From Salinisphaera hydrothermalis C41B8 (lineage in GTDB: Bacteria; Pseudomonadota; Gammaproteobacteria; Nevskiales; Salinisphaeraceae), in the NCBI RefSeq assembly GCF_000732535.1, contig NZ_APNK01000002.1, positions 124,001-188,000 on the forward strand: a stretch of DNA of 64,000 nt. Direction: 5' to 3'. The notes under the pieces were generated by a model. The model worked only from the letters and a program-made list of their open reading frames with translations, did no database searches and was not told where the DNA came from. The stretch's first letter is position 1, and the number at the start of each line of letters is the position of its first letter. The position numbers and the translations under genes were made by a program. Positions 1-64,000 of the stretch are shown one piece after another.

Positions 1-1
1 C

Positions 2-1933
2 CACGCGATGGCCTCGCTCAAGGACGCCATGGCGTGGGACGAGGCAACCTACGGCCTGGAATATGATCTCGACTCGTTCGTGATCGTCGCCGTCGGCAGC
101 TTCAACATGGGGGCGATGGAGAACAAGAGCCTCAATATCTTCAACACGGCCTGTATCTTCGCCCATCAGGACACCGCCACGGATAGCGACTTCGCCCGCG
201 TGCGCGACGTGGTGGCCCACGAATACTTCCATAACTACACCGGTAATCGCGTAACCTGTCGCGACTGGTTCCAGCTCTCGCTCAAGGAAGGGCTGACGGT
301 GTATCGCGAGCATCAGTTCGCCATCGACCACGGTTCGCCGGGGGTGACGCGTATCGAACAGGTGCGGATGATTCGCGATGTGCAGTTCCCCGAGGATGCC
401 GGCCCGCGCGCCCATCCGGTGCGGCCCGAGTCGTACGTCGAGATGAACAACTTCTACACCATCACGGTGTACGAAAAAGGCGCCGAGCTCATTCGCATGA
501 TGGCGCAGATGGCCGGGCGCGAGGCTTTCACCAAGGCGGTCAAGCACTATCTCGACAAGCACGACGGCCAGGCCGTGACCATCGAGGATTTCGTGCTCGC
601 GATCGAGGAATCCACCGGGCTGGATCTGGCCCAGTTCCGGCACTGGTACGCCTTTGCCGGTACGCCGCGGTTGCGGGTGTCATCGCGTTTCGCCGACGGG
701 CGACTGAGTCTGGAACTGGCTCAGGCCACGCCGGCTACGCCCGGGCAGGAAAACAAGCCCAACTTCGATATTCCTGTGTCGGTCGCCTTGTTCGACGACG
801 CAGGGCAGGTGGTCCGGGCCCCGGAGATCGTTCGGCTGATCGAGCAACGTGAGACGTTCGTCTTCGACGGTCTCGCCGCCGAGCCCACCGTTTCGGTCCT
901 GCGTGGGCTGACCGCGCCGGTGCGGCTTGAATTCGACCAGCCTGACGACGCGCTGGTTCGCCTGATGGCACATGATTCCGATCCGGTATCGCGCTGGGAC
1001 GCCGCGCAAAGCCTGTACATGGCGACGTTAAAGGCGGCGGTCACTGCGCATCAGAACGACGAGCCAATGCCGGCGCTGGGCGAGGGCATGATGACGGCAG
1101 TCGCCGCGCTGTTGGCCGACCCGCCCGACGACCGCGCGCTGCTGGCGGAGATGCTCACCGTGCCGAGCGCGACGCAGATCGGCGAAGCATTCGATGCCAT
1201 CGATGTGGCCGCCGTGGAAGCGGCGCGTCGTTACGTCAAACGTGAGATTGCCGCTCGTTTCGAGGCCGAGCTGGAGCGGCTGGCCGACGCGCATGCGCCC
1301 AGCGGCGGTTATGTATTCGACCAAGTCGCGGCGGGGCGGCGTCGTGTTTTTGCCACGGCGCTCGATTACCTGGCTTGCCTGGATACGCCAGCGATCCGTA
1401 AGCGCGCGCAGGCCGTCTATGATGCAGCGGATAACATGACCGATCGCATGGCGGCCCTGAACGCGCTGCAGGATCTGCCGGGCGAGGAGCGAGAGGCAAC
1501 GCGCGCCGATTTCGCCGAGCGTTTTGCCGATCAACCGCTGGTCATGGACAAGTGGCTGCGCCTCCAGGCCGCGACCGAGGACGGCGATACGGCGGCCCGG
1601 GTCCGCGATCTGCTGGCCGACGATCGGTTCGATTTCACCAACCCCAATCGCGTGCGCGCGCTCGTCGGCGGGTTCGTTCGGGGCAATCCGCTCGGCTTTC
1701 ATCGCGCCGATCGGGCGGGGTACGCACTCGTCGCCGACGAGATTCTGCGGCTTGACGCGATTAACCCGCAGTTAGCGGCCGCACTGGCCGGCCTGCTGGC
1801 CCCTTGGCGGCGTTATGCCGAACCTTATGCGGGCGGCATGCGCGAGGCGCTGGCGCGCGTCGGCGAGGCTGATCTGTCGGATAATACGCGTGAGATCGTC
1901 GACGCCGGACTCGGTGATCAGGCGGGCCCCTGA
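2..1933 (+). CDS. pepN: Aminopeptidase N, 5'-truncated by the window edge
   Basis: M1-family zinc aminopeptidase that trims N-terminal residues from cytoplasmic peptides. The frame is open to the first base, so the true start lies upstream; counted from the Met at position 8, 641 residues are visible. The substrate-binding GAMEN motif lies at residues 35-39, the zinc site HEYFH at 71-75, and the third zinc ligand is the Glu of KEGLTVYRE about 20 residues later. E. coli PepN is about 870 residues with GAMEN near 261, so roughly 225 N-terminal residues are missing. The C-terminal helical domain is complete and ends just before the phoB promoter. Identification is secure; nothing looks degenerate. 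Confidence 0.96.
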   Translation, partial: HAMASLKDAMAWDEATYGLEYDLDSFVIVAVGSFNMGAMENKSLNIFNTACIFAHQDTATDSDFARVRDVVAHEYFHNYTGNRVTCRDWFQLSLKEGLTVYREHQFAIDHGSPGVTRIEQVRMIRDVQFPEDAGPRAHPVRPESYVEMNNFYTITVYEKGAELIRMMAQMAGREAFTKAVKHYLDKHDGQAVTIEDFVLAIEESTGLDLAQFRHWYAFAGTPRLRVSSRFADGRLSLELAQATPATPGQENKPNFDIPVSVALFDDAGQVVRAPEIVRLIEQRETFVFDGLAAEPTVSVLRGLTAPVRLEFDQPDDALVRLMAHDSDPVSRWDAAQSLYMATLKAAVTAHQNDEPMPALGEGMMTAVAALLADPPDDRALLAEMLTVPSATQIGEAFDAIDVAAVEAARRYVKREIAARFEAELERLADAHAPSGGYVFDQVAAGRRRVFATALDYLACLDTPAIRKRAQAVYDAADNMTDRMAALNALQDLPGEEREATRADFAERFADQPLVMDKWLRLQAATEDGDTAARVRDLLADDRFDFTNPNRVRALVGGFVRGNPLGFHRADRAGYALVADEILRLDAINPQLAAALAGLLAPWRRYAEPYAGGMREALARVGEADLSDNTREIVDAGLGDQAGP

Positions 1934-1959
1934 CGCCAACCGGCGCGATGCGTCGCGTG

Positions 1960-1992
1960 TGTCATACAGCTGTCATATGACGTTCATAACAT
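1960..1992 (+). promoter_or_regulatory. Pho box and -10 of the phoB promoter
   Basis: Two identical heptamers TGTCATA (1960-1966 and 1971-1977) are 11 bp apart. A 9-bp gap and a -10-like TAACAT (1987-1992) follow, 30 bp before the phoB start. A weaker third copy, GTTCATA (1982-1988), continues the 11-bp phase. This is the known PhoB-site layout in which the Pho box replaces the -35, and it implies that phoBR is autoregulated. Confidence 0.85.
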
Positions 1993-2022
1993 CGCCACAA
2001 GTTTCGATGTGAACTCGTTGCC

Positions 2023-2718
2023 ATGTCACGCAAACACATACTGGTTGTCGAAGACGAAGCCCCGATCCGCGACATGATCCGATTTGCGCTCGAGCGGTCG
2101 GACTTCACGGTCGCCGAGGCGCCGGATGCCCAGACCGCTCGTCTGGCCATCGCCGAGCAGCGGCCGGATCTGGTTTTACTCGACTGGATGCTGCCGGGCG
2201 TCTCCGGCATGGAGCTCGCGCGCGAATGGCGTCGCGACGAGTTGACCGAAAACCTGCCGATCATTCTGGTCACCGCGCGCGTGGACGAAAACGATCGCGT
2301 GCGCGGGCTCAATCTGGGCGCCGACGATTACGTCACCAAGCCGTTTTCGTCATCGGAACTGGTCGCACGCGTGCGGGCTGTGCTGCGCCGCAGCCTCCCG
2401 GGGGGCGAAGATGAAACTCTGGAGCTGGACGGGCTCACACTGGACGCCGCCAGCCAGCGTGTTTCTGTGGGCGATGCATCGGTTAAACTCGGGCCCACCG
2501 AATACCGTCTGTTGCGCTTTTTCATGAGCAACCCGGAACGTGTCTATACCCGGGAACAGATGCTGGACCGCGTCTGGGGGCAGAATGTGTATGTGGAAGA
2601 GCGCACCGTCGATGTGCATATCCGACGGTTGCGCAAGGCGTTGGCGCCCCATGGCTTCGATGGTTTCATTCAGACCGTGCGCGGTAGCGGCTATCGCTTC
2701 TCGAGTCGCTCGGTATAG
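2023..2718 (+). CDS. phoB: Phosphate regulon response regulator PhoB
   Basis: DNA-binding response regulator of phosphate starvation. The 231-residue protein has a receiver domain (about 1-120) with acidic pocket E10-D11, phosphoacceptor D54 and conserved K106. An OmpR/PhoB winged-helix domain follows (about 130-228), with the typical RTVDVHIRRLRKAL recognition-helix region and RGSGYRF wing. When phosphorylated by PhoR it should bind the four Pho boxes of this window, including its own. phoR begins 9 bp downstream, so the two genes form an operon. Length and motifs are standard for PhoB; neighbouring phoR and pst genes settle the paralogue question. Confidence 0.97.
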   Translation: MSRKHILVVEDEAPIRDMIRFALERSDFTVAEAPDAQTARLAIAEQRPDLVLLDWMLPGVSGMELAREWRRDELTENLPIILVTARVDENDRVRGLNLGADDYVTKPFSSSELVARVRAVLRRSLPGGEDETLELDGLTLDAASQRVSVGDASVKLGPTEYRLLRFFMSNPERVYTREQMLDRVWGQNVYVEERTVDVHIRRLRKALAPHGFDGFIQTVRGSGYRFSSRSV

Positions 2719-2727
2719 ACTTTGAAG

Positions 2728-4056
2728 ATGGACGCGCCGGCCGACGAAATACGCCATATCTGGTGGATGGCCGGCCTTCGACTCGCCGCTTGGCTGGGTA
2801 CGGCGGCGTTGATCGGCTGGTTTTTCGATCACATTACGCTCGCACTTCTCATCGCTCTGGCGTTCTATACCGCCGGGCATCTTGTTTTCGCGTACCAGCT
2901 GCATCGCTGGCTGGCTCAGCCGCGCATAGAACCCCGCGAAGGCGTGGGCGTCTGGCAGGAAATCTATACCGAGCTGTATCGCCTGAAACAGCGTAATCGC
3001 CGTCGCAAGAAACGGCTCAAGAGCATCGTGAGCGAATTTCAGGCCTCTACGGCCGCGTTGCCCGACGGCGCCGTGGTGATCGATGGCCGCGGCCGGATTG
3101 TGTGGTTCAACAACGCTGCGGCCGCCTTGTTGGCCCTACGGGCTGGACAGGACAACGGCCAGCGGATCGTCAACCTCGTCCGGCATCCGCGCTTTGCCGA
3201 GTTCCTCGCCAGCGCCGATCAAGTCGGCGCGCCGCTTGAGGTGCCGTCGCCCGCTAACGATACCGATACGTTGTCGCTCCGGATCGTGCCTTATGGCAAC
3301 GGACAGCGGTTGCTGGTCGCGCGTGACATTAGCGAGCAGAAGCGGCTCGAGTCGACGCGTCGCGACTTCGTCGCCAACGCCTCGCACGAGCTGCGGACAC
3401 CGCTGACGGTGCTGCGCGGTTATCTCGAAATGATGACCGAGGAAGCCGACGATAGCGGCGCCCTCGCCACGTGGCGCATGCCGATCCGGGAAATGGATGC
3501 GCAGTCGGCACGTATGGGCCGCATCATCGACAGCCTGTTGCGGCTGGCGCGGCTCGAGGGCGAGGGGTTGGCGCAAGCCCAGGAAACCATCGATATGCCC
3601 ACCATGATCCAGCGTCTGGTGGATGGATTCCGTAAATCTGATGAGGGCCGCCACAAACTGACGGTAGAGGTGCAACCCCGGCTATCGCTGTTCGGGCGGC
3701 CCGCGGAAATCGAGAGCGTGATTTCGAATCTGGTGGCCAACGCCCTGCGCTATACCCAGGACGGCGGTCATATCGTGGTGCGTTGGCATAGCGAACATGG
3801 CGCTGCGCGACTGGCGGTGAGCGACAATGGACCGGGTATCGCCGCGGAGCATCTGCCGCGTCTGACCGAGCGTTTCTATCGCATAGATTCCGGTCGAAGT
3901 TCGTCAGATGGCGGGACCGGACTTGGTCTGGCCATCGTCAAGCACAGCCTCGAGCATCACGAGGCGGAGCTGTCCATCGACAGCGAGCCGGGTCGGGGCA
4001 CGACATTTTCGTGCGTGTTCCCGGGCCAGCGCCTGGTCGCCGCCGACGCCGCCTGA
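2728..4056 (+). CDS. phoR: Phosphate regulon sensor histidine kinase PhoR
   Basis: Membrane histidine kinase that phosphorylates PhoB and is held in check by PstSCAB/PhoU when phosphate is plentiful. Two closely spaced N-terminal membrane helices (about 13-57) are followed by a basic linker, a PAS domain (about 105-200) and a HisKA domain with H220 in SHELRTP. The HATPase_c domain shows NLVANALRYT (N box), DNGPGI (G1) and GTGLGLAIVKH (G2). I use the ATG at 2728; a TTG two codons upstream is also possible, and neither has a strong ribosome site. The lack of a large periplasmic domain is typical of PhoR. Confidence 0.96.
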   Translation: MDAPADEIRHIWWMAGLRLAAWLGTAALIGWFFDHITLALLIALAFYTAGHLVFAYQLHRWLAQPRIEPREGVGVWQEIYTELYRLKQRNRRRKKRLKSIVSEFQASTAALPDGAVVIDGRGRIVWFNNAAAALLALRAGQDNGQRIVNLVRHPRFAEFLASADQVGAPLEVPSPANDTDTLSLRIVPYGNGQRLLVARDISEQKRLESTRRDFVANASHELRTPLTVLRGYLEMMTEEADDSGALATWRMPIREMDAQSARMGRIIDSLLRLARLEGEGLAQAQETIDMPTMIQRLVDGFRKSDEGRHKLTVEVQPRLSLFGRPAEIESVISNLVANALRYTQDGGHIVVRWHSEHGAARLAVSDNGPGIAAEHLPRLTERFYRIDSGRSSSDGGTGLGLAIVKHSLEHHEAELSIDSEPGRGTTFSCVFPGQRLVAADAA

Positions 4057-4156
4057 CGCCAACCCCGCGCCACGACGGGAATATTTTGCCCCGCCGTATG
4101 CTGCGCGCCGTGCTGCGACGCACGACCGACGCGCGAATTTTCTAATTTCCTCCTAT

Positions 4157-4189
4157 TGCAATAAAACCGTCATACAAGCGGTGTTTAAT
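4157..4189 (+). promoter_or_regulatory. Probable Pho box and -10 of the porin promoter
   Basis: TGCAATA (4157-4163) and CGTCATA (4168-4174) are 11 bp apart, then 9 bp, then TTTAAT (4184-4189). The first half-site is weak (5 of 7 to TGTCATA), but spacing is identical to the phoB and pstS promoters. The rest of the 300-bp phoR-porin gap (4057-4356) holds only the untranslated leader and a GAGGGAGAG ribosome site at 4342-4350. Confidence 0.65.
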
Positions 4190-4356
4190 TGGGCGCATCG
4201 TCCGGTTCGGGGCGAGCGTTTGGGGGCATCCGCGTCAAAAAGCCAGACGGGTGCCAAGCGCTGTCTCCAGCCGGATCGTCGATGCAGCTACGCAATGGCT
4301 GTTCCCAGAAGGGCACACGAATGCCCGGATCAATCCGCTTCGAGGGAGAGTATTTC

Positions 4357-5517
4357 ATGACGATCAAGGCTCATTATGCTGGTTTGGCAACCGGTATCGT
4401 TTCCATGGCGACGGTGCTTGGTGTGGCGCCGGCTGCACACGCCTTCGATTTCAAACTTAAGGGTCAGGTAAACCGCGCTGTCATCGCGTCCGACAACGGC
4501 AAGTCGACGGATGCCGGCCTGGTGGACAACCACTCGTCGCCGAGCCGTTTCGGGTTCACCGGCACGCAGGACGTCAGCCCGAACCTGAAGGTAGGCTTCG
4601 AGTACGTTATGGCGTTGGCTACCAACACGAGTAGCGAGTACGACGTCAACGGCAGCCAGAAGGGCAATGCCATTGAGAACCGTCAGGCCAACGTCTTCTT
4701 CGAAGGCAACTACGGCAAGCTGACGTTCGGTAGAACTGACGGTGCGGCCAACAGCACGTCGAAGGTCGACCTGTCCGGCCTGACCGACCTCGGCGGTGGC
4801 TCGGTCGTGGACGACTACTTCGGTGGTCTCAGCTTCGTCGACGGCGCCGGCAACGTCGGCCCCAGCCTCAAGAACGGTTACAGCAACTTCGACGCGCTGT
4901 CGCGCCAGAACACCGTGCGCTACGACACGCCGAGCTTTGCCGGCGCGACCCTGTCGGTCAGCTATGACCAGGGCCAGGCGATCGAAGTGGCGCCGCGTTA
5001 CAAGCACAAGTTCGCCAACGACGTGAAAGTCGAGGCCGCGCTCGACTACGTCGATAGCGGTAATCAGGACAAGACTCTCAATGCGGCCGGCAATTTCGCG
5101 AACAATAGCGGGCCAAACAGGAATTCGTCGTTCCAGGAATTCGGCGGCTCCGCCTCCATGCTGTTGCCCTCGGGCCTGAACTTCTTTGCGCAATACAAGC
5201 GTCGGAACTATAGCAATACGTTCTACACGGATGGCGCTAGCTTGGATCACGCCCAGAGCTACTCGGGCGGTGTCGGTTATATCTTCGGCAAGAACCACGT
5301 CCAGGCGTTCTTCGGCCAGACCGACGATCTGCAGAGCGGCAACAGCCAGGTGCGCAACTATGGCGTCGCCTATCGCTACGACCTGCTGAAGTCGGTTAAC
5401 ATGTACGCCTCCTACCATCATCTGACTGGCGACAATCTGGTGAACCGTGATGGCAGCTCTTTCAAGGCCAAGAACATGAATGTTGTCTTTGCCGGCGTAC
5501 GTGCGAAGTTCTTCTAA
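4357..5517 (+). CDS. Outer-membrane porin, probably phosphate-regulated
   Basis: General-diffusion or anion porin of the Gram-negative trimeric beta-barrel type. The 386-residue precursor has a signal peptide of about 28 residues ending in AHA, then FDFKLKGQVNRAV as the first strand. Alternating strands follow, and the last residue is Phe (GVRAKFF), the BAM recognition signature. The start at 4357 has a strong GAGGGAGAG 7 bp upstream; in-frame starts upstream would bury the signal peptide. Position between phoR and pstS, plus a Pho-type promoter, suggests a PhoE/OprP-like role in phosphate uptake across the outer membrane. That role is inference; the family (Porin_4/OmpC-like) is clear. Confidence 0.9.
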   Translation: MTIKAHYAGLATGIVSMATVLGVAPAAHAFDFKLKGQVNRAVIASDNGKSTDAGLVDNHSSPSRFGFTGTQDVSPNLKVGFEYVMALATNTSSEYDVNGSQKGNAIENRQANVFFEGNYGKLTFGRTDGAANSTSKVDLSGLTDLGGGSVVDDYFGGLSFVDGAGNVGPSLKNGYSNFDALSRQNTVRYDTPSFAGATLSVSYDQGQAIEVAPRYKHKFANDVKVEAALDYVDSGNQDKTLNAAGNFANNSGPNRNSSFQEFGGSASMLLPSGLNFFAQYKRRNYSNTFYTDGASLDHAQSYSGGVGYIFGKNHVQAFFGQTDDLQSGNSQVRNYGVAYRYDLLKSVNMYASYHHLTGDNLVNRDGSSFKAKNMNVVFAGVRAKFF

Positions 5518-5524
5518 GAAGTCA

Positions 5525-5977
5525 ATGCGATCTACCTACGCAATCATTGGACTTGTCATGTCGTTGGGGTTGGCCGGATGTGCATCCGGCTTGCCCCACG
5601 GCAAGTCGGTCGATTACAACAACCTGCCTGGTGAGAACGATTCGGCTCAGGGGCCGGGTCTGCTCAGTGGTGATCACTACGACAAGTCGGATGGGGGCGG
5701 TACGCTGCTTTACTCCGATAATCACCCGAGCAAGTCGGTCTTCGGATCGCTGCGCGATCGAAACAAGCCGGGGCAGGCGCCGACCGAAAACGCGGGGCAG
5801 GGTTCGTCCCAGACGAGCGCATCCGCGGCGAGTTCCCAGCAGGACTTCCAGAACTTCCAGGATTTTCAGGCTTACAAGCACTTTCAGCAGCTTCCGCCCG
5901 ACTCCCCCGAGAAGCAGCGCTTCAAGGACTGGAAGGAGTGGCAGGAGTACAAGAAGTGGAAACAACAGCAGCAGTAA
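5525..5977 (+). CDS. Small lipoprotein with Gln/Lys/aromatic-rich tail
   Basis: Unrecognised 150-residue lipoprotein. The signal peptide ends in the lipobox LAGC, so the mature protein should start at Cys18. The middle is polar and low complexity. The C-terminal 45 residues repeat short F/W-Q/K units (for example DFQNFQDFQAYKHFQ and DWKEWQEYKKW) and are probably helical. It starts 7 bp after the porin stop with no promoter between, so it is co-transcribed from the Pho-type promoter and ends at a strong terminator. Porin-linked envelope or peptidoglycan attachment is a guess; no domain is evident. The start is fixed by the lipobox. Confidence 0.8.
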   Translation: MRSTYAIIGLVMSLGLAGCASGLPHGKSVDYNNLPGENDSAQGPGLLSGDHYDKSDGGGTLLYSDNHPSKSVFGSLRDRNKPGQAPTENAGQGSSQTSASAASSQQDFQNFQDFQAYKHFQQLPPDSPEKQRFKDWKEWQEYKKWKQQQQ

Positions 5978-6009
5978 GTTCGCTTGAACGCTGTCTGTTC
6001 GATGATGAA

Positions 6010-6035
6010 CCCTGGCCTGATGGCCGGGGTTTTTT
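6010..6035 (+). terminator. Rho-independent terminator after porin-lipoprotein operon
   Basis: An 8-bp stem (CCCTGGCC at 6010-6017 with GGCCGGGG at 6022-6029, one G-U pair) and TGAT loop are followed at once by six T residues. It lies 33 bp after the lipoprotein stop. Confidence 0.92.
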
Positions 6036-6056
6036 GTTTGCAAGATCGCGCATGCC

Positions 6057-6089
6057 TGTCATGAAAGCGTCACGCGCGATGTCGATAAT
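6057..6089 (+). promoter_or_regulatory. Pho box and -10 with no gene directly downstream
   Basis: TGTCATG (6057-6063), 4 bp, CGTCACG (6068-6074), 9 bp, GATAAT (6084-6089). This is exactly the geometry of the phoB and pstS promoters. It lies between two terminators, 200 bp before the pstS promoter, so it must drive something short. Confidence 0.7.
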
Positions 6090-6095
6090 GGGCCC

Positions 6096-6252
6096 ACGTC
6101 GCGCTCTCCCCGCGGCGTTTTTAGCGGCTCCGGCCGATAGAATTGAAAGATCCAAAGTCGGTTTGTCCCTGCCGATCGTGTCGTCCCCGCGACCGGATCT
6201 TTCCCGCAGATGGCTCCCATTTTTCGGCCCGGCTTTGTCCGGGCCTTCTTTT
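6096..6252 (+). ncRNA. Candidate PhoB-activated small RNA, about 155 nt
   Basis: Proposed transcript from about 7 nt after the -10 at 6084-6089 to the T-run at 6246-6252. GAAAGATCC (6145-6153) pairs perfectly with GGATCTTTC (6195-6203), giving a 9-bp long-range stem, and a terminator hairpin closes the 3' end. No credible reading frame fits: the ATG at 6088 runs through the terminator with no ribosome site. No known RNA family is recognised. The start is inferred from the promoter and may be off by a few bases; transcription itself is unproven. Confidence 0.5.
6226..6252 (+). terminator. Rho-independent terminator upstream of pstS
   Basis: GGCCCGG (6226-6232) pairs with CCGGGCC (6239-6245) around a 6-nt loop, followed by TTCTTTT. 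It ends the candidate sRNA before the pstS promoter; the upstream porin operon already has its own terminator. Confidence 0.85.
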
Positions 6253-6288
6253 ATTTCGGCTCCGGCGAGCGCACGGGGCTTCGATCAG

Positions 6289-6321
6289 TGTCACATGAGT
6301 GTCATAATTCGAGCCTATCGT
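6289..6321 (+). promoter_or_regulatory. Pho box and -10 of the pstS promoter
   Basis: TGTCACA (6289-6295), 4 bp, TGTCATA (6300-6306), 9 bp, TATCGT (6316-6321). This is a canonical PhoB-dependent promoter, about 65 bp before the pstS start. Confidence 0.87.
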
Positions 6322-6385
6322 TAGCATTCCGACGGGGCCGAGCACAGAGCCACCCGTCACGACAATGCACGAAAAGGAGAATCCT

Positions 6386-7444
6386 GTGCGATTGAGTTTC
6401 AGCAAGACGTTGATCACAGCCGTCGCCGCGCTGTCGATCTGGGGGTCGGCCAGTGCGGCCGTTGATCAGATCAACGGTGCTGGCGCGACGTTCCCGTACC
6501 CGGTTTATTCCAAGTGGGCGCAGGCCTACCAGAAGAAGACCGGCGTGCGTTTCAACTACCAGGCCATCGGTTCCGGTGGCGGCATCAAGCAGATCGAGGC
6601 CAAGACCGTCGATTTCGGTGCGTCCGACGCGCCGTTGAAGAAGGACGAGCTCGACAAGTACGGCCTGTTGCAGTTCCCCATGGTCATGGGGGGCGTGGTC
6701 CCGGTCGTGCATCTCAAGGGTATCCAGCCCGGTAAGCTGCGTCTGGATGGCAAGACCCTGGCCGAGATCTATGCCGGCAAGATCACCAAGTGGAATGCTC
6801 CGGCAATCAAGAAGCTCAACCCGAACCTGAACCTGCCGAACACCGATATCACCGTCGTCCATCGGTCCGACGGTTCGGGCACCACCTGGAACTTCACCAG
6901 TTATCTGACCAAGGTTAGCGAGATGTGGGCCAAGGGCCCGGGCCATGCCAAGGCAGTCGCCTGGCCGACGGGTGTCGGCGGCAAGGGCAACCAGGGTGTC
7001 GCCTCGTACGTGAATCGCATCAAGAACTCGATCGGTTACGTCGAATATGCCTATGCGCTCCAGAACAAGATGACCTACGTGTCGTTGAAGAACAAGGCGG
7101 GCAACTTCGTGCAGCCGACGGCCGCCAACTTCCAGGCCGCTGCGGCCAACGCCGACTGGGCCAACGCCCCGGGCTTCTACGTGGTGCTGACCGATCAGCC
7201 GGGCGCCAAGAGCTGGCCGATCACCGCGGCGACGTACATCCTGATGTACAAGAAGCCGCAGCATCCGAAGACGGCCCAGGCCGTGCTCAAGTTCTTCGAT
7301 TGGGCTTACGAGAACGGCGACAAGATGGCGGCCGATCTGGATTACGTCCCGATGCCGGACAGCGCGGTGAAGCTGGTCCACGACAAGTGGCATAGTCAGA
7401 TCAAGGGCGATAACGGCCAGCCGCTTTGGCCGGTGCAGCAGTAA
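6386..7444 (+). CDS. pstS: Periplasmic phosphate-binding protein PstS
   Basis: High-affinity phosphate receptor that hands phosphate to the PstCA channel. I use the GTG at 6386, which has AAGGAG 6 bp upstream; an ATG at 6365 would add seven residues and put the ribosome site inside the gene. The 352-residue precursor has a Sec signal peptide ending near ASA. Hallmarks follow: INGAGATFPYPVYSKW, GSGGGIKQIEAKTVDFGASDAPL and HRSDGSGTTWNFTSYL, whose Ser, Asp and Thr ligands hold phosphate. First gene of the pst operon; hairpins after it probably raise its level over the transporter genes. Confidence 0.96.
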   Translation: MRLSFSKTLITAVAALSIWGSASAAVDQINGAGATFPYPVYSKWAQAYQKKTGVRFNYQAIGSGGGIKQIEAKTVDFGASDAPLKKDELDKYGLLQFPMVMGGVVPVVHLKGIQPGKLRLDGKTLAEIYAGKITKWNAPAIKKLNPNLNLPNTDITVVHRSDGSGTTWNFTSYLTKVSEMWAKGPGHAKAVAWPTGVGGKGNQGVASYVNRIKNSIGYVEYAYALQNKMTYVSLKNKAGNFVQPTAANFQAAAANADWANAPGFYVVLTDQPGAKSWPITAATYILMYKKPQHPKTAQAVLKFFDWAYENGDKMAADLDYVPMPDSAVKLVHDKWHSQIKGDNGQPLWPVQQ

Positions 7445-7495
7445 AAATCTGTTGCCATTCGATCCGCACTCGGGTGAGGGGCGGATCGAATCGAG

Positions 7496-7528
7496 CGGCC
7501 GACCCTTAACCGGGGTCGGCCGTTTTCT
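7496..7528 (+). terminator. Hairpin with T-run between pstS and pstC
   Basis: A 10-bp perfect stem (CGGCCGACCC at 7496-7505 with GGGTCGGCCG at 7513-7522) is followed by TTTTCTT. Just upstream a second 8-bp stem pairs CGATCCGC (7460-7467) with GCGGATCG (7481-7488). With no clear promoter before pstC, this is best read as a partial terminator and 3' stabiliser that favours pstS. Confidence 0.75.
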
Positions 7529-7586
7529 TGGCAGGCTGTTACGAGCTTCCCAGGAAAACGGCTGACTCACCTGATGGAGATCGACA

Positions 7587-8567
7587 GTGAGTGACATGAC
7601 CGCGAATCCCGACGAGCAGAGGCTCGCCCCCGAGCGGCGTGCGGTCGGCGCGTTGGGCGATCGTATATTTCACGGTGTCACCGCGGCTTCGGCTCTACTC
7701 GTCCTGGCGCTGATCGCGGGTATCGCCGTTTCGCTGGTGATCGGCGCATGGCCGGCGCTGGCGAAATTCGGCTTCGGTTTCTTGACCAGCTCGCAGTGGA
7801 ATCCGGTCACCGACGACTTTGGCGCGCTGGTGGCGATCTTCGGCACGCTGGTGAGTTCGGCGCTTGCGATGGCAATCGCGGTGCCGGTGAGCTTCGGCAT
7901 TGCGCTGTTCGTCACCGAGCTTTCGCCGGTGTGGCTGCGTCGTCCGATCAGCACCGCCATCGAGCTGCTGGCGGCCATCCCCAGCATCATCTACGGCATG
8001 TGGGGCTTGTTCGTTTTCGCGCCGTTTCTCTCCGATAACGTCCAGCCCTGGCTCAACGACGCCTTCGGCGATCTGCCGATTCTAGGCTATCTGTTTTCGG
8101 GGCCGCCCATCGGTATCGGCGTGTTCACTGCCGGTCTGGTACTCGCGATCATGGTGATTCCGTTCATCACGGCGGTGATGCGCGACACCTTCGAGGTCGT
8201 GCCGCCGGTGCTCAAGGAGTCGTCCTATGCCCTGGGTGCGACGACCTGGGAAGTCGTACGCAGCGTGATCCTGCCGTATACGAAAACCGGCGTCATCGGC
8301 GGCATCATGTTGGGTCTGGGTCGGGCGCTGGGCGAGACCATGGCGGTGACGTTCGTGATCGGTAATGCCCATAACATCCCCAACGGCTTGTTCTATCCGG
8401 GTAACAGTATCGCCGCCACGCTCGCCAACGAATTCACGGAAGCCTCTGGCGGTATGTACACCTCGGCGTTGATCGCGCTTGGGCTGGTGTTGTTCGTGAT
8501 TACGCTGATCGTGCTGGTGCTCGCGCGCTTACTGCTGCTGCAGCTTTCGAATCAGGAAGGACGATAG
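7587..8567 (+). CDS. pstC: Phosphate ABC transporter permease PstC
   Basis: One of two inner-membrane subunits of the phosphate channel. The 326-residue protein starts at a GTG with GATGGAGA upstream and has six predicted membrane helices, the first at about 28-55. The cytoplasmic EAA loop is seen as ALGATTWEVVRSVILPYTKTGVIGGIMLGLGRALGETMAV, where the family's conserved Arg and Glu needed for transport are present. pstA starts 10 bp downstream. Members are about 300-330 residues, so the gene is full length. The 143-bp gap from pstS contains two hairpins, consistent with read-through expression. Confidence 0.95.
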   Translation: MSDMTANPDEQRLAPERRAVGALGDRIFHGVTAASALLVLALIAGIAVSLVIGAWPALAKFGFGFLTSSQWNPVTDDFGALVAIFGTLVSSALAMAIAVPVSFGIALFVTELSPVWLRRPISTAIELLAAIPSIIYGMWGLFVFAPFLSDNVQPWLNDAFGDLPILGYLFSGPPIGIGVFTAGLVLAIMVIPFITAVMRDTFEVVPPVLKESSYALGATTWEVVRSVILPYTKTGVIGGIMLGLGRALGETMAVTFVIGNAHNIPNGLFYPGNSIAATLANEFTEASGGMYTSALIALGLVLFVITLIVLVLARLLLLQLSNQEGR

Positions 8568-8577
8568 GAACGCCGCG

Positions 8578-9411
8578 ATGACGATCTATCAACGACGCAA
8601 GTTCATCAACAACTTTAATATGAGTGCCGCGGTCGCCACCACGCTGTTCGGTTTGTTCTGGCTGGTGTGGCTACTGTGGACGCTGATCAGTCACGGCGTG
8701 GGTTATCTGAGCTGGGATGTATTTACCCAGCCGACCCCGGCGCCAGGCAATAGTGGCGGCCTGTCGAACGCCATCGTCGGCAGTCTGATCGTGACTCTCA
8801 TCGGCACGGGCATCGGGGCGCCGATCGGTATTTTTGCCGGCACCTATCTGGCTGAATACGGCCGTAGCAGCCGCATGGCCGCGCTCGTACGCTTTTTCAA
8901 CGACGTATTGCTGTCCGCGCCGTCGATCATCATCGGTTTGTTCGTATACCAGATCGTCGTGATCACGATGGGGCATTTCTCGGCGCTCGCCGGTGGCGTC
9001 GCGCTGGCGTTGATCGTGATTCCGCTTAACGTCCGTATCACGGAAAACATGATGCGTCTGGTGTCCGATCAGATGCGCGAAGCGGCCGCTGCCCTCGGCA
9101 TTCCGCGCTGGAAAATCATTACCCGCATCGTTTACCGCGCCGCACTGTCCGGCATTATCACCGGGGTCATTCTGGGCGTGGCGCGTATTGCCGGTGAAAC
9201 CGCGCCTCTGTTGTTTACCGCGTTAAACAACAACTTCTTCAGTACGAACCTGCTGCAGCCGATCGCAAATCTCCCGATCATGATCTTCCAGTTTGCGCTG
9301 AGTCCCTATGAGGACTGGCACCATCTAGCATGGGTGGGCGCGTTCCTGATCACCTTCGCGATCCTGGCGCTCAACATCGTTGTCCGGTTCGTACTCCGCC
9401 CGTCCAAATAG
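8578..9411 (+). CDS. pstA: Phosphate ABC transporter permease PstA
   Basis: Second channel subunit, 277 residues with six membrane helices. The EAA-type loop appears as AAAALGIPRWKIITRIVYRAALSGIITGVILGVARIAGETAPLLFTAL, with the conserved ARIAGETAPL end. It follows pstC by 10 bp and precedes pstB by 12 bp, so the three are one transcript. Length matches short PstA proteins; no extra N-terminal domain is present. The pairing with PstC and the ATPase PstB gives the standard importer. Confidence 0.95.
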   Translation: MTIYQRRKFINNFNMSAAVATTLFGLFWLVWLLWTLISHGVGYLSWDVFTQPTPAPGNSGGLSNAIVGSLIVTLIGTGIGAPIGIFAGTYLAEYGRSSRMAALVRFFNDVLLSAPSIIIGLFVYQIVVITMGHFSALAGGVALALIVIPLNVRITENMMRLVSDQMREAAAALGIPRWKIITRIVYRAALSGIITGVILGVARIAGETAPLLFTALNNNFFSTNLLQPIANLPIMIFQFALSPYEDWHHLAWVGAFLITFAILALNIVVRFVLRPSK

Positions 9412-9423
9412 GAGAGCATTCTC

Positions 9424-10371
9424 ATGGCCAGTTCCTCGACCGATTCGCTTTCCCCGGGCACGACGCCGTCGGTGGCGGCCCGTAATACCTATGGTGAAAC
9501 CGAACGCAGCGCTCAAGAGACGTCGCGCGGCTCGGCTCGATCCGACGCACCCGCGGCCAAAAGCGAGGCGCTCTCGGGCCCAGCGCAGCAGACCACCGGG
9601 GTAGTTGCCAAGAACAACCCCTGTAAGGTCGCGGTGCGCGATCTCAACTTCCACTACGGCGATTTTCACGCCTTGAAGAACATCAACGTCGATATTGTCG
9701 ACAATGAGGTCACGGCGTTCATTGGTCCGTCGGGCTGTGGCAAATCGACGTTGCTGCGTTGCTTCAACCGTATCTTCGAGCTCTACCCGGGGCACAAGGC
9801 CTCCGGTTCGATCGAGATGGACGGCATGAATCTGCTGGATCGCGGAGTCGATCTCAACGTTCTGCGTTCCAAGATCGGGATGGTGTTCCAGAAGCCGACG
9901 CCATTTCCCATGAGTATCTACGACAACATCGCCTTCGGCGTGCGCCTGTACGAGAAACTCAAGCGCCATGAGATGGACGAGCGCGTCGAGTGGTCGTTGA
10001 AGAAAGCGGCGCTGTGGGATGAGGTCAAGGACAAGCTGCGTGCCAACGGCAGCGCGTTGTCCGGTGGTCAGCAGCAACGTCTTTGCATTGCACGAGCCGT
10101 TGCAGTGAAACCCGAGGTTCTGTTGCTCGACGAACCGGCCTCGGCGCTGGATCCGGTCGCCACGCTCAAGATCGAGGAACTGGTCCACGAGCTGCGCGAG
10201 GACTACACCATCGTGATCGTGACTCACAATATGCAGCAGGCCGCGCGTGTCGCGGGCTATACGGCATTCTTTCATCTCGGCGAGGTGGTCGAATACGCGG
10301 ATACCGATTCGTTGTTCACCAATCCGCGCGAAAAGCGCACCGAGGATTACATCACCGGCCGTTACGGCTGA
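9424..10371 (+). CDS. pstB: Phosphate import ATPase PstB with long N-terminal extension
   Basis: ATPase that powers phosphate import. The 315-residue protein has Walker [10 protein letters not shown] at 101-109, the ABC signature SGGQQQ near 213-218, Walker [10 protein letters not shown] at about 232-240 and the switch His in [12 protein letters not shown]. PstB is normally about 255-260 residues, so an extra 60 residues rich in Ser, Ala, Thr and Gly precede the ABC domain. No start near residue 60 has a better ribosome site, while GGAGAGC precedes the ATG at 9424, so the extension is probably real. Disorder is likely; function unknown. Confidence 0.95.
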
Positions 10372-10405
10372 TCCCGATCACGCGAACAAACGCGACGAGG
10401 CCATC

Positions 10406-11152
10406 ATGGAACTGGATAAAGTCGGCATCGAAAAACATACATCCAAGCAGTTCGACGTCGAACTCGAGGACGTGCGTGAACGCGTGCTCACCATGGGCGG
10501 GTTGGTTGAGCAACAGATCGCCAACGGCGTGAAAGCGCTGGTGGATGGCGATGGTGGCCTGGGCGAGGAAGTCTCGCGCAGCGATTACAAGATCAACGCG
10601 ATGGAAGTCGCGATCGACGAGGAGTGCACCAAGATCCTCGCGCGGCGCCAGCCCCAGGCCGGCGATCTGCGCCTGGTGCTCGCCATTGCCAAGACCATCA
10701 CCGATCTCGAGCGCATCGGCGACGAAGCCGAAAAGATCGGCCGCATGGCCATGCAACTGGCTGGGCAGGAACGCCCGACGAGCGCATTCCGGCAGATCGA
10801 GGCGCTCGGTCGACACGTGCGCCAGATGGTGCGCGATGCGCTGGATGCGTTCGCCCGGATGGACACCGAGACCGCGCTGGCGGTTGCCCAACATGACTCG
10901 GAAGTCGATCGTGAATACGAAGGGGTCATGCGTCAGTGCATCACCTTCATGATGGAGGACCCGCGTACGATCCGGCACATGCTCGACGTGATGTGGGCGG
11001 TCAAGGCGCTGGAGCGGATCGGCGACCACTCGACGAACATTGGTGAATACGTCGTGTACTTCGTTGGCGGGCGCGACGTCCGCCACGTCGGCATGGAAGA
11101 ACTGGAAAGAGAGGTAAAGAGCGGCCAGCGCAACGCCGCCAAGAACGCCTAG
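10406..11152 (+). CDS. phoU: Phosphate transport system regulator PhoU
   Basis: Negative regulator linking the Pst transporter to PhoR, and brake on phosphate uptake. The 248-residue protein has two three-helix PhoU domains, each with an E/DxxxD metal-binding motif (ITDLERIGDEAEKIG and VKALERIGDHSTNIGEYVVY). It starts 34 bp after pstB. The ATG at 10406 is chosen because the homologous region begins with ELDKVGIEKHTSKQFDVEL; upstream in-frame starts lie inside pstB. It is the last gene of the pst operon and a GC-rich hairpin follows. Confidence 0.95.
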   Translation: MELDKVGIEKHTSKQFDVELEDVRERVLTMGGLVEQQIANGVKALVDGDGGLGEEVSRSDYKINAMEVAIDEECTKILARRQPQAGDLRLVLAIAKTITDLERIGDEAEKIGRMAMQLAGQERPTSAFRQIEALGRHVRQMVRDALDAFARMDTETALAVAQHDSEVDREYEGVMRQCITFMMEDPRTIRHMLDVMWAVKALERIGDHSTNIGEYVVYFVGGRDVRHVGMEELEREVKSGQRNAAKNA

Positions 11153-11542
11153 GCGTCTCCGATCGGGGCGCTGGGATTGTGGCCAGCGCCCGTAGCCGTC
11201 TCGTTCGCCTATTGCGCGCGCGACCCCTGACTTGTTCTTTGGCGTTTGCTGTTTTCGCCCGACGATAAACGCGAAAACCGCCAACGGCGGGTTGGGTTTC
11301 CGGGCGTCTTCGGTATCGGTGCATCACGCGGGCTTCTTCCTCGTTCTTTCCGACATCGATCAGCAGATCGATACGGATTCGCGCCGATGGCGGTCGGTCG
11401 TTGGCGGCGCTGGTTCAATCGGGGCCGACCACTTTTGAAGCATCGCGCCCAACCACAGCCTTCGGGTGTTGCAGGTGGCGCTGACGGCTCGAACGCCAAC
11501 CGGTTCTAGCTTTGGTACTATCTGCGCGGTTCGAACGCGTGG
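11153..11542. other. Intergenic region phoU to mrcB
   Basis: 390 bp without a convincing gene. GGGCGCTGG (11166-11174) pairs with CCAGCGCCC (11183-11191), a likely phoU-side hairpin without a T-run. Two ATCGAT copies separated by 6 bp (11355-11372) form a small palindrome of unknown meaning. The mrcB promoter should lie in the last 100 bp, but I cannot place it confidently. Confidence 0.5.
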
Positions 11543-13990
11543 ATGGTCCCGTTGGCGAAAAAATCTCGTAAATCCGGTAAGCGCTCCAAACCTCGTCGCG
11601 GCCAGCCGCGCGGCTGGTTTCGTCGGCTTCTGCCGTATGTCGCGTTGGTATTCTGTGCGGGCGCGGCCGCACTGGCGCTTTATACGGTGCATCTCGATCA
11701 TGAGGTGCGTTCCAAGTTCGAGGGGACGCGCTGGAAGCTGCCGGCCAAGGTTTACGCCAGCCCGCTGGAGCTCTACGCCGGCCTGGATCTATCGGAGAAG
11801 GATCTAGAGCAGCGCCTGGAGCGCCAGGGTTATCGCGAGGCCGATACGCTCAGCGACCAGGGCACGTTCAAGGCCTCCGGTTCGACGCTGTCGATTCATA
11901 CTCGCGCGTTCCAGTTCTGGGACGGCACGCAGCCCGACCGCGAAATACAGCTGACCTTTGACGGCAGCGGGGTTGCCTCGTTCAAGTCCATCGACGACAA
12001 GGGCAAGCTGGCGCTGATTCGGCTCGACCCATTGTTGATTGGCAGTATCTACCCGACCAACGGCTCGGACCGGATTCTGGTGAAGCTGGGCGATGTCCCG
12101 CCCATGCTGCCGGCTGGACTGATTACGGTCGAGGATCGCAGTTTCATGACCAACTGGGGCGTGTCGCCCAAGGCGATCGTCCGCGCAGCCTGGGCGGATC
12201 TACGCGCGGGCCACATCGTGCAGGGCGGTTCCACGCTCACGCAGCAGTTGGTGAAGAACTTCTATCTGACCAATCGCCAGACCATCGGCCGCAAACTCAA
12301 GGAAGCGCTGATGGCCATCCTGCTGGATGCGCATTTTTCCAAGGACGAGATCCTTCAGGCTTACCTCAACGAGGTGTACCTCGGCCAGGACGGCTCGCGC
12401 GCGATCCATGGCTTCGGTCTGGCGAGCTACTTCTATTTCCGCAAGCCGGTACAGGAGCTGCAGCCGAGCGAGATCGCGCTGCTGGTGGGCATGGTCAAGG
12501 GCCCGAGCTACTACAACCCGCGCCAGCATCCGAAACGGGCCAAGGCACGGCGCGATCTCGTGCTGGATATGTTCCACAACGCCGGCTTTCTCAAGGACAA
12601 GGCCTGGCAGAAAGCCAAAGCGGCGCCGCTTGGCGTGACCAATCGCTCGGCTCACGGCAATACGCAGTATCCGGCGTTCATCGATCTGGTACGCGAGCAG
12701 CTGCACGGGCAGTACAACGATTCGGACCTTACCGAAGGCGGCCTACGAATCTTCACAACGCTCGATCCGAGCGTGCAGGCCGCCGCCGAGAAGGAAGTCG
12801 ACCAGGGACTCAAGCGCGTCGAGAAGGCCCGTGGCATCAAGAAGGACAGCCTCGAATCCGCGGCAGTGGTCACGAGCGTCGAAGGCGGCAATGTGCTCGC
12901 GCTGGTCGGCGGGCGTGACCGTGGCTATGCCGGCTTCAACCGGGCGCTGGACGCGCGTCGGCAGGTCGGTTCATTGATGAAGCCGGTCGATTACCTGACC
13001 GCGATCAAGAACCCCTCCAAGTTCAACCCCATCACGCCGCTGGACGATTCCCCGCTCGCCGTGAAACTGGCCAACGGCAAGACATGGCGTCCCCATAACT
13101 ACTCGGAGCATAGCCACGGCACGGATGTGCCGCTGTATTACGCCCTTGAGCACAGCCTGAATCTGGCGAGCTCGCGGCTGGCGCTGTCGGTCGGCATCCC
13201 TAATATCATCAAAACGCTGCACGACCTCGGTTATCGCGGCAAACCGATGGCGGTGCCGTCGCTCGCGCTCGGCGCGGTAGGCATGACGCCCCTGGACGTC
13301 GCGCAGATCTATAACACGCTGGCGACGGGCGGTTATTACACGCCGCTACGCGCGATTCGTGATGTCACCACACGCAACGGCAAGCCGCTGACCCGTTATC
13401 CGCTCAAGATCCACCAAGTGGTCGATCCGGGGCCGGCGTACATCGTTCAATGGCTCATGGAACGCGTGGCCCGCTACGGCACCGGCGCGGGCATGTATCG
13501 TGTGCTCGATAACTCGAAGCAGATGGCCGGCAAGACGGGCACGACAAACAATCTGCGCGATGCCTGGTTCGCCGGTTTTGGCGCGAATCGCGTGAGCGTG
13601 GTCTGGGTCGGGCGCGACGACGACAAATCCGCGCATCTGACCGGCGCCACTGGCGCCTTGCCGATCTGGTCGCGGATCATGAAAGATATCGATGCGCGCG
13701 GCATTGTGAACACGCCGCCCGATAACATCGCGCAGATGCCGTTGAATCTGGTGTTCAACCCGGGGGCGGTGAATCAGGGGCTCGGACCGGACCCGGATGC
13801 GATGTACGGTCATGGGCAAAACTGTCCGAATGCGGTAAAAGTACCTTTTATCAAAGGCTATGTGCCGCAGGGGCTGACCCCTTGCGATACCGATATCATG
13901 AGCCAGAATGCCCAATACCACCGGCAACAGCAGCAACAAGAGCAGCAGCCGGAAAAACGGAAGGGCAACTGGTTCCAGCGCCTGTTCTGA
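11543..13990 (+). CDS. mrcB: Bifunctional penicillin-binding protein 1B
   Basis: Class A PBP that polymerises and cross-links peptidoglycan. The 815-residue protein has a basic cytoplasmic tail, one membrane anchor (about 29-48), a UB2H-like region, and a GT51 transglycosylase with catalytic E197 in EDRSF and QGGSTLTQQL near 227. The transpeptidase domain shows S477-L-M-K480, S538-L-N540 and K664-T-G. The first segment after the membrane (WKLPAKVYASPLELY) is typical of PBP1b rather than PBP1a. The C-terminus has a Gln-rich stretch. The downstream lipoprotein starts 1 bp after the stop, so they are probably co-transcribed. Confidence 0.94.
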   Translation: MVPLAKKSRKSGKRSKPRRGQPRGWFRRLLPYVALVFCAGAAALALYTVHLDHEVRSKFEGTRWKLPAKVYASPLELYAGLDLSEKDLEQRLERQGYREADTLSDQGTFKASGSTLSIHTRAFQFWDGTQPDREIQLTFDGSGVASFKSIDDKGKLALIRLDPLLIGSIYPTNGSDRILVKLGDVPPMLPAGLITVEDRSFMTNWGVSPKAIVRAAWADLRAGHIVQGGSTLTQQLVKNFYLTNRQTIGRKLKEALMAILLDAHFSKDEILQAYLNEVYLGQDGSRAIHGFGLASYFYFRKPVQELQPSEIALLVGMVKGPSYYNPRQHPKRAKARRDLVLDMFHNAGFLKDKAWQKAKAAPLGVTNRSAHGNTQYPAFIDLVREQLHGQYNDSDLTEGGLRIFTTLDPSVQAAAEKEVDQGLKRVEKARGIKKDSLESAAVVTSVEGGNVLALVGGRDRGYAGFNRALDARRQVGSLMKPVDYLTAIKNPSKFNPITPLDDSPLAVKLANGKTWRPHNYSEHSHGTDVPLYYALEHSLNLASSRLALSVGIPNIIKTLHDLGYRGKPMAVPSLALGAVGMTPLDVAQIYNTLATGGYYTPLRAIRDVTTRNGKPLTRYPLKIHQVVDPGPAYIVQWLMERVARYGTGAGMYRVLDNSKQMAGKTGTTNNLRDAWFAGFGANRVSVVWVGRDDDKSAHLTGATGALPIWSRIMKDIDARGIVNTPPDNIAQMPLNLVFNPGAVNQGLGPDPDAMYGHGQNCPNAVKVPFIKGYVPQGLTPCDTDIMSQNAQYHRQQQQQEQQPEKRKGNWFQRLF

Positions 13991-13991
13991 T

Positions 13992-14591
13992 ATGCAACAC
14001 ACAAAATTACTCATCGCGCTCGGCGCTCTGATCCTCGTGGCCGGCTGTGCGACGCAGCCCGGCGGCATGTCGCGGCCGGGCGGCAATAATCCGCCGCCGC
14101 AACCGAGCCCGAGCCCGACTCCGAGCCAGACCGGGCAACCGGGGCCGACGACACCTCAGTCGTCGGGTAACGGCGGCGGGCAAACCGCGACAACCGCGCC
14201 GCAGCAACCCAAGAAAGCGCCGCCCCGCAGCGCATCAGAGATCAGCAGTCCGGCGGTGATGTCGTTGCTGGGCCGTGCCGATACGCTGGCCAACGCAGGC
14301 CATATGGACGCGGCGGCCTCGACCCTGGAACGCGCACTCGACCTCGACCCGCGCAACCCGTTCATCTACCAGCGCTTGGCCGCGGTCCGGCTGGCCGAAG
14401 GACAGAACGGGCAGGCCGAGCAGATGGCAATGAAGTCCAACAGCGTGTCGGACAATAATCCGTTCGTGGAATCCGGCAATTGGCAGCTGATCGCGGAAGC
14501 GCGCAAGCAGGCGGGCGATAAGATGGGGGCCCAGAAAGCCAGCGCGCAGGCGGTCAACTTCCGCCAGGCCGCGTCGCAATACAACCAATGA
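13992..14591 (+). CDS. TPR-containing lipoprotein
   Basis: A 199-residue lipoprotein. The signal peptide ends in the lipobox VAGC. A Pro/Ser/Gln/Gly-rich linker (about 22-80) leads to a tetratricopeptide-like region (about 88-160, with LGRADTLANAGHMDAAASTLERALDLDPRNPFIYQRLA). It starts 1 bp after mrcB and overlaps yoaA by four bases (ATGA). A PBP1b-linked outer-membrane lipoprotein with TPRs suggests an analogue of PBP activators such as LpoB or YraP-type partners. No LpoB domain is visible, so this role is inference from position. The start is fixed by the lipobox. Confidence 0.85.
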   Translation: MQHTKLLIALGALILVAGCATQPGGMSRPGGNNPPPQPSPSPTPSQTGQPGPTTPQSSGNGGGQTATTAPQQPKKAPPRSASEISSPAVMSLLGRADTLANAGHMDAAASTLERALDLDPRNPFIYQRLAAVRLAEGQNGQAEQMAMKSNSVSDNNPFVESGNWQLIAEARKQAGDKMGAQKASAQAVNFRQAASQYNQ

Positions 14592-16516
14592 CGGCGGCGG
14601 CCGGAGCCGCGCTGTTCGAGGACGACGCGGCTCTCGCCGCGGCGTTGCCCGGTTATCGCCCACGCGCCGGCCAGGCCGAAATGGCGACGGCTGTGGCGCG
14701 CGCGATGGATGCCGGGGGGCGTCTGGTCGTCGAAGCCGGCACGGGAACCGGCAAGACGCTCGCTTATTTGTTGCCGGCGTTGGCCTCGCGGCGCAAGGTG
14801 ATCGTGTCAACCGCGACCCGTTACCTGCAGACGCAGCTCGCCGAGAAGGACGTGCCGCTGGCTCAGACCGTGTTGGGGCGCAGCGTGCATACGGCGGTGC
14901 TCAAGGGCCGCTCCAACTATCTTTGTCTGCATCGGCTGGACCTGGCCGAAACCAGTGGCGATCTGTATCTCGCGCCACGGCTACGCAAAGTGCGCGAATG
15001 GGCGGGGCGCACTCGGACGGGCGACATTGGGGAGTTCGGCGACCCAAGCGACGGTGACGCGCTGTGGCCACGAATCACGTCCACGACCGATAACTGCCTG
15101 GGTACCGATTGCCCGCTCTACGATCAGTGTTGGGTGCTGCATGCGCGTCGCGAGGCGCAGGCGGCCGATCTGGTCATCGCCAATCATTATTTGTTATTCG
15201 CCGATATGACCGTGCGTGAAGCCGGGTTCGGCGAAGTCCTGCCCGGCGCTGATGCCATCGTACTCGACGAGGCGCACAAGCTGCCCGATATTGCCGGTCG
15301 TTTCTTCGGCCAGGCCGTATCCTCGCGCCAACTGCGCGATCTGGTGCGCGACGGCCGCGCCGAGATCGAGGCGTTGGGCGGCGACATGCCGGATCTCGCC
15401 GATTCTTTCAACACGCTCGGCGAGTGTGAGGGCGGATTCACCGAAGCGCTCGGGCAGGGCGCCCTGACGGAAGGCTGGCGCGAGATCGCGAGCCCCGAGC
15501 GCGTGGCGGCCCGAGACGCGCTGCTCGAGGCCATCCACACGCTCGAAAGCACGCTGGAGCCGGCCACCGAGCGTAGCGAAGGCTTGAAGTCGATCGCGCG
15601 CCGCGCCGAAGATCTGCGTACGCGGTTGGCGACGGTAGTTGCCGAGGACGGCGAGCGCGTAAGCTGGATCGAGCGACGCGGTTCCAGCTGGATCTGGCAC
15701 AGCACACCGCTGGATGTGGCCACGCCGTTCGCTCGTGCGGTGGAGTCCACGCCCAGTGCCTGGATTTTCACGTCCGCGACCCTCTCGGTGAAAGACGAAC
15801 TGGGTTATTTCTGTAGCCGACTCGGTCTGGCGGATGTCGAAACTCGTATCCTGCCGAGCCCGTTCGATTACGAACAGAACGCGCTGCTGTACTCGCCGCA
15901 GCGTATGCCGGCGCCGTCCGCGCCGAACTTTGACGACGCCGCGGTCGAGGAAATCGTCGCGCTGATCAACGCCGCCGAAGGTGGGGCATTCGTGCTCTGT
16001 ACGAGCTATCGCGCCGTACGGCGCTACGGGGAGGCATTGGTCAACGCCGGCTTCGATCCGCTGGTCCAGGGGCAGGCGCCCCGCGCCAGCCTGTTGGCCG
16101 ATTTCCGCGCCGATTCGAACGCTATTCTGGTGGCGACCAGCAGTTTCTGGGAAGGCGTAGACGTGCGCGGCCATGGGTTGCGGCTGGTGATCATCGATAA
16201 ATTGCCGTTCGCCTCGCCGGCGGACCCGGTGCTCGCGGCGCGCTTCGAGGCGATGAAGGCAGAAGGCCAGAACCCATTCATGGATTATCAACTGCCACAG
16301 GCGGTGATCATGCTCAAGCAGGGCGTCGGCCGGCTGATCCGCGACGCCGAGGATCGCGGCGTGCTTGCCATCTGCGACCCGCGCCTGTTTACCGCGCGCT
16401 ATGGCTCGGTGATCCGGGCCAGCCTGCCGCCGATGGCGATCACGCGAAATCGCAGCGCGGCCTGTGCGTTCGTCGACGAACTGGCGCCCTCGACGATCGA
16501 AACGTCACGCTCATGA
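14588..16516 (+). CDS. yoaA: DinG-family ATP-dependent helicase YoaA
   Basis: XPD-like iron-sulfur 5'-3' DNA helicase that helps repair stalled forks (YoaA binds the Pol III chi subunit in E. coli). In 642 residues: Walker A AGTGTGKT at 50-57, four cysteines C113, C170, C175 and C181 that fit a 4Fe-4S cluster, DEAH at 227-230, and C-terminal motifs including SFWEGVD and QGVGRLIR. Length matches E. coli YoaA (636) rather than DinG (716). It overlaps both neighbours by four bases; yoaA beside tsaB is a known gammaproteobacterial pairing. Confidence 0.92.
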   Translation: MTAAAGAALFEDDAALAAALPGYRPRAGQAEMATAVARAMDAGGRLVVEAGTGTGKTLAYLLPALASRRKVIVSTATRYLQTQLAEKDVPLAQTVLGRSVHTAVLKGRSNYLCLHRLDLAETSGDLYLAPRLRKVREWAGRTRTGDIGEFGDPSDGDALWPRITSTTDNCLGTDCPLYDQCWVLHARREAQAADLVIANHYLLFADMTVREAGFGEVLPGADAIVLDEAHKLPDIAGRFFGQAVSSRQLRDLVRDGRAEIEALGGDMPDLADSFNTLGECEGGFTEALGQGALTEGWREIASPERVAARDALLEAIHTLESTLEPATERSEGLKSIARRAEDLRTRLATVVAEDGERVSWIERRGSSWIWHSTPLDVATPFARAVESTPSAWIFTSATLSVKDELGYFCSRLGLADVETRILPSPFDYEQNALLYSPQRMPAPSAPNFDDAAVEEIVALINAAEGGAFVLCTSYRAVRRYGEALVNAGFDPLVQGQAPRASLLADFRADSNAILVATSSFWEGVDVRGHGLRLVIIDKLPFASPADPVLAARFEAMKAEGQNPFMDYQLPQAVIMLKQGVGRLIRDAEDRGVLAICDPRLFTARYGSVIRASLPPMAITRNRSAACAFVDELAPSTIETSRS

Positions 16517-17196
16517 AAATACTCGCATTGGATGCCTCCACCGAGGCACTCTCCGTCGCGCTGTTCGATAGCGATGCCCCCGATCGGGCACGCGAGGTCT
16601 TCGAAATCGCGCCGCGCGCGCACGCGACGCGCCTGCTGCCTGCCGCGCAGCAACTGCTCGACGACGCGCGGCTGGGGCTCGCCGATCTGGACGGTATCGC
16701 GTTCGCACGCGGCCCGGGGGCGTTTACCGGACTGCGTATCGCGGCCGGCCTGGTCCAGGGCTTGGCCGGCGGCGCGAACTTGCCGGTGGTCGGGATTTCG
16801 ACCCTGGCGGCGATCGCCGCGCGGGCGTTCGATCACGACTCGACGGCCGACCGTGTCCAAGTCGTGCAGGATGCGCGCATGGGCGAGATCTACACCGCGA
16901 CGTACGAGCGCGGTGGGCTGCCCGAGCCCATGGCCGCCGAACGGGTGATGGCGCCGGCCGATCTGATGGTTGAGACGACGAACAAGGTCTGTCGCGCGGG
17001 TAACGGCTGGTCTCTGGTCGTCGAGGTGCAGGGGCTTGATGCATCACCGATCGGCGTCGATGCGCCGCATGCGATCGACGTCGCTCGTCTGGCGTGGCCG
17101 CTGTTCGCCGACGGACGAACGCTCGTGGCGAGCGAGGCGCTGCCGGTGTACGTGCGAGACGATGTGGCCCGCAAACCGGGTGGACGAAAGAGCTGA
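16513..17196 (+). CDS. tsaB: tRNA threonylcarbamoyladenosine biosynthesis protein TsaB
   Basis: Partner of TsaD and TsaE in making t6A37 of ANN-decoding tRNAs. The 227-residue protein starts with [18 protein letters not shown], the ASKHA-fold beginning, and has the conserved [13 protein letters not shown] segment. Length is normal (about 230). The ATG overlaps the yoaA stop (ATGA), so translation is coupled. TsaB lacks the metal site of TsaD, and none is seen here. Essential in most gammaproteobacteria. Confidence 0.94.
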
Positions 17197-17243
17197 CGTC
17201 GGCGTGTATCGCAATACGGCATCACAAAACGGAGGAGAAGTGC

Positions 17244-17768
17244 ATGCGCTATCGATTGGGTGACATCGCTCCGAAAGTACCCGCGAGCGGCGATTATTTC
17301 GTCGCCGACAACGCGACCGTGATCGGGCGCGTACAGTTGGCCGAACGTTCGAGTATCTGGTTCAACGCCGTGCTGCGCGGCGATCAGGAGCTGATCTCGA
17401 TCGGCGAGGGCAGCAATATTCAAGAAGCCTGCGTACTGCATACCGATCCGGGATTTCCGCTCACCGTCGGCGCCCACGTCACCGTTGGCCATCAGGCGAT
17501 GCTGCACGGCTGCACCATCGGCGATAACAGCCTCGTGGGCATCCAGGCCGTGGTACTTAATGGCGCCACGATCGGCCGGAACTGCCTGATCGGTGCGGGC
17601 GCGCTCATTCCCGAAGGCAAGACGATTCCGGACAACAGCCTCGTGGTTGGCGCACCGGGCCGCGTCAAGCGCGAGCTCGGGCCCGAGGAAATTGAAGCGC
17701 TTGGACACGGCGCCGCGCACTACGTCGAAAACTATCGGCGTTTTCTGGCCGAGTTGCAGCCGATCTGA
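17244..17768 (+). CDS. Gamma-carbonic-anhydrase-like hexapeptide protein
   Basis: Left-handed beta-helix protein of the YrdA/PaaY/CaiE group, 174 residues. The start at 17244 has GGAGGAG 6 bp upstream. Hexapeptide repeats run through about 20-145, and three likely zinc histidines lie in [14 protein letters not shown]. The family gamma-carbonic anhydrase signature is present in outline, but many YrdA-type members have weak or no hydratase activity, so the substrate is uncertain. It stands alone between tsaB (47 bp) and the convergent rsmJ. Confidence 0.88.
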
Positions 17769-17781
17769 ACGACAGGCGCGT

Positions 17782-18561
17782 TCAGGCGCGCGGCGTCAAA
17801 TAGATATCGAAGCGGATGGCCCGCCCCCGTATCTGCAGGTCGGGCGGCGCCATCGGTTCGGCGCGGGCATGTTGTTTGACCACCACACGGCGGCGTGCGT
17901 GGGCGCGGGCGATTTCGAGCAAGGCCGGGGCATCTTCGTCGGTTCCCGCAAGTTCAGCAAGCCAGGCGAGCGCTTTCTGTGGTGCCGACTTGCGCCGCGG
18001 GCTGGCGAACATCGGATCGATATAAATGGCGTCGAACGCCTTCTGACCGGCGTCGGCCGATAACCAATCTGCGGCGTCCGCGTGTACCGGCCACTGCCAA
18101 TGCGACCACCAGACGGGGCGCTGCTCGGGCGTGGCATGAATGCGCTGCGTGGCATCCTCGATGAGCGCGTACAGCGCCGGCTGGCGCTCGATCGCGGTCA
18201 CGTCGCAGCCAAGGCTGGCAAGCGTGGCCGCGTCGCGGGCGAGCCCAGCAGTGGTATCCAGAACGCGCATCGGCGCGTGTCGATGAAGGCCGAACGCACG
18301 GGCCAAGGGCGAGCGTCGGCCGCCGGCCTGACGATCCGCGAGTTCTGTTGTATCGGCCAGGGCGCAGCGTAGACCCGTGCCTGCCGGGTCGGCCGCGTGG
18401 CGTAGCACCAGCCCGTCATCGTCGCGTTCGATGTAAAAGCCCAGCGCCGGCACGTCGTTAATCGGCGTCAGGCCGAGAGTGGCCGCATGTTGACGATCCC
18501 GGGCCGACTCGACGCGGTCTGCGCCCAGCCGCCATGCCACCGCAGCGGCGGCTTCGGTCAT
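17782..18561 (-). CDS. rsmJ: 16S rRNA (guanine-1516-N2)-methyltransferase RsmJ
   Basis: SAM-dependent methyltransferase for m2G1516 of 16S rRNA. The 259-residue protein shows motif I as LDTTAGLARDA (about 101-111), the acidic motif II AIERQPALYAL, and the family-specific catalytic-site motif AIYIDPMF near 195. The C-terminus IRFDIYLTPRA is typical of the YhiQ family. The ATG overlaps the stop of the upstream SCP2 gene by four bases, so the two are coupled. Length is usual for RsmJ (about 250). Confidence 0.92.
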   Translation of the reverse strand: MTEAAAAVAWRLGADRVESARDRQHAATLGLTPINDVPALGFYIERDDDGLVLRHAADPAGTGLRCALADTTELADRQAGGRRSPLARAFGLHRHAPMRVLDTTAGLARDAATLASLGCDVTAIERQPALYALIEDATQRIHATPEQRPVWWSHWQWPVHADAADWLSADAGQKAFDAIYIDPMFASPRRKSAPQKALAWLAELAGTDEDAPALLEIARAHARRRVVVKQHARAEPMAPPDLQIRGRAIRFDIYLTPRA

Positions 18562-18878
18562 CGCAGGCGTGAGGTGTCGAAGACCTGCTGGAGCTTCTGT
18601 GCCAGCATATAGTTGCCTTCGACCTTGAGCCGGCCAGTAAGAAATGCCGTCAGACCGCGCATGCGACCGGTCATGAGCTTGATCAGATGCTCGTCCCGGA
18701 CTTTGAGCGTGACGTCAGGATTGGGCGCAAGCCCTTCATGGGCGTTGCACTGGCCGTTTTCGATCGTGATATAGACCGGATTACGGATCAAATACTGGGC
18801 TGTCATGGACAGGTCGCCGGCTGCCTCGGGCTTGAAACATAGAGGCAGTCGGGTCAAAAGCTCGCGGGCGTCTTGCAT
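18558..18878 (-). CDS. SCP2 sterol-binding domain protein
   Basis: A 106-residue stand-alone SCP-2 fold protein (lipid or acyl carrier-like domain), with the typical NPDVTLKVRDEHLIKLMTGRMRGLTAFLTGRLKVEGN core. It resembles the SCP2 domain of UbiJ and UbiT accessory factors of ubiquinone synthesis but is shorter than both. Small SCP2 proteins of this size occur singly in many proteobacteria. It is translationally coupled to rsmJ. Ligand and role unknown. Confidence 0.85.
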   Translation of the reverse strand: MQDARELLTRLPLCFKPEAAGDLSMTAQYLIRNPVYITIENGQCNAHEGLAPNPDVTLKVRDEHLIKLMTGRMRGLTAFLTGRLKVEGNYMLAQKLQQVFDTSRLR

Positions 18879-18989
18879 CGGGCCGTGGGCTGGCTCGTCA
18901 GGTCAGCCCGCTATGATGCGTGAGGGCGCCGCTTTTTGCCAACGATGGCCGTGCGTGCATGCCGGTCATGCCAAGCGCGCTATCCGGGT

Positions 18990-19250
18990 TTAGCCGTCGA
19001 GATAATCGACCACCGCCAGATAACCCGCTTCGGTCAACAGGATGGCATTGACCGTGGTGGCATAGATGCGACCGGCTTCACGCAGCTTTTCGATTTCGTC
19101 GGCATCCTCGGAAGCGCTCAGGTAGTAGAAATCACGGCCCTCGTCAAAACTATCCTTGAGTTGCTTGAATGCGAGAAACGCAGCGCCCTTCGTACTGCCT
19201 CGCTCCTGGTCTATTTCCTTGAGACTCCAGGTTTTTTCCGATTTGGCCAT
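18990..19250 (-). CDS. Conserved-looking small protein of unknown function
   Basis: An 86-residue charged protein without signal peptide or membrane segment. It begins MAKSEKTWSLKEIDQERGS, which looks like a short helix-turn-helix-like start, and ends in GYLAVVDYLDG. Composition and codon use match neighbouring genes, and no overlapping frame is better. I do not recognise the family. It has its own 110-bp gap to the SCP2 gene on the same strand. Confidence 0.65.
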   Translation of the reverse strand: MAKSEKTWSLKEIDQERGSTKGAAFLAFKQLKDSFDEGRDFYYLSASEDADEIEKLREAGRIYATTVNAILLTEAGYLAVVDYLDG

Positions 19251-19588
19251 AAGCTTGATGGTCCTCGTAGAGTGGCGGCAAAGCTAGCAGCGGGCCGGGG
19301 TGGGGTCAACGTGTATCGCAGGTTCTCATAACGCGCGTCTCGGCACGACGATTGCTTCATGTTGCGCTCGGTACAGCGTCGGGATTCGCAACCGACCTTG
19401 ATTTACGATCCGGTTCGGCTTGGCGATGCGGCAACTTGCGCGATAATAGCCGGGCGGTACGACATTGCGTTTCATTGACGCTGGCGCGCGCGATTTCGCG
19501 GCCTGACAATGGCGATGCGTACTGACATGGTTTACCGAGACAGCCGATGGGGCGGTGCTCGGTCCGCGATAACAGGAGATGAGGCGGA
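19251..19588. other. Intergenic region with a possible promoter
   Basis: 338 bp with no credible gene. On the + strand TTGGCG (19420-19425), a 16-bp spacer and GATAAT (19442-19447) form a plausible sigma-70 promoter for the next genes. A GGAG ribosome site lies at 19576-19579. Confidence 0.45.
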
Positions 19589-19918
19589 ATGAAAATTAGT
19601 GAGCTGGTCTCGCAGTGGCAATCGAGTGCGGGCGAGCCGCGTACGGACCAAAGTTACGCGGTACAGTTGCCGATCTATGACGCAGCCAAGATCGAAGCGC
19701 TGGCGGAGATGTTCCCGGGCCTCACGCGTGAGCGAATCATTACCGATCTGTTGGCCTGTGCGCTCGATGAACTCGCCAGTTCGTTTTCTTATCAGCCGGG
19801 CGAAGAAGTCGCCGGCTACGATGACCTGGGCGATCCGATGTATGCCGATACCGGGCTGACGCCGCGCTTCCAGGAGCTCACCAAGGGGTATGCCAACAAG
19901 CTTAAATCGGGCGACTGA
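19589..19918 (+). CDS. Conserved hypothetical protein, about 110 residues
   Basis: A soluble 109-residue protein with a hydrophobic core helix (AKIEALAEMFPGLTRERIITDLLACALDEL) and a C-terminal DDLGDPMYADTGLTPRFQELT segment. Proteins of this shape are annotated in pseudomonads as 'type 1 pili tip component', a label I consider unsupported: there is no signal peptide or pilin feature. GGAGATGAGGCGG precedes the ATG. The following Nudix gene starts 16 bp downstream, so they are probably co-transcribed. Confidence 0.75.
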   Translation: MKISELVSQWQSSAGEPRTDQSYAVQLPIYDAAKIEALAEMFPGLTRERIITDLLACALDELASSFSYQPGEEVAGYDDLGDPMYADTGLTPRFQELTKGYANKLKSGD

Positions 19919-19934
19919 CGCCGCCGCGGTGCAT

Positions 19935-20576
19935 ATGTGGCGACAACGGATTGAAGCGGCGCTGGCACCCGATGTGCCGGTTGCCGACGATCTGCCGGCG
20001 TCGGACGCCCGGCGCGCGAGGCATGCCACGCGGCCGGCGGCGGTGTTGATCGGAATCGAAGCGACCGCTACGCCACGCATCCTGTTCACCGAACGCAGCC
20101 ATGCGCTGCGTCATCATCCCGGCCAGATCAGCTTTCCGGGCGGTCGTCTCGACGCGGGCGATGCCGGGCCGGCTGATGCCGCGCTTCGTGAATGCCACGA
20201 AGAAATCGGCCTTGCACGCACCGCCGTCGAATTGATGGGCCGTTTGCCGACTTACCGCACGGTCACCGGATTCGAGATCAGCCCGTTCGTGGGATGGGTA
20301 GAGCCCGGTCAGCCGCTCGAGCCCGATGGTGTCGAGGTCGCGCGTATTTTTCGCGTGCCGATGGCCTATGCGATGGACGCCACGCATTATCGAAGCGAGG
20401 TGCTGCAGCGGAACGGGATCGATTACCGCATCTATTCGATCGATTTCGAAGGCGACCATATCTGGGGCGCCACGGCCGCCATGTTGATGGGCCTGGCTCA
20501 ACGGGTCGCGGCTGTCGAGGGCCAGCCATTTGCAGTGCCGGCGACCGCCGCACCTACGAGGCATGCCTTGGACTAG
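19935..20576 (+). CDS. Nudix hydrolase, probable CoA pyrophosphatase
   Basis: Nudix enzyme of the NudL/CoAse type, which cleaves CoA to 3',5'-ADP and 4'-phosphopantetheine. The motif ERSHALRHHPGQISFPGG precedes a Nudix box running through GRLDAGDAGPADAALRECHEEIG, with the key RExxEE as RECHEE and Asp instead of the first Glu. The start at 19935 (MWRQRIEAAL) gives 213 residues; an ATG 45 bp upstream overlaps the previous gene. The stop codon TAG (20574-20576) straddles the left end of an inserted repeat element, so the original C-terminus may have differed. Confidence 0.86.
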   Translation: MWRQRIEAALAPDVPVADDLPASDARRARHATRPAAVLIGIEATATPRILFTERSHALRHHPGQISFPGGRLDAGDAGPADAALRECHEEIGLARTAVELMGRLPTYRTVTGFEISPFVGWVEPGQPLEPDGVEVARIFRVPMAYAMDATHYRSEVLQRNGIDYRIYSIDFEGDHIWGATAAMLMGLAQRVAAVEGQPFAVPATAAPTRHALD

Positions 20577-20872
20577 GGTCTGTTGAGGTTTCGTGCGAGC
20601 GCCGCGTTGGCGTCCGCAAATCGTGTCCGGCAAGGCGCGAGTCGCCGCGTCGTGGCGTGCCACGCCCCAGACTCGCAACGCCGCCGGGCGCCCCTGGTTA
20701 ATTTTTTATGGGCGGCCCAACCCGAAGGGACAAGCGCCCTTAAATTAACGACACGACGGCAATACAGCGTTATAGCTCTCTCGCGTAGAACCACTACGCC
20801 ACGTTCGCTACGCCTCGTCTTGCCGCAAAACAGCGCTTGGCGCGGACTCGCACGAAACCTCAACAGACCCTA
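20574..20872. mobile_element. MITE-like element with 24-bp terminal inverted repeats
   Basis: A 299-bp non-coding element. Its ends are perfect inverted repeats: 20574-20599 and 20847-20872 match for 26 bp including a flanking TA on each side (repeat proper starts GGGTCTGTTGAGG). TA duplication would fit IS630/Tc1-type or some IS5-type transposases, but no transposase is present. The inside is GC-rich with loosely self-complementary arms. The left end lies in the stop codon of the Nudix gene. Family assignment is inference from ends alone. Confidence 0.8.
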
Positions 20873-21422
20873 TGGCGTGTCGTCACGAGAGACGCCACCG
20901 CATGAGGCCCGCCCGTCGTGTCAGGCAAGGCGTATGCCGCCGAGCGTGGCGGGCCCTACGGTCAAGGTATGCAACGCCGCCTGGCCGGTTCGTACTGTCG
21001 ATTCGTTCGGGGGCGCGACTGCCGGCCTGATAGCTTATTGCGGGCCCGTCGGGGCGGGCTTATCGAACCCGATACGCCAGCTGAACCGGCGGCCGCGTCA
21101 CCGTAAACGCTCACTCGCTGCCGTCGAGTCAGCGCAGCGATTCGGCGCGCTGCGAGAGCCTGAGTTCGGTTCTGGCCCAAGGGCGTCAGGTGAGGGCAGG
21201 TGTATGTCAATAGATCGCAATCTGGACCATCAATGAATCGAGTGGCATGTGTTGCGTTGCTGCGACCGACGGCGCCGCCGGCGCGCATCGTCTGTTGCAT
21301 GTCTGCGCCGAATACGGTCCCGATCACTGAGCCGGCCACGACGCCTGTTACGCCGTGGTGGCTGGAACAGTGATGTGCCGCACATCTTCGACAAGCGGGC
21401 TCGGTGAAAGGAGCAACCCCTC
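20873..21422. other. Intergenic region before the PBP5-like gene
   Basis: 550 bp with no gene I can support. It contains an 8-bp inverted repeat GGCCCGCC (20906-20913) and GGCGGGCC (20948-20955) with a structured loop. The Nudix reading frame would continue open through it to 21236 if the MITE were absent, but composition does not look coding. AAAGGAG at 21408-21414 serves the next gene. Confidence 0.45.
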
Positions 21423-22571
21423 ATGAAGGCATGGCTCACATGTCTGACTCTGGCAATCTCGTGGACGATGGTGCCACTCGCACGGGCCGATGCGCCGCGG
21501 GTACCGGCACCGCGAGCGTTGGGCGCGCCGAGTTATATTCTGACCACTTATCGGTCCGGCCAGACGTTGGTCGCAAAACATCCAGACGAGGAAATCGCGC
21601 CGGCCAGCTTCGCCAAACTGATGGTCAGCTATATCGTGTTCGATGCAATGCGCCACGGTCGGCTGTCGCCGCAGACCGAGTTAACCGTCAGCAAGAAAGC
21701 GTGGCGTACGAGCGGCTCACGGATGTTTCTCAAAGTCGGCGACAAGGTCTCGGTGAATCAGCTGTTGCATGGCCTGATCACCATGGCGGGCAACGACGCG
21801 GCCGTGGAGCTCGCGCAGTCTATCGCCGGTACGACGAGCACCTTCGTCATTTACATGAACCGCTACGCCGCTCGGCTCGATCTTGGGCATACCCATTTCG
21901 TCAACGTGACCGGTTTGCCGGCGTCGGGGCAATATGTGAGCGCTGCGGACATGGCACGGCTTTACGCCGCGCTGGTGCACCGGTTCCCGCGCTACTACCG
22001 CCGGTATTTCAATCAGCGGGTCTTCACATACGACGGCATCAAACAATACAACCGGAATTCTCTGCTCTGGTCCGACCCGCGGGTCGACGGTGGAGTGACC
22101 GGGTACGAGAAGTCCGCCGGGTATCATCTGGCCGCCTCGGCGAGCGCCGACGGCATGCGGGTCATCGCAGTCGTGCTCGGCGCACGCTCGGCGCTCGCGC
22201 GCAAGCATGAATGCGACGCCTTGATCAACTACGCATTTCGCTACTATCGAAGTGGCACGGTCTGGCCCGCCGACCGGCCGATCAAGAGCCTGCGCATCTG
22301 GGACGGCGCCGACGATCGCCTGCCGGTGATCGCACGGGGCGCCATCAACGTGGCTTACCCGCGCGGCCAACGCAACGCGCTGGTCTATCAGGCACGTTTG
22401 CCCGCGCGCATGATGGCGCCCGTGCACAAGGGCGCCAGGCTGGGCCAACTGCGCATTCTCTACAACGACCGGCTGCTGCGAGAAGTCCCGATTTATGCCG
22501 GCGCCACGGTCAAACGCGGCAGTTTCTTCAGCCGCGCCTACGACAACGTCGAGTTATTACTGGGCGCCTGA
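21423..22571 (+). CDS. PBP5/6-like D-alanyl-D-alanine carboxypeptidase homologue, possibly inactive
   Basis: A 382-residue exported S11-family protein. The signal peptide ends near ARA (about 22). The nucleophile motif S62-F-A-K65 is present, but the second motif reads A122-G-N (normally SGN) and the third reads V225-T-G (normally KTG, here in VDGGVTGYEKSAGYHL). Loss of both the motif-2 Ser and the motif-3 Lys should strongly impair acylation. The C-terminal PBP5_C-like domain is recognisable, and the end (FFSRAYDNVELLLGA) could be an amphipathic membrane helix. Start supported by AAAGGAG. It converges on and overlaps the slipin gene by 15 bp. Confidence 0.85.
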   Translation: MKAWLTCLTLAISWTMVPLARADAPRVPAPRALGAPSYILTTYRSGQTLVAKHPDEEIAPASFAKLMVSYIVFDAMRHGRLSPQTELTVSKKAWRTSGSRMFLKVGDKVSVNQLLHGLITMAGNDAAVELAQSIAGTTSTFVIYMNRYAARLDLGHTHFVNVTGLPASGQYVSAADMARLYAALVHRFPRYYRRYFNQRVFTYDGIKQYNRNSLLWSDPRVDGGVTGYEKSAGYHLAASASADGMRVIAVVLGARSALARKHECDALINYAFRYYRSGTVWPADRPIKSLRIWDGADDRLPVIARGAINVAYPRGQRNALVYQARLPARMMAPVHKGARLGQLRILYNDRLLREVPIYAGATVKRGSFFSRAYDNVELLLGA

Positions 22572-23348
22572 GCCGGCATCTCGGTTGCCATCGTCGGTAC
22601 GTCGGGCGCTCTTGAGCAGCGGCTCGATTAGATCCATGGGCAGCGGGAACACGATGGTCGCGTTCTCGTTGTTGCCCATGTCCAGCAGCGTCTGTAGATA
22701 ACGCAGCTGCATGGCCTGCGGCTCGTGCGACAGCTCGCGCGCGGCCGCCCGCAGATTCTCTGCGGCCTGAAGCTCGCCTTCGGCATTGATGATCTTGGCG
22801 CGCCGCGAGCGTTCGGCCTCGGCCTGGCGGGCGATCGCTCGAGTCATGCTTTCGTCGAGTTCGACCTGTTTGATTTCGACATTGGCGACCTTGACGCCCC
22901 AGGCGTCGGTCTGACGGTCCAGGATTTCCTGTATATGTGCGTTGAGTTTCTCGCGTTCGGCGAGCATGTCGTCGAGCTCGTGCTGGCCGAGCACGCTACG
23001 CAGCGTGGTCTGCGACAGCTGGCTGATGGCGGCATAGAAATTCTCGACCTCGACGATCGCCTTGTTGGCCTCGATCACGCGGAAATACACCACTGCGTTG
23101 ACCTGTACCGAGACGTTGTCGCGCGAGATGACTTCCTGGGCCGGCACGTCCATGACGGTCACACGCATGTCGACCTTGATCATCTTCTGGATAACCGGAA
23201 TGACCAGGAAAATGCCCGGACCTTTCACGCCGGTCATGCGGCCGAGCGTGAACATCACGCCCCGCTCGTATTCCGGCAGGATCTTGATCGAGGCGAAGAC
23301 GAAGATCGCCAATAGCACGATCACGGCGATCACGACGTTGATGAACAT
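22557..23348 (-). CDS. Slipin (SPFH/band 7 family protein)
   Basis: Membrane scaffold protein of the stomatin/slipin group, 263 residues. One N-terminal hairpin membrane segment (about 3-21) leads into the SPFH domain (about 25-185; GVMFTLGRMTGVKGPGIFLVIPVIQKM is characteristic), then an Ala/Glu-rich coiled coil (about 170-215). It lies 2 bp after nfeD on the same strand. Slipin-NfeD pairs are very widespread; NfeD-type proteases can cleave the slipin C-terminus. Its client process (membrane microdomain or envelope quality control) is not known from sequence. Confidence 0.93.
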   Translation of the reverse strand: MFINVVIAVIVLLAIFVFASIKILPEYERGVMFTLGRMTGVKGPGIFLVIPVIQKMIKVDMRVTVMDVPAQEVISRDNVSVQVNAVVYFRVIEANKAIVEVENFYAAISQLSQTTLRSVLGQHELDDMLAEREKLNAHIQEILDRQTDAWGVKVANVEIKQVELDESMTRAIARQAEAERSRRAKIINAEGELQAAENLRAAARELSHEPQAMQLRYLQTLLDMGNNENATIVFPLPMDLIEPLLKSARRTDDGNRDAGSGAQ

Positions 23349-23350
23349 GA

Positions 23351-24817
23351 TTACGATCCTTCCGGCCGTCGGCCGGCGTTGTTCGGAGGGTCGGGCGTGG
23401 TCGTAGCCGTGCGTGGACGGACGAACACGGTCAGTCCTTCAACGCCGGTCACGATGAGCGTCTGATTGCGTACCACCGGCGTTTCGCTGACGGCCTGCCA
23501 GGATTCGCCGTGCAGCCAGACACGGCCTTCGCGATCGAAATCGTCGAGTGCCGTGCAGTCGCGGCCGACCAGGCCTTCGTAGCCGGTTTCAATATGCGCG
23601 CGACGCGAGCGGGCAAACAGCGCGACCATCAGCGCCAGGATCAGTGCGGCGGCGATGGCTATGCCGATGATGACGCCCATAGAGACATCGTACCCCGGCG
23701 TGCTGCTGTCCATGAGCATGATCGAGCCGAATACGATGGCGACGATGCCGCCGAGGCCCAGCGCGCCGAAGCTCGGCACGAACGCTTCCGCCACGAACAG
23801 CAGCACGCCGAGCACGATCAGCGCGGCGCCACTGTAACTGACCGGCATGACATGAAAGGCGAACAGGGCGGCGATCAGACTGATGCCGCCGACCGTGCCG
23901 GGCAGGGTGGCGCCGGGCGCCAGGGCTTCGGCGGCCAGACCGACGATGCCGATCATGAACAACAGATAAGCGACGGTCGGATCGGTGATGATCGCCAGCA
24001 GCGAAGTCCGCCAGCCGGGCGTTCGCGTTTCGATCGCCAGACCGGCGGTGTGCAGCGTCACAGCCCCGGCGGCCGTATCGACCTTCTTGCCGTCGACCGC
24101 CTTGAGCAGCGCTTGTTCGTTGTCGGCGATGAGGTTTATGACGTGTTTCTTTTCGGCCTGCTCCGCGCTCAGGCTCGCGGCCTGGCGTACAGCCTGCTCC
24201 GCCCAGTCGGCATTACGCCCGCGGCGCTCGGCCAGGCTGCGGATGTAGGCGACCGCGTCGTTGACCTGCTTGCGCCGCTCGGTGGCGCCATTGGACAGGT
24301 CGGGCGTCGGATTCTTGTTCGACTTGTCGTTCTTCGGGTTCTGATTCTGACCGTCGCCGGAGGCCGACGGGTCGGGCGGCCCGGCATCATCCGAGCCGCC
24401 GAGTTCGATCGGGGTGGCAGCGCCCAGATTGGTGGCCGGCGCCATGGCGGCGATATTCGTTGCATACAGAATATAGGTCCCTGCGCTCGCCGCGCGGGCG
24501 CCCGAGGGCGCGACATAACCAATGACTGGCACGGGCGAGGCCAGGATCGCCTTGACGATATCGCGCATGGACGCCGACAGCCCGCCGGGCGTATCCAGCC
24601 GCAGGATGATGACCGGCACGTGATCGGCGTCCGCTTGCTTGATCTCGTCGACCACGTAATTGCCGATCGCCGGCCCAATGGCGACGTCGATTGATATTTC
24701 GCGCGCCGCCTTATCGTTGCTCGACGCCAGCGCGACACTCAAGGCCGTCAGCGTGGCCGCCAGGGCGATGAGCCCGATCGCTGCGCGTCGTATTCGTTGT
24801 CGTGATCGAACGTTCAT
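23351..24817 (-). CDS. NfeD-type membrane serine protease
   Basis: Long-form NfeD (488 residues): signal/anchor (about 13-31), a ClpP-like serine protease domain (about 38-245), four to five membrane helices (about 275-405) and a C-terminal OB-fold NfeD domain. The catalytic Ser is in AASAGTYILYA and a family Lys is expected near the second conserved block. A low-complexity Asp/Asn/Pro insert (about 150-170) interrupts the protease domain. It is first in an operon with the slipin. Confidence 0.92.
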   Translation of the reverse strand: MNVRSRQRIRRAAIGLIALAATLTALSVALASSNDKAAREISIDVAIGPAIGNYVVDEIKQADADHVPVIILRLDTPGGLSASMRDIVKAILASPVPVIGYVAPSGARAASAGTYILYATNIAAMAPATNLGAATPIELGGSDDAGPPDPSASGDGQNQNPKNDKSNKNPTPDLSNGATERRKQVNDAVAYIRSLAERRGRNADWAEQAVRQAASLSAEQAEKKHVINLIADNEQALLKAVDGKKVDTAAGAVTLHTAGLAIETRTPGWRTSLLAIITDPTVAYLLFMIGIVGLAAEALAPGATLPGTVGGISLIAALFAFHVMPVSYSGAALIVLGVLLFVAEAFVPSFGALGLGGIVAIVFGSIMLMDSSTPGYDVSMGVIIGIAIAAALILALMVALFARSRRAHIETGYEGLVGRDCTALDDFDREGRVWLHGESWQAVSETPVVRNQTLIVTGVEGLTVFVRPRTATTTPDPPNNAGRRPEGS

Positions 24818-24854
24818 ATCCTAAACAACGCAGGTGCGCTCGATCCCGATGCGT

Positions 24855-25616
24855 TCAGAGCTTGTCGTATAACGCGACGAGCTGCTGGGTGACCTTATGG
24901 CCGGGCGCATAGTGGATCAACGGAATCGAGGCATCGTGCGACTCGCGCACCTTGACCGAACTGGTGACGTGGGCATCGATGATCGGATGGCCTTCCTCGG
25001 TCAGTTCGGCCAGCATGCGCTGCGGCAGTTTGGCGCGCGGCTGGAACTGATTGACCACGATGCCGTCGACCGCCAGCGCTGGGTTGTGGTCCTCCTGGAT
25101 CTCGTGGATGTTGTCGAACAGCGCATAGAGCGCCTGGCGCGCAAAATCGTCGCAGTCGAAGGGCACGAGCACGCGATCGGCCGCGATCAGCGCCGACTGG
25201 GAATAGAAATTCAGCGCCGGCGGCGTGTCGATGAAGATCTCGTCATAGTCGTCGAGCTTTTCCAGCCCCTGACGCAGCTTGTAGATCTTGTGCTTGGCCT
25301 CGAGCTTGACCCGGATCGACTCCAGATCGGGATGGGCGGCGATGATCGAGAGATTGTCGAACGGTGTCTCGGTGACATAGTCGGCCAGGTCGTCGCCGCG
25401 CCGGCCGCGCTCCAGCGTGGCCTCGAAGAAATCGGCGCTGCCGCACTCCGCCTGGCGGCCGTCCGAGGACAACAGGTACTGACTGGCATTGCACTGGGCA
25501 TCCAGATCGATCACCAGCGTTCGCTTGCCGCGGTCGGCGGCGATCGCCGCAAGATTGGCAAGCACCGTGGTCTTGCCGACCCCGCCTTTCTGATTGAATA
25601 CGACCCGAGTCGTCAT
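24855..25616 (-). CDS. Orphan ParA-family ATPase
   Basis: A 253-residue deviant-Walker ATPase: KGGVGKTT at about 10-17 with the signature first Lys, switch I DLDAQCNAS, and Walker B IFIDTPPALN. No parB, parS or plasmid gene is nearby, so it is not an obvious chromosome or plasmid segregation pair. Such stand-alone ParA proteins position diverse cargo (chemotaxis arrays, secretion systems, carboxysomes). Upstream on the same strand lay the sirtuin gene now split by the transposon. Confidence 0.9.
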   Translation of the reverse strand: MTTRVVFNQKGGVGKTTVLANLAAIAADRGKRTLVIDLDAQCNASQYLLSSDGRQAECGSADFFEATLERGRRGDDLADYVTETPFDNLSIIAAHPDLESIRVKLEAKHKIYKLRQGLEKLDDYDEIFIDTPPALNFYSQSALIAADRVLVPFDCDDFARQALYALFDNIHEIQEDHNPALAVDGIVVNQFQPRAKLPQRMLAELTEEGHPIIDAHVTSSVKVRESHDASIPLIHYAPGHKVTQQLVALYDKL

Positions 25617-25667
25617 GCGCGCTCCCGGCCCATGGCCGCGCCGAAAATGATCGTGATGCGATCGACT

Positions 25668-26118
25668 TTATCCGTTCGCCGAAATCGCGTCGAGCGATGT
25701 CAGCATGGCCGGCAGGGCCTCGCTGGCGGCCGATGCGATACGGATATCGACAGCATCCGATACCGGCGTGATGTCCGGATTGATCTCGATCACGGGCCGC
25801 GACGAATCGACCGCGGCGTCGACCAGGGCGGCGGCCGGGTAGACCCGATTGGAGGTGCCGACCACGATCACGGCGGCCGCCCGTTCCAGGGCATTCTGGG
25901 CCGTCTCGAGCGCATCGCCCGGCAGCATTTCACCGAACCAGACCACGTCGGGGCGGGCCATAGCGCCGCAGCTACGGCAATAAACCGGGCCGTCGTCGAC
26001 CGGCTCGGCCACATCACGTGTTTCGCTCGCGCCGCAGCGGGTGCAGCGATCGCGCCAGATATTGCCGTGCAATTCCGCGATATCGGTACTGCCGGCCGCG
26101 GCATGCAGTCCGTCGACG
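25668..26118 (-). pseudogene. Sirtuin (Sir2/CobB-type deacylase), 3' part, split by transposon
   Basis: C-terminal 150 residues of an NAD-dependent protein deacylase. It starts inside the conserved TQNVDGLH motif and contains the catalytic His in AELHG, four zinc cysteines (CTRC and CRSC), RPDVVWFGEMLP, and the late NAD-binding GTSNRVYPAA. The 5' part lies at 36849-37153 on the other side of the transposon. Joining the two with one copy of the TTCTG duplication gives 756 bp, an uninterrupted 251-residue Sir2 protein. As it stands this part has no start of its own and the enzyme should be lost. Confidence 0.93.
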
Positions 26119-26123
26119 TTCTG
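26119..26123. repeat. 5-bp target duplication, left copy
   Basis: TTCTG directly abuts the left terminal repeat and is repeated at 36849-36853 next to the right one. A 5-bp duplication is diagnostic of Tn3-family insertion. Confidence 0.93.
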
Positions 26124-26163
26124 GGGGTCAACTCACGAAACGGAAAAAATCGTACGCTAAGCC
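26124..26163 (+). repeat. Left 40-bp terminal inverted repeat
   Basis: Identical, base for base, to the reverse complement of 36809-36848. The tnpA stop codon (26157-26159) lies inside it, as is common in this subgroup. Confidence 0.95.
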
Positions 26164-29126
26164 TCGCGAGGCGTCCGAAGCGGTCGGAATCTGCCACGCT
26201 CGACCCGTTTATCCTGCTGCCAGATATAGTCTCCGGTCAGATTGATGTGCTCCCAGCCCAACGGTGACAGGTGCGACAGCAGCGTGTCGTCGATTTCTTG
26301 CCCGGATTCGCGCAGTGCTTCAACGGCTCGCTCTATATAGACCGTGTTCCAGAGAATGATGGCGCTCACCACGAGATTGAGTCCGCTGGCGCGGTAGCGC
26401 TGGTTTTCGTAGCTGCGATCGCGAATTTCACCCAGGCGATTCAAGAAGACGGCGCGGGCCAATGCGTTCTTGGCCTCGCCCTTATTCAAACCCACCTGCA
26501 CGCGACGGCGCAGCTCGACGTTTTGCATCCAGTCGAGTGCGAACAAGGTGCGCTCGATGCGGCCCAGCTCGCGCAATGCCACAGCTAGCCCGTTCTGGCG
26601 CGGATAGCTGCCGAGTTTTCGGAGCATCAAAGATGCCGTTACCGTGCCTTGCTTTATCGACGCGGCCAGGCGCAGGATCTCGTCCCAATGTGTTCGGATG
26701 TGTTTGACGTTAACGCGTCCGCCGATCATGCCCGCGAGCGTTGGATATTGCTTGGCGTCGCCGTGAATATACAGCCGCCGGTCGGCCAGATCGCGAATAC
26801 GCGGCGCGAAGCGATATCCAAGCAACTGCATCAACGCAAACACATGGTCGGTAAAGCCGGCCGTGTCCGTATAGTGCTCTTCGATTCGCAGGTCCGACTC
26901 GTGATACAGCAGGCCGTCCAATACATGGGTGGCATCCCGCACCGTGGCATTGATGACCTTGGTATGGAACGGCGCGTACTGATCGGAGATATGCGTGTAG
27001 AACTGCACGCCCGGCTCCTGGCCATACTTCAGGTTCACATGACCAGCAAACTGACCTCGGCCACCGGCTTTGAAATTCTGGCCGTCCGAGGATGACGTGG
27101 TGCCTTCGCCCCAGTAGACCGCGAACGGCTGGCGGAACTGGGCGTTGACCAGCTCGGCCAGCCCCGCTGAATAGGTCTCATCGCGGATGTGCCAGGCCTG
27201 GAGCCAAGTCAACTTGGCGTAGGTGGTGCCGGGACAAGATTCAGCCATCTTGGACAGGCCCAGGTTGATCGCATCGGCCAGAATCGTGGTGAGTAGTAGT
27301 TGCCGATCGCTCGCGATCGCGGTGCTTTTGAGATGCTTAAAGTGCTGCGTAAAGCCGGTCCAGTCATCGACTTCCAGCAGGAGTTCGGTGATCTTGAGGC
27401 GTGGCAACCGGCTATAGACCTGCTGCATCAACGCATCGACACTGTCGGGTACGGCGTTATCCAGCGGCGTGATTTTGAGGCGACCGGCGGACGTAATACC
27501 CGCCTCCGGTAACGCATCGGCGGCCGCCAGGCGTTCAACGGTGGCAAGCTCGTGCTCCAAAAGCGCCAACCGCGATTCCAGATAAATATCGCAATCGGTT
27601 TCAACAGCCAACCCGAGATTCTGGTGCGCACGCTGATCGGCGAAGCGTGTCGGCGGCAGTAGATAGTCCTCAAAGTCCTTGAATTGGCGCGAGTCCTGAA
27701 CCCAGATATCGCCCGAGCGTAAAGCGTTCTTGAGCTCGGATAATACGCACAACTCATAGAAGCGACGATCGATCCCACCCGTTGTAAACACCAGGCTTTC
27801 CCAGCGCTTGCGTACGAAGCGGGTCGGCGCGACGTCCGGCACTTTCCGTGCTTGGCGCTGGTTCATGTCTTTCAACAATTCGATACCGGCGAGTAGATTA
27901 CGCGCCGCCGGCGCGGCCTTCATATCCAGTGCTTCCAATAACGCCGGCGTATAGCGTCGGAGGGAATTGAAGCCGCTACCGATCAAGGCGAGGTAGTCGA
28001 AATCTTCCGACTGCGCCAGTTTCTCCGCTTCGGCGATGCTGTCGCTGAACGCCTGCCATGGCATGATCGCCTCAATCGCGGCGAATGGGTCACTGCCGGC
28101 CTGTTTGGCATCGAGCAGAGCGCGCCCAACACGCGAGTACAGACGCACCTTATTATTGATGTCTTTGCCGGAGCGCTGGAATTGTTCCGCGTGCTTGCGC
28201 TTGGCCTTGTTAAACAGCGATCCTATGAAACGATCGTGCAGATCGATGATCTCGTCGATCAGCGTGGCGCGGGTGTCGAGGATGATCGCCACCAGCGTCG
28301 CATAGCGACGGGTCGGTTCCAGATCGCGCAAGTGCTGTGCGGTCATCTGCCCGCCTTCGCGGGCCAGTTTCAACAGACGGTTCTGGTGGATGGCGTGTTC
28401 CAGCCCGGCCGGGATGTCGAGATCGCGTACGGTCTGCAATCGTTCGAGGTGGATCAGAATATGTTTGGGTCTCGGCGGGCCAGGCGACTGGCGCAGCCAA
28501 ACCAGGACACTGCTCGACCTCTCCTTGCGAATCGCCAGAAGCTGCTCAAAGGCGCGGCGATGGTGATCCGTTAATGATTCGGTCAGCGCCTCATACACGA
28601 GCCGGGTACCGCGCGTGAGCGCTTCGCTGCACACGCGCTCAAGGACATCGAGCGGCGGCAGGATGATGCGTTGTTGTCGTAGCATCTCGACCAGCGCTTC
28701 AGCCAGAACGATGCCTCGGTCTGTTTGTTGAGCGAGATCAGCGATCGGATCAATGAGACGCCGATAATCGACGAGGCTGAACGGCGACAGGTTCAACCAC
28801 GCCCGCAATTCCGCCAAGTGCTCACGTCGTGTTTCAGGCCGCTGGGCATACTGCGACCAAATGTCGGGCTCGATATCCAACTGTTGGCCGATAAGGGTCA
28901 GCAAAGACGCAGGCGGTGCGGCATCGGTCGGCAGCGCGATGCCGGGATAGCGCAGGTAACACAATTGCACCGCGAAACCGAAACGATTGTGTTGGCCACG
29001 CCGCTGTCGGATCACCGACAGGTCGGGCTCGGAGAACGCGTAGTGTCGGATGAGTTCGTCGTCCGTCGCCGGGAAGGCGAGTAGGCTGGCGCGTTCGGCG
29101 GCAGTCAATAGGCGGCGACGGGGCAT
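26157..29126 (-). CDS. tnpA: Tn3-family transposase TnpA
   Basis: DDE transposase of 989 residues, the length of the Tn21/Tn501 enzymes. It starts with [19 protein letters not shown] (N-terminal DNA-binding region) and ends in the terminal repeat. Catalytic residues: first Asp in [12 protein letters not shown], second Asp in [10 protein letters not shown], and Glu in [14 protein letters not shown]. The frame is intact, so the enzyme should be functional. It follows tnpR by 2 bp in the same direction, the Tn21-type order. Confidence 0.97.
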
Positions 29127-29128
29127 CG

Positions 29129-29689
29129 TCAGGCATCCGTCTTCAGGTATTGATAGAGCGTTTCACGACTGATACCAAAATCCCGAGCCAGCTTGGCTTT
29201 TTGCTCGCCATTCGCGACGCGCTGCCGAAGCTCAGCAATCCTGTTGGATGAGAGGGCTTTCTTGCGCCCCCGATACGCTCCACGCTTTTTAGCCAAGGCG
29301 ATGCCTTCGCGTTGACGCTCGCCAATCAACGCGCGCTCGAACTCGGCGAATGCACCCATGACGGACAGCATAAGATTGGCCATCGGCGACGCCTCGCCGG
29401 TGAAGGTCAGATTCTCTTTGACGAACTCGATGCATACGCCGCGTTCAGTCAGCGCATGGACCAGACGGCGTAAATCGTCGAGATTCCGGGCCAGGCGGTC
29501 CATGCTATGAACGACGACGGTATCGCCCTCCCGGACAAAAGCGATCAGCCGATCCAACTCGGGCCGGTGGGTATCCTTACCCGATGCCTTATCTGTGAAT
29601 ACCCGATCCACCGCAACCTGCTCAAGCTGGCGATCGGGATTCTGATCGAGGCTGCTAACTCGGATATAACCAATGCGGTGACCGTCCAA
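29129..29689 (-). CDS. tnpR: Tn3-family resolvase TnpR
   Basis: Serine recombinase that resolves cointegrates. From the TTG at 29689 it is 186 residues, the usual resolvase length, and this start has GGAAGG 4 bp upstream; a second TTG at 29749 would add 20 residues with no ribosome site. It begins [23 protein letters not shown] with the catalytic Ser in VSSLDQN, the MDRLARN motif, and a C-terminal helix-turn-helix ([18 protein letters not shown]). It ends 2 bp before tnpA. Confidence 0.92.
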
Positions 29690-29830
29690 AATGCCTTCCC
29701 GAGCCAAAGTGTCAGAATGAACTCTATGACCCTTGGTAACGTGCGTCAATGATTATTAAATTCGACCCTATTCTGACAGTTTTACAATCCGACCCCTGAC
29801 GTCCGGATAGGGTGTGCTTTACCTTGACGC
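29690..29830. other. Probable res (resolution) site
   Basis: The region just upstream of tnpR carries resolvase-like half-sites in opposite orientation: TGTCAGAAT (29710-29718) and ATTCTGACA (29770-29778), resembling the TGTC-rich half-sites of Tn3-type res. Three subsites are expected; I cannot delimit them. The remainder up to 29965 shows no gene. Confidence 0.45.
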
Positions 29831-29965
29831 ACTAGCGCAAGGTATTGCGTTCCCAGTAGTCGAGAGGCGTAGCGTTAGGTACGGATTCAAGCTCGGCCAA
29901 GTCCAAAATCCGGGCACAAAAGTTAGGTGTGCCCGGGTGATCGCTTATATAGTGCATTCTGCACA

Positions 29966-30601
29966 TTACTTGTTGGGCTGCTTGGTCATGCGCAGATAGG
30001 GCTTGAGTTCGTTCCAGCCGGCGGGGAAGAGTTTTTCGGCCTCCTCGTTGGACAGCGCGGGCGATACGATCACGTCGTCGCCGTCCTGCCAGTTCGCCGG
30101 CGTGGTCACCTTGTAATTGTCGGTCAGCTGCAGCGAGTCGATCACACGCAGGATCTCATCGAAGTTGCGCCCGGCGCTCTTCGGATAAGTCAGCGTCATG
30201 CGGATCTTCTTGTTCGGATCGATGATGAACACTGAGCGCACGGTGGACGTGTCCCCGGCGTTGGGGTGGATCATGCCGTAGAGTTCGGCGACCTTGCGAT
30301 CCGCATCACCGATAATCGGGAAATTCACGGCGCAGCCCTGGGTTTCCTCGATATCGCTCGACCAAAGCTTGTGATCCTCCACCGAGTCCACCGATACCAC
30401 GATGGCTTTAGTGTCGCGCTTGGCGAACTGTTCCTTGAGGCCGCCGACCGCGCCCAGCTCGGTGGTGCAGACCGGCGTGAAATCCGCCGGATGCGACATC
30501 AACATGCCCCAGCCGTCGCCGAGCCATTTGTGGAAATTGATCTGGCCTTCTGTAGTATCCGCCGTGAAGTCGGGGGCGGTATCGCCTAGACGTAAACTCA
30601 T
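29966..30601 (-). CDS. 1-Cys peroxiredoxin (Prx6/AhpC-TSA family)
   Basis: Thiol peroxidase of 211 residues. The active-site loop is HPADFTPVCTTELG with the peroxidatic Cys; the long C-terminal domain (DNYKVTTPANWQDGDDVIVSP) is typical of the Prx6 subfamily. It removes hydrogen or organic peroxides in the cytoplasm. First cargo gene after the transposition genes, on the same strand as the multicopper oxidase 93 bp upstream of it. Presence in a metal-resistance element is consistent with relief of copper-driven oxidative stress. That link is inference. Confidence 0.93.
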   Translation of the reverse strand: MSLRLGDTAPDFTADTTEGQINFHKWLGDGWGMLMSHPADFTPVCTTELGAVGGLKEQFAKRDTKAIVVSVDSVEDHKLWSSDIEETQGCAVNFPIIGDADRKVAELYGMIHPNAGDTSTVRSVFIIDPNKKIRMTLTYPKSAGRNFDEILRVIDSLQLTDNYKVTTPANWQDGDDVIVSPALSNEEAEKLFPAGWNELKPYLRMTKQPNK

Positions 30602-30694
30602 GATGTCACTCCTATGTTCTGAGATTGAAAATTCGATAATGACGACTCTGCTTGCGCGTCACATAACTACCTCCTGAGATAGCGATAAGTATCA

Positions 30695-32323
30695 TCAGGC
30701 ACGCACGCGGTAATACCGCATCATGCCGTTGTCCTCGTGCTCCATGTTGTGGCAGTGATACAAATAAAGCCCCTCGAAGTCGGCGAAGGTCAACGCGATG
30801 CGTACGCGTTCGCCCGGGAGGACGAGTACCGTGTCGTGTAGCCCGGAATCGACCAGTCCGGCCGCCAGACCGCTCCAGCCCCGGCCGCCGCCGATTTGCT
30901 CTCGCCCGACGACCGCAAACTGCAGCCCGTGCACGTGCATGGGATGCGGCATCATGGAGTCGTTGACAAACTCCCAGACCTCGGTGCTTCCCAAGTGCAC
31001 GATTTCGTCGTCGGCCACGGTGGCACCTTCGAATTGGCGGCCGTTGATGGCGAAGCCACGCATCATCACCATGCTCAGTTTGAACCGGCGTACCGGGGCG
31101 TCGCGCTCGACCGGCGGCGCCTGCAAATCCTCGGCGAGACGTTTGGGCAGTCGTTCGTTGCCGCGTTCGCGCCGCGTTACACGCAGGGGGAGTATGTCGA
31201 AGCGGGCGCCGGCTGGCAGTTCCGAGCCACCCATCATGTTTCCCATCCTGCCGCCCCTACGACTACCTCTCTTGCAACCGTCGCCCATGCCGTCACCCAT
31301 CATCCCGGCTTGGTAGCTGTCGCTGAGCAGGTGCAATTCATCGCCGGGCTCGTTGGCGGACAAATCCACCCACAGATCGATACGTTGGGCCGGCGCCAGG
31401 GTAACGAACGGGTATTGACGCGGCGCACCCAGCAGGCCGCCGTCGGTACCGAGCACGGTCATGGGGCGGCCGTCGCTCCACGCCAGTTTGTAGATACGCG
31501 AATTGGAGCCGTTGAGTATGCGTAGACGGTACGGTCGGGTGGCGACTTCGCGTGCCGTATCCGGTTGTCCGTTGACCAGGATGCGGTCGCCGAGGAAGCC
31601 GCGCATGCGGGTCATCATGGTGCCCATGCCGCTGTCGAGATAGGTCAACTCGTTGTCGCCGGCGAAACTGCGGTCCTGGATGACCAGGAACATTTCCCGC
31701 TCCCCGGCCGGCAGGCCGAGCGCGCGTTCAGCCTCGTCCTCGATGACCAGCGGCCCGGCCAGCCCGGCATAGGATTGAAAGCCGACTCGGCCACCATTAG
31801 GGCCGTGTGGATGCGGGTGGTACCAATACAGCCCAGCGCGATCGACGACATCGAAGGCGACAGTCATCGCCTCGCCGGGCTTGATCGGCAGCCGCGGCTG
31901 GCCATCCACATCCGACGGCACGTGCAGGCCGTGCCAATGCACGGTGGTGTCCTCCGGCAGGCCGTTCTCCAGCCGGGCGTGGAAACGCTGGCCGCGGCGC
32001 AGCCGGATCAACGGGCCGGTGTAGCTGCCGCCCACCGGGGTGATGGTATCCGCGGGACCGTTGCGCAGCTCGGCCGTATAGCGCCAGACCTCGCTGGGCG
32101 TCCCGGGGAGAATGGGCGCCGTGTGCGGCTGCGCACGCAGCCGGATGTCGACGTCGAACGGGCCGTTTTCGAGGCCGTAATGAGCCGCGCCATCGCGATT
32201 TGTACCTGCGACTGCTGTGTCGTGATACGCCGTCAATAGGGCTGTGGGCGCCAAAACGGTGATACCCGCGAGGCCGCCCACGGACCGCAACAGCATGCGG
32301 CGTTTCAGGTCGATCGTCGTCAT
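30695..32323 (-). CDS. Tat-exported multicopper oxidase (CueO/CopA type)
   Basis: A 542-residue periplasmic laccase-like oxidase, likely cuprous oxidase. The N-terminus has a Tat-type motif (KRRMLLRSVGG) before a hydrophobic stretch. Copper sites: HWHGLH, WYHPHPHG, HPMHVHGLQF and HCHNMEHEDNGMM. A Met/Gly/Lys-rich insert (about 335-360, GMGDGCKRGS then MGNMMGG) resembles the Met-rich copper-binding loop of CueO. In the transposon it should detoxify Cu(I) in the periplasm with the Met-rich peptide encoded just upstream. No MerR-type operator was found before it. Confidence 0.93.
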   Translation of the reverse strand: MTTIDLKRRMLLRSVGGLAGITVLAPTALLTAYHDTAVAGTNRDGAAHYGLENGPFDVDIRLRAQPHTAPILPGTPSEVWRYTAELRNGPADTITPVGGSYTGPLIRLRRGQRFHARLENGLPEDTTVHWHGLHVPSDVDGQPRLPIKPGEAMTVAFDVVDRAGLYWYHPHPHGPNGGRVGFQSYAGLAGPLVIEDEAERALGLPAGEREMFLVIQDRSFAGDNELTYLDSGMGTMMTRMRGFLGDRILVNGQPDTAREVATRPYRLRILNGSNSRIYKLAWSDGRPMTVLGTDGGLLGAPRQYPFVTLAPAQRIDLWVDLSANEPGDELHLLSDSYQAGMMGDGMGDGCKRGSRRGGRMGNMMGGSELPAGARFDILPLRVTRRERGNERLPKRLAEDLQAPPVERDAPVRRFKLSMVMMRGFAINGRQFEGATVADDEIVHLGSTEVWEFVNDSMMPHPMHVHGLQFAVVGREQIGGGRGWSGLAAGLVDSGLHDTVLVLPGERVRIALTFADFEGLYLYHCHNMEHEDNGMMRYYRVRA

Positions 32324-32398
32324 AGGAGATTCGCTCTTGAGCCGGGCTCGCTTTCAGTGATTCAGGGGAATGATGGGCCCATCGGATCCTGGAGTTGC

Positions 32399-32635
32399 TC
32401 AACTACGCAGGTATTTGATCAGCGCCACGATGGCTAGCACCAGCACGACAAGGACAAGGAGTACGAACAATAGCCAGGCGATCATCATCGGGCCGCCCAT
32501 CATCCCGCATTGCATCATCGATCCGTTCATCAGATCGCCGTCGCCCATGCGGCCCGGGCCGGTCTGACCCGCGGCAGGGGCGATCCCCACGAGGACGCCC
32601 AGCACGCTCAACAGCAATGCTACGAACAGTTTCAT
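32399..32635 (-). CDS. Small Met-rich membrane protein
   Basis: A 78-residue protein with a signal-like N-terminus (MKLFVALLLSVLGVLVGIAPAAGQ), a Met/Gly-rich centre (MGDGDLMNGSMMQCGMMGG) and one C-terminal membrane helix with a short basic tail. The Met and Cys cluster would face the periplasm and suits Cu(I) binding. A start four codons upstream (MENT) is equally possible. It lies 75 bp upstream of the multicopper oxidase on the same strand. Small proteins of this type accompany copper-resistance oxidases, but no named family is recognised. Confidence 0.75.
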   Translation of the reverse strand: MKLFVALLLSVLGVLVGIAPAAGQTGPGRMGDGDLMNGSMMQCGMMGGPMMIAWLLFVLLVLVVLVLAIVALIKYLRS

Positions 32636-32771
32636 GGTGTTTTCCATGCTTTTGGCCGGTAGGAATTTAGGTATCGTGCGGTACTTGTCGTTCAAAATTA
32701 CTCCAGCATGCCCGGCCAGCGGTGGGGATTCAGGCAGCCCGAGCCGGAACTCAACGATCCGGCCGATACGC

Positions 32772-33275
32772 TCACTCGCGGTATTGTGCATGTGCCCACA
32801 TCAGTAATGCAGCGCCGGTTGTGATCCAGACATCGGCCAGGTTGAATGCCGGCCAGTGGTACTGTGCGTAATGGAAATCGAGAAAGTCGACGACATGGCC
32901 GCGTAGCAGGCGATCCGTCAAGTTACCCAGCGCACCGCCTAAAATCGCACTGAGCGCGATCGCTTGACCTTGCGAAGTCACCCCGCGCCACAGCCAGCCC
33001 AGCAGCGAGGCTGATATAACAACGGCGACACCGATCAGGAATGCCCGCTGCCACCCACCGGCATCGGCCAGAAAGCTGAATGCGGCACCCGTATTGTGAC
33101 GGTGTGTCCAGCTAAAAAATTCTGTGACGGCTCTGCGCTCGCCATAGTCAACATAGGTGCTGGCCGCGTACTTGGCTGCTTGATCTACGAGCAGAAGCGC
33201 AAGAGACAACCCCAACCAACGCAGTTTGTCGGCCGGGCTAGCACTTTTCAGCGTGCCTATCGACCCCGTAGACAC
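32772..33275 (-). CDS. lspA: Lipoprotein signal peptidase LspA, transposon copy
   Basis: Inner-membrane aspartic peptidase (signal peptidase II), 167 residues, four membrane helices. The two catalytic aspartates lie in GNLTDRLLRGHVVDFLDFH and FNLADVWITTG. In the second block a Val replaces the usual Ser after Asp. Transposon-borne lspA is known in lead/cadmium operons (pbrC type). It is the last gene of an apparent operon with the two CDF transporters and lies 42 bp after the first. A chromosomal copy is expected elsewhere. Confidence 0.93.
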   Translation of the reverse strand: MSTGSIGTLKSASPADKLRWLGLSLALLLVDQAAKYAASTYVDYGERRAVTEFFSWTHRHNTGAAFSFLADAGGWQRAFLIGVAVVISASLLGWLWRGVTSQGQAIALSAILGGALGNLTDRLLRGHVVDFLDFHYAQYHWPAFNLADVWITTGAALLMWAHAQYRE

Positions 33276-33317
33276 GAACTGTGCCTCCTGCCCGAATCGC
33301 GCTTAAATATCGTCACG

Positions 33318-33947
33318 TCAAAGTGCTTCTGAGGGCGATGATGCCTGAAGTTCGTCTCGCGTTTGGCGCGCGTCCTTCAGGATGCGGACACCGCCGCGTA
33401 GGACGATAAAACCAACGACCAGACCGATAATGAGATCGGGGTAACGCGTGTCGAAGTAATAGACAAGCGCGCCGCCGATGATGACGCCGACATTGGCGAT
33501 CACATCGTTGGCCGAAAATATCCAGCTCGCGCGCATATGCACATCGCCTTGTCGGTGGCGTGCGATGATAAGCAAACAGGCCGTATTGGCGACGAGTGCA
33601 GCCACGCCCATCAGCACCATGTAGCTGGGCTCGGGATTGCTGCCCATCAGGGTTCGCCGAACCACCTCACCCACGGCGAACAACGCGAGCAATATTTGCA
33701 CGACGCCGCCAATGGAAGCGGCGCGCGCCTTGTGCTGAGCGGCGCGTCCGACCGCATACAGCCCGGCAGAATAAACCGCCGCATCGGCGAAGTTGTCGAG
33801 TGAATCGGCGATCAGTGCGGTCGAGCCGCCCAGCAAACCAATCGCGAATTCAGCCAGAAACATGACGCCGTTGATCGCCAACAGCCAGTAGAGCGCCTTT
33901 TGTTGAGCCTGGTCTTTGGCCTCGAATTCACAGCCGCAATCGGCCAT
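33318..33947 (-). CDS. Cation diffusion facilitator, copy 1
   Basis: A 209-residue short CDF-like metal exporter with five to six membrane helices and no C-terminal cytoplasmic domain. The transport-site motif is ALIADSLDNFADAAVY, with a second one ANDVIANVGVIIGG. The N-terminus MADCGCEFEA carries a Cys-Gly-Cys pair shared with its neighbour and is a probable metal-binding tail. Metal unknown (Zn, Cd, Co or Pb are candidates). It follows the paralogue by 59 bp and precedes lspA. Confidence 0.9.
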   Translation of the reverse strand: MADCGCEFEAKDQAQQKALYWLLAINGVMFLAEFAIGLLGGSTALIADSLDNFADAAVYSAGLYAVGRAAQHKARAASIGGVVQILLALFAVGEVVRRTLMGSNPEPSYMVLMGVAALVANTACLLIIARHRQGDVHMRASWIFSANDVIANVGVIIGGALVYYFDTRYPDLIIGLVVGFIVLRGGVRILKDARQTRDELQASSPSEAL

Positions 33948-34006
33948 CGCGTGTTACCCCAATGGTATGAACGGACCTTCCAATCAATGGGAGGATCGAA
34001 CGTTTC

Positions 34007-34645
34007 TTATTGCGACGGAGACTGATGCGCTGTCTGGTCGCCAAGCGTATTTTTTCGTTCCTCGCGTGCCTCGCGCACGATGCCGATCGCCTCCTTGATA
34101 ATATAGAGACCCAGTGCGGTGCCAATGACCAGATCAGGCGCGGCATTGTTCAGAACCAGCACCAGCACGCCGGACAGGATCACCGCCACATTGGCGATTA
34201 CATCGACCCGGGTGAATAGCCAGGTCGCCCGCAGATGCACCTCGCTCTGGCGAAAACGCCCCAGCAACCGGAGAACGATGGTGTTGACGGCGAGCGACAC
34301 AAAAGCGATCCCGATCATCCAAGAGCCCTCGGGTTCGCTGCCCATGACCGCACGCCATACGACGCCGGCCAGCACGGCTAAACCCAGCAGCAATAGTATC
34401 GACCCGCTCAATTGACCCGCAGAGGCCTTGAAGCGTGCACTGCGTGTCATGGCGACCAAGCCGATCGCATAGGCGCTGGCGTCCGCCAGCATATCCAACG
34501 AATCGGCGACCAGCCCCATAGACTGGGCGATAAGGCCGGCCGTGATGCCGACCACGAACATCGTGGCGTTGAGCGCCAGGGCGATCCGTAGAATTCGGCG
34601 CTCGTCCTCGTTGCTCGCTTCGACGTGACAGCCGCAATCGCTCAT
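34007..34645 (-). CDS. Cation diffusion facilitator, copy 2
   Basis: A 212-residue paralogue of the next gene, with the same MSDCGCHVEA start and ADSLDMLADASAYAIG transport motif. The ATG at 34645 has AAGAGGAC directly upstream; a start seven codons earlier is less likely. It is first in the CDF-CDF-lspA operon, whose MerR-type promoter lies 64 bp upstream. Similar tails and length suggest a local duplication, and the two may form a heterodimer. Metal specificity cannot be read from sequence. Confidence 0.9.
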   Translation of the reverse strand: MSDCGCHVEASNEDERRILRIALALNATMFVVGITAGLIAQSMGLVADSLDMLADASAYAIGLVAMTRSARFKASAGQLSGSILLLLGLAVLAGVVWRAVMGSEPEGSWMIGIAFVSLAVNTIVLRLLGRFRQSEVHLRATWLFTRVDVIANVAVILSGVLVLVLNNAAPDLVIGTALGLYIIKEAIGIVREAREERKNTLGDQTAHQSPSQ

Positions 34646-34708
34646 TTCATGTCCTCTTCTTCGCAAACATCGGCGCAGTCGAGTATCGACTGTGATTTCT
34701 GTATCATG

Positions 34709-34739
34709 ATCCTAGAACCTCTAGCCACTAGAGGGTCAA
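34709..34739 (-). promoter_or_regulatory. MerR-type promoter/operator of the CDF-CDF-lspA operon
   Basis: On the - strand: -35 TTGACC (34734-34739), a 19-bp spacer, -10 TAGGAT (34709-34714). The dyad CCTCTAG-TGG-CTAGAGG fills the spacer. Overlong 19-20-bp spacers with a central dyad are the hallmark of MerR-family activation. Confidence 0.85.
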
Positions 34740-34743
34740 GCGA

Positions 34744-36285
34744 TCAGCGCGAAGAATTTCGTTTGCCTTTTCTCCCTACCCCAACGAGCACGCTCAGCGC
34801 GATCCCAATGAAAGCCAGCACTGGCTTATCCCGCCAGCGGACATAGGGCGTGCTCCCCGTGCGCGGTGTGACCTCTGCCGGCAAAACAGTCGGCTCGAAT
34901 TGTGGCGCGCGCGCCAGCAGTTGACCGTTGTGATCGATTACCGCCGTGAGCCCGGTGTTGGTTGATCGTAAGAGCGGACGCCCAGTCTCAATGGCGCGCA
35001 TTTGCGCAATTTGCAGATGTTGATGCGGCCCGAGAGAATCCCCGAACCAGGCGTCGTTACTCAGGTTGACCAACAACTGCGCGGCCGGGAGCAGGTCGGC
35101 GACTTCAGCGCCGAACGCCACATCAAAGCAAATCAATGCACCGATGGGCACGCCGGAGGCATATAGCAGTCGCGGTTGCTGGCCTGCACTGAAGTCTTTT
35201 AGCGGTGCGCCCAGGATATTGAGCCATGGACCGACCAGTCCGCGCAGTGGGACGTATTCACCGAAGGGCACCAGATGGCGCTTGTAATAGAAGCGACGCG
35301 GACGAGCCAAACTGACGGCGGCATTGTATGCCTGGCCTTGGTCGGTGCGTACGGGAATCCCGAGTATCAGGGTCGATCCGCGTGCGCCAAGGCGTGTTTG
35401 GAGTCGGTCTAAATATTCAGAGGCTTGATCGAACCACGCCGGCACGGCGGTTTCCGGCCAGACGATAAGGTCGGTTCCCGCGTAGGGTTGGGTAAGCGCT
35501 CGATAGCGCCCCAAGGTGAACGCGAGCGCCTCCGGCTTCCACTTCCTGTCTTGTTCCACATTCCCCTGCACGAGTGCGATGGACAGTGGCTTGGCTACCG
35601 GCTCGGTCCATTCACGATCAAGCAGTGATGCGCCGAGCAATAGCGCCACCAGTGCGCCGCTGGCGATGGCCAGGCGCCGCAAACTGAAACGAAGCGCCGT
35701 CCACGCCAGAGCCCCTGCCATCACGGCCACCACAAAGCTCACGCCCAGCACGCCAAAAACCGGCGCGATTGCGGCAAACGGTGTGCCGATCTGGCTGTAA
35801 CCTAGAAAAAGCCAAGGAAAGCCGGTCAGGAACCAGAGCCGGGCCCATTCGCTCAATACCCATGCCGCCGGCAATCCAAGCCATAGTGCGAAACCACCCA
35901 TCCGCGGGCATAAGGTGCGCACGAGAAATATCGCTGACCACGGGAACAAGGCCAACAACGCCACAAAGCCCACAGTGACGAGCATGGCAATCACAGGCCC
36001 GCTGCCATAGCGACTTATGCTGATAAACACCCAGGACACGCCTACGCCGAAGTAACCCAGACCGAAGAAATAGCTCGCCCAGAGCGCCTGGCGTTTCGGT
36101 AGACGGGCGGCCAGTAGGAATAGAACAGCCGGCGACAGCACGGCGAGCCAATACCAACCCAACGGCGCGAAAGCCAGCGGCAGGACGGCGCCAGCAAGCA
36201 ACGCCAAGGCATACATCGCGCACATGCCCGAAAATACTGTCGCGTTGCGCGCCGACACATGGCTGATCGAGGCTTGCTTGTACAC
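34744..36285 (-). CDS. lnt: Apolipoprotein N-acyltransferase Lnt, transposon copy
   Basis: Integral membrane enzyme that N-acylates lipoproteins, 513 residues. Seven or so membrane helices (about 15-230) precede the nitrilase-like domain with catalytic Glu in VWPETAVP, Lys in YYKRHLVPFGEYVP, and Cys in ALICFDVAFG. All three are present, so it should be active. It has its own MerR-type promoter 45 bp upstream. The stop lies 5 bp from the next operator, so it is a one-gene unit. Lnt is unusual transposon cargo; see findings. Confidence 0.94.
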   Translation of the reverse strand: MYKQASISHVSARNATVFSGMCAMYALALLAGAVLPLAFAPLGWYWLAVLSPAVLFLLAARLPKRQALWASYFFGLGYFGVGVSWVFISISRYGSGPVIAMLVTVGFVALLALFPWSAIFLVRTLCPRMGGFALWLGLPAAWVLSEWARLWFLTGFPWLFLGYSQIGTPFAAIAPVFGVLGVSFVVAVMAGALAWTALRFSLRRLAIASGALVALLLGASLLDREWTEPVAKPLSIALVQGNVEQDRKWKPEALAFTLGRYRALTQPYAGTDLIVWPETAVPAWFDQASEYLDRLQTRLGARGSTLILGIPVRTDQGQAYNAAVSLARPRRFYYKRHLVPFGEYVPLRGLVGPWLNILGAPLKDFSAGQQPRLLYASGVPIGALICFDVAFGAEVADLLPAAQLLVNLSNDAWFGDSLGPHQHLQIAQMRAIETGRPLLRSTNTGLTAVIDHNGQLLARAPQFEPTVLPAEVTPRTGSTPYVRWRDKPVLAFIGIALSVLVGVGRKGKRNSSR

Positions 36286-36329
36286 GCGATCTCCCTACGC
36301 TTGATTTGCCAGCGGGCGACAGAAACCGC

Positions 36330-36360
36330 ACAGTAAATCCTCTAGTTGCTAGAGCTTCAA
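36330..36360 (-). promoter_or_regulatory. MerR-type promoter/operator of lnt
   Basis: On the - strand: -35 TTGAAG (36355-36360), a 19-bp spacer with dyad CTCTAG-CAA-CTAGAG, -10 TACTGT (36330-36335). The dyad differs from the CDF operon's only in its centre. It is also just upstream of the divergent merR gene, so it may control that gene too. Confidence 0.82.
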
Positions 36361-36373
36361 GCACGAGGTATTC

Positions 36374-36781
36374 ATGACGCAATCCGATCTGCGTATTGGC
36401 GATCTGGCTCGACGCACAGGCGTGGGGGCGGCCACGATCCGTTACTATGGCGATATAGGTTTGCTGCCGGAAGCGGGCCGCAGTGAGGGTGGCCAGCGCC
36501 ACTACGGCCCGCCACACGTCGAACGGCTTACGTTCATCAAGCGCTGCCGGGAAATGGGGTTCAGTCAAAACGATGTGCGCACGCTGCTGAAACAAGCGGA
36601 TCAACGCGATGCTTCCTGTGAAGACGTGGCGCGGCTGGCGGGAAAGCATCTTGAATCCGTGCGGGGCAAGCTTGCGGCCCTGCACGCGCTGGAAGAATCA
36701 CTGGAGGATATGCTCCATGCCTGCAACGGGGGTCGAATTGGGGATTGCCGCATTGTCGAGTGCTTGGCGAATCACGAGTAG
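36374..36781 (+). CDS. MerR-family metal-responsive regulator (CadR/PbrR/ZntR-like)
   Basis: A 135-residue activator. The MerR helix-turn-helix is IGDLARRTGVGAATIRYYGDIGLLP (about 8-32), followed by the dimerisation helix. Candidate metal ligands are Cys in DASCEDV (about 81), and three in HACNGGRIGDCRIVEC (about 116-129), matching the Cys79/Cys114/Cys124 pattern of ZntR, CadR and PbrR. Zn, Cd or Pb is therefore more likely than Cu. It is transcribed away from lnt and should act on both MerR-type promoters. An ACGAGG ribosome site precedes the ATG. Confidence 0.93.
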   Translation: MTQSDLRIGDLARRTGVGAATIRYYGDIGLLPEAGRSEGGQRHYGPPHVERLTFIKRCREMGFSQNDVRTLLKQADQRDASCEDVARLAGKHLESVRGKLAALHALEESLEDMLHACNGGRIGDCRIVECLANHE

Positions 36782-36808
36782 CTATTATGCGCCGCGTGCT
36801 AGCGGCGC

Positions 36809-36848
36809 GGCTTAGCGTACGATTTTTTCCGTTTCGTGAGTTGACCCC
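36809..36848 (-). repeat. Right 40-bp terminal inverted repeat
   Basis: Reverse complement identical to 26124-26163. It lies 27 bp after the merR stop. Confidence 0.95.
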
Positions 36849-37153
36849 TTCTGGGTCGCCACGAAGACGCGCCGGCGCCGGCCGAGCTCGGCGATTGCGC
36901 GATGCCCGGCATTCGGGCCGCCGCGTGCGATCAGGCGCCGCCGCCAGCTGTACCAGGCCCAGACGCGCGCCGGATGGCGGGCGAAGGCGTCCGGGGTGGC
37001 GAGATCTTCGGGCGAATACTGGGCCCAGAGCCCGGTCTGGGCTTCCCGGAAGGTGGGAATACCCGACTCGGCCGAAATGCCGGCGCCGGACAACACGAGG
37101 ATGTCCGGCGCCGAGGCCAGCGTTCGGGCGGCTTGCTCGATGGCGTCCTGCAT
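36849..37153 (-). pseudogene. Sirtuin, 5' part, split by transposon
   Basis: N-terminal about 101 residues of the Sir2/CobB-type deacylase whose rest is at 25668-26118. The NAD-binding signature GAGISAESGIPTFRE lies near residue 24-38, and the frame stays open to VATQ, the start of TQNVDGLH. It then reads 12 foreign residues into the transposon and stops at 36812. The first five bases (36849-36853, TTCTG) are the target duplication. Upstream on the same strand is the GNAT/nitrilase gene, 40 bp away, so the sirtuin was probably its operon partner. Confidence 0.93.
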
Positions 37154-37192
37154 GGCCGGATGGTAACGCGAGCCGGCCAGGCTGCGAGTCTG

Positions 37193-38815
37193 TCAGCTCT
37201 TGTCGGTCGAGCGTGCCTGGCCGGGCTTGGCGGCGGTGCGCCGCGGTTTGGCCGGCGCGCGCCGACGCGGCTTCCATTGCACGCGGTACAGGTCGTGACG
37301 ACGATCGAGCATGTTCTGCACCGAGCCCGAGGTCCGGGCTTCGTGCAGCGTATCGAGCCGTACGTCGGCGATCGCCACCTGCTCGGCGTTGGGCGTCGTG
37401 TCGGCCGCGATACCGTCGCGCGCGAAAGCGAAGTCGCAGGGCGTGACGATCGCCGACTGCGCATAGTGCATGTCCATGGCGTGGATACGCGGCAGATTGC
37501 CGGTATTGCCCGCGGTGGCCACGTAGATCTGGTTCTCGACCGCGCGCGCGTGCGCGGAATAACGCACGCGCAGATAGCCCGCCCGGTCTTCGGTCGAGAA
37601 GGGCACGAACAGGATATTGATGCCCTGATCGGCCAGATGACGCGACAGTTCCGGGAACTCGCTGTCGTAGCAGACGAGCACGCCGACCGGGCCGCAGTCG
37701 GTTTCGATCGCGTTCAGCGAATCGCCGCCCACGATGTTCCAGTCCTCGCGTTCGCCCGGGGTCGGGTGAATCTTGGGCTGGAGATGCTCGGAGCCGTCGC
37801 GTAGATAGATATAGGCGATGTTCTGCAGTTCGTCGTCGACCCAGCTCACGTGCGAGCCGGCGATGATGTTGATATTGAAGCGCACCGCCAGATCCGCCAT
37901 CAGCTTGCGGAAGTCATCGGTGAAGTCGGCCAGCTGCTGGATGGCGGCGCGTCGATGCAATTCCTCGTTCTTGATCGAGAGCAGCTGGACCGTGAACAGC
38001 TCGGGGAAAACCACGAAGTCGGCTTTGGCGTCCGAGGTTTCGCGCACGAAATACGTCACGATCTGGGCGAATTCGTCGAACGAATCGATCGCGCGCTGCA
38101 TGTACTGCACGGTCGCAATGCGCACGGTATTGCGCCGCTGCAGATGGACATGCGAATCGCCGGCGACGTCCTCCCGGTACTTGTATTCCGGATTGCGCCA
38201 GAGCAGATGTGCGCCGTAGCCCATCGAATCCGGATCGTCCGGCAGATAGTTCGGGATAACGCCGAGCAGCTCGTAGCCCTGGGCGAGCTGGAAGGACAAG
38301 ACACGGTCGCGCGTGGTCTTGTCGGCCACGGCCTCGACGTACGCCTCGGCGCTGCCGAACTGCTTGAAGCGCCGGCGCAGCCCGGGGATGCGGCCAACGA
38401 AGACGATGCCCTTCAGGCCGAGCTTGACCGCCAAGGCCTCGCGCTCGCGATATAGCCGCCGCCCGATACGCAACCCGCGGGCGTCCGGGTCCACGCAGAC
38501 TTCGTAGCCGTACAGATAGTCGCCGTCGATGTCGTGCGTCGAGCCGTAGCCGTTGCCGGTGATCTGCGCCCAGCTGTGGCGCCGCATGACCTGGGCTTCC
38601 GGCAGACAGATGGTGGCGCAATAGCCGACCACTTGGTCCTCGTAGACCGCGACCAGCTGGCCCTCGGGAAAGTTGTTGATCTGGCCGCGCAGCTCGTCGA
38701 AGGAGTAATCGTCCATCTTCGGATACGCGCGCTGCACGATCCGGTTGATGGTCGCAATATCGGCCAGGCGAGCCTTGCGGACGATCAGGCGGGAACGGCT
38801 GTTCTGGGGCGCCAT
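37193..38815 (-). CDS. GNAT acetyltransferase / carbon-nitrogen hydrolase fusion
   Basis: A 540-residue two-domain protein. Residues about 8-215 form a GNAT domain (VCVDPDARGLRIGRRLYRERE is the acetyl-CoA loop). About 228-510 is a nitrilase-superfamily domain with catalytic Glu in FPELF, a Lys in LQPKIHP, and Cys in VLVCYDSEFPEL. The C-terminal 30 residues are Arg/Lys/Pro/Ala-rich. This architecture is known across bacteria; substrates are undefined. It lies 40 bp upstream of the split sirtuin. Confidence 0.92.
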   Translation of the reverse strand: MAPQNSRSRLIVRKARLADIATINRIVQRAYPKMDDYSFDELRGQINNFPEGQLVAVYEDQVVGYCATICLPEAQVMRRHSWAQITGNGYGSTHDIDGDYLYGYEVCVDPDARGLRIGRRLYREREALAVKLGLKGIVFVGRIPGLRRRFKQFGSAEAYVEAVADKTTRDRVLSFQLAQGYELLGVIPNYLPDDPDSMGYGAHLLWRNPEYKYREDVAGDSHVHLQRRNTVRIATVQYMQRAIDSFDEFAQIVTYFVRETSDAKADFVVFPELFTVQLLSIKNEELHRRAAIQQLADFTDDFRKLMADLAVRFNINIIAGSHVSWVDDELQNIAYIYLRDGSEHLQPKIHPTPGEREDWNIVGGDSLNAIETDCGPVGVLVCYDSEFPELSRHLADQGINILFVPFSTEDRAGYLRVRYSAHARAVENQIYVATAGNTGNLPRIHAMDMHYAQSAIVTPCDFAFARDGIAADTTPNAEQVAIADVRLDTLHEARTSGSVQNMLDRRHDLYRVQWKPRRRAPAKPRRTAAKPGQARSTDKS

Positions 38816-38865
38816 GGCAGTTCCTTCAACAAAGTGAACGAATGGACGGGTTGTCGCACGGCGGT

Positions 38866-38896
38866 GCCGGCCGCGGCAAGGGTCGCCGCGGCCGGC
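38866..38896 (-). terminator. Strong hairpin after typA
   Basis: A perfect 12-bp inverted repeat, GCCGGCCGCGGC (38866-38877) and GCCGCGGCCGGC (38885-38896), with a 7-nt loop, 12 bp after the typA stop. No T-run follows, so it may be an RNA-stabilising hairpin rather than a true terminator. Confidence 0.55.
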
Positions 38897-38908
38897 GTTG
38901 ACCGCTGG

Positions 38909-40738
38909 TTAGCCGCGCGCGGCTTTCTTGCGCTCGTGCTCCTTGAGCCAGCGCTTGCGCACGCGAATCGAGCCCGGCGTGATCTCGACCAGCTCGTCGT
39001 CGTTGATGAACTCCAGCGCCTGTTCGAGCGTCATGCGCACCGGCGGGGTGAGCTGGATGTTCTCGTCCGAACCGGCGGCGCGCACGTTGGTGAGCTGCTT
39101 GGCCTTCTGGACGTTGACGGTCAGGTCGTTGTCGCGCGAATGGATGCCCACGACCATGCCTTCGTAGACCTCGTCGTTCGGCGACACCATCATCTTGCCG
39201 CGATCCTGCAGGTTGAAGATGGCGAAGCCCACGGCTTTGCCCGGTGCGTTGGCAATCAGCACGCCTTTCTGGCGCTGGCCGATCTCGGTGCCGCCAAGCG
39301 GGCCGTAGTGGTCGAACACATGGGTGACGATACCGGTGCCGGAGGTCAGGCTCATGAACTCGGTCTGGAAGCCGATCAGCCCGCGCGAGGGAATCATGAA
39401 TTCCAGGCGCGTGCGACCCTTGCCGTCCGGGACCATGTTCTGGAGCTGGCCGCGGCGATGGTTGAGGTTGTCGATCACCGCGCCCTGGTGCTCGTCCTCG
39501 ATATCGCACATCAACAGTTCGTAGGGCTCCTGGATCTCGCCGTCGACTTCGCGGGTGACGACTTCCGGACGCGAGACGGACAGTTCGTAGCCTTCGCGGC
39601 GCATGGTTTCGAGCAGCACCGACAGATGCAGCAAGCCACGCCCGGAAACCTTGAAGCGGTCGGCATCGCCGCCTTGCTCGACGCGCAGCGCCACGTTGGA
39701 TTTCAGCTCGCGCTCCAGCCGCTCGCGAATCTGGCGCGAGGTGAGGTAAGAGCCTTCCTTGCCGGCCAGCGGCGACTTGTTGACCTCGAAGGTCATGCTC
39801 ATGGTCGGTTCGTCGACCGTCAGGCGCGGCAGCGATTCCGGCTGGGCCGGGTCGCAGAGCGTGTCCGAGATGTCGAGGTCGTTCATGCCGGTTAGCGCCA
39901 CGATATCGCCGGCACGCGCTTCGTCCACTTCGACCCGGTTCAGGCCCAAAAAGCCGAACACGCCGGCAATCTTGGCGCTACGCTCGCCGCCGTCGCGGTC
40001 GACGATGGTGATGTTGGTGGCCGGCTTGACGGTGCCGCGCGCGATGCGGCCGATGCCGATCTGGCCCACAAAGCTGTTGTAGTCCAGCGTGGTGATCTGC
40101 ATCTGGAACTTGCCGTCCAGATTCACCGGCGGTGCCGGTACACGTTCGATGATGGTGCGGAACAACGGCAACATGTTGCCGTCGCGCACGCTCTCGTCCA
40201 TGCCGGCATAGCCGCCAAGCGCGGAGGTATACACGATCGGGAAGTCGAGCTGCTCCTCGGTCGCGCCGAGGCTGTCGAACAAGTCGAAGGTTTCGTTGAG
40301 CACCCAGTCCGGGCGGGCGCCGTCGCGGTCAATCTTGTTGATCACCACGATCGGCTTCAGGCCGAGCTGGAACGCTTTTTCGGTCACGAAGCGGGTTTGC
40401 GGCATCGGGCCGTCGACGGCGTCGACCAGAAGCAGTACGGAGTCCACCATCGACAGCACGCGCTCGACTTCGCCGCCGAAGTCGGCGTGGCCGGGGGTGT
40501 CGACGATATTGATGTGGTAGACCTCGTTCGAGTCCGGGTCGCGCCACTCGATTGCGGTGTTCTTGGACGTGATCGTGATGCCGCGCTCTTTTTCCAGATC
40601 GTTGGAATCCATGATCCGGTCGGCGACGTCCTCTCGGGCGTCGAAGGTGCCCGACTGGCGAAGCAGGCAGTCGACGAGCGTCGTCTTGCCGTGGTCGACG
40701 TGGGCGATGATCGCGATGTTGCGAAGGTTATCGATCAT
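38909..40738 (-). CDS. typA: Ribosome-associated GTPase TypA/BipA
   Basis: Translational GTPase needed under stress and cold for 50S assembly. The 609-residue protein has G1 AHVDHGKTT near 14-22, switch [13 protein letters not shown]4 NKIDR and the BipA-specific C-terminal domain ([27 protein letters not shown]). Length matches the family (about 605). It stands alone, with the MFS gene divergent. Confidence 0.97.
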
Positions 40739-40875
40739 GAATAAAGAGCCGGCCTGTGCGAAAACGCGCCATTATCAGGTAATGAGCGCGCTACGGCTAG
40801 CCGAAAGTCGTAATTGATGCAATAAATCGTTAAGCTCGCGATCGTTTCATGATGCAGTTATGCGGCGATGGGCGT

Positions 40876-42105
40876 ATGAGCCAACCGAAAAATACCGCCG
40901 GCACGCGCTATCTCGAACACGGCACAAGCGAGTATTTACGCGCCAATCTCGCCTTGTTCGCTGCCGGTTTCGCGACGTTCTCGTCGATGTATTCGGTACA
41001 GCCGTTGATGCCGGAGTTCTCGCGCGAGTTCGGCGTCTCCGCTGCCGTGAGCAGCCTGTCGCTCTCGGTGACCACCGGCGTACTGGCCTTCACGCTGTTT
41101 CTGGCCGGGCTCATGTCGGGGGCGATCGAGCGCAAGACGGTGATGACCGCGTCGCTGCTGGGCTCGGCGACGCTATCGCTGGTCGCGGCGATCGCGCCCG
41201 GCTGGAGCACGCTGTTGGTTGCCCGGGCCTTCGAGGGTATCGCGCTCGGCGGCGTGCCCGCGCTGGCGATCGCTTATTTATCCGAGGAGATCAAGCCGGC
41301 GGATCTGGGCACTGCCACCGGTCTGTATATCGGCGGCACGGCCTGTGGCGGCATGGGCGGGCGCGTGATCGCCGGTCTGTTGGCCGAAGCCTTCGGCTGG
41401 CGCGTGGCGATTGCCGTGCTCGGCGTGATCGGTTTCGTGGCGGCGGCGGTGTTCGTGTGGTTGCTGCCATGCTCGCGCAATTTCATCGCCCAGCGCGGAC
41501 TGACGATTCGCCAGCACGCGGGGCCGGTGGTGTCGCACATGCGCCACAGGGCGCTGCCGTGGGTGTTCTTCTGCGGCTTTCTGTTCATGGGCGCCTTCGT
41601 TTCAGTCTACAACTACGTCGGCTACCGGCTGTCTGCACCGCCGTTCTCACTGGGCCAGGGCGCGATCGGCGCGGTGTTCGTGGTCTATATGTTCGGCATC
41701 GTGACCTCGGCGATCGCCGGCCGGATTGCCGATCGACACGGGCGCCCGCCGGTGCTCATCTTCGCGATTGTGCTGATGACGCTGGGGCTGGCGTTGATGT
41801 GGCCGGATTCGCTGATCGCCATCATCGCCGGCATCGCCCTCGTGACGATCGGCTTCTTCGCCGGCCATTCGACCGCGAGCGGCTGGGTCGGGCTACTGGC
41901 CGAACACGGCAAGGGGCATGCCGCGGGGCTGTATCTGCTGGGCTACTATCTCGGCTCGAGCGTGATCGGATCGCTGGGCGGTCTGTTCTGGAGCGGTTAT
42001 GGCTGGGCCGGCGTCGCAGGCATGGTCGCGGCCATTCTGCTGATTGGGCTGGTCGCAACGATTCGTCTGACCGTCTGGCATCGTCAGCCCGCACCCGCCG
42101 CATGA
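40876..42105 (+). CDS. Major facilitator superfamily transporter
   Basis: A 409-residue exporter-like permease with 12 membrane helices. An N-terminal hydrophilic stretch of about 20 residues precedes the first helix (LFAAGFATFSSMYSVQPLMPEFSREFGVS). This YSVQPLMP segment is typical of the YnfM/arabinose-efflux-like group. The A-like motif GRIADRHGRPPVL lies between helices 8 and 9. Substrate unknown. I use the ATG at 40876; one at 40849 is possible but neither has a strong ribosome site. Converges on mntH. Confidence 0.9.
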   Translation: MSQPKNTAGTRYLEHGTSEYLRANLALFAAGFATFSSMYSVQPLMPEFSREFGVSAAVSSLSLSVTTGVLAFTLFLAGLMSGAIERKTVMTASLLGSATLSLVAAIAPGWSTLLVARAFEGIALGGVPALAIAYLSEEIKPADLGTATGLYIGGTACGGMGGRVIAGLLAEAFGWRVAIAVLGVIGFVAAAVFVWLLPCSRNFIAQRGLTIRQHAGPVVSHMRHRALPWVFFCGFLFMGAFVSVYNYVGYRLSAPPFSLGQGAIGAVFVVYMFGIVTSAIAGRIADRHGRPPVLIFAIVLMTLGLALMWPDSLIAIIAGIALVTIGFFAGHSTASGWVGLLAEHGKGHAAGLYLLGYYLGSSVIGSLGGLFWSGYGWAGVAGMVAAILLIGLVATIRLTVWHRQPAPAA

Positions 42106-42136
42106 CCCGATCCGGTTGCGCTTTGAAAGCGTTGTC

Positions 42137-43435
42137 TCAAAGCCCGAACAGCGTTCGATACAACAGGAAGATATTGAGGCCGATGATGGCAGCGGTCACC
42201 GCCCAGGCCACAATCGAGGTCAGGCGGCGATTGACCAGACTGCCCATCAGTTCGCGATTCGAGCAGAACATCAGCAGCGGGATCAGCGCGAACGGAATAC
42301 CGAACGACAGCACGACTTGGCTCATCACCAGGGCGGTGGTCGGGTCGACCCCCATTGCAAGGACCGCCAGCGCTGGCGCCATCGTGATCAGCCGGCGTAG
42401 ATACAACGGAATCTGGCGGTCGAGATAACCCTGCATCACGATCTGGCCGCTCATCGTGCCGACCGACGAACTCGAAAATCCGCTGGCCATGAGGCCGATG
42501 CCGAACAGCACGGCAGCGATCGTGCCGGCGTGATGATCCAACCGGGCATACGCGCCCTCGATCGTGGTCACCGGATCGCCGCTGCCATGAAACAGGCCGG
42601 CGGCCATGACCAGCATCGCGCCGTTGATCAACCCGGCCACGCCCATGGCGATCAGAATGTCGATGAATTCGAAACGAAAGATCCGCTGGCGTTCGTCTTC
42701 GTTGCGGCCGACCACGCGACGCTGCATCAGCGCGGAATGCAGATAGATCACGTGCGGCATAACCGTGGCCCCCAGAATCCCGGTGGCCAGCAGTACGCTG
42801 CCCGTGCCGTCGAGCGTCGGCACGAACAAGCCGGTCAGCAGCTCGCTCCCGTCCGGCTTGGCGATCCAGACTTCGTACGCAAACGACACCACGACCACGC
42901 CCACCAGCGCGGTGATCCCGGCTTCGAGTGGGCGAAAACCGCGCCGTTGCAGCTCGAGCAGGGCAAACGAAAACACCCCGGTGATCAGCGCGGCCGGGAA
43001 CAGGGCGATACCGAACAACAGGTGAAGACCGAGCGCGCCGCCGATGAATTCGGCGAGATCGGTGGCGATGGCGATGAACTCGGCCTGCAGCCAGAGCCCG
43101 ATCGTGACCGGCCGGGCAAAACGCTCGCGTGAAATCTCGGGCAGGTTCTTGCCGGTGGCAATGCCGAGCTTGGCTGATAGGGTCTGGATAAGCACGGCCA
43201 TCAGATTGGAGGCCAGCACAACCCAAAGCAGCATGTAACCGTACGTGGAACCGGCCTGGATATTGGTCGCGAAGTTACCGGGATCGATATAGGCCACGGC
43301 GGCGATGAACGCCGGGCCGATGAAGGGCAGAAAACGCTTGAGCCCGCGCTTGCGGCCTTCGAGTGCAGCCTGGGCGGCGCTGAGTGTCGCGCCTTCGCCC
43401 GGCAGATAGTCGTGGTTGATATGGGTTGCGCTCAT
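42137..43435 (-). CDS. mntH: Nramp-family manganese/divalent metal transporter
   Basis: Proton-coupled Mn(II)/Fe(II) importer, 432 residues, 11 membrane helices. Metal-binding motifs are AYIDPGNFATNIQAGS in helix 1 and MPHVIYLHSALMQRR in helix 6, the latter with the Met/His pair usual for this family. An N-terminal extension of about 35 residues precedes helix 1. No MntR or Fur box was recognised in the 187-bp upstream gap. It converges with the MFS gene. Confidence 0.94.
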   Translation of the reverse strand: MSATHINHDYLPGEGATLSAAQAALEGRKRGLKRFLPFIGPAFIAAVAYIDPGNFATNIQAGSTYGYMLLWVVLASNLMAVLIQTLSAKLGIATGKNLPEISRERFARPVTIGLWLQAEFIAIATDLAEFIGGALGLHLLFGIALFPAALITGVFSFALLELQRRGFRPLEAGITALVGVVVVSFAYEVWIAKPDGSELLTGLFVPTLDGTGSVLLATGILGATVMPHVIYLHSALMQRRVVGRNEDERQRIFRFEFIDILIAMGVAGLINGAMLVMAAGLFHGSGDPVTTIEGAYARLDHHAGTIAAVLFGIGLMASGFSSSSVGTMSGQIVMQGYLDRQIPLYLRRLITMAPALAVLAMGVDPTTALVMSQVVLSFGIPFALIPLLMFCSNRELMGSLVNRRLTSIVAWAVTAAIIGLNIFLLYRTLFGL

Positions 43436-43622
43436 GCCAGCCCCGGCGAACCGGTACGCCAGATCGACTACCCGAAACGGGATCGATCCGCGCTCAATTC
43501 GGACCCGGGCCTTACAAAGTTAGCCATAGCTGAAATCTACTGCCTGGGGCAATAACTCGCAAGCCCTTCGATATCGCGCGCGTGCTCGGTATGGCCGGAC
43601 GCGTACTCGTTATACTCCGGTG

Positions 43623-45542
43623 ATGACTGCTGACTTGTCGTCCGCCTTGCCGACGGTAATCGCCGGGCCAATCCTTCGGCGCGTGACGTCCGATCGCATC
43701 GCGCTATGGCTGGTCACGAGCCGGCGGGTATCGCTCTCGCTCGAGCTGTTTCTGGCTAACGCGGAACCGACGCGCATTCAACTGACCGACGATGATCGGA
43801 CGATCGCGATCGGCGAGCGCGCCTTCGTACATCTCATCGATGTCGATCTGATCGCAGCCCGTGTCGCGCCGCTGCCGTTCGACGTGCCGATCGGCTACGA
43901 CCTGTGGTGTGACGGCGAGCCACAGAGCGTGGCACAGATCGAGTCGGGGTTGTGTTTCGACGGCGAGCCGCATCCGCGATTCGTGCTCCGGCGTCGGCTC
44001 ACGCATCTCTTACATGGTTCCTGCCGGCGCCCGCACCACGACTCGCGCGATGGCATGGCACGGGCCGAGGCCTGGTTGGGGCAGCGGCGCGACGATCCGG
44101 ACGCCTGGCCAAGCCAACTGCTGCTGACCGGCGACCAGATCTACGCGGACGACGTGGCCGGCCCATTGCTGGCGGCCATCCATGCCACGATCGATCGTTT
44201 GGGGCTGTGGCCGGAAACACTGGAGGGCGCCACGGTCGCCGACAGCGCGGCGCTTTATGTCAGTCCGCATAGCTATTACGAACGCGACCAGCTGTTGCCC
44301 AAGGAGCGGGCCAATCGGGCACTGCGGGATCGTTTTTTCGGCGGCACGCGCAAGCCGGTGTTCACATCGGCCTGTTCGGGTAACCACCTGATCACCTTCG
44401 CCGAAATGATGGCGATGTATCTGCTGACCTGGTCGGATACGCTGTGGCGCGATCTCGTGGTGCCACCCCCGGCACTGTCCGACGCGCACGCCGAGCGCTA
44501 TCGCGACGAGCAGCGGATCATTGAGGCGTTCGTGGCCGAGCTGCCCGCGGCACGCCGGCTTCTGGCCAACGTGCCCACGTCGATGATCTTCGACGATCAC
44601 GACATCACCGACGACTGGAACCTGACCGCGGCCTGGGAAGATTCGGCCTATGGCCACCCGTTTTCGCGGCGCATCATCGGTAATGCGCTGATGGCCTACA
44701 CGCTGTGTCAGGGCTGGTTGAATACGCCGGGCGTCTTCGCCGAACATCTGGCGGGGCCGCTGAGCGAGTTCGCCGCCGACCCGACCGCGGCCCATCAGAA
44801 CCGTCTGATCGATGCGCTGCTGGGTTTCGATCGCTGGCACTACACACTCGATACCGAGCCGCCGATCCTGGTGCTGGATACGCGAATGCATCGCTGGCGT
44901 CGCACGCACAAGACGGGTAAGCCGTCCGGTCTGATGGACTGGGAATCGTTGACCGCCATGCAGAACGAGCTGATGGATCGGTCGGCCGCGGTGATCGTGT
45001 CGGCCGCGCCCGTTTTCGGAGTCAAACTGATCGAAAACGTGCAGCGGGTGTTCACCTGGTTCGGCAAGCCGTTGATGGTGGATGCCGAGAACTGGATGGC
45101 CCATCGCGGTGCCGCGGTGGCGATGCTGCAGATCCTGAGTCATCGCAGAACGCCCGAGAACTTCACCATTCTGTCCGGCGACGTGCATTATTCGTTCGTT
45201 TACGAGGTACGGTTGCGTCATGTCCGCACCCATCAGCGGATCTGGCAGATCGTGTCTTCCGGTATAAAAAACGAGTTTCCCGCCCGCCTGCTACGCTGGT
45301 TCGATCGTCTCAACCGCTGGCTGTATTCGCCGCGCTCGCCGCTCAACTGGTTTACCAAGCGCCGCCGTCTGCGCGTGTCGCCGCGTCACCCGCGGACGGT
45401 CGGCTCGCACCGGCGACTGGTCAATCAGGCCGGCATGGGGTATGTACGATTCAACGAGGACGGCGAGCCGGTCGCCATTGTCCAGCTCGGAGCCGATCAT
45501 CAGGACACATGTTTCGACGAAACCGCCGACCTGGAAACCTGA
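43623..45542 (+). CDS. PhoD-like metallophosphatase
   Basis: A 639-residue PhoD/alkaline phosphatase D-type phosphoesterase. Metal-site blocks are LLHGSCRRPH, LLTGDQIYADDVAG, MIFDDHDITDDWN and ILSGDVHYSFVYEV, in the order of the calcineurin-like PhoD fold. There is no signal peptide or Tat motif, unlike secreted PhoD enzymes, so it is probably cytoplasmic. A basic insert near the C-terminus (about 555-590) may bind membrane or nucleic acid. No Pho box was seen upstream. Start is the ATG at 43623; a GTG just before is equivalent. Confidence 0.85.
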   Translation: MTADLSSALPTVIAGPILRRVTSDRIALWLVTSRRVSLSLELFLANAEPTRIQLTDDDRTIAIGERAFVHLIDVDLIAARVAPLPFDVPIGYDLWCDGEPQSVAQIESGLCFDGEPHPRFVLRRRLTHLLHGSCRRPHHDSRDGMARAEAWLGQRRDDPDAWPSQLLLTGDQIYADDVAGPLLAAIHATIDRLGLWPETLEGATVADSAALYVSPHSYYERDQLLPKERANRALRDRFFGGTRKPVFTSACSGNHLITFAEMMAMYLLTWSDTLWRDLVVPPPALSDAHAERYRDEQRIIEAFVAELPAARRLLANVPTSMIFDDHDITDDWNLTAAWEDSAYGHPFSRRIIGNALMAYTLCQGWLNTPGVFAEHLAGPLSEFAADPTAAHQNRLIDALLGFDRWHYTLDTEPPILVLDTRMHRWRRTHKTGKPSGLMDWESLTAMQNELMDRSAAVIVSAAPVFGVKLIENVQRVFTWFGKPLMVDAENWMAHRGAAVAMLQILSHRRTPENFTILSGDVHYSFVYEVRLRHVRTHQRIWQIVSSGIKNEFPARLLRWFDRLNRWLYSPRSPLNWFTKRRRLRVSPRHPRTVGSHRRLVNQAGMGYVRFNEDGEPVAIVQLGADHQDTCFDETADLET

Positions 45543-45604
45543 GGCGTAGGCCGTGCCGGGCCCATTCTCAACCCACGCAAACCGATAACCCACAAGAGAG
45601 CGCT

Positions 45605-46066
45605 ATGTTCAAACGATTCATTACAGCCGGGCGGCGCGCCGTCATGGTCGGGGGCACGAGCCTTATGCTTGTCGCGACGGCCCAGGCGACCGGATTGACC
45701 AGTGCCGATACCAACCAGGATGGCAAGATCAGCCGGGCCGAAGCCAACGCCGCGCAAGACCGGGCCTTCACAAAACTCGATACCAACGGCGACGGCACGG
45801 TCGATGAAAAAGAGTTCGATGCTGGCCAGCCGGGCCTGCCTGCGGATGCCACCGAACAGGATAAGCAGCGTCGCCATCAGGTGATCGCCAGCTGGTTCAA
45901 GCATATGGATGCCAACGGCGACGGCAAGATCTCGCGCAGCGAATATCGCAAGGCGTTGCAACCGTACTTCGACCGCCTCGATACCAACGGCGATGGCTAT
46001 ATCTCGAAGGACGAGCTCCGTGCGGCCTTCGGCAACCGCGGCAATGACGGCGGCGCCAAACAATAG
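45605..46066 (+). CDS. Secreted EF-hand calcium-binding protein
   Basis: A 153-residue protein with a signal peptide (about 28 residues, ending ATAQA) and four canonical EF-hand loops: DTNQDGKISRAE, DTNGDGTVDEKE, DANGDGKISRSE and DTNGDGYISKDE. Each has Asp at 1, Asp/Asn at 3, Asp/Gly at 5-6 and Glu at 12. It should act as a periplasmic calcium buffer or sensor. The start at 45605 follows AAGAGAGCGCT. It has no obvious link to its neighbours. Confidence 0.9.
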   Translation: MFKRFITAGRRAVMVGGTSLMLVATAQATGLTSADTNQDGKISRAEANAAQDRAFTKLDTNGDGTVDEKEFDAGQPGLPADATEQDKQRRHQVIASWFKHMDANGDGKISRSEYRKALQPYFDRLDTNGDGYISKDELRAAFGNRGNDGGAKQ

Positions 46067-46087
46067 CGCCCCCAGCTCGTTCCCGGT

Positions 46088-47125
46088 TCAGACGGCCGCC
46101 GTGAGTCGGGCGCGTAAATCGTTGGCGGCGTGGGTCAGGGCCTCATTGGCTCGCTCGACGCCGCCAGCGAAATTGGCAAAGCCGTGCAGCAAGCCGGTCT
46201 CGCGCCGGCACACGGTATCGACGCCCGCCGTCTTGAGTGCGGCGGCATAGGCCTCGCCTTCGTCGCGCAGGGGGTCGAACCCGGCCGTAATCACGATGGC
46301 GGGCGCGGCCCCGGCCAGTTCCCCGTACAACGGCGACACCATCGGGTCGCGCTTATCGCAGCCGGCTGGCAGATAGCGTTCCTCGAACCAATCCATCGAG
46401 GCTTTTTCCAGGAAAAAGCCCTCGGCCAGTCGATCCTTCGAGGGCTTATCTTCGGCGAAGTCGACCACCGGATAGAACAATAGCTGAGCGCAGGGCGGTT
46501 TGGCATCGCCTTTGGCTTGTTGTGCCACCACCGCGGCGAGATTGGCGCCCGCGCTGTCCCCGGCGACCGCAATCTGCCGGGCATCCAGCCCAAGATTATC
46601 GGCCCGGTTCACGATATCGCGAAAAGCCGCGATCGCGTCGCGCGGCGCTGCCGGCGCCCCGTGTTCGGGTGCGCGGCGATAATCCACCGCGATCACGGTC
46701 GCCCGCGTGCGATCGGCAAGCGCGCGACAGACGCCGTCGTGGGATTCCAGATCGCCGAGCACGAAACCGCCCCCGTGGTAGAACAGGATCGCCGCGCCAT
46801 CGGCGCCCTCTGGCCGATACGCCCGCGCGGCAAGCGCGCCCTCGGCGCCGGCGACGACCAGATCGCGTACCGCGATGGGCCCGCGCGCCCGCGGCGCGAG
46901 AGTGCGCGATTGCGCGACCATCTGGCGTCGTTGTTGCTCGACATCGCCGCCGCCGAGCCGTACACCCCGCATCCGCATGATTTTGAGCAGCAGCTGGCAT
47001 TGCACATCGAGTGTCTGGCCGTCGCGAACGACCGGCTTGCCGGCCATCAAACGTAACAGCGCGGCCGGCAGGGCGAGCATGCCGCGTGCGGCACCGGCTT
47101 CGAAAGACTCATGCAGACGGGCCAT
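46088..47125 (-). CDS. HSL-family alpha/beta hydrolase (esterase)
   Basis: A 345-residue lipase/esterase of the hormone-sensitive-lipase group. The oxyanion motif is YHGGGFVLG, the nucleophile is in GDSAGANLA, and later Asp (ITAGFDPLRDEG) and His (GLLHGFANF) complete the triad. An N-terminal cap region precedes it. Substrate range (short acyl esters) is typical of the family. It converges with the EF-hand gene, 21 bp apart. Confidence 0.93.
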   Translation of the reverse strand: MARLHESFEAGAARGMLALPAALLRLMAGKPVVRDGQTLDVQCQLLLKIMRMRGVRLGGGDVEQQRRQMVAQSRTLAPRARGPIAVRDLVVAGAEGALAARAYRPEGADGAAILFYHGGGFVLGDLESHDGVCRALADRTRATVIAVDYRRAPEHGAPAAPRDAIAAFRDIVNRADNLGLDARQIAVAGDSAGANLAAVVAQQAKGDAKPPCAQLLFYPVVDFAEDKPSKDRLAEGFFLEKASMDWFEERYLPAGCDKRDPMVSPLYGELAGAAPAIVITAGFDPLRDEGEAYAAALKTAGVDTVCRRETGLLHGFANFAGGVERANEALTHAANDLRARLTAAV

Positions 47126-47378
47126 GACGGGCTCGTTTCGTTTTTAAACCACGGGGCCACTCTAGGGTTTGTGACGCCGTGGTGCGAGCCCACGGCCTCT
47201 TTTGGAAACGATTTCTTATCAAAATCGGGCTGGGCCAATAGGCGGGGCCGACGCTTTTGGCCGCCGCCATCCAACAAGGCGCATCGTCCGCTGGACGGGA
47301 TCGGCACAACGCGGCCGCCGTTTGCGGCCGGTGTGCGAGCAGCGTCGTCAAAAAGCCAGGGCAGGCAAAAGGTCCCGG

Positions 47379-47744
47379 TCAGCGCCGAAAGCCGCAGTCC
47401 TGTGTGAACCAGACGATATCCAACTCGGCTAGCGGCGCGCGCAGCTTGGCCAGCTCGGGTTCCGGGCCATGCATTTCCATGCGGGTGACCTTGGCCACTT
47501 GCTGAGCGCGCGCGAACAGTTCGCCGACGTTGTCCAGATGGGCGAGAAACGCGTCGCCGTCGGCGTAGCCTTCTCGGCACAGCGCCTGGTTACCGTGGAA
47601 ACAGAACCCGTAGTAGAGACAGCCGGGCTCATTCTTGGTGGCGGCAACGAATTCATCGACCAGGCCGCGAAATTCGTCCATGCGTTCGGGCGGGATCTCG
47701 AAATAGGGAGAAAAAGAGACGCCGGTATCCTGGAGTTCGGCCAT
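47379..47744 (-). CDS. Antibiotic-biosynthesis-monooxygenase (ABM) domain protein
   Basis: A 121-residue dimeric alpha-beta barrel protein of the ABM/YgiN type, with the core FVAATKNEPGCLYYGFCFHGNQALCREGYADGDAFLAHLDNVGELF. YgiN-like members are quinol monooxygenases; others are heme-degrading, and key residues do not separate them here. The start at 47744 (MAELQD) fits the fold. The 250-bp gap to the upstream esterase gene (47126-47378) shows nothing recognisable. Confidence 0.85.
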   Translation of the reverse strand: MAELQDTGVSFSPYFEIPPERMDEFRGLVDEFVAATKNEPGCLYYGFCFHGNQALCREGYADGDAFLAHLDNVGELFARAQQVAKVTRMEMHGPEPELAKLRAPLAELDIVWFTQDCGFRR

Positions 47745-47815
47745 GAGAAGCACCGTTTGGGTCGGGAATCCACTGTATAACCGGTGGCGCGCCGGCGCCA
47801 TGGATGACGCGGCGA

Positions 47816-48136
47816 TCAGACAGGCCCGTCGCCGTCGTCCCAGCCGTAGCGTGTCAGATCGACGCGCCCGGCGATGAATACCACGCCTTCCTCGATCAAG
47901 CGCCGACGCTGGGTAAGAGCCGAGGTACTGTCGGGCGGCAAGGATATACGGCCCTGGGCGTTGATCACTCGATGCCAAGGCAAGCCGGGCGGGCAACGAT
48001 GCATGGCATAGCCGATCTGGCGTGCCGCCCGCGGACGACCTACGAGCCGGGCGATCTGACCGTAGGTGGCAACCCGGCCGAGCGGGATACGGCGGACGAC
48101 GGCAAAGATACGCTCATGCGACAGCGGCGACGACAT
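47816..48136 (-). CDS. Alkyltransferase-like (ATL) DNA repair protein
   Basis: A 106-residue MGMT-family DNA-binding protein. It has RVATYGQIARLVGRPRAARQIG and LPWHRVINAQGRI, in which Trp replaces the alkyl-accepting Cys of PCHRV. ATL proteins cannot transfer alkyl groups but flag O6-alkylguanine to nucleotide-excision repair. Length matches ATLs (about 100-110). It is divergent from the aldo/keto reductase. Confidence 0.93.
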   Translation of the reverse strand: MSSPLSHERIFAVVRRIPLGRVATYGQIARLVGRPRAARQIGYAMHRCPPGLPWHRVINAQGRISLPPDSTSALTQRRRLIEEGVVFIAGRVDLTRYGWDDGDGPV

Positions 48137-48217
48137 GGGGGGATAATGCCAGAACGAACGGATGTCGGTTCAAGCTGGGGCCGCGTCGCGGGGTCGCGCG
48201 AAATCCCATCAGGCTCT

Positions 48218-49060
48218 ATGGTGCACGACATGAAATACTTGACCTTATCCGGCGGCGAAGCCGTACCGGCGCTCGGCCAGGGCACCTGGTACATGGGCGA
48301 CGACCCGGCCGCGCGCGACGCCGAAATCGAGGCGCTGCTTACGGGTATCGACCACGGTTTGGCGTTGATCGACACGGCTGAAATGTACGGCCAGGGCCGT
48401 TCCGAGCGCCTGGTGGGCGAAGCCATAGCGGGCCGGCGTGAGGACGTGTTCCTGGTCAGCAAGGTGCTGCCGTCCAATGCGCGTTTCGAGGCGACGATCG
48501 CCGCTTGCGAGGCGAGCCTGAAGCGTCTCGGTACCGATCGGCTTGATCTGTATCTGTTGCACTGGCAGGGCAGCGTGCCGTACGAAGACACCATCCGTGC
48601 CTTCGAACGCCTCAAGGCGGACGGCAAGATCCGACATTACGGCGTAAGTAATCTCGATCTCGTTGAGACGCAGGCCTTCGCCCGGGCCGGCGGTCGCGGG
48701 ATGCAGGTCAATCAGCTGCTCTACAATTTGAACCAGCGCGGCATCGAATGGGATCTGTTGCCCTGGCTTCAGCAAGCCGGGATCGTCACCATGGCCTACT
48801 CACCGTTCGACGGCGGCGCGTTGACCGCCAACGGCGCGCTCCGGCGTTTTGCCGAAGCGCGCGGTATGACATCCGGGCAGGTTGCCTTGGCGTGGTTGCT
48901 CCATCGAAGCCTGGTCCTGCCCATTCCCAAAGCGGCCCATGCAGCGCGGGTGAAGGAAAATGCCGCGGCCATGGATATCGAGTTCGGGCCGGATGATCTC
49001 GCCGAGCTGGATGCGCTGTTCCAGCCTCCCAGCGGGCCAGAGCCGCTTGCTATCTATTGA
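48218..49060 (+). CDS. Aldo/keto reductase
   Basis: NADPH-dependent carbonyl reductase of 280 residues. The catalytic tetrad is visible as Asp and Tyr in IDTAEMYG, Lys in LVSKVLP, and His in LYLLHWQG. The start at 48218 has CAGG upstream; an ATG four codons later is equally possible. Substrate unknown. A hairpin between it and kup probably ends both transcripts. Confidence 0.92.
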   Translation: MVHDMKYLTLSGGEAVPALGQGTWYMGDDPAARDAEIEALLTGIDHGLALIDTAEMYGQGRSERLVGEAIAGRREDVFLVSKVLPSNARFEATIAACEASLKRLGTDRLDLYLLHWQGSVPYEDTIRAFERLKADGKIRHYGVSNLDLVETQAFARAGGRGMQVNQLLYNLNQRGIEWDLLPWLQQAGIVTMAYSPFDGGALTANGALRRFAEARGMTSGQVALAWLLHRSLVLPIPKAAHAARVKENAAAMDIEFGPDDLAELDALFQPPSGPEPLAIY

Positions 49061-49073
49061 TCCGGCCAAATGA

Positions 49074-49097
49074 GCCCGGCGCATTCCGGCGCCGGGC
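49074..49097. terminator. Bidirectional hairpin between AKR gene and kup
   Basis: GCCCGGCGC (49074-49082) pairs with GCGCCGGGC (49089-49097) around a 6-nt loop; outer TCCGGC/GCCGGA extends it. Short of T residues, so only a moderate terminator. Confidence 0.55.
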
Positions 49098-49106
49098 CCG
49101 CCGGAT

Positions 49107-51155
49107 TTATAACTCGACCCGAAGTCCGAACTCGATGACGCGATCGGGCGGCACCCGGTAGTAAGAGGTCGGCTGGATCGCGTTGCGCGACATGAACGCG
49201 AACAGCTTCTCGCGCCAGAGCATCATGCCGGGCACTTCGTCGGTGGGGATGATGGTGGCGCGGCCGATGTAATAAGTGGCCTTGTCGGTATCGAAATCCA
49301 GTCCGAACTGTTCGCACAGGCGTACCGCGACCGGCACGTTCGGATTCTGCATGAAGCCGTAGCGCGCGAACACGCGATAAACGCCCTGGCCGAGATCGTC
49401 GATCTCGAGGCGGTCAGCGGCCGGGATGCGAGGTACGTCCTCGGTCTGGACCGTCAGCAGCAGCACGTGCTCGTGCAGGACCTGATTGTGCTCCAGATGG
49501 TGTAGCAACATCGGGGGCGTGCCCGCGTCACTGCCGGTCAGAAAGATCGCGGTGCCCTTGACGCGCACGATGTCGTCAGTGGCCAGCTCGTGCATGAATT
49601 CATCAAGCGGCAGCGGCTCGTCTTCGACCAGCCGCTCGCGCAACAGCTGTCGTCCGCGCCACCAGGTCGACATCAGGGTATAGACCAGGATTGCGGTCGC
49701 GACGGGGAACCAGCCACCGTGCGGAATCTTGAGCATGTTGGCGCCGAAGAACGGAAGGTCCACGGCGAGAAAACCGAGGGTGAGCGGCAGCGCGATCCAG
49801 AGCGGCCATTTCCAGCGCTCGCGCATGATGAAGAACGCCAGGCAGGTGGTGATGGTCATCGCGAAGGAGATGCCGACACCGTAGGCCCAGGCCAAATTCG
49901 TGGAGGTGCGAAAACCCAGCACGAGGCCGATCGTGGCCAGCATGAGCAGCCAGTTGAGCGTCGGCACGTAGATCTGGCCGTATTCCTCGGACGAGGTCTG
50001 GAACAGGCGCATCGGCGGCAGCTGCCCGAGCTGCACGGCTTGGCGCGTGAGCGAGAATGCGCCCGAAATGACGGCCTGCGAAGCGATGACGGTGGCCGCG
50101 GTCGCGAGCACGACCAGTGGGTAGAGTGCCCAACCCGGCGCCAATTCGTAGAACGGCTGGTTGGCGGACGCCCCCTGCCCATGAATAAGCATGGCGCCCT
50201 GGCCGTAGTAATTGAGTAGCAGGGCGGGCAGCACCAGACCGAACCAGGCGATCTGGATCGGGCGGCGCCCGAAATGCCCCATGTCGGCGTACATCGCCTC
50301 GCCACCGGTGACCACGAGGAAGACCGCGCCGAGTACGACGAACCCGGTCCAGTGATTGCGGACGAAAAACGCCACCGCGTGTTCCGGATTGATTGCGGCC
50401 AGCACGCCGGGCTCGTGCACGATCCCGTAGATGCCTAACGTCGCCAGGGTGACGAACCAAAGAATCATGACCGGGCCAAAGAACTTGCCGACGGTTTCGG
50501 TGCCGCGGCTCTGGATTGCGAATAGCCCGATCAGGATCGCGATGGTGATGGGGATCACGTACGGCTTGAAGATCGAAGTCGCGACGTTGAGGCCTTCCAC
50601 GGCGCTCGAGACCGAGATCGCCGGCGTCAGCATGAAGCTGCCGTAGAGCAGGGCGCTGCCGAAGACGCCGAGTTTGAGCAGTAGGCCCGAGTAGCGCCCG
50701 GCATCGCGTCGCCAGGGGTTTAGCAGGGCAACCAGCGCCAGCATGCCCCCCTCGCCATTGTTGTTGGCCCGGGTGACGAACATCATGTACTTGGTCGACA
50801 CCACCAGAATCAGCGCCCAGAAGATCAACGACAGAATGCCGATGATGTTGACGTCGGTGGGCGCGAGATGGCTCGATCCCTTGAAACATTCCCGCAGCGC
50901 ATAGAGCGGGCTGGTGCCGATATCGCCGTAGGATACGCCAAGCGCTCCGAGGGAAAGCGCCAGCAGCCGACGGGGGCCGATCGATTTCTCTTCTTTCTCG
51001 CTGCTCTCGGCATGCTTCTCGGGCGAATGCGCCTGAGCGATCTGTTCCTGCTCGTTTTTCTTCGAGACGTTTTGCTCGTTCTGTTGTTCTTCCTCGGACT
51101 CGTGTTCGGCGTTTTCCCGGGGCGTGTCGTCCTGGTCGGACGGATCATGTGTCAT
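49107..51155 (-). CDS. kup: Low-affinity potassium transporter Kup
   Basis: KUP/HAK/KT family potassium importer, 682 residues, 12 membrane helices and a cytoplasmic C-terminal domain. The first helix has GALGVSYGDIGTSPLYALRECF. The start at 51155 (MTHDPSDQ) is chosen because the in-frame start 51 bp upstream lacks support. It adds a very acidic, Gln/Glu/Asp/Lys-rich N-terminal tail of about 60 residues that E. coli Kup lacks. Potassium uptake suits an osmotolerant lifestyle. Confidence 0.94.
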   Translation of the reverse strand: MTHDPSDQDDTPRENAEHESEEEQQNEQNVSKKNEQEQIAQAHSPEKHAESSEKEEKSIGPRRLLALSLGALGVSYGDIGTSPLYALRECFKGSSHLAPTDVNIIGILSLIFWALILVVSTKYMMFVTRANNNGEGGMLALVALLNPWRRDAGRYSGLLLKLGVFGSALLYGSFMLTPAISVSSAVEGLNVATSIFKPYVIPITIAILIGLFAIQSRGTETVGKFFGPVMILWFVTLATLGIYGIVHEPGVLAAINPEHAVAFFVRNHWTGFVVLGAVFLVVTGGEAMYADMGHFGRRPIQIAWFGLVLPALLLNYYGQGAMLIHGQGASANQPFYELAPGWALYPLVVLATAATVIASQAVISGAFSLTRQAVQLGQLPPMRLFQTSSEEYGQIYVPTLNWLLMLATIGLVLGFRTSTNLAWAYGVGISFAMTITTCLAFFIMRERWKWPLWIALPLTLGFLAVDLPFFGANMLKIPHGGWFPVATAILVYTLMSTWWRGRQLLRERLVEDEPLPLDEFMHELATDDIVRVKGTAIFLTGSDAGTPPMLLHHLEHNQVLHEHVLLLTVQTEDVPRIPAADRLEIDDLGQGVYRVFARYGFMQNPNVPVAVRLCEQFGLDFDTDKATYYIGRATIIPTDEVPGMMLWREKLFAFMSRNAIQPTSYYRVPPDRVIEFGLRVEL

Positions 51156-51318
51156 GCAGCGGAATCCTTGACGAATCGGGCGTGGCGCCATGGCGGCGAG
51201 TGCCACGCAACCGTGGTTACTGCCACGATACTATCCGAGGAACGAGCGGAATGAGAGTTGTGGCAACCACGCAGAGGGCGGTAATTACCCGGGTTGCCTG
51301 TCTCGGGGGTGAGCGAAT

Positions 51319-51789
51319 ATGAGTGAACGGGTCATCCGGGAGGCCGGCCGCGCCGATCTGCCAGACGTACTCGAACTGTATGCCCAGCCGTCGATGGACG
51401 ACGAAATCGTGTTGCCGCTGGCCGAGGCCGAGCTTGTGTTCGAGCGTATGCAGCGTTATCCGGATTATCGACTCTATGTCGCAGAGCACGACGGCACGAT
51501 CGTCGGCACCTATGCGCTACTCGTGATGGATAACCTGGGGCACCGGGGGACGCCTTCGGCCGTGGTAGAAGACGTGGCTGTAGCGCCCGCGTGTCAAGGC
51601 CACGGTGTCGGCCGCGCGCTCATGGCCCACGCCGTCGATACGGCTCGTAGCAAGGGCTGCTACAAGCTGGTGTTGTCATCGAATCTCAAGCGCGACGCGG
51701 CGCATGCCTTCTACGAATCGCTGGGTTTCGAAAAGCACGGCTACAGCTACCGTATTCGGCTTGCCCACGACCCCAAGCACAATCAATGA
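51319..51789 (+). CDS. GNAT-family N-acetyltransferase
   Basis: A 156-residue acetyltransferase with the acetyl-CoA-binding loop VAVAPACQGHGVGRALMAHAV and the C-terminal LKRDAAHAFYESLGFEKHGYS motif. Substrate cannot be read from sequence. It converges with dnaE2 and overlaps its 3' end by 7 bp. Confidence 0.92.
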   Translation: MSERVIREAGRADLPDVLELYAQPSMDDEIVLPLAEAELVFERMQRYPDYRLYVAEHDGTIVGTYALLVMDNLGHRGTPSAVVEDVAVAPACQGHGVGRALMAHAVDTARSKGCYKLVLSSNLKRDAAHAFYESLGFEKHGYSYRIRLAHDPKHNQ

Positions 51790-54700
51790 AAATCGCGGGA
51801 CCGGGTAACGAGCGAGCCGAGGCGGTGGGTCTCGTCGACGATCTCATGGGCCAGGCAATGCCGGACTTGGCCGGCACGCTGCATCACGCCGACGATTCGT
51901 AGTAATCGAGCCGACAATACGGCGATCCGATATGTCGCCAGCACTTCGCGACGTACGATGACATTCACGGTGCCGCTTTCGTCTTCCAGGGTGAGGAACG
52001 TCACGCCCTTGGCGCTGCCGGGTCGCTGGCGCATGGTCACGATGCCGGCCACATGCGCGTTCGCGCCGTGATCCAGGCGGTTGAATGCGGCCGCCGTGAC
52101 CGCACCCGCCCGCGCCAGATCCGGCCGGAGCAGGGCGACCGGATGGCGCCGCAAAGTAAGCCCGGTACTGTGATAATCGGCCACGATGTCCGCCGCTTCG
52201 GTCGGCTCGGCCAGCGTCACCTCGGCCTCGGGCACATCGACGTGCGCAAACAGATCGTCATGCACTTCGGTGGCCGCGATCTGCCATTGCGCCCGATGCC
52301 GGTGCCCGGCCAGACCCGCAAGTGCATCGGCACGAGCCAAGGCGTCGCGGGCCCGTCGATCCAGGCGGGCCCGCGCGACCAGATCAGGGACGCTGGCAAA
52401 AGCCTGTGACGCCCGGGCTGCCGAGATCCGCGAGGCGGCCTCGGGCGACAGTCCCTTGACCAACCGAAGGCCAAGACGCAGCGCCGGCCGGACATTGCTT
52501 GACGCGGCCTCGCCGGGCTCGGATTCCAGCGTGCAGTCGGCGTGGGAATAGCGCACATCGGCCGCCCGGACTTCCACGCCGTGGCGGCGCGCATCGCGCA
52601 CGAGCTGGGCCGGCTGGTAGAAGCCCATCGGCTGGCTGTTGAGCAGGGCGGCCGCGAATGCCGCCGGATAATGGCATTTCAGATAGGCCGAAACATACAC
52701 CAGCAGCGCGAAGCTGATGGCGTGCGACTCCGGAAAACCGTAGCTGCCGAAGCCCTTGATCTGTTCGAAGATGCGATCGGCGAAGTCCTCGTCGTAGCCG
52801 CGTTCGCGCATGCCCGATTTCAAGCGTTCCCGCCAGGGTTCCAACCCGCCTTCGCGCTTCCAGGCTGCCATCGACTTGCGCAGGCCGTTGGCTTCGTTGC
52901 CATCGAAGCCGGCCGCGACCATGGCGATCTTCATCACCTGTTCCTGGAAGATCGGCACGCCCAGCGTGCGTTCCAGCACGCCGCGCAGGGCCTCGCTGGG
53001 GTACTCGATATCTTCGGGTTTCTGATCGCGCGCCTTGAGATAGGGGTGAACCATACCGCCCTGGATCGGCCCGGGGCGCACGATGGCGACTTCGACGACC
53101 AGGTCGAAGAAGCGCTTCGGCTTAAGCCGCGGCAGCATCGTCATCTGGGCGCGCGACTCGATCTGGAATACGCCGACGGTATCGGCGCGCTGGATCATGC
53201 GATAGGTCTCGGGGTCTCCGCTGGGCAGCGTGGACATTCGCCAGAGATAGCCCGTGTACCCCGCGATCAGATCGAAACAACGCCGAATGCAGGTCAGCAT
53301 GCCGAGCGCGAGGATATCGATCTTCATCAGGCCGACGGCCTCGAGATCGTCCTTGTCCCATTGGATGATCGTGCGATCGGGCATGGCCGCATTTTCCACC
53401 GGCACCAGCATTTCCAGCGGCTTGTCGCTCAGCACGAAACCGCCGACATGCTGGGACAAATGGCGCGGGAAACCGATCAGGGTATCCACCAGAACCAGAA
53501 TCTGGTGCAGCAATCGGGCGTCGAGACGCACGCCCCGGGCGGCGAGCTGTTCGGGCAGCGTACCGTCATCGGCCCGGCGCGACAGCTCGCCGGCCAGCGT
53601 ATCGATCTGATCCACGGACAGGCCCATGGCCCGGCCGACATCCCGCATGGCGCTGCGGGGACGATAGCGGATCACCGTGGCGGCCAGCGCGGCCCGCGAC
53701 CGACCGTATGTCCGGTAAATATGCTGGATGACCTCTTCGCGTCGCTCGTGCTCGAAGTCCACGTCGATATCGGGCGGTTCGGCGCGTTCCTCCGAAATGA
53801 ATCGTTCGAAGAGCAGTTCGCGCCGGATGGGGTCGACTTCGGTGATCTGCAGGCAATAACAGACGATGGAGTTGGCGGATGAGCCCCGGCCCTGACACAG
53901 AATGCCCCGGCTTCGGGCATGGCAGACAATGGCATAGACCGTCAGGAAATAGTGTGGGTAGCCCAGTCGCTCGATCACCCGTATTTCGTACATCAGTTGT
54001 CGACGTATCGCCCAGGACGACCCTTTTAATCCGCGACTTACATAACCTTTCTTAACTTCCGCTCTTAAGAAACTACTTGAAGTATGGCCGGGCGGGATAT
54101 TCTCTGCCGGGTAGTCATAACGAATATCGCGCAGCTTGAAATCGCAGGCGTCAGCGATACGCCGGGTTTCTGCGATGGCATCGGGCGGATAGAGTCTGCC
54201 GATGACCCGACGCGGGCGCAGATATCGCTCGCCGTTGGCTGCCAGGGCATGACCGGCGTTTTGGACGGTCGTTCCGAGACGCAGGGCAGTGAATACATCC
54301 TGCAGGGCACGGCGCGATCGGCGATGCATATGAACGTCACCGACCGCCACGATCGGCAAGCCGTACCGCAAGCGCAGGCTGTTCAAGCGTTTCACGTGGA
54401 GAAGATCGTGCGGTCCGCGGTGCAGGGCCAGTGCGATCCGGCTCTGGCGAGGGTAGCGCACCGCCATCCAGCCCAGCAGCGCATGCAACGTCGGGTCGGG
54501 CGGGCGACCGTAATCGGGCAGCACAAGCAGCCAGCAATCATCGAGCGCGTCGAGATCGGTACATGTGACCCGATAGCGGCCTTTGCGCGTCGCCGTTCGT
54601 GCCTTCGTAATCAACCGGCAAAGCTGGGTATAGCCGTCGGCGTTGCGTGCCAGGACCACCATAACCGGGCCGTCATCGAGCGCGAACCGGCTACCTAGAA

Positions 54701-54911
54701 TCAGACGCGGCCCCGTTTCTTCAGATGCCTTGAGGGCGCGCACGGCGCCGGCCAGGCTGCATTCGTCCGTGATGGCCAGGGCCCGGTAACCGAGCTGCGC
54801 CGCTCGATCGAATAATTCTTCCGGGCTCGATGCGCCACGGTGAAACGAAAAATTGCTGACACAACAGAGCTCTGAGTAATCTACTTCATGTGCGTTAAAG
54901 TGATTTCTCAT
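51783..54911 (-). CDS. dnaE2: Error-prone DNA polymerase DnaE2 (ImuC)
   Basis: C-family translesion polymerase of the ImuABC mutasome, 1042 residues from the ATG at 54911 (a TTG six codons earlier is possible). It has a PHP domain (about 10-270; VSNFSFHRGASSPEELF), the palm with catalytic aspartates in PPDIDVDFEHERREEVIQ, HhH region and C-terminal OB domain. Normal length is about 1030-1080. It follows imuB by 14 bp and should be induced with it by DNA damage. Confidence 0.95.
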   Translation of the reverse strand: MRNHFNAHEVDYSELCCVSNFSFHRGASSPEELFDRAAQLGYRALAITDECSLAGAVRALKASEETGPRLILGSRFALDDGPVMVVLARNADGYTQLCRLITKARTATRKGRYRVTCTDLDALDDCWLLVLPDYGRPPDPTLHALLGWMAVRYPRQSRIALALHRGPHDLLHVKRLNSLRLRYGLPIVAVGDVHMHRRSRRALQDVFTALRLGTTVQNAGHALAANGERYLRPRRVIGRLYPPDAIAETRRIADACDFKLRDIRYDYPAENIPPGHTSSSFLRAEVKKGYVSRGLKGSSWAIRRQLMYEIRVIERLGYPHYFLTVYAIVCHARSRGILCQGRGSSANSIVCYCLQITEVDPIRRELLFERFISEERAEPPDIDVDFEHERREEVIQHIYRTYGRSRAALAATVIRYRPRSAMRDVGRAMGLSVDQIDTLAGELSRRADDGTLPEQLAARGVRLDARLLHQILVLVDTLIGFPRHLSQHVGGFVLSDKPLEMLVPVENAAMPDRTIIQWDKDDLEAVGLMKIDILALGMLTCIRRCFDLIAGYTGYLWRMSTLPSGDPETYRMIQRADTVGVFQIESRAQMTMLPRLKPKRFFDLVVEVAIVRPGPIQGGMVHPYLKARDQKPEDIEYPSEALRGVLERTLGVPIFQEQVMKIAMVAAGFDGNEANGLRKSMAAWKREGGLEPWRERLKSGMRERGYDEDFADRIFEQIKGFGSYGFPESHAISFALLVYVSAYLKCHYPAAFAAALLNSQPMGFYQPAQLVRDARRHGVEVRAADVRYSHADCTLESEPGEAASSNVRPALRLGLRLVKGLSPEAASRISAARASQAFASVPDLVARARLDRRARDALARADALAGLAGHRHRAQWQIAATEVHDDLFAHVDVPEAEVTLAEPTEAADIVADYHSTGLTLRRHPVALLRPDLARAGAVTAAAFNRLDHGANAHVAGIVTMRQRPGSAKGVTFLTLEDESGTVNVIVRREVLATYRIAVLSARLLRIVGVMQRAGQVRHCLAHEIVDETHRLGSLVTRSRDFH

Positions 54912-54925
54912 GCAGCGTGCATGCC

Positions 54926-56353
54926 TCAACCGAACAGGCCATGCAGGAAATATCGCGACGACGCGTCACCGGAATTCAAGTCGCGAAACAGCCAGAGCAG
55001 GCGCCCGCGTGCGTCGAGAGCACGATAGTAGTCGCGGCGCTGGCCTTGGTCCCACCAGCCGCTTTCGATACGTTCGGGACCGCTGAGCCAGTTCATATTG
55101 CCAAGAGCCTGGGCGCTGATCGGCTCGGGCGGATCGATCAGCCACATCGGCCGCGGGAGCGTATCGCCGTTGCCGTTCGCGGCCTGATGTGGTCGTGGTT
55201 CACTGTCGCGTTCGGTCGATGCATATTCCGGTCGATGATCGGCCGGTGAATCGAGCCAGACCACGCCCTCATGACCCAGACGTGCGCGCAGCCGATCGAG
55301 CACGACCGGCCAGGGCGCGCCCGCGCTCCGATCGTTCTGTTGCCAGAGCGCGCCCTGGGCATGTTCGGCCGGCCGGAGCCGATCGCTGAGCAGCCCGATT
55401 TCGAGTACCGGCGCCGTCAGCGTGATGCGTTCAAGCCGCTCGCAGGCGACCCGCTCCAGATGCCGGGCATCGCGAGAGGGCGCGGACAGCCGAAGCGTAA
55501 TCTCGGTGGTGGCGCGATGCTCGTGTACCAGGCTCAGCCGCAAGGTCTGAATGGCGCTGTCGGCGCCGCGGAGAAAGATCGCCAGTTCGGTGAATACGCG
55601 ATGCAGTACGAAGATCAGCCCCTGGACGTTTTCAACGGCGCCGAACAGTTCATGATGCGTCTGATACCGCTCGGGGCGTTCGAACAGCGCCAGCCCATGG
55701 GGCCGACGCCCAGCCAGTTGCTCGAGGAAAGCCAATAGCTCGGGGCCAAAACGCCGCGCCAGAGCGGCCGGCGGCAAGGCGAGCAGTTCGCCGGCGCGAC
55801 GAAAACCGCTGGCTTCGAGTGTCGCACGCGTCGTCGGGTCGAGTGACAGGCTCGCCAGGGGCAGTTCGGCCAGGTCGCTGACGCGACGCCGCGCCCTGCT
55901 GAAGGCCAGGGCCGCCTGGGGTGTCTCGCCCAGCCCGGCTCGATACCTATAGCCGAGGACTTTCAGGTCGTCTCGGATGGCCTTAAGCAATCGCTGTCGT
56001 CCGCCGAACAATCGCAGGCTCGCGCCGATTTCGAAAATCAATCGTGCGTCCTGGATATTCGGGTCGGCGACCGCGCAATGAATCTGGCTGCTATAGCGCC
56101 AGGCCCAGCCGGCAAGACGGGCCAGCGCGGCGGTTTCGCCGGCGCGGCTGCGATCGTGCACAACCACCGCGGGCGAGCGTATCCGGGCGTCGGCTAGCCC
56201 CATGCCGCGGCGAACGCCATGTTCGAGCGCGGTCTGGCTGGCCGCTACGACGTGCTGACGCTGGGCCGTGGTTTCGACCACGAGCGTGGGCTGTTCGGCG
56301 GCCGCGCCCCGAAAATCCAGCGCCCAGTTCGGAAAACGCAGCGCCAGCCACAT
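54926..56353 (-). CDS. imuB: Y-family-like mutasome subunit ImuB
   Basis: Catalytically inactive Y-family polymerase relative that bridges DnaE2 to the beta clamp. The 475-residue protein begins MWLALRFPNWALDF, typical of ImuB, and lacks the carboxylates of the Pol IV/V active site. C-terminal GPERIESGWWDQGQRRDYYRAL is the conserved ImuB signature. It starts 3 bp after imuA. Confidence 0.94.
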   Translation of the reverse strand: MWLALRFPNWALDFRGAAAEQPTLVVETTAQRQHVVAASQTALEHGVRRGMGLADARIRSPAVVVHDRSRAGETAALARLAGWAWRYSSQIHCAVADPNIQDARLIFEIGASLRLFGGRQRLLKAIRDDLKVLGYRYRAGLGETPQAALAFSRARRRVSDLAELPLASLSLDPTTRATLEASGFRRAGELLALPPAALARRFGPELLAFLEQLAGRRPHGLALFERPERYQTHHELFGAVENVQGLIFVLHRVFTELAIFLRGADSAIQTLRLSLVHEHRATTEITLRLSAPSRDARHLERVACERLERITLTAPVLEIGLLSDRLRPAEHAQGALWQQNDRSAGAPWPVVLDRLRARLGHEGVVWLDSPADHRPEYASTERDSEPRPHQAANGNGDTLPRPMWLIDPPEPISAQALGNMNWLSGPERIESGWWDQGQRRDYYRALDARGRLLWLFRDLNSGDASSRYFLHGLFG

Positions 56354-56356
56354 GAT

Positions 56357-57175
56357 TCACCGCGTATACGAACGGCGAGAAGGGTCGCGATCGGCGCCGG
56401 GAGACGGGTCGCTGAATTCGTCTTGTATTGGCGAAGGCGGGATTTGCGCGCTGTTGGCAGGCTCGGCGGAAGTCAGCCCGCTCGAATCCGGCCCGACCGC
56501 AACAAACATCCACGCGCGATCCTGAGAAGCGCTCAAACCGGTGGTTCGCCCTCCGGCCGGGCCCCGGCACTTGAGGATCTCGATACGCTGATGCCCATTC
56601 CGGCAATGGAGGGCAAGCCGCAAGGCAGCCGGCGATCGATGGCGCGCGCAGGCAAGGTCGCGATAGACGAAAACCGGACAGCCGGCTTTTTCACTGGCCA
56701 GCTGCAGGCGCCGCAGCTGCGGCGTATCCAGATGATCATCCCAGATCACGAAGGCGACGAAGCCGCCAGCCGCCGCTAATTGTTCGATGCTCCAGACCCG
56801 TTCGGCGGTATCGCGACAACGAATCACCGGCACGCGGGCATGGTCGATGCCGGCGCAGTCCAGCGCCGGCGCATTCAGCCGATGCGGCGGTTCCACGAAA
56901 ACCAGCCGATGCTCGGGCCGACGCTCCAGATGAGGCTTGAGCCCGGCCAGTAGCAGGCTGAGTTCGCCCTGGCCGGCGGACTCGATCAGGAACTCGGTCA
57001 CGCCCGTCAGCGGATAGCCAGCGCCGGGCAGCAGGGCATCCAGTCGGGACCAGCCGGTAGACCAGGTCCGCAGGGCCGCGGCGCGGTTGGCCCGATGCAC
57101 GCCAAATCGTTGCCAACGGGCTTCCAGCATCGCGGCCTGGCTGGGCTGGGTCGGGTTGTATTCGCCTTTTTGCAT
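56357..57175 (-). CDS. imuA: SOS mutasome protein ImuA
   Basis: First gene of the imuA-imuB-dnaE2 SOS cassette, 272 residues, RecA-like/SulA-like fold (GVTEFLIESAGQGELSLLLAGLKPHL contains the Walker-A-like loop, poorly conserved). The annotated ATG lies only 2 bp after the LexA box, so there is no space for a ribosome site; translation may be leaderless, or may start at the Met 15 codons downstream (57130). The C-terminal 40 residues are low complexity. Confidence 0.92.
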   Translation of the reverse strand: MQKGEYNPTQPSQAAMLEARWQRFGVHRANRAAALRTWSTGWSRLDALLPGAGYPLTGVTEFLIESAGQGELSLLLAGLKPHLERRPEHRLVFVEPPHRLNAPALDCAGIDHARVPVIRCRDTAERVWSIEQLAAAGGFVAFVIWDDHLDTPQLRRLQLASEKAGCPVFVYRDLACARHRSPAALRLALHCRNGHQRIEILKCRGPAGGRTTGLSASQDRAWMFVAVGPDSSGLTSAEPANSAQIPPSPIQDEFSDPSPGADRDPSRRSYTR

Positions 57176-57177
57176 AA

Positions 57178-57193
57178 CTGTATTTATATACAG
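57178..57193 (-). promoter_or_regulatory. LexA (SOS) box of imuA
   Basis: CTGT-N8-ACAG, on the - strand CTGTATATAAATACAG, flanked by AA and TT. It is within one or two bases of the E. coli consensus TACTGTATATATATACAGTA. The inner TATAAA may double as the -10, so LexA would cover the promoter itself. Confidence 0.93.
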
Positions 57194-57408
57194 TTTTTGT
57201 GGCGCTGACTACCCCGAATATCGACGCGGGACTACAGCCTCGTCGTGCCGATTGCCGCTGGGGATGGCCGCCGCAGGGCATCGGTTCGGGCCGATCGGAT
57301 AGAGCGGGCGGGGTGTTCGAGCCAGAAGATTCGAGATCGGGCGCGCCGTCGCCGCAGCGGTTCGACGGCTTGCCCGCGGATGTGATTGCCCGCGAGCGTA
57401 AGACGAGG

Positions 57409-59844
57409 CTATACGTCGGTTTTCATGCTTTCGATGAACTGTTCGAACGGCATGGGCCGGGCAATATAATAGCCCTGAACGTAGTTGATCCCGATGCGCT
57501 CCAGGGCGTCGAGCTGCTCTTTCGTTTCAACCTGTTCGGCCACCGTGCGCAGGCCGACGGCGCGGCTGACCTTGCTGAGCGCCTCGACGATCGCGTGCTC
57601 CACCGGATCCTCGGTGACGTGGCGTACCAGCTTGCCGTCGATCTTCACGAAGTCCGAGGGCAGGTGCTTGAGGTAGCTGAACGAGCTCACGCCGCTGCCG
57701 AAATCATCGAGGGCGAAGCGACACCCGATGGCGCGCAGCGAGCGCATCAGATCGGCGGCCCGTTGCAGATTGGTCACAGCCGCCGTTTCGGTAATCTCGA
57801 AGACCAGACGTTTCGGGTTGACGCCCGACTGCTCGATGCATTCGCGCACGAAACCGACGAACTGTTCGTCGGTGATCGACTGGCCCGAGATATTGATGCT
57901 GTAGTAGCCGATGCGCGGGCAGTCGGCATCGTGCCGGCCGATCAGCCGCAGGGCCTGATCGATCACCCATCGATCGATGCGCGAGGCCATGCTGTAGCGC
58001 TCCGCGGTCAGTAGGACATCCTGCGGCGAAATCATCGCACCCGGCTCGCCTTTCATGCGCAGCAGCAGTTCGCTGCCCATGCGCGAATCCGCGTTACGGC
58101 CCGTCAGCGGAGCGATCGGCTGGGCATGCAGCACAAAGCCATGGTCGTCCAGGGCTTCGTTGATCTTCTGCATGCGCTCGATCTCGTAATCGCGCATGCG
58201 GGCTTCGTCGCTGTCGCGATGATAGACCCGAACCTGGTTCCGGCCCTGTTCCTTGGCCAGATAGCAGGCGGTGTCGGCGCGGCGTAGCAGCTCGGCGGCG
58301 CTGGCCGAGCCTTCGTCGATCACGCTTAGTCCCAGACTCGCGCCCAGGCGAAACGCCTTGCCTTCCCATTCGAACCGGAAGCTTTCGAGCCACTGACGCA
58401 AGCGTTCGGCGGCGGCCTGCGCGGTTTCCAGGTCGGTTTCCTCGAAGATGATGCCGAATTCATCGCCGCCGAGTCGGGCCAGCGTGTCGTTCGGCCTGAG
58501 TTGCGTGACCATCTGCGAAGACAGCTGCCGCAGCATGGCATCGCCGGCATGATGGCCGCAGCTGTCGTTGATCAGTTTGAACTGATCCAGGTCGAGGTAG
58601 CACAGTGTGTGGTGCACCTTGTCCAGGCGGGTGGTTTCGAGCACATGCTTGAGCCGGCGTTCAAACGCCCGACGATTGAGCAGGCCGGTCAGCGAATCGT
58701 GATTGGCCTGATAGGTCAGCTCGCGTGAGACGCGCTCGAGCCGGGTGACATCGTGTAACACCACCACGGCGCCGATGATCTGGCTTTTTTCATCTCGGAT
58801 CGCCGACACGGTGACCGTGACCGAGCGATAATCGTCGGGCTCCCGCGTCGGGGTCTGATCGCCGATCAAGGCCAGGGTGTTGGCCCATTCCCGCGACATC
58901 CCCGTGGTCAGGCATTCGGTGACCAGCCCGTCGACGAATTCCTTCTTGTCGAGATCGAACAGCTGGCAGACATCCTCGAATGCGCGCCCCTGAACCTGCT
59001 TCATGCTGCGCGAGAGCATGTGTAGACCCCGGGGATTGATGTAATCGATAGTGCCGTCGGCATCGGTGGTGACGACCCCGTCCCCGATCGCTGCCAGCGT
59101 CACCTGGGCCCGCTCTTTTTCTTGATTGAGCTGGCGTTGCGTCTCGATCAGGCGGGTCCCGTCGCGGCATATGCCTTCGCTGCCGGTGATCTGGCCATCG
59201 GCATCATCGATACGGCGCGCGGAGATCAACAACCACGCGATACTGCCATCACGGCGGAAGACGCGGGTGGGGTAGCGCACGATGTTGGCGCTCTGGGTGA
59301 GTATCGCCAGATCGGTATCGGGATCGGCAAGCAGTCCCGACAGGGGGTAGCCCCGAAGCTCGTGCGACGTATAGCCCAGCATGTCGGACACCGAATCCGT
59401 CACCCAGGTGAGCCGACCGTCACGGTCTGCGTGGTACAGCACATCGGTAACGTTGCGCAACAACCGCTGCACTCGCTGATGTCGTACCAGCAGCTTGTCG
59501 CGGTAATCATGGACACGGGCGACGAGAGTTTCGGTGGCTGCCGCCAGACGCGGTGCACGGTTGGCCACCGTGTCGTTGAACTGCGGCAACTCGTCGGCCG
59601 TGATATCGACCTGCTCGATCCAGTCCGCCAGGGCGCTGGAGCTGGCTTGGCGGATATGCCGATCCACCCGCCATATAATCCCTAGCAGCACGATGGCCAG
59701 CCCACAACCGACGGCGGTGACTAGCACCGCCAGCATATCGCGGGGCGGCGTACTCACGTATGCCACGACCAACGCCGCGAACTGGCTAAGCAGGAGAAGG
59801 CCTAGGCATCCATAGAGCACGCTTCGAGCTGCAGCCATGAGCAC
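57409..59844 (-). CDS. PAS-GGDEF-EAL cyclic di-GMP signalling protein
   Basis: An 811-residue membrane protein. Two N-terminal helices (about 10-60), a short HAMP-like linker, two PAS domains (about 115-235 and 245-370), GGDEF (about 385-545; ARLGGDEFGIIFE intact) and EAL (about 560-805). The EAL motif reads SELLLRM; the other residues needed for phosphodiesterase activity (NISGQ, FEITET, LDDFGSG, KIDG, EQVET) are present. Both domains may be active. It faces away from the quorum-sensing kinase at 60029. Confidence 0.94.
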   Translation of the reverse strand: MLMAAARSVLYGCLGLLLLSQFAALVVAYVSTPPRDMLAVLVTAVGCGLAIVLLGIIWRVDRHIRQASSSALADWIEQVDITADELPQFNDTVANRAPRLAAATETLVARVHDYRDKLLVRHQRVQRLLRNVTDVLYHADRDGRLTWVTDSVSDMLGYTSHELRGYPLSGLLADPDTDLAILTQSANIVRYPTRVFRRDGSIAWLLISARRIDDADGQITGSEGICRDGTRLIETQRQLNQEKERAQVTLAAIGDGVVTTDADGTIDYINPRGLHMLSRSMKQVQGRAFEDVCQLFDLDKKEFVDGLVTECLTTGMSREWANTLALIGDQTPTREPDDYRSVTVTVSAIRDEKSQIIGAVVVLHDVTRLERVSRELTYQANHDSLTGLLNRRAFERRLKHVLETTRLDKVHHTLCYLDLDQFKLINDSCGHHAGDAMLRQLSSQMVTQLRPNDTLARLGGDEFGIIFEETDLETAQAAAERLRQWLESFRFEWEGKAFRLGASLGLSVIDEGSASAAELLRRADTACYLAKEQGRNQVRVYHRDSDEARMRDYEIERMQKINEALDDHGFVLHAQPIAPLTGRNADSRMGSELLLRMKGEPGAMISPQDVLLTAERYSMASRIDRWVIDQALRLIGRHDADCPRIGYYSINISGQSITDEQFVGFVRECIEQSGVNPKRLVFEITETAAVTNLQRAADLMRSLRAIGCRFALDDFGSGVSSFSYLKHLPSDFVKIDGKLVRHVTEDPVEHAIVEALSKVSRAVGLRTVAEQVETKEQLDALERIGINYVQGYYIARPMPFEQFIESMKTDV

Positions 59845-60028
59845 TCGCCTAGAGGCGACCGGAGTTTACCAGTCGAAAGTCGCTCGAGCCTCTGGCGCGG
59901 CGATACAGTTTGATCGATTCGGGCATCAGGCAACGCAACGAGATCTATGCCGGGTCAGTATACTGGACGAATCGTACGACCGAGTATCGGCTGCGATATT
60001 CGAATTTTGAGATGTGTTGCGGGATGAC

Positions 60029-61465
60029 ATGACGGATTCTTCCGAGACCGAATACAAATCTGGTTCGACGTCTGATGCCGGCCAGAAGGTACCTCGCAAT
60101 GAACGCAGGAAAACGGCTGCTACGCCGTTTTTTCATGCCTTGGCAAGTCGGATTTCGAGCAGACTGATTGCCTCGCTGCAACAGAGCGCCTCGTACGGGC
60201 GCTCGATCATGGCAACATTTGCCATCATCGAAATCATCGGCCAGCCCTTGTATTACTACATGTGGCATGACCTTTACCCCCAACACTATGAAAATCTATG
60301 GCTCAGAGCGGTGTGCGTGCTTTTTGCCATACCGATGCTGTTCGAGCGCAACATTTCGCGGATGCGCGACGTTGAGCCATGGCTGACTCTTTACTGGCTT
60401 TTTGCGCTCGTTTTTCTGCTTCCGTTCTTCTTCTTCTTCATGACCCTCATGAATCATCTATCAGCGGTGTGGGCCTTGTCTACGCTTGCAGCTCTAATGC
60501 TGATGGTGATCCTGGTATTCGATTGGCTGATGACGATCTTGTTATCGGTCATAGGGGCTTTGTTAGCTTGGCTCGTTTTCAAGCTTGTCGGCGCCGATCT
60601 GCAGGTCGAAAACGATATCCCATTGCCGGTGTTGATCTCCATCTACTCCTTCGGAATCGTCGTAGGGAGCGCGATCAACTACAAGGCTGAGTTGGTCGCT
60701 AGAGAAAAACTCGCCGCTATTACTGATGCAGTCGGCACAATGGCGCACGAGCTGCGTACCCCGCTACTCGGCATCCGCAGTGGAGCGCGTGGATTAAGCA
60801 CCTATTTGCCTGCAATTATCGAAGGGTACGAACTGGCCAGAAAACATGACTTGCCTGTAAAAAGGATTCGTCGTGCTCATTTCGAACAAATGCAATCCGT
60901 TCTGGACCGTATCCGGACCGAAAGCGAATATACGGGCATTGTCCTCGACATGTTGCTGGTTAACTCCAGCCGCGCTGCTATCGATCGCTCTGTTTTCGTA
61001 CGAGTAGACATCAATCAATGTATTAATAAATCCTTGGAACGATATCCATTCCATTCCCCGCAGGAGAAAGAGCGGGTTAATTGGCTCGGTGGCCCAAGCT
61101 TCTCATTCGTCGGTTCGGAGCTTTTGATGGTCCACGTCATGTTCAACCTGTTGAAGAACGCCATTTACTATCTCGCCCGACAAGAGAGCGGTGAAATTAC
61201 AATCTGGACAACTCGTTCGGATTCTGGTGTTAATCAACTTCACTTTCGAGATACCGGCCCAGGTATACGGCCGGAGGTGTTGCCGCGGATCTTCGAACGC
61301 TTTTATTCCGGCATGCCGCGTGGCCAGGGAACCGGGATTGGCCTGGCCTTCGTCCGCCTCGTCATCGACAGCTTCGGCGGGCATATCCGCTGCGACTCGG
61401 TATGGGGCGAATACACTGAATTCACCATGAGTTTTCCGGAGATCCCTGACGATGGCCGAGATTGA
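60029..61465 (+). CDS. LqsS/CqsS-like quorum-sensing histidine kinase
   Basis: Membrane sensor kinase, 478 residues. A cytoplasmic tail of about 60 residues leads to six hydrophobic segments (about 60-218) with no periplasmic domain, the shape of alpha-hydroxyketone receptors CqsS and LqsS. HisKA has H240 in MAHELRTPLLGIRSGARGL; HATPase_c has NLLKNAIYYL, DTGPGI and GTGIGLAFVRL. Like LqsS and unlike CqsS it has no attached receiver. Codon use is less GC-rich than the neighbours, hinting at transfer. The regulator gene overlaps its end by 14 bp. ATG at 60029 preferred over a GTG five codons upstream. Confidence 0.87.
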   Translation: MTDSSETEYKSGSTSDAGQKVPRNERRKTAATPFFHALASRISSRLIASLQQSASYGRSIMATFAIIEIIGQPLYYYMWHDLYPQHYENLWLRAVCVLFAIPMLFERNISRMRDVEPWLTLYWLFALVFLLPFFFFFMTLMNHLSAVWALSTLAALMLMVILVFDWLMTILLSVIGALLAWLVFKLVGADLQVENDIPLPVLISIYSFGIVVGSAINYKAELVAREKLAAITDAVGTMAHELRTPLLGIRSGARGLSTYLPAIIEGYELARKHDLPVKRIRRAHFEQMQSVLDRIRTESEYTGIVLDMLLVNSSRAAIDRSVFVRVDINQCINKSLERYPFHSPQEKERVNWLGGPSFSFVGSELLMVHVMFNLLKNAIYYLARQESGEITIWTTRSDSGVNQLHFRDTGPGIRPEVLPRIFERFYSGMPRGQGTGIGLAFVRLVIDSFGGHIRCDSVWGEYTEFTMSFPEIPDDGRD

Positions 61466-62471
61466 GCTGGCGCCATATTTTCATCCAACCCAGATCGTGC
61501 TGATCGACGACGATATCGATTTTCTTGGCAATCTGAGCCTGCAGCTCGATGCCGATTTGGGATATCTGCTGTTCGACTCCACACACAAGGCCTTGAGCTA
61601 TCTCAACGGTCGACAATCGAATGGGGTGGCCCGCGGTCGCTTCTTCAGCGGGTTGACCAACGGTCATCGAGAACTCGAGCCGGATCGGCGCGAGCCGATC
61701 GAGCTCGACGTCGACGCATTACAGCGCGAAATGCACTCTTCGGATCGTTTCTCCCAGATCTCGGTCGCCCTGGTCGATTACGCGATGCCCCAGATGAACG
61801 GGCTCGAGTTTTGTCAGCAGATTCAGGATCCGCACGTCAAAAAGATTCTGTTCACCGGCGTGGCGACGGAATCAGTAGCAGTCGATGCATTCAACCGGGG
61901 CATCATCGACCAGTACATACGCAAGCACGAACATGCGGTCTACGACACGCTCAACCAGGCGATCCGCGCGTTCCAGCGCGAGTATATCCGTGACGTGTTC
62001 GTGTCGGCGGCGGATGTGTTTCCGATCAATGTGCCAGACATACTCAAAGAACCGGCGGTCGGCCAATTGCTAGAGCGCCTGCGCGCCGACCGGGGGCTGG
62101 TCGAGTATTACCTGGCAAATGATCCGTCAGGATTCGTTTTCGCCGATGCCGACGGCCACACCAAGCGCCTGGTGATCCAGAATCGCGATGAGAGAGCGCG
62201 GGAAGTACAGCGTGCTCGAGACGCTGGCGCTCCGGCATCGATCGTCGACGGTTTGGCGGCTGGGGCGATAATGCTCGATCCTGGAAGCGCGGTGTATCAT
62301 GAGCTCAACTGGTCCGTGCATACCGCACCGGCGGCCGAACTCGTCGATTCCACGGACTCGCTGCGTTGGAGTTTGTTCGAAACACCAGCCACCCAGGCCG
62401 GCATGCAACCCCGACCCAGCTACAACGAATTTCTCGAATGGCTGGACACTGTGGGTTACTCGTTAATGTGA
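61452..62471 (+). CDS. LqsR-like response regulator with enlarged receiver
   Basis: A 339-residue response regulator, similar in length to LqsR. The receiver begins IVLIDDDIDFLGNLSL (D19-D21), but about 45 residues (51-98) separate it from the phosphoacceptor D109 in ALVDYAMPQMNGLEF; FTG (134-136) and K158 follow. The remaining 180 residues match no DNA-binding, GGDEF or HD-GYP domain I recognise. It overlaps the kinase gene by 14 bp, so the two are translated together. Output unknown. Confidence 0.85.
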   Translation: MAEIELAPYFHPTQIVLIDDDIDFLGNLSLQLDADLGYLLFDSTHKALSYLNGRQSNGVARGRFFSGLTNGHRELEPDRREPIELDVDALQREMHSSDRFSQISVALVDYAMPQMNGLEFCQQIQDPHVKKILFTGVATESVAVDAFNRGIIDQYIRKHEHAVYDTLNQAIRAFQREYIRDVFVSAADVFPINVPDILKEPAVGQLLERLRADRGLVEYYLANDPSGFVFADADGHTKRLVIQNRDERAREVQRARDAGAPASIVDGLAAGAIMLDPGSAVYHELNWSVHTAPAAELVDSTDSLRWSLFETPATQAGMQPRPSYNEFLEWLDTVGYSLM

Positions 62472-63028
62472 GCGGCCGCTTTAGCTGTCGGGCTGGTCTC
62501 ACGTCGCAGTCACCCCGATAAAACCACGGGTTGACAGTCGGCTCGACTCCCCACTGAGCAGAGCCAACCCGGTGAACCAGCGCATGGCGCCACCCGGGCG
62601 CTTGAGGCAACGTCTCTTAGAGCTGACGTGTCGTACCTCAATACGATCGTATATCCGCGACGCGATCTCTCTTGTGTTCAAGGCGTCCAAGCGGAAATTC
62701 TTCAAGCGCCAGCCACCTCACGCCGGCATTTTTATAAGCCTAATTATTGATTTATATGGCAATTATTCAAGGCGACGTGACCGGGATGCAGCTGCCGGCA
62801 AACAAACGCTAACGGCGCGCACTCGGGGCGCCTGAGCCAAATAGCGCATTGGACCGAGGCGGAACCGAGGCAAAACGGGTCAGCTAAACCAGTGTCCGAT
62901 GGGATAATTTGAAAATCGATTGGTTTTTATAAAAAATTGAGAGCGTCGCGCAGCCCGACGGCAGTACTGACACTGCCCCGTAAAGATCTGTTGTTGTCAT
63001 CTCATCGCTTAACCAACGAGGCTATCCC
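62472..63028. other. AT-richer intergenic leader of the autoinducer synthase
   Basis: 557 bp without a supported gene. An 88-codon frame at 62572 has no coding look. A hairpin with a bulge (GGGTT..GGCTC at 62528-62544 with GAGCCAACCC) follows the regulator stop but has no T-run. From 62890 the sequence turns AT-rich (TTGAAA, then TATAAA), a likely promoter zone that I cannot align to a standard spacing. Confidence 0.45.
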
Positions 63029-64000
63029 ATGACTCAGTTTGCTTCTCCTAGTATCCAAGCCTGTGCCGCCCGTGTTGCGGCTGAGCCGAGCTTTCTCTCG
63101 GCACATGTCGATTACTACTATCGTGAACGCGTGAAAAAAGCGTGGAATGGGGGGCATATGCTGGATAGTCGTACACCTGGGCCGGATGCCGTCATGATGG
63201 TAAGCAACGATTATCTTGATATCGCGGATGACCCGTCGATTCGCCAGGCTCAGATTGATGCACTGGAAGGAAGCGAGAGCACTATGGTCATGTCAGCGGT
63301 GTTCCTGAACGGCGACAGCCCGCAGGACGCGTTCGAGCGCTCGATGGCCGACTGGATGGGGATGGAAGCGGCGCTGCTAAGTACGTCCGGCTATACGGCC
63401 AATGTTGGGCTGATTCAGGCTATAGCGACACCGGACACGCCAGTTTATGTCGACATGATGGCGCATGCGTCCCTTTGGCACGGTATTACCGCGGGCAAAC
63501 TGGAAGCCAGGCCTTTCCGGCACAATAGTGCTGATCATCTCGCCTCGATGATTAAGCGGCATGGCCCCGGGATTGTGGCTATCGATTCCGTCTATAGCAC
63601 CAACGGTAGTGTGGCTCCCGTACGTGAGATTGTTGAAGTCGCCCATGAGGCTGGCTGCGTGATCATCGTCGATGAATCACACTCACTGGGTACCCACGGC
63701 TGGCAGGGTAGCGGAATGGTGGCAGGCCTTGGTTTGCAGAACAAGGTCCATTTCGTAACGGCGAGCCTGGCCAAGGCATTCGCAGGCCGCGCCGGGTTGA
63801 TCGCCTGCAGTGCTCGCCTGCGAGACTTCATCAAGTATCACGCGTTTCCCGCCATCTTTAGCTCGGCAGTTCTGCCCTCGGATGTAGCGGGACTGGCCAA
63901 AACGCTCGATTTGATCAAGAGCGCAGATAAAAAGCGTCAACGTCTGTTCGACAATACCGATTACCTGAGACGTAATCTTTCTGCCCTGGGTTACAACGTT
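63029..64000 (+). CDS. cqsA: Alpha-hydroxyketone autoinducer synthase (CqsA/LqsA-like), 3'-truncated
   Basis: PLP-dependent alpha-oxoamine synthase that condenses an acyl-CoA with an amino acid-derived substrate to make CAI-1/LAI-1-type signals. The frame is open for 324 codons from ATG 63029 to the window end; relatives have about 390, so roughly 65 are missing. SNDYLDIADDP, VMSAVFLNG, PLP-binding DESHSLGTHGWQGSG (D215) and SLAKAFAGRAG with Schiff-base Lys249 are closer to CqsA/LqsA than to BioF or KBL. It lies 558 bp after the kinase-regulator pair on the same strand. Confidence 0.9.
   Translation, partial: MTQFASPSIQACAARVAAEPSFLSAHVDYYYRERVKKAWNGGHMLDSRTPGPDAVMMVSNDYLDIADDPSIRQAQIDALEGSESTMVMSAVFLNGDSPQDAFERSMADWMGMEAALLSTSGYTANVGLIQAIATPDTPVYVDMMAHASLWHGITAGKLEARPFRHNSADHLASMIKRHGPGIVAIDSVYSTNGSVAPVREIVEVAHEAGCVIIVDESHSLGTHGWQGSGMVAGLGLQNKVHFVTASLAKAFAGRAGLIACSARLRDFIKYHAFPAIFSSAVLPSDVAGLAKTLDLIKSADKKRQRLFDNTDYLRRNLSALGYNV

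What the first reader, a model, noticed from the sequence alone, without database searches (positions are those of the whole stretch)
60029..64000. An alpha-hydroxyketone quorum-sensing locus (Lqs/Cqs type)
A six-helix kinase without receiver, an overlapping response regulator with unknown output, and a CqsA/LqsA-like synthase lie together on one strand. The synthase is assigned by its SLAKAFAGRAG and VMSAVFL motifs; the kinase and regulator by shape and linkage. This trio is known mainly from Legionella and Vibrio, so a locus in this host, with a gene order kinase-regulator-synthase, would be a new variant. The kinase gene looks less GC-rich than its surroundings, which suggests transfer.
Basis: partly seen in the sequence, partly recalled or inferred. 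Interest (0 to 1): 0.85.

Follow-up and report, generated by a model that had tools for sequence, protein, structure and literature searches.

The report
Lqs-type quorum-sensing locus in Salinisphaera
This stretch holds a complete, intact set of genes for a known kind of bacterial chemical signalling (the Legionella/Vibrio-like hydroxyketone system) in a salt-loving genus; it is a real but largely ordinary new member of a known family.

Summary
A six-helix histidine kinase (60029-61465), a response regulator (61452-62471) and a PLP synthase (63029 to the equivalent of 64288, beyond the window) lie on one strand. The synthase passes NCBI's AHK-synthase model (569.7 bits, cut-off 428) and groups with CqsA, away from BioF/KBL/SPT. 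The regulator's best solved match, by sequence and predicted fold, is Legionella LqsR. The kinase keeps the main CqsS/LqsS sensing residues and catalytic boxes. The genus is Salinisphaera: 11 of 14 genomes carry the trio, all in this arrangement.
The claimed novelty mostly fails. Lqs clusters are already reported across Proteobacteria and in Chlorobiaceae. The gene order is the usual one; only the synthase orientation is flipped. Recent transfer is not supported.
One modest new point: a PAS-GGDEF-EAL (c-di-GMP) gene sits divergently beside the kinase in all 11 carriers and has no close match (E <= 1e-100) in the 3 non-carriers, two of which are incomplete genomes. A wider link between lqs loci and GGDEF genes, seen in Alcanivoracaceae and half of the Paraburkholderia loci, was absent from 18 further loci (0 of 18). 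Signal, chemistry and targets are inferred.

The parts
57409..59844 (-). PAS-PAS-GGDEF-EAL protein (c-di-GMP cyclase/phosphodiesterase type), divergent from the kinase gene; conserved neighbour, membership in the module inferred
   Evidence: Pfam EAL 214 bits, GGDEF 148 bits; beside lqsS in 11 of 11 Salinisphaera carriers, one of them cut by a contig end; no match at E <= 1e-100 in the 3 of 14 genomes without lqs
60029..61465 (+). lqsS-type sensor histidine kinase, 478 aa, six TM helices, no receiver; H240 phospho-acceptor, W148/S151 head-group sites, F208 gatekeeper, I216 tail-length site (roles by alignment)
   Evidence: (37% identity over 432 aa to the kinase of a Legionella-type locus)
61452..62471 (+). 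lqsR-type response regulator, 339 aa; phospho-acceptor D109 (= LqsR D108); overlaps the kinase gene by 14 nt
   Evidence: 6sy9, E 1.4e-47; family profile 383.6 bits over nearly the full length; Foldseek E 1.6e-29
62472..63028 (+). 557-nt intergenic region upstream of the synthase; a block at about 62905-63022 is 69% identical in the sister species; function unknown
   Evidence: no Rfam match at E <= 1 over L009 1500-7500, which includes this region
63029..64000 (+). lqsA/cqsA-type AHK autoinducer synthase, first 324 of 419 aa (the gene ends at the equivalent of 64288, outside the window); PLP lysine K249
   Evidence: NF005526 569.7 bits, cut-off 428; CqsA 2wk7, E 7e-106

Best explanation
This is the Lqs quorum-sensing locus of a Salinisphaera species. 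The synthase (LqsA type, PLP enzyme) most likely joins a fatty acyl-CoA to an amino-acid-derived substrate to make an alpha-hydroxyketone or amino-ketone signal of the CAI-1/LAI-1 kind. The signal is sensed by the six-helix membrane part of the LqsS-type kinase, which changes kinase activity at H240. Phosphate passes to D109 of the LqsR-type regulator, whose output domain, with no DNA-binding family recognised, then alters the cell's programme. The divergent PAS-GGDEF-EAL gene suggests that one outcome is a change in c-di-GMP (biofilm or motility). Shown here: identity, intactness, conservation and co-occurrence of the trio. Inferred: signal chemistry, phosphotransfer, targets and the c-di-GMP link.
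For: Synthase: NF005526 569.7 bits against a 428 cut-off, bioF only 237 against 426; CqsA E 7e-106; inside the AHK clade at SH-aLRT 100, apart from nine BioF/KBL/SPT enzymes; K249 and six of nine acyl-pocket positions kept. Regulator: LqsR 6sy9 by sequence and fold; D19, D109, T135 and K158 invariant in 22 sequences. Kinase: 37% identity to the kinase of a Legionella-type locus whose regulator is 82% identical to 6sy9; in 32 aligned kinases S151, F208 and H240 are invariant and W148 is in 31. The residue numbers of the Legionella-type row (S111, S114, F168, A172, H200) equal those published for LqsS (PMC3376566 section 11; PMC5289986 passage). Trio present together in 11 of 14 genus genomes; dN/dS 0.04-0.09 where computable.
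Against: No experiment. The synthase is the faster-evolving of the sister pair (branch 0.36 against 0.12) and departs at 5 of 116 conserved columns, the most of the 11 genus copies (range 1-5). Apart from those, it has a tyrosine at the CqsA C346 pocket position, found in none of the other 91 AHK synthases aligned. The kinase scores below Pfam's HisKA cut-off (20.8 against 26.9), as a divergent subfamily would. The trees are quick ones with SH-aLRT only and carry long-branch warnings; they do not place the Salinisphaera kinases or synthases nearer to Legionella than to Vibrio.
Confidence: 0.93

Rival explanations
1. The synthase is a housekeeping alpha-oxoamine synthase (BioF, KBL or serine palmitoyltransferase) that only happens to lie beside an unrelated two-component system.
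For: Same enzyme superfamily; bioF 237 bits and serine palmitoyltransferase 211 bits.
Against: Those scores are far below their cut-offs (426 and 500) while the AHK model is far above its own. The tree separates it from BioF/KBL/SPT. The genome has its own bioF-type (L004) and serine palmitoyltransferase-type (L006) genes elsewhere. The same three genes are adjacent in loci of at least ten named genera.
Confidence: 0.02
2. A recently acquired foreign island, as the low GC suggested.
For: Kinase GC 0.52 against 0.62-0.63 in the flanks; AHK synthases occur on 7 records of the plasmid collection (Vibrio, Cupriavidus, Tistrella).
Against: 11 of 14 genus genomes have it with the same arrangement and the same divergent neighbour. 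Salinisphaera sequences form single clades in all three trees. In the 10 relatives the kinase gene is only about 2 to 7 GC points below the flanks. Older transfer into the genus ancestor is not excluded: 0 of the 47 other family and order genomes has an AHK synthase over the cut-off.
Confidence: 0.04
3. A decaying or repurposed system: the genes are intact but the signal has changed or the synthase is losing function in this species.
For: Longer synthase branch than the sister (0.36 against 0.12), Y360 in the acyl pocket and I216 at the receptor tail site where 9 of 11 genus kinases have F.
Against: dN/dS 0.09 for the regulator and 0.07 for the synthase against the sister (kinase not computable, synonymous sites saturated); the frames are open over their full length; PLP lysine and receptor key residues kept; the regulator branch is not longer than the sister's (0.12 against 0.15).
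Confidence: 0.1

Closest known systems
Lqs system of Legionella pneumophila (lqsA-lqsR-hdeD-lqsS; LqsT orphan)
   Same: Synthase, LqsR-family regulator and receiver-less six-helix kinase in one cluster; LqsR fold and D108 site; kinase H200, S114 and F168 equivalents.
   Different: Synthase turned to the same strand; regulator and kinase genes overlap, so no hdeD between them; kinase has W148 where LqsS has S111, as in CqsS; a c-di-GMP gene is the neighbour.
CqsA/CqsS of Vibrio
   Same: Synthase 45% identical to V. cholerae CqsA; receptor W104/S107/F162 equivalents kept.
   Different: CqsS feeds a phosphorelay that converges on HapR (PMC3376566 passage), and V. cholerae has no LqsR homologue in its cqs cluster (PMC3566124 passage); here a receiver-less kinase lies beside an LqsR-type regulator.
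JqsA/JqsS/JqsR of Janthinobacterium sp. HH01 (PMC3566124) and other environmental lqs clusters (PMC3376566, PMC10653808)
   Same: The same three components in a non-pathogen; [quoted passage not shown]
   Different: Orientation of the synthase. The word Salinisphaera does not occur in the held texts of these three papers or of PMC5289986; their supplements were not seen.

Membership tests
CqsA/LqsA AHK autoinducer synthase | Passes the curated AHK-synthase model and not BioF/KBL | tested here: met
   NF005526 569.7 bits (cut-off 428); bioF 237.3 (426.45); KBL 202.4 (460)
CqsA/LqsA AHK autoinducer synthase | Groups with CqsA rather than BioF/KBL/SPT in a tree | tested here: met
   59-row quick tree, SH-aLRT 100 on the dividing branch; long-branch warnings on some rows
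CqsA/LqsA AHK autoinducer synthase | PLP lysine and acyl-pocket residues | tested here: met
   K249 and pocket positions H43, F92, I276, F277, P362, A363 kept; L45, Y270 and Y360 differ from V. cholerae CqsA
CqsA/LqsA AHK autoinducer synthase | Makes an alpha-hydroxyketone or amino-ketone | not testable with these tools
   needs enzyme assay and mass spectrometry
LqsR-family response regulator | Full-length similarity and same fold as LqsR (6sy9) | tested here: met
   E 1.4e-47 over residues 8-298; family profile 383.6 bits over positions 2-338 of 342; Foldseek E 1.6e-29, TM 0.78 by query and 0.86 by target
LqsR-family response regulator | Receiver active-site residues | tested here: met
   D19, D109, T135, K158 invariant in 22 sequences
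LqsS/CqsS sensor kinase | Six TM helices, H-box and ATP-binding boxes; no receiver (LqsS type) | tested here: met
   H240, N377, D408, G436, G438 invariant in 23 rows
LqsS/CqsS sensor kinase | Ligand-contact positions of CqsS | tested here: met
   W148, S151, F208 equal CqsS W104, S107, F162; Y206, V212, I216 differ from F160, F166, C170 (sites from PMC3376566 section 11)
LqsS/CqsS sensor kinase | Binds AHK and signals to the regulator | not testable with these tools
   needs binding and phosphotransfer assays
Lqs gene cluster | Synthase, regulator and kinase genes adjacent | tested here: met
   11 of 11 Salinisphaera carriers
Lqs gene cluster | Synthase convergent with regulator and kinase (commonest arrangement, not defining) | tested here: not met
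   63 of 66 other loci with a regulator have A>/<R/<S; the Salinisphaera loci are S>R>A>

The most novel reading that the evidence does not exclude
In Salinisphaera the Lqs system is a four-gene module: the PAS-PAS-GGDEF-EAL enzyme divergent from lqsS is its dedicated output, and the LqsR output domain, reported to resemble a degenerate diguanylate cyclase domain (PMC10653808 passage), controls that enzyme directly. AHK quorum sensing would then be wired to c-di-GMP inside one locus.
Probability: 0.2. Interest if true: 0.5.

Novelty: new member of a known kind. Interest (0 to 1): 0.27.

Why it matters
It adds a free-living genus in which most species examined carry an intact Lqs system, so the output of LqsR, still unknown, could be studied outside a pathogen. 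The conserved neighbouring c-di-GMP enzyme gives a concrete first candidate for that output. It does not change what is known about the spread of AHK signalling.

Tried and rejected
A general link between lqs loci and c-di-GMP genes: the first set looked promising. Within 1 kb of the core, 25 of 80 non-Salinisphaera loci had a GGDEF gene: 6 of 6 Alcanivorax/Alcanivoracaceae-labelled loci plus their relative L092, and 18 of 36 Paraburkholderia/Burkholderia-labelled loci. Between groups these proteins are 24-38% alike, mostly in the GGDEF(-EAL) domains, so they do not look orthologous (no tree of them was printed). In 18 further non-duplicate loci 0 had one within 1 kb and one had one at 4.2 kb; 4 of these 18 (L213, L214, L215, L217) are cut by a contig end within 1 kb on one side. 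I rejected the general claim and keep the lineage observations.

Absence of lqs together with absence of the GGDEF-EAL gene in 3 genomes as proof of a link: G009 and G013 have no GGDEF match at all (G010 was not in that call), so this may be one event of general loss. G009 and G010 are only 87% and 81% complete.

A hidden RNA or small gene in the 557-nt gap: no Rfam match; only a 69%-identical upstream block shared with the sister species, plus short weaker matches. The sigma-70 and terminator scan gave about chance numbers (4 against a mean of 2.0, 2 against 3.4).

A palindrome TGAC-N7-GTCA near the synthase start is in 5 of 11 Salinisphaera and 1 of 80 others; other spacings (N5, N11) also gave a few hits in both groups, and the N7 form is absent from that region here. 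It is not part of the explanation.

The trees used 11 genus and 38 of 80 other synthases plus CqsA and nine outgroup rows, 11 plus 22 regulators and 6sy9, and 11 plus 31 kinases and one outgroup. Searches list only E <= 1e-90, so weak relatives are not counted. One genus kinase match (G004) spans a TGA, which lies ahead of the ORF start found.
Full report
What is there. The window is positions 124001-188000 of contig 2 of a 4.28-Mb genome. The three ORFs are as described: kinase 60029-61465, regulator 61452-62471 (14-nt overlap) and synthase from 63029. The synthase runs off the window and is complete on the contig at 419 aa. Six of the seven closest named synthase loci are titled Salinisphaera and the seventh, titled Endozoicomonas, matches in length a contig of a same-genus genome. 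The host is therefore taken as Salinisphaera; the genome itself is unnamed.

Synthase. It scores 569.7 bits against NCBI's AHK autoinducer synthase model (cut-off 428) and far below the cut-offs for BioF, KBL and serine palmitoyltransferase. The best solved structures are V. cholerae CqsA (E 7e-106). In a 59-row quick tree it sits with CqsA and the other AHK synthases, split at SH-aLRT 100 from nine BioF, KBL and SPT enzymes classified; the program warned of long branches, L172 and L171 among them. The 11 Salinisphaera sequences form one clade (100). The PLP lysine K249 is invariant in the aligned set. At acyl-pocket positions named in PMC3285556 (passage read) six of nine residues are as in V. 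cholerae CqsA, but residue 360 is tyrosine where 10 of 11 genus copies and 70 of 80 others have cysteine.

Regulator. Its best solved match is 6sy9, E 1.4e-47, titled the structure of the Legionella pneumophila response regulator LqsR. A 22-sequence family profile matches 6sy9 at 383.6 bits over nearly its full length. The predicted fold (mean pLDDT 86) finds 6sy9 first at E 1.6e-29, the next match at 1.7e-8. D109 aligns with LqsR D108 (allowing for 20 extra residues in the chain numbering; D108 from a passage of PMC3376566), and D19, D109, T135 and K158 are invariant. PMC10653808 (passage) reports that the LqsR output resembles a degenerate diguanylate cyclase domain, with no activity found.

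Kinase. It has HATPase_c, a HisKA match below the cut-off and no receiver, with six helices ahead of the kinase core. It is 37% identical over 432 aa to the kinase of locus L171, a Legionella-type locus whose regulator is 82% identical to 6sy9. In an alignment of 32 AHK-linked kinases the window has W148, S151 and F208 where V. cholerae CqsS has W104, S107 and F162. The L171 row gives S111, S114, F168, A172 and H200, the numbers published for LqsS, which checks the mapping (PMC3376566 section 11; PMC5289986 passage). So this kinase is LqsS-like in architecture but has the CqsS-type tryptophan. At the site said to set tail length (CqsS C170) 9 of 11 genus kinases have phenylalanine, G002 has cysteine and the window isoleucine. 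A shift in signal length in this species is a guess. The kinase tree leaves the deep branches open and does not tell a Legionella from a Vibrio affinity.

Distribution. The synthase passes the cut-off in 11 of 14 genus genomes and in 0 of 47 other family and order genomes. Regulator and kinase are in the same 11. Of the three without, G009 and G010 are 87% and 81% complete, G013 99%. In drawn samples, 8 of 369 class genomes, 17 of 398 phylum genomes and 16 of 300 genomes of the order of G739 have a synthase at E <= 1e-90. The samples overlap in part, and the class and phylum samples contain the window genome. dN/dS is 0.04-0.09 in 11 of 12 gene pairs; the kinase pair of window and sister was not computable because synonymous sites are saturated.

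Arrangement. All 11 Salinisphaera loci read kinase>regulator>synthase>. Of 80 other loci, 58 have a regulator: 57 are synthase> <regulator <kinase and one (L174, genome G424) is like Salinisphaera. Of 18 new loci, eight have a regulator: six convergent, one cut by a contig end, one R-S-A. The order is therefore the usual one with the synthase gene turned in place.

Transfer. GC of the kinase gene is below both flanks in 11 of 11 genus loci, by about 10 points here and 2 to 7 in the others; the synthase gene is not below both flanks in G003, G004 and G006. The divergent GGDEF-EAL neighbour is the same in 11 of 11 (one truncated at a contig end), while the gene after the synthase varies: the M19 peptidase in the window, G007 and G001, and another shared gene in five genomes. 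All three proteins form genus clades. This speaks for an old genus locus, not a recent import.

c-di-GMP neighbour. The PAS-PAS-GGDEF-EAL gene is found at E <= 1e-100 in the 11 carriers and not in the 3 non-carriers. G009 and G013 have no GGDEF match at all, against 20-31 in four carriers, so the co-occurrence may reflect one loss. Other lineages carry unlike GGDEF genes beside lqsA, but a second sample gave 0 of 18. A regulatory link between Lqs and c-di-GMP is already described in Legionella (PMC11237717 passages). Two searches, for LqsA with diguanylate cyclase (5 papers) and for CqsA with diguanylate cyclase and related terms (9 papers), were seen as listings; passages of two of these papers were read. 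None showed a report of this gene adjacency, which is weak evidence of novelty.

Literature. Lqs clusters in environmental bacteria were reported in 2012 (PMC3376566: Ralstonia, Nitrococcus, Burkholderia, Polaromonas; passages and section 11), 2013 (PMC3566124: Janthinobacterium jqsA-jqsS-jqsR, with a jqsA deletion phenotype; passages), 2017 (PMC5289986: also Chlorobiaceae; [quoted passage not shown] passages). A search for Salinisphaera with quorum sensing listed 7 papers, none with either term in title or abstract (listing only).

Verdict. A real, intact Lqs-type AHK quorum-sensing locus; a new member of a known kind, with a minor orientation change and a conserved c-di-GMP neighbour worth a test.

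Noticed in passing
L153 2750-9118 (G000 contig 3, 133749-140117): Four co-directional genes: a methyltransferase-domain protein, a hybrid kinase, a receiver-kinase whose kinase core is 38% identical to this LqsS, and a response regulator. They recall the Ralstonia phcBSRQ signalling genes (resemblance recalled, not tested). The methyltransferase is in 2 of 14 genus genomes.
   Followed up: partly
upstream or start of lqsA in L156, L158, L159, L161, L163: TGAC-N7-GTCA palindrome near the start of lqsA in 5 of 11 Salinisphaera, 1 of 80 other loci, none at the window's synthase; possible operator.
   Followed up: partly
L061, L051, L089, L098, L084 and others: Unlike GGDEF genes next to lqsA in Alcanivoracaceae (divergent) and half of the Paraburkholderia/Burkholderia loci (co-directional).
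   Followed up: yes
G009, G013: Two Salinisphaera-genus genomes with no GGDEF match at all and no lqs genes; perhaps a lineage without c-di-GMP cyclases (G009 is 87% complete).
   Followed up: no
L006 1465-3894 (G000 contig 4): 810-aa ORF with serine palmitoyltransferase in its C-terminal half and about 410 aa ahead of it; similar long frames at such matches in other genus genomes.
   Followed up: no
L172 (G100 contig 13): The genome with the Legionella-type lqs locus has a second, divergent synthase relative below the cut-off (371 bits against 428), with no kinase or regulator match in the fetched 12 kb.
   Followed up: no
   Followed up: no
L009 7395-9224: A second c-di-GMP gene (GAF-EAL) after the M19 peptidase, in the window genome and G007 only among the 11 stretches fetched.
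   Followed up: no
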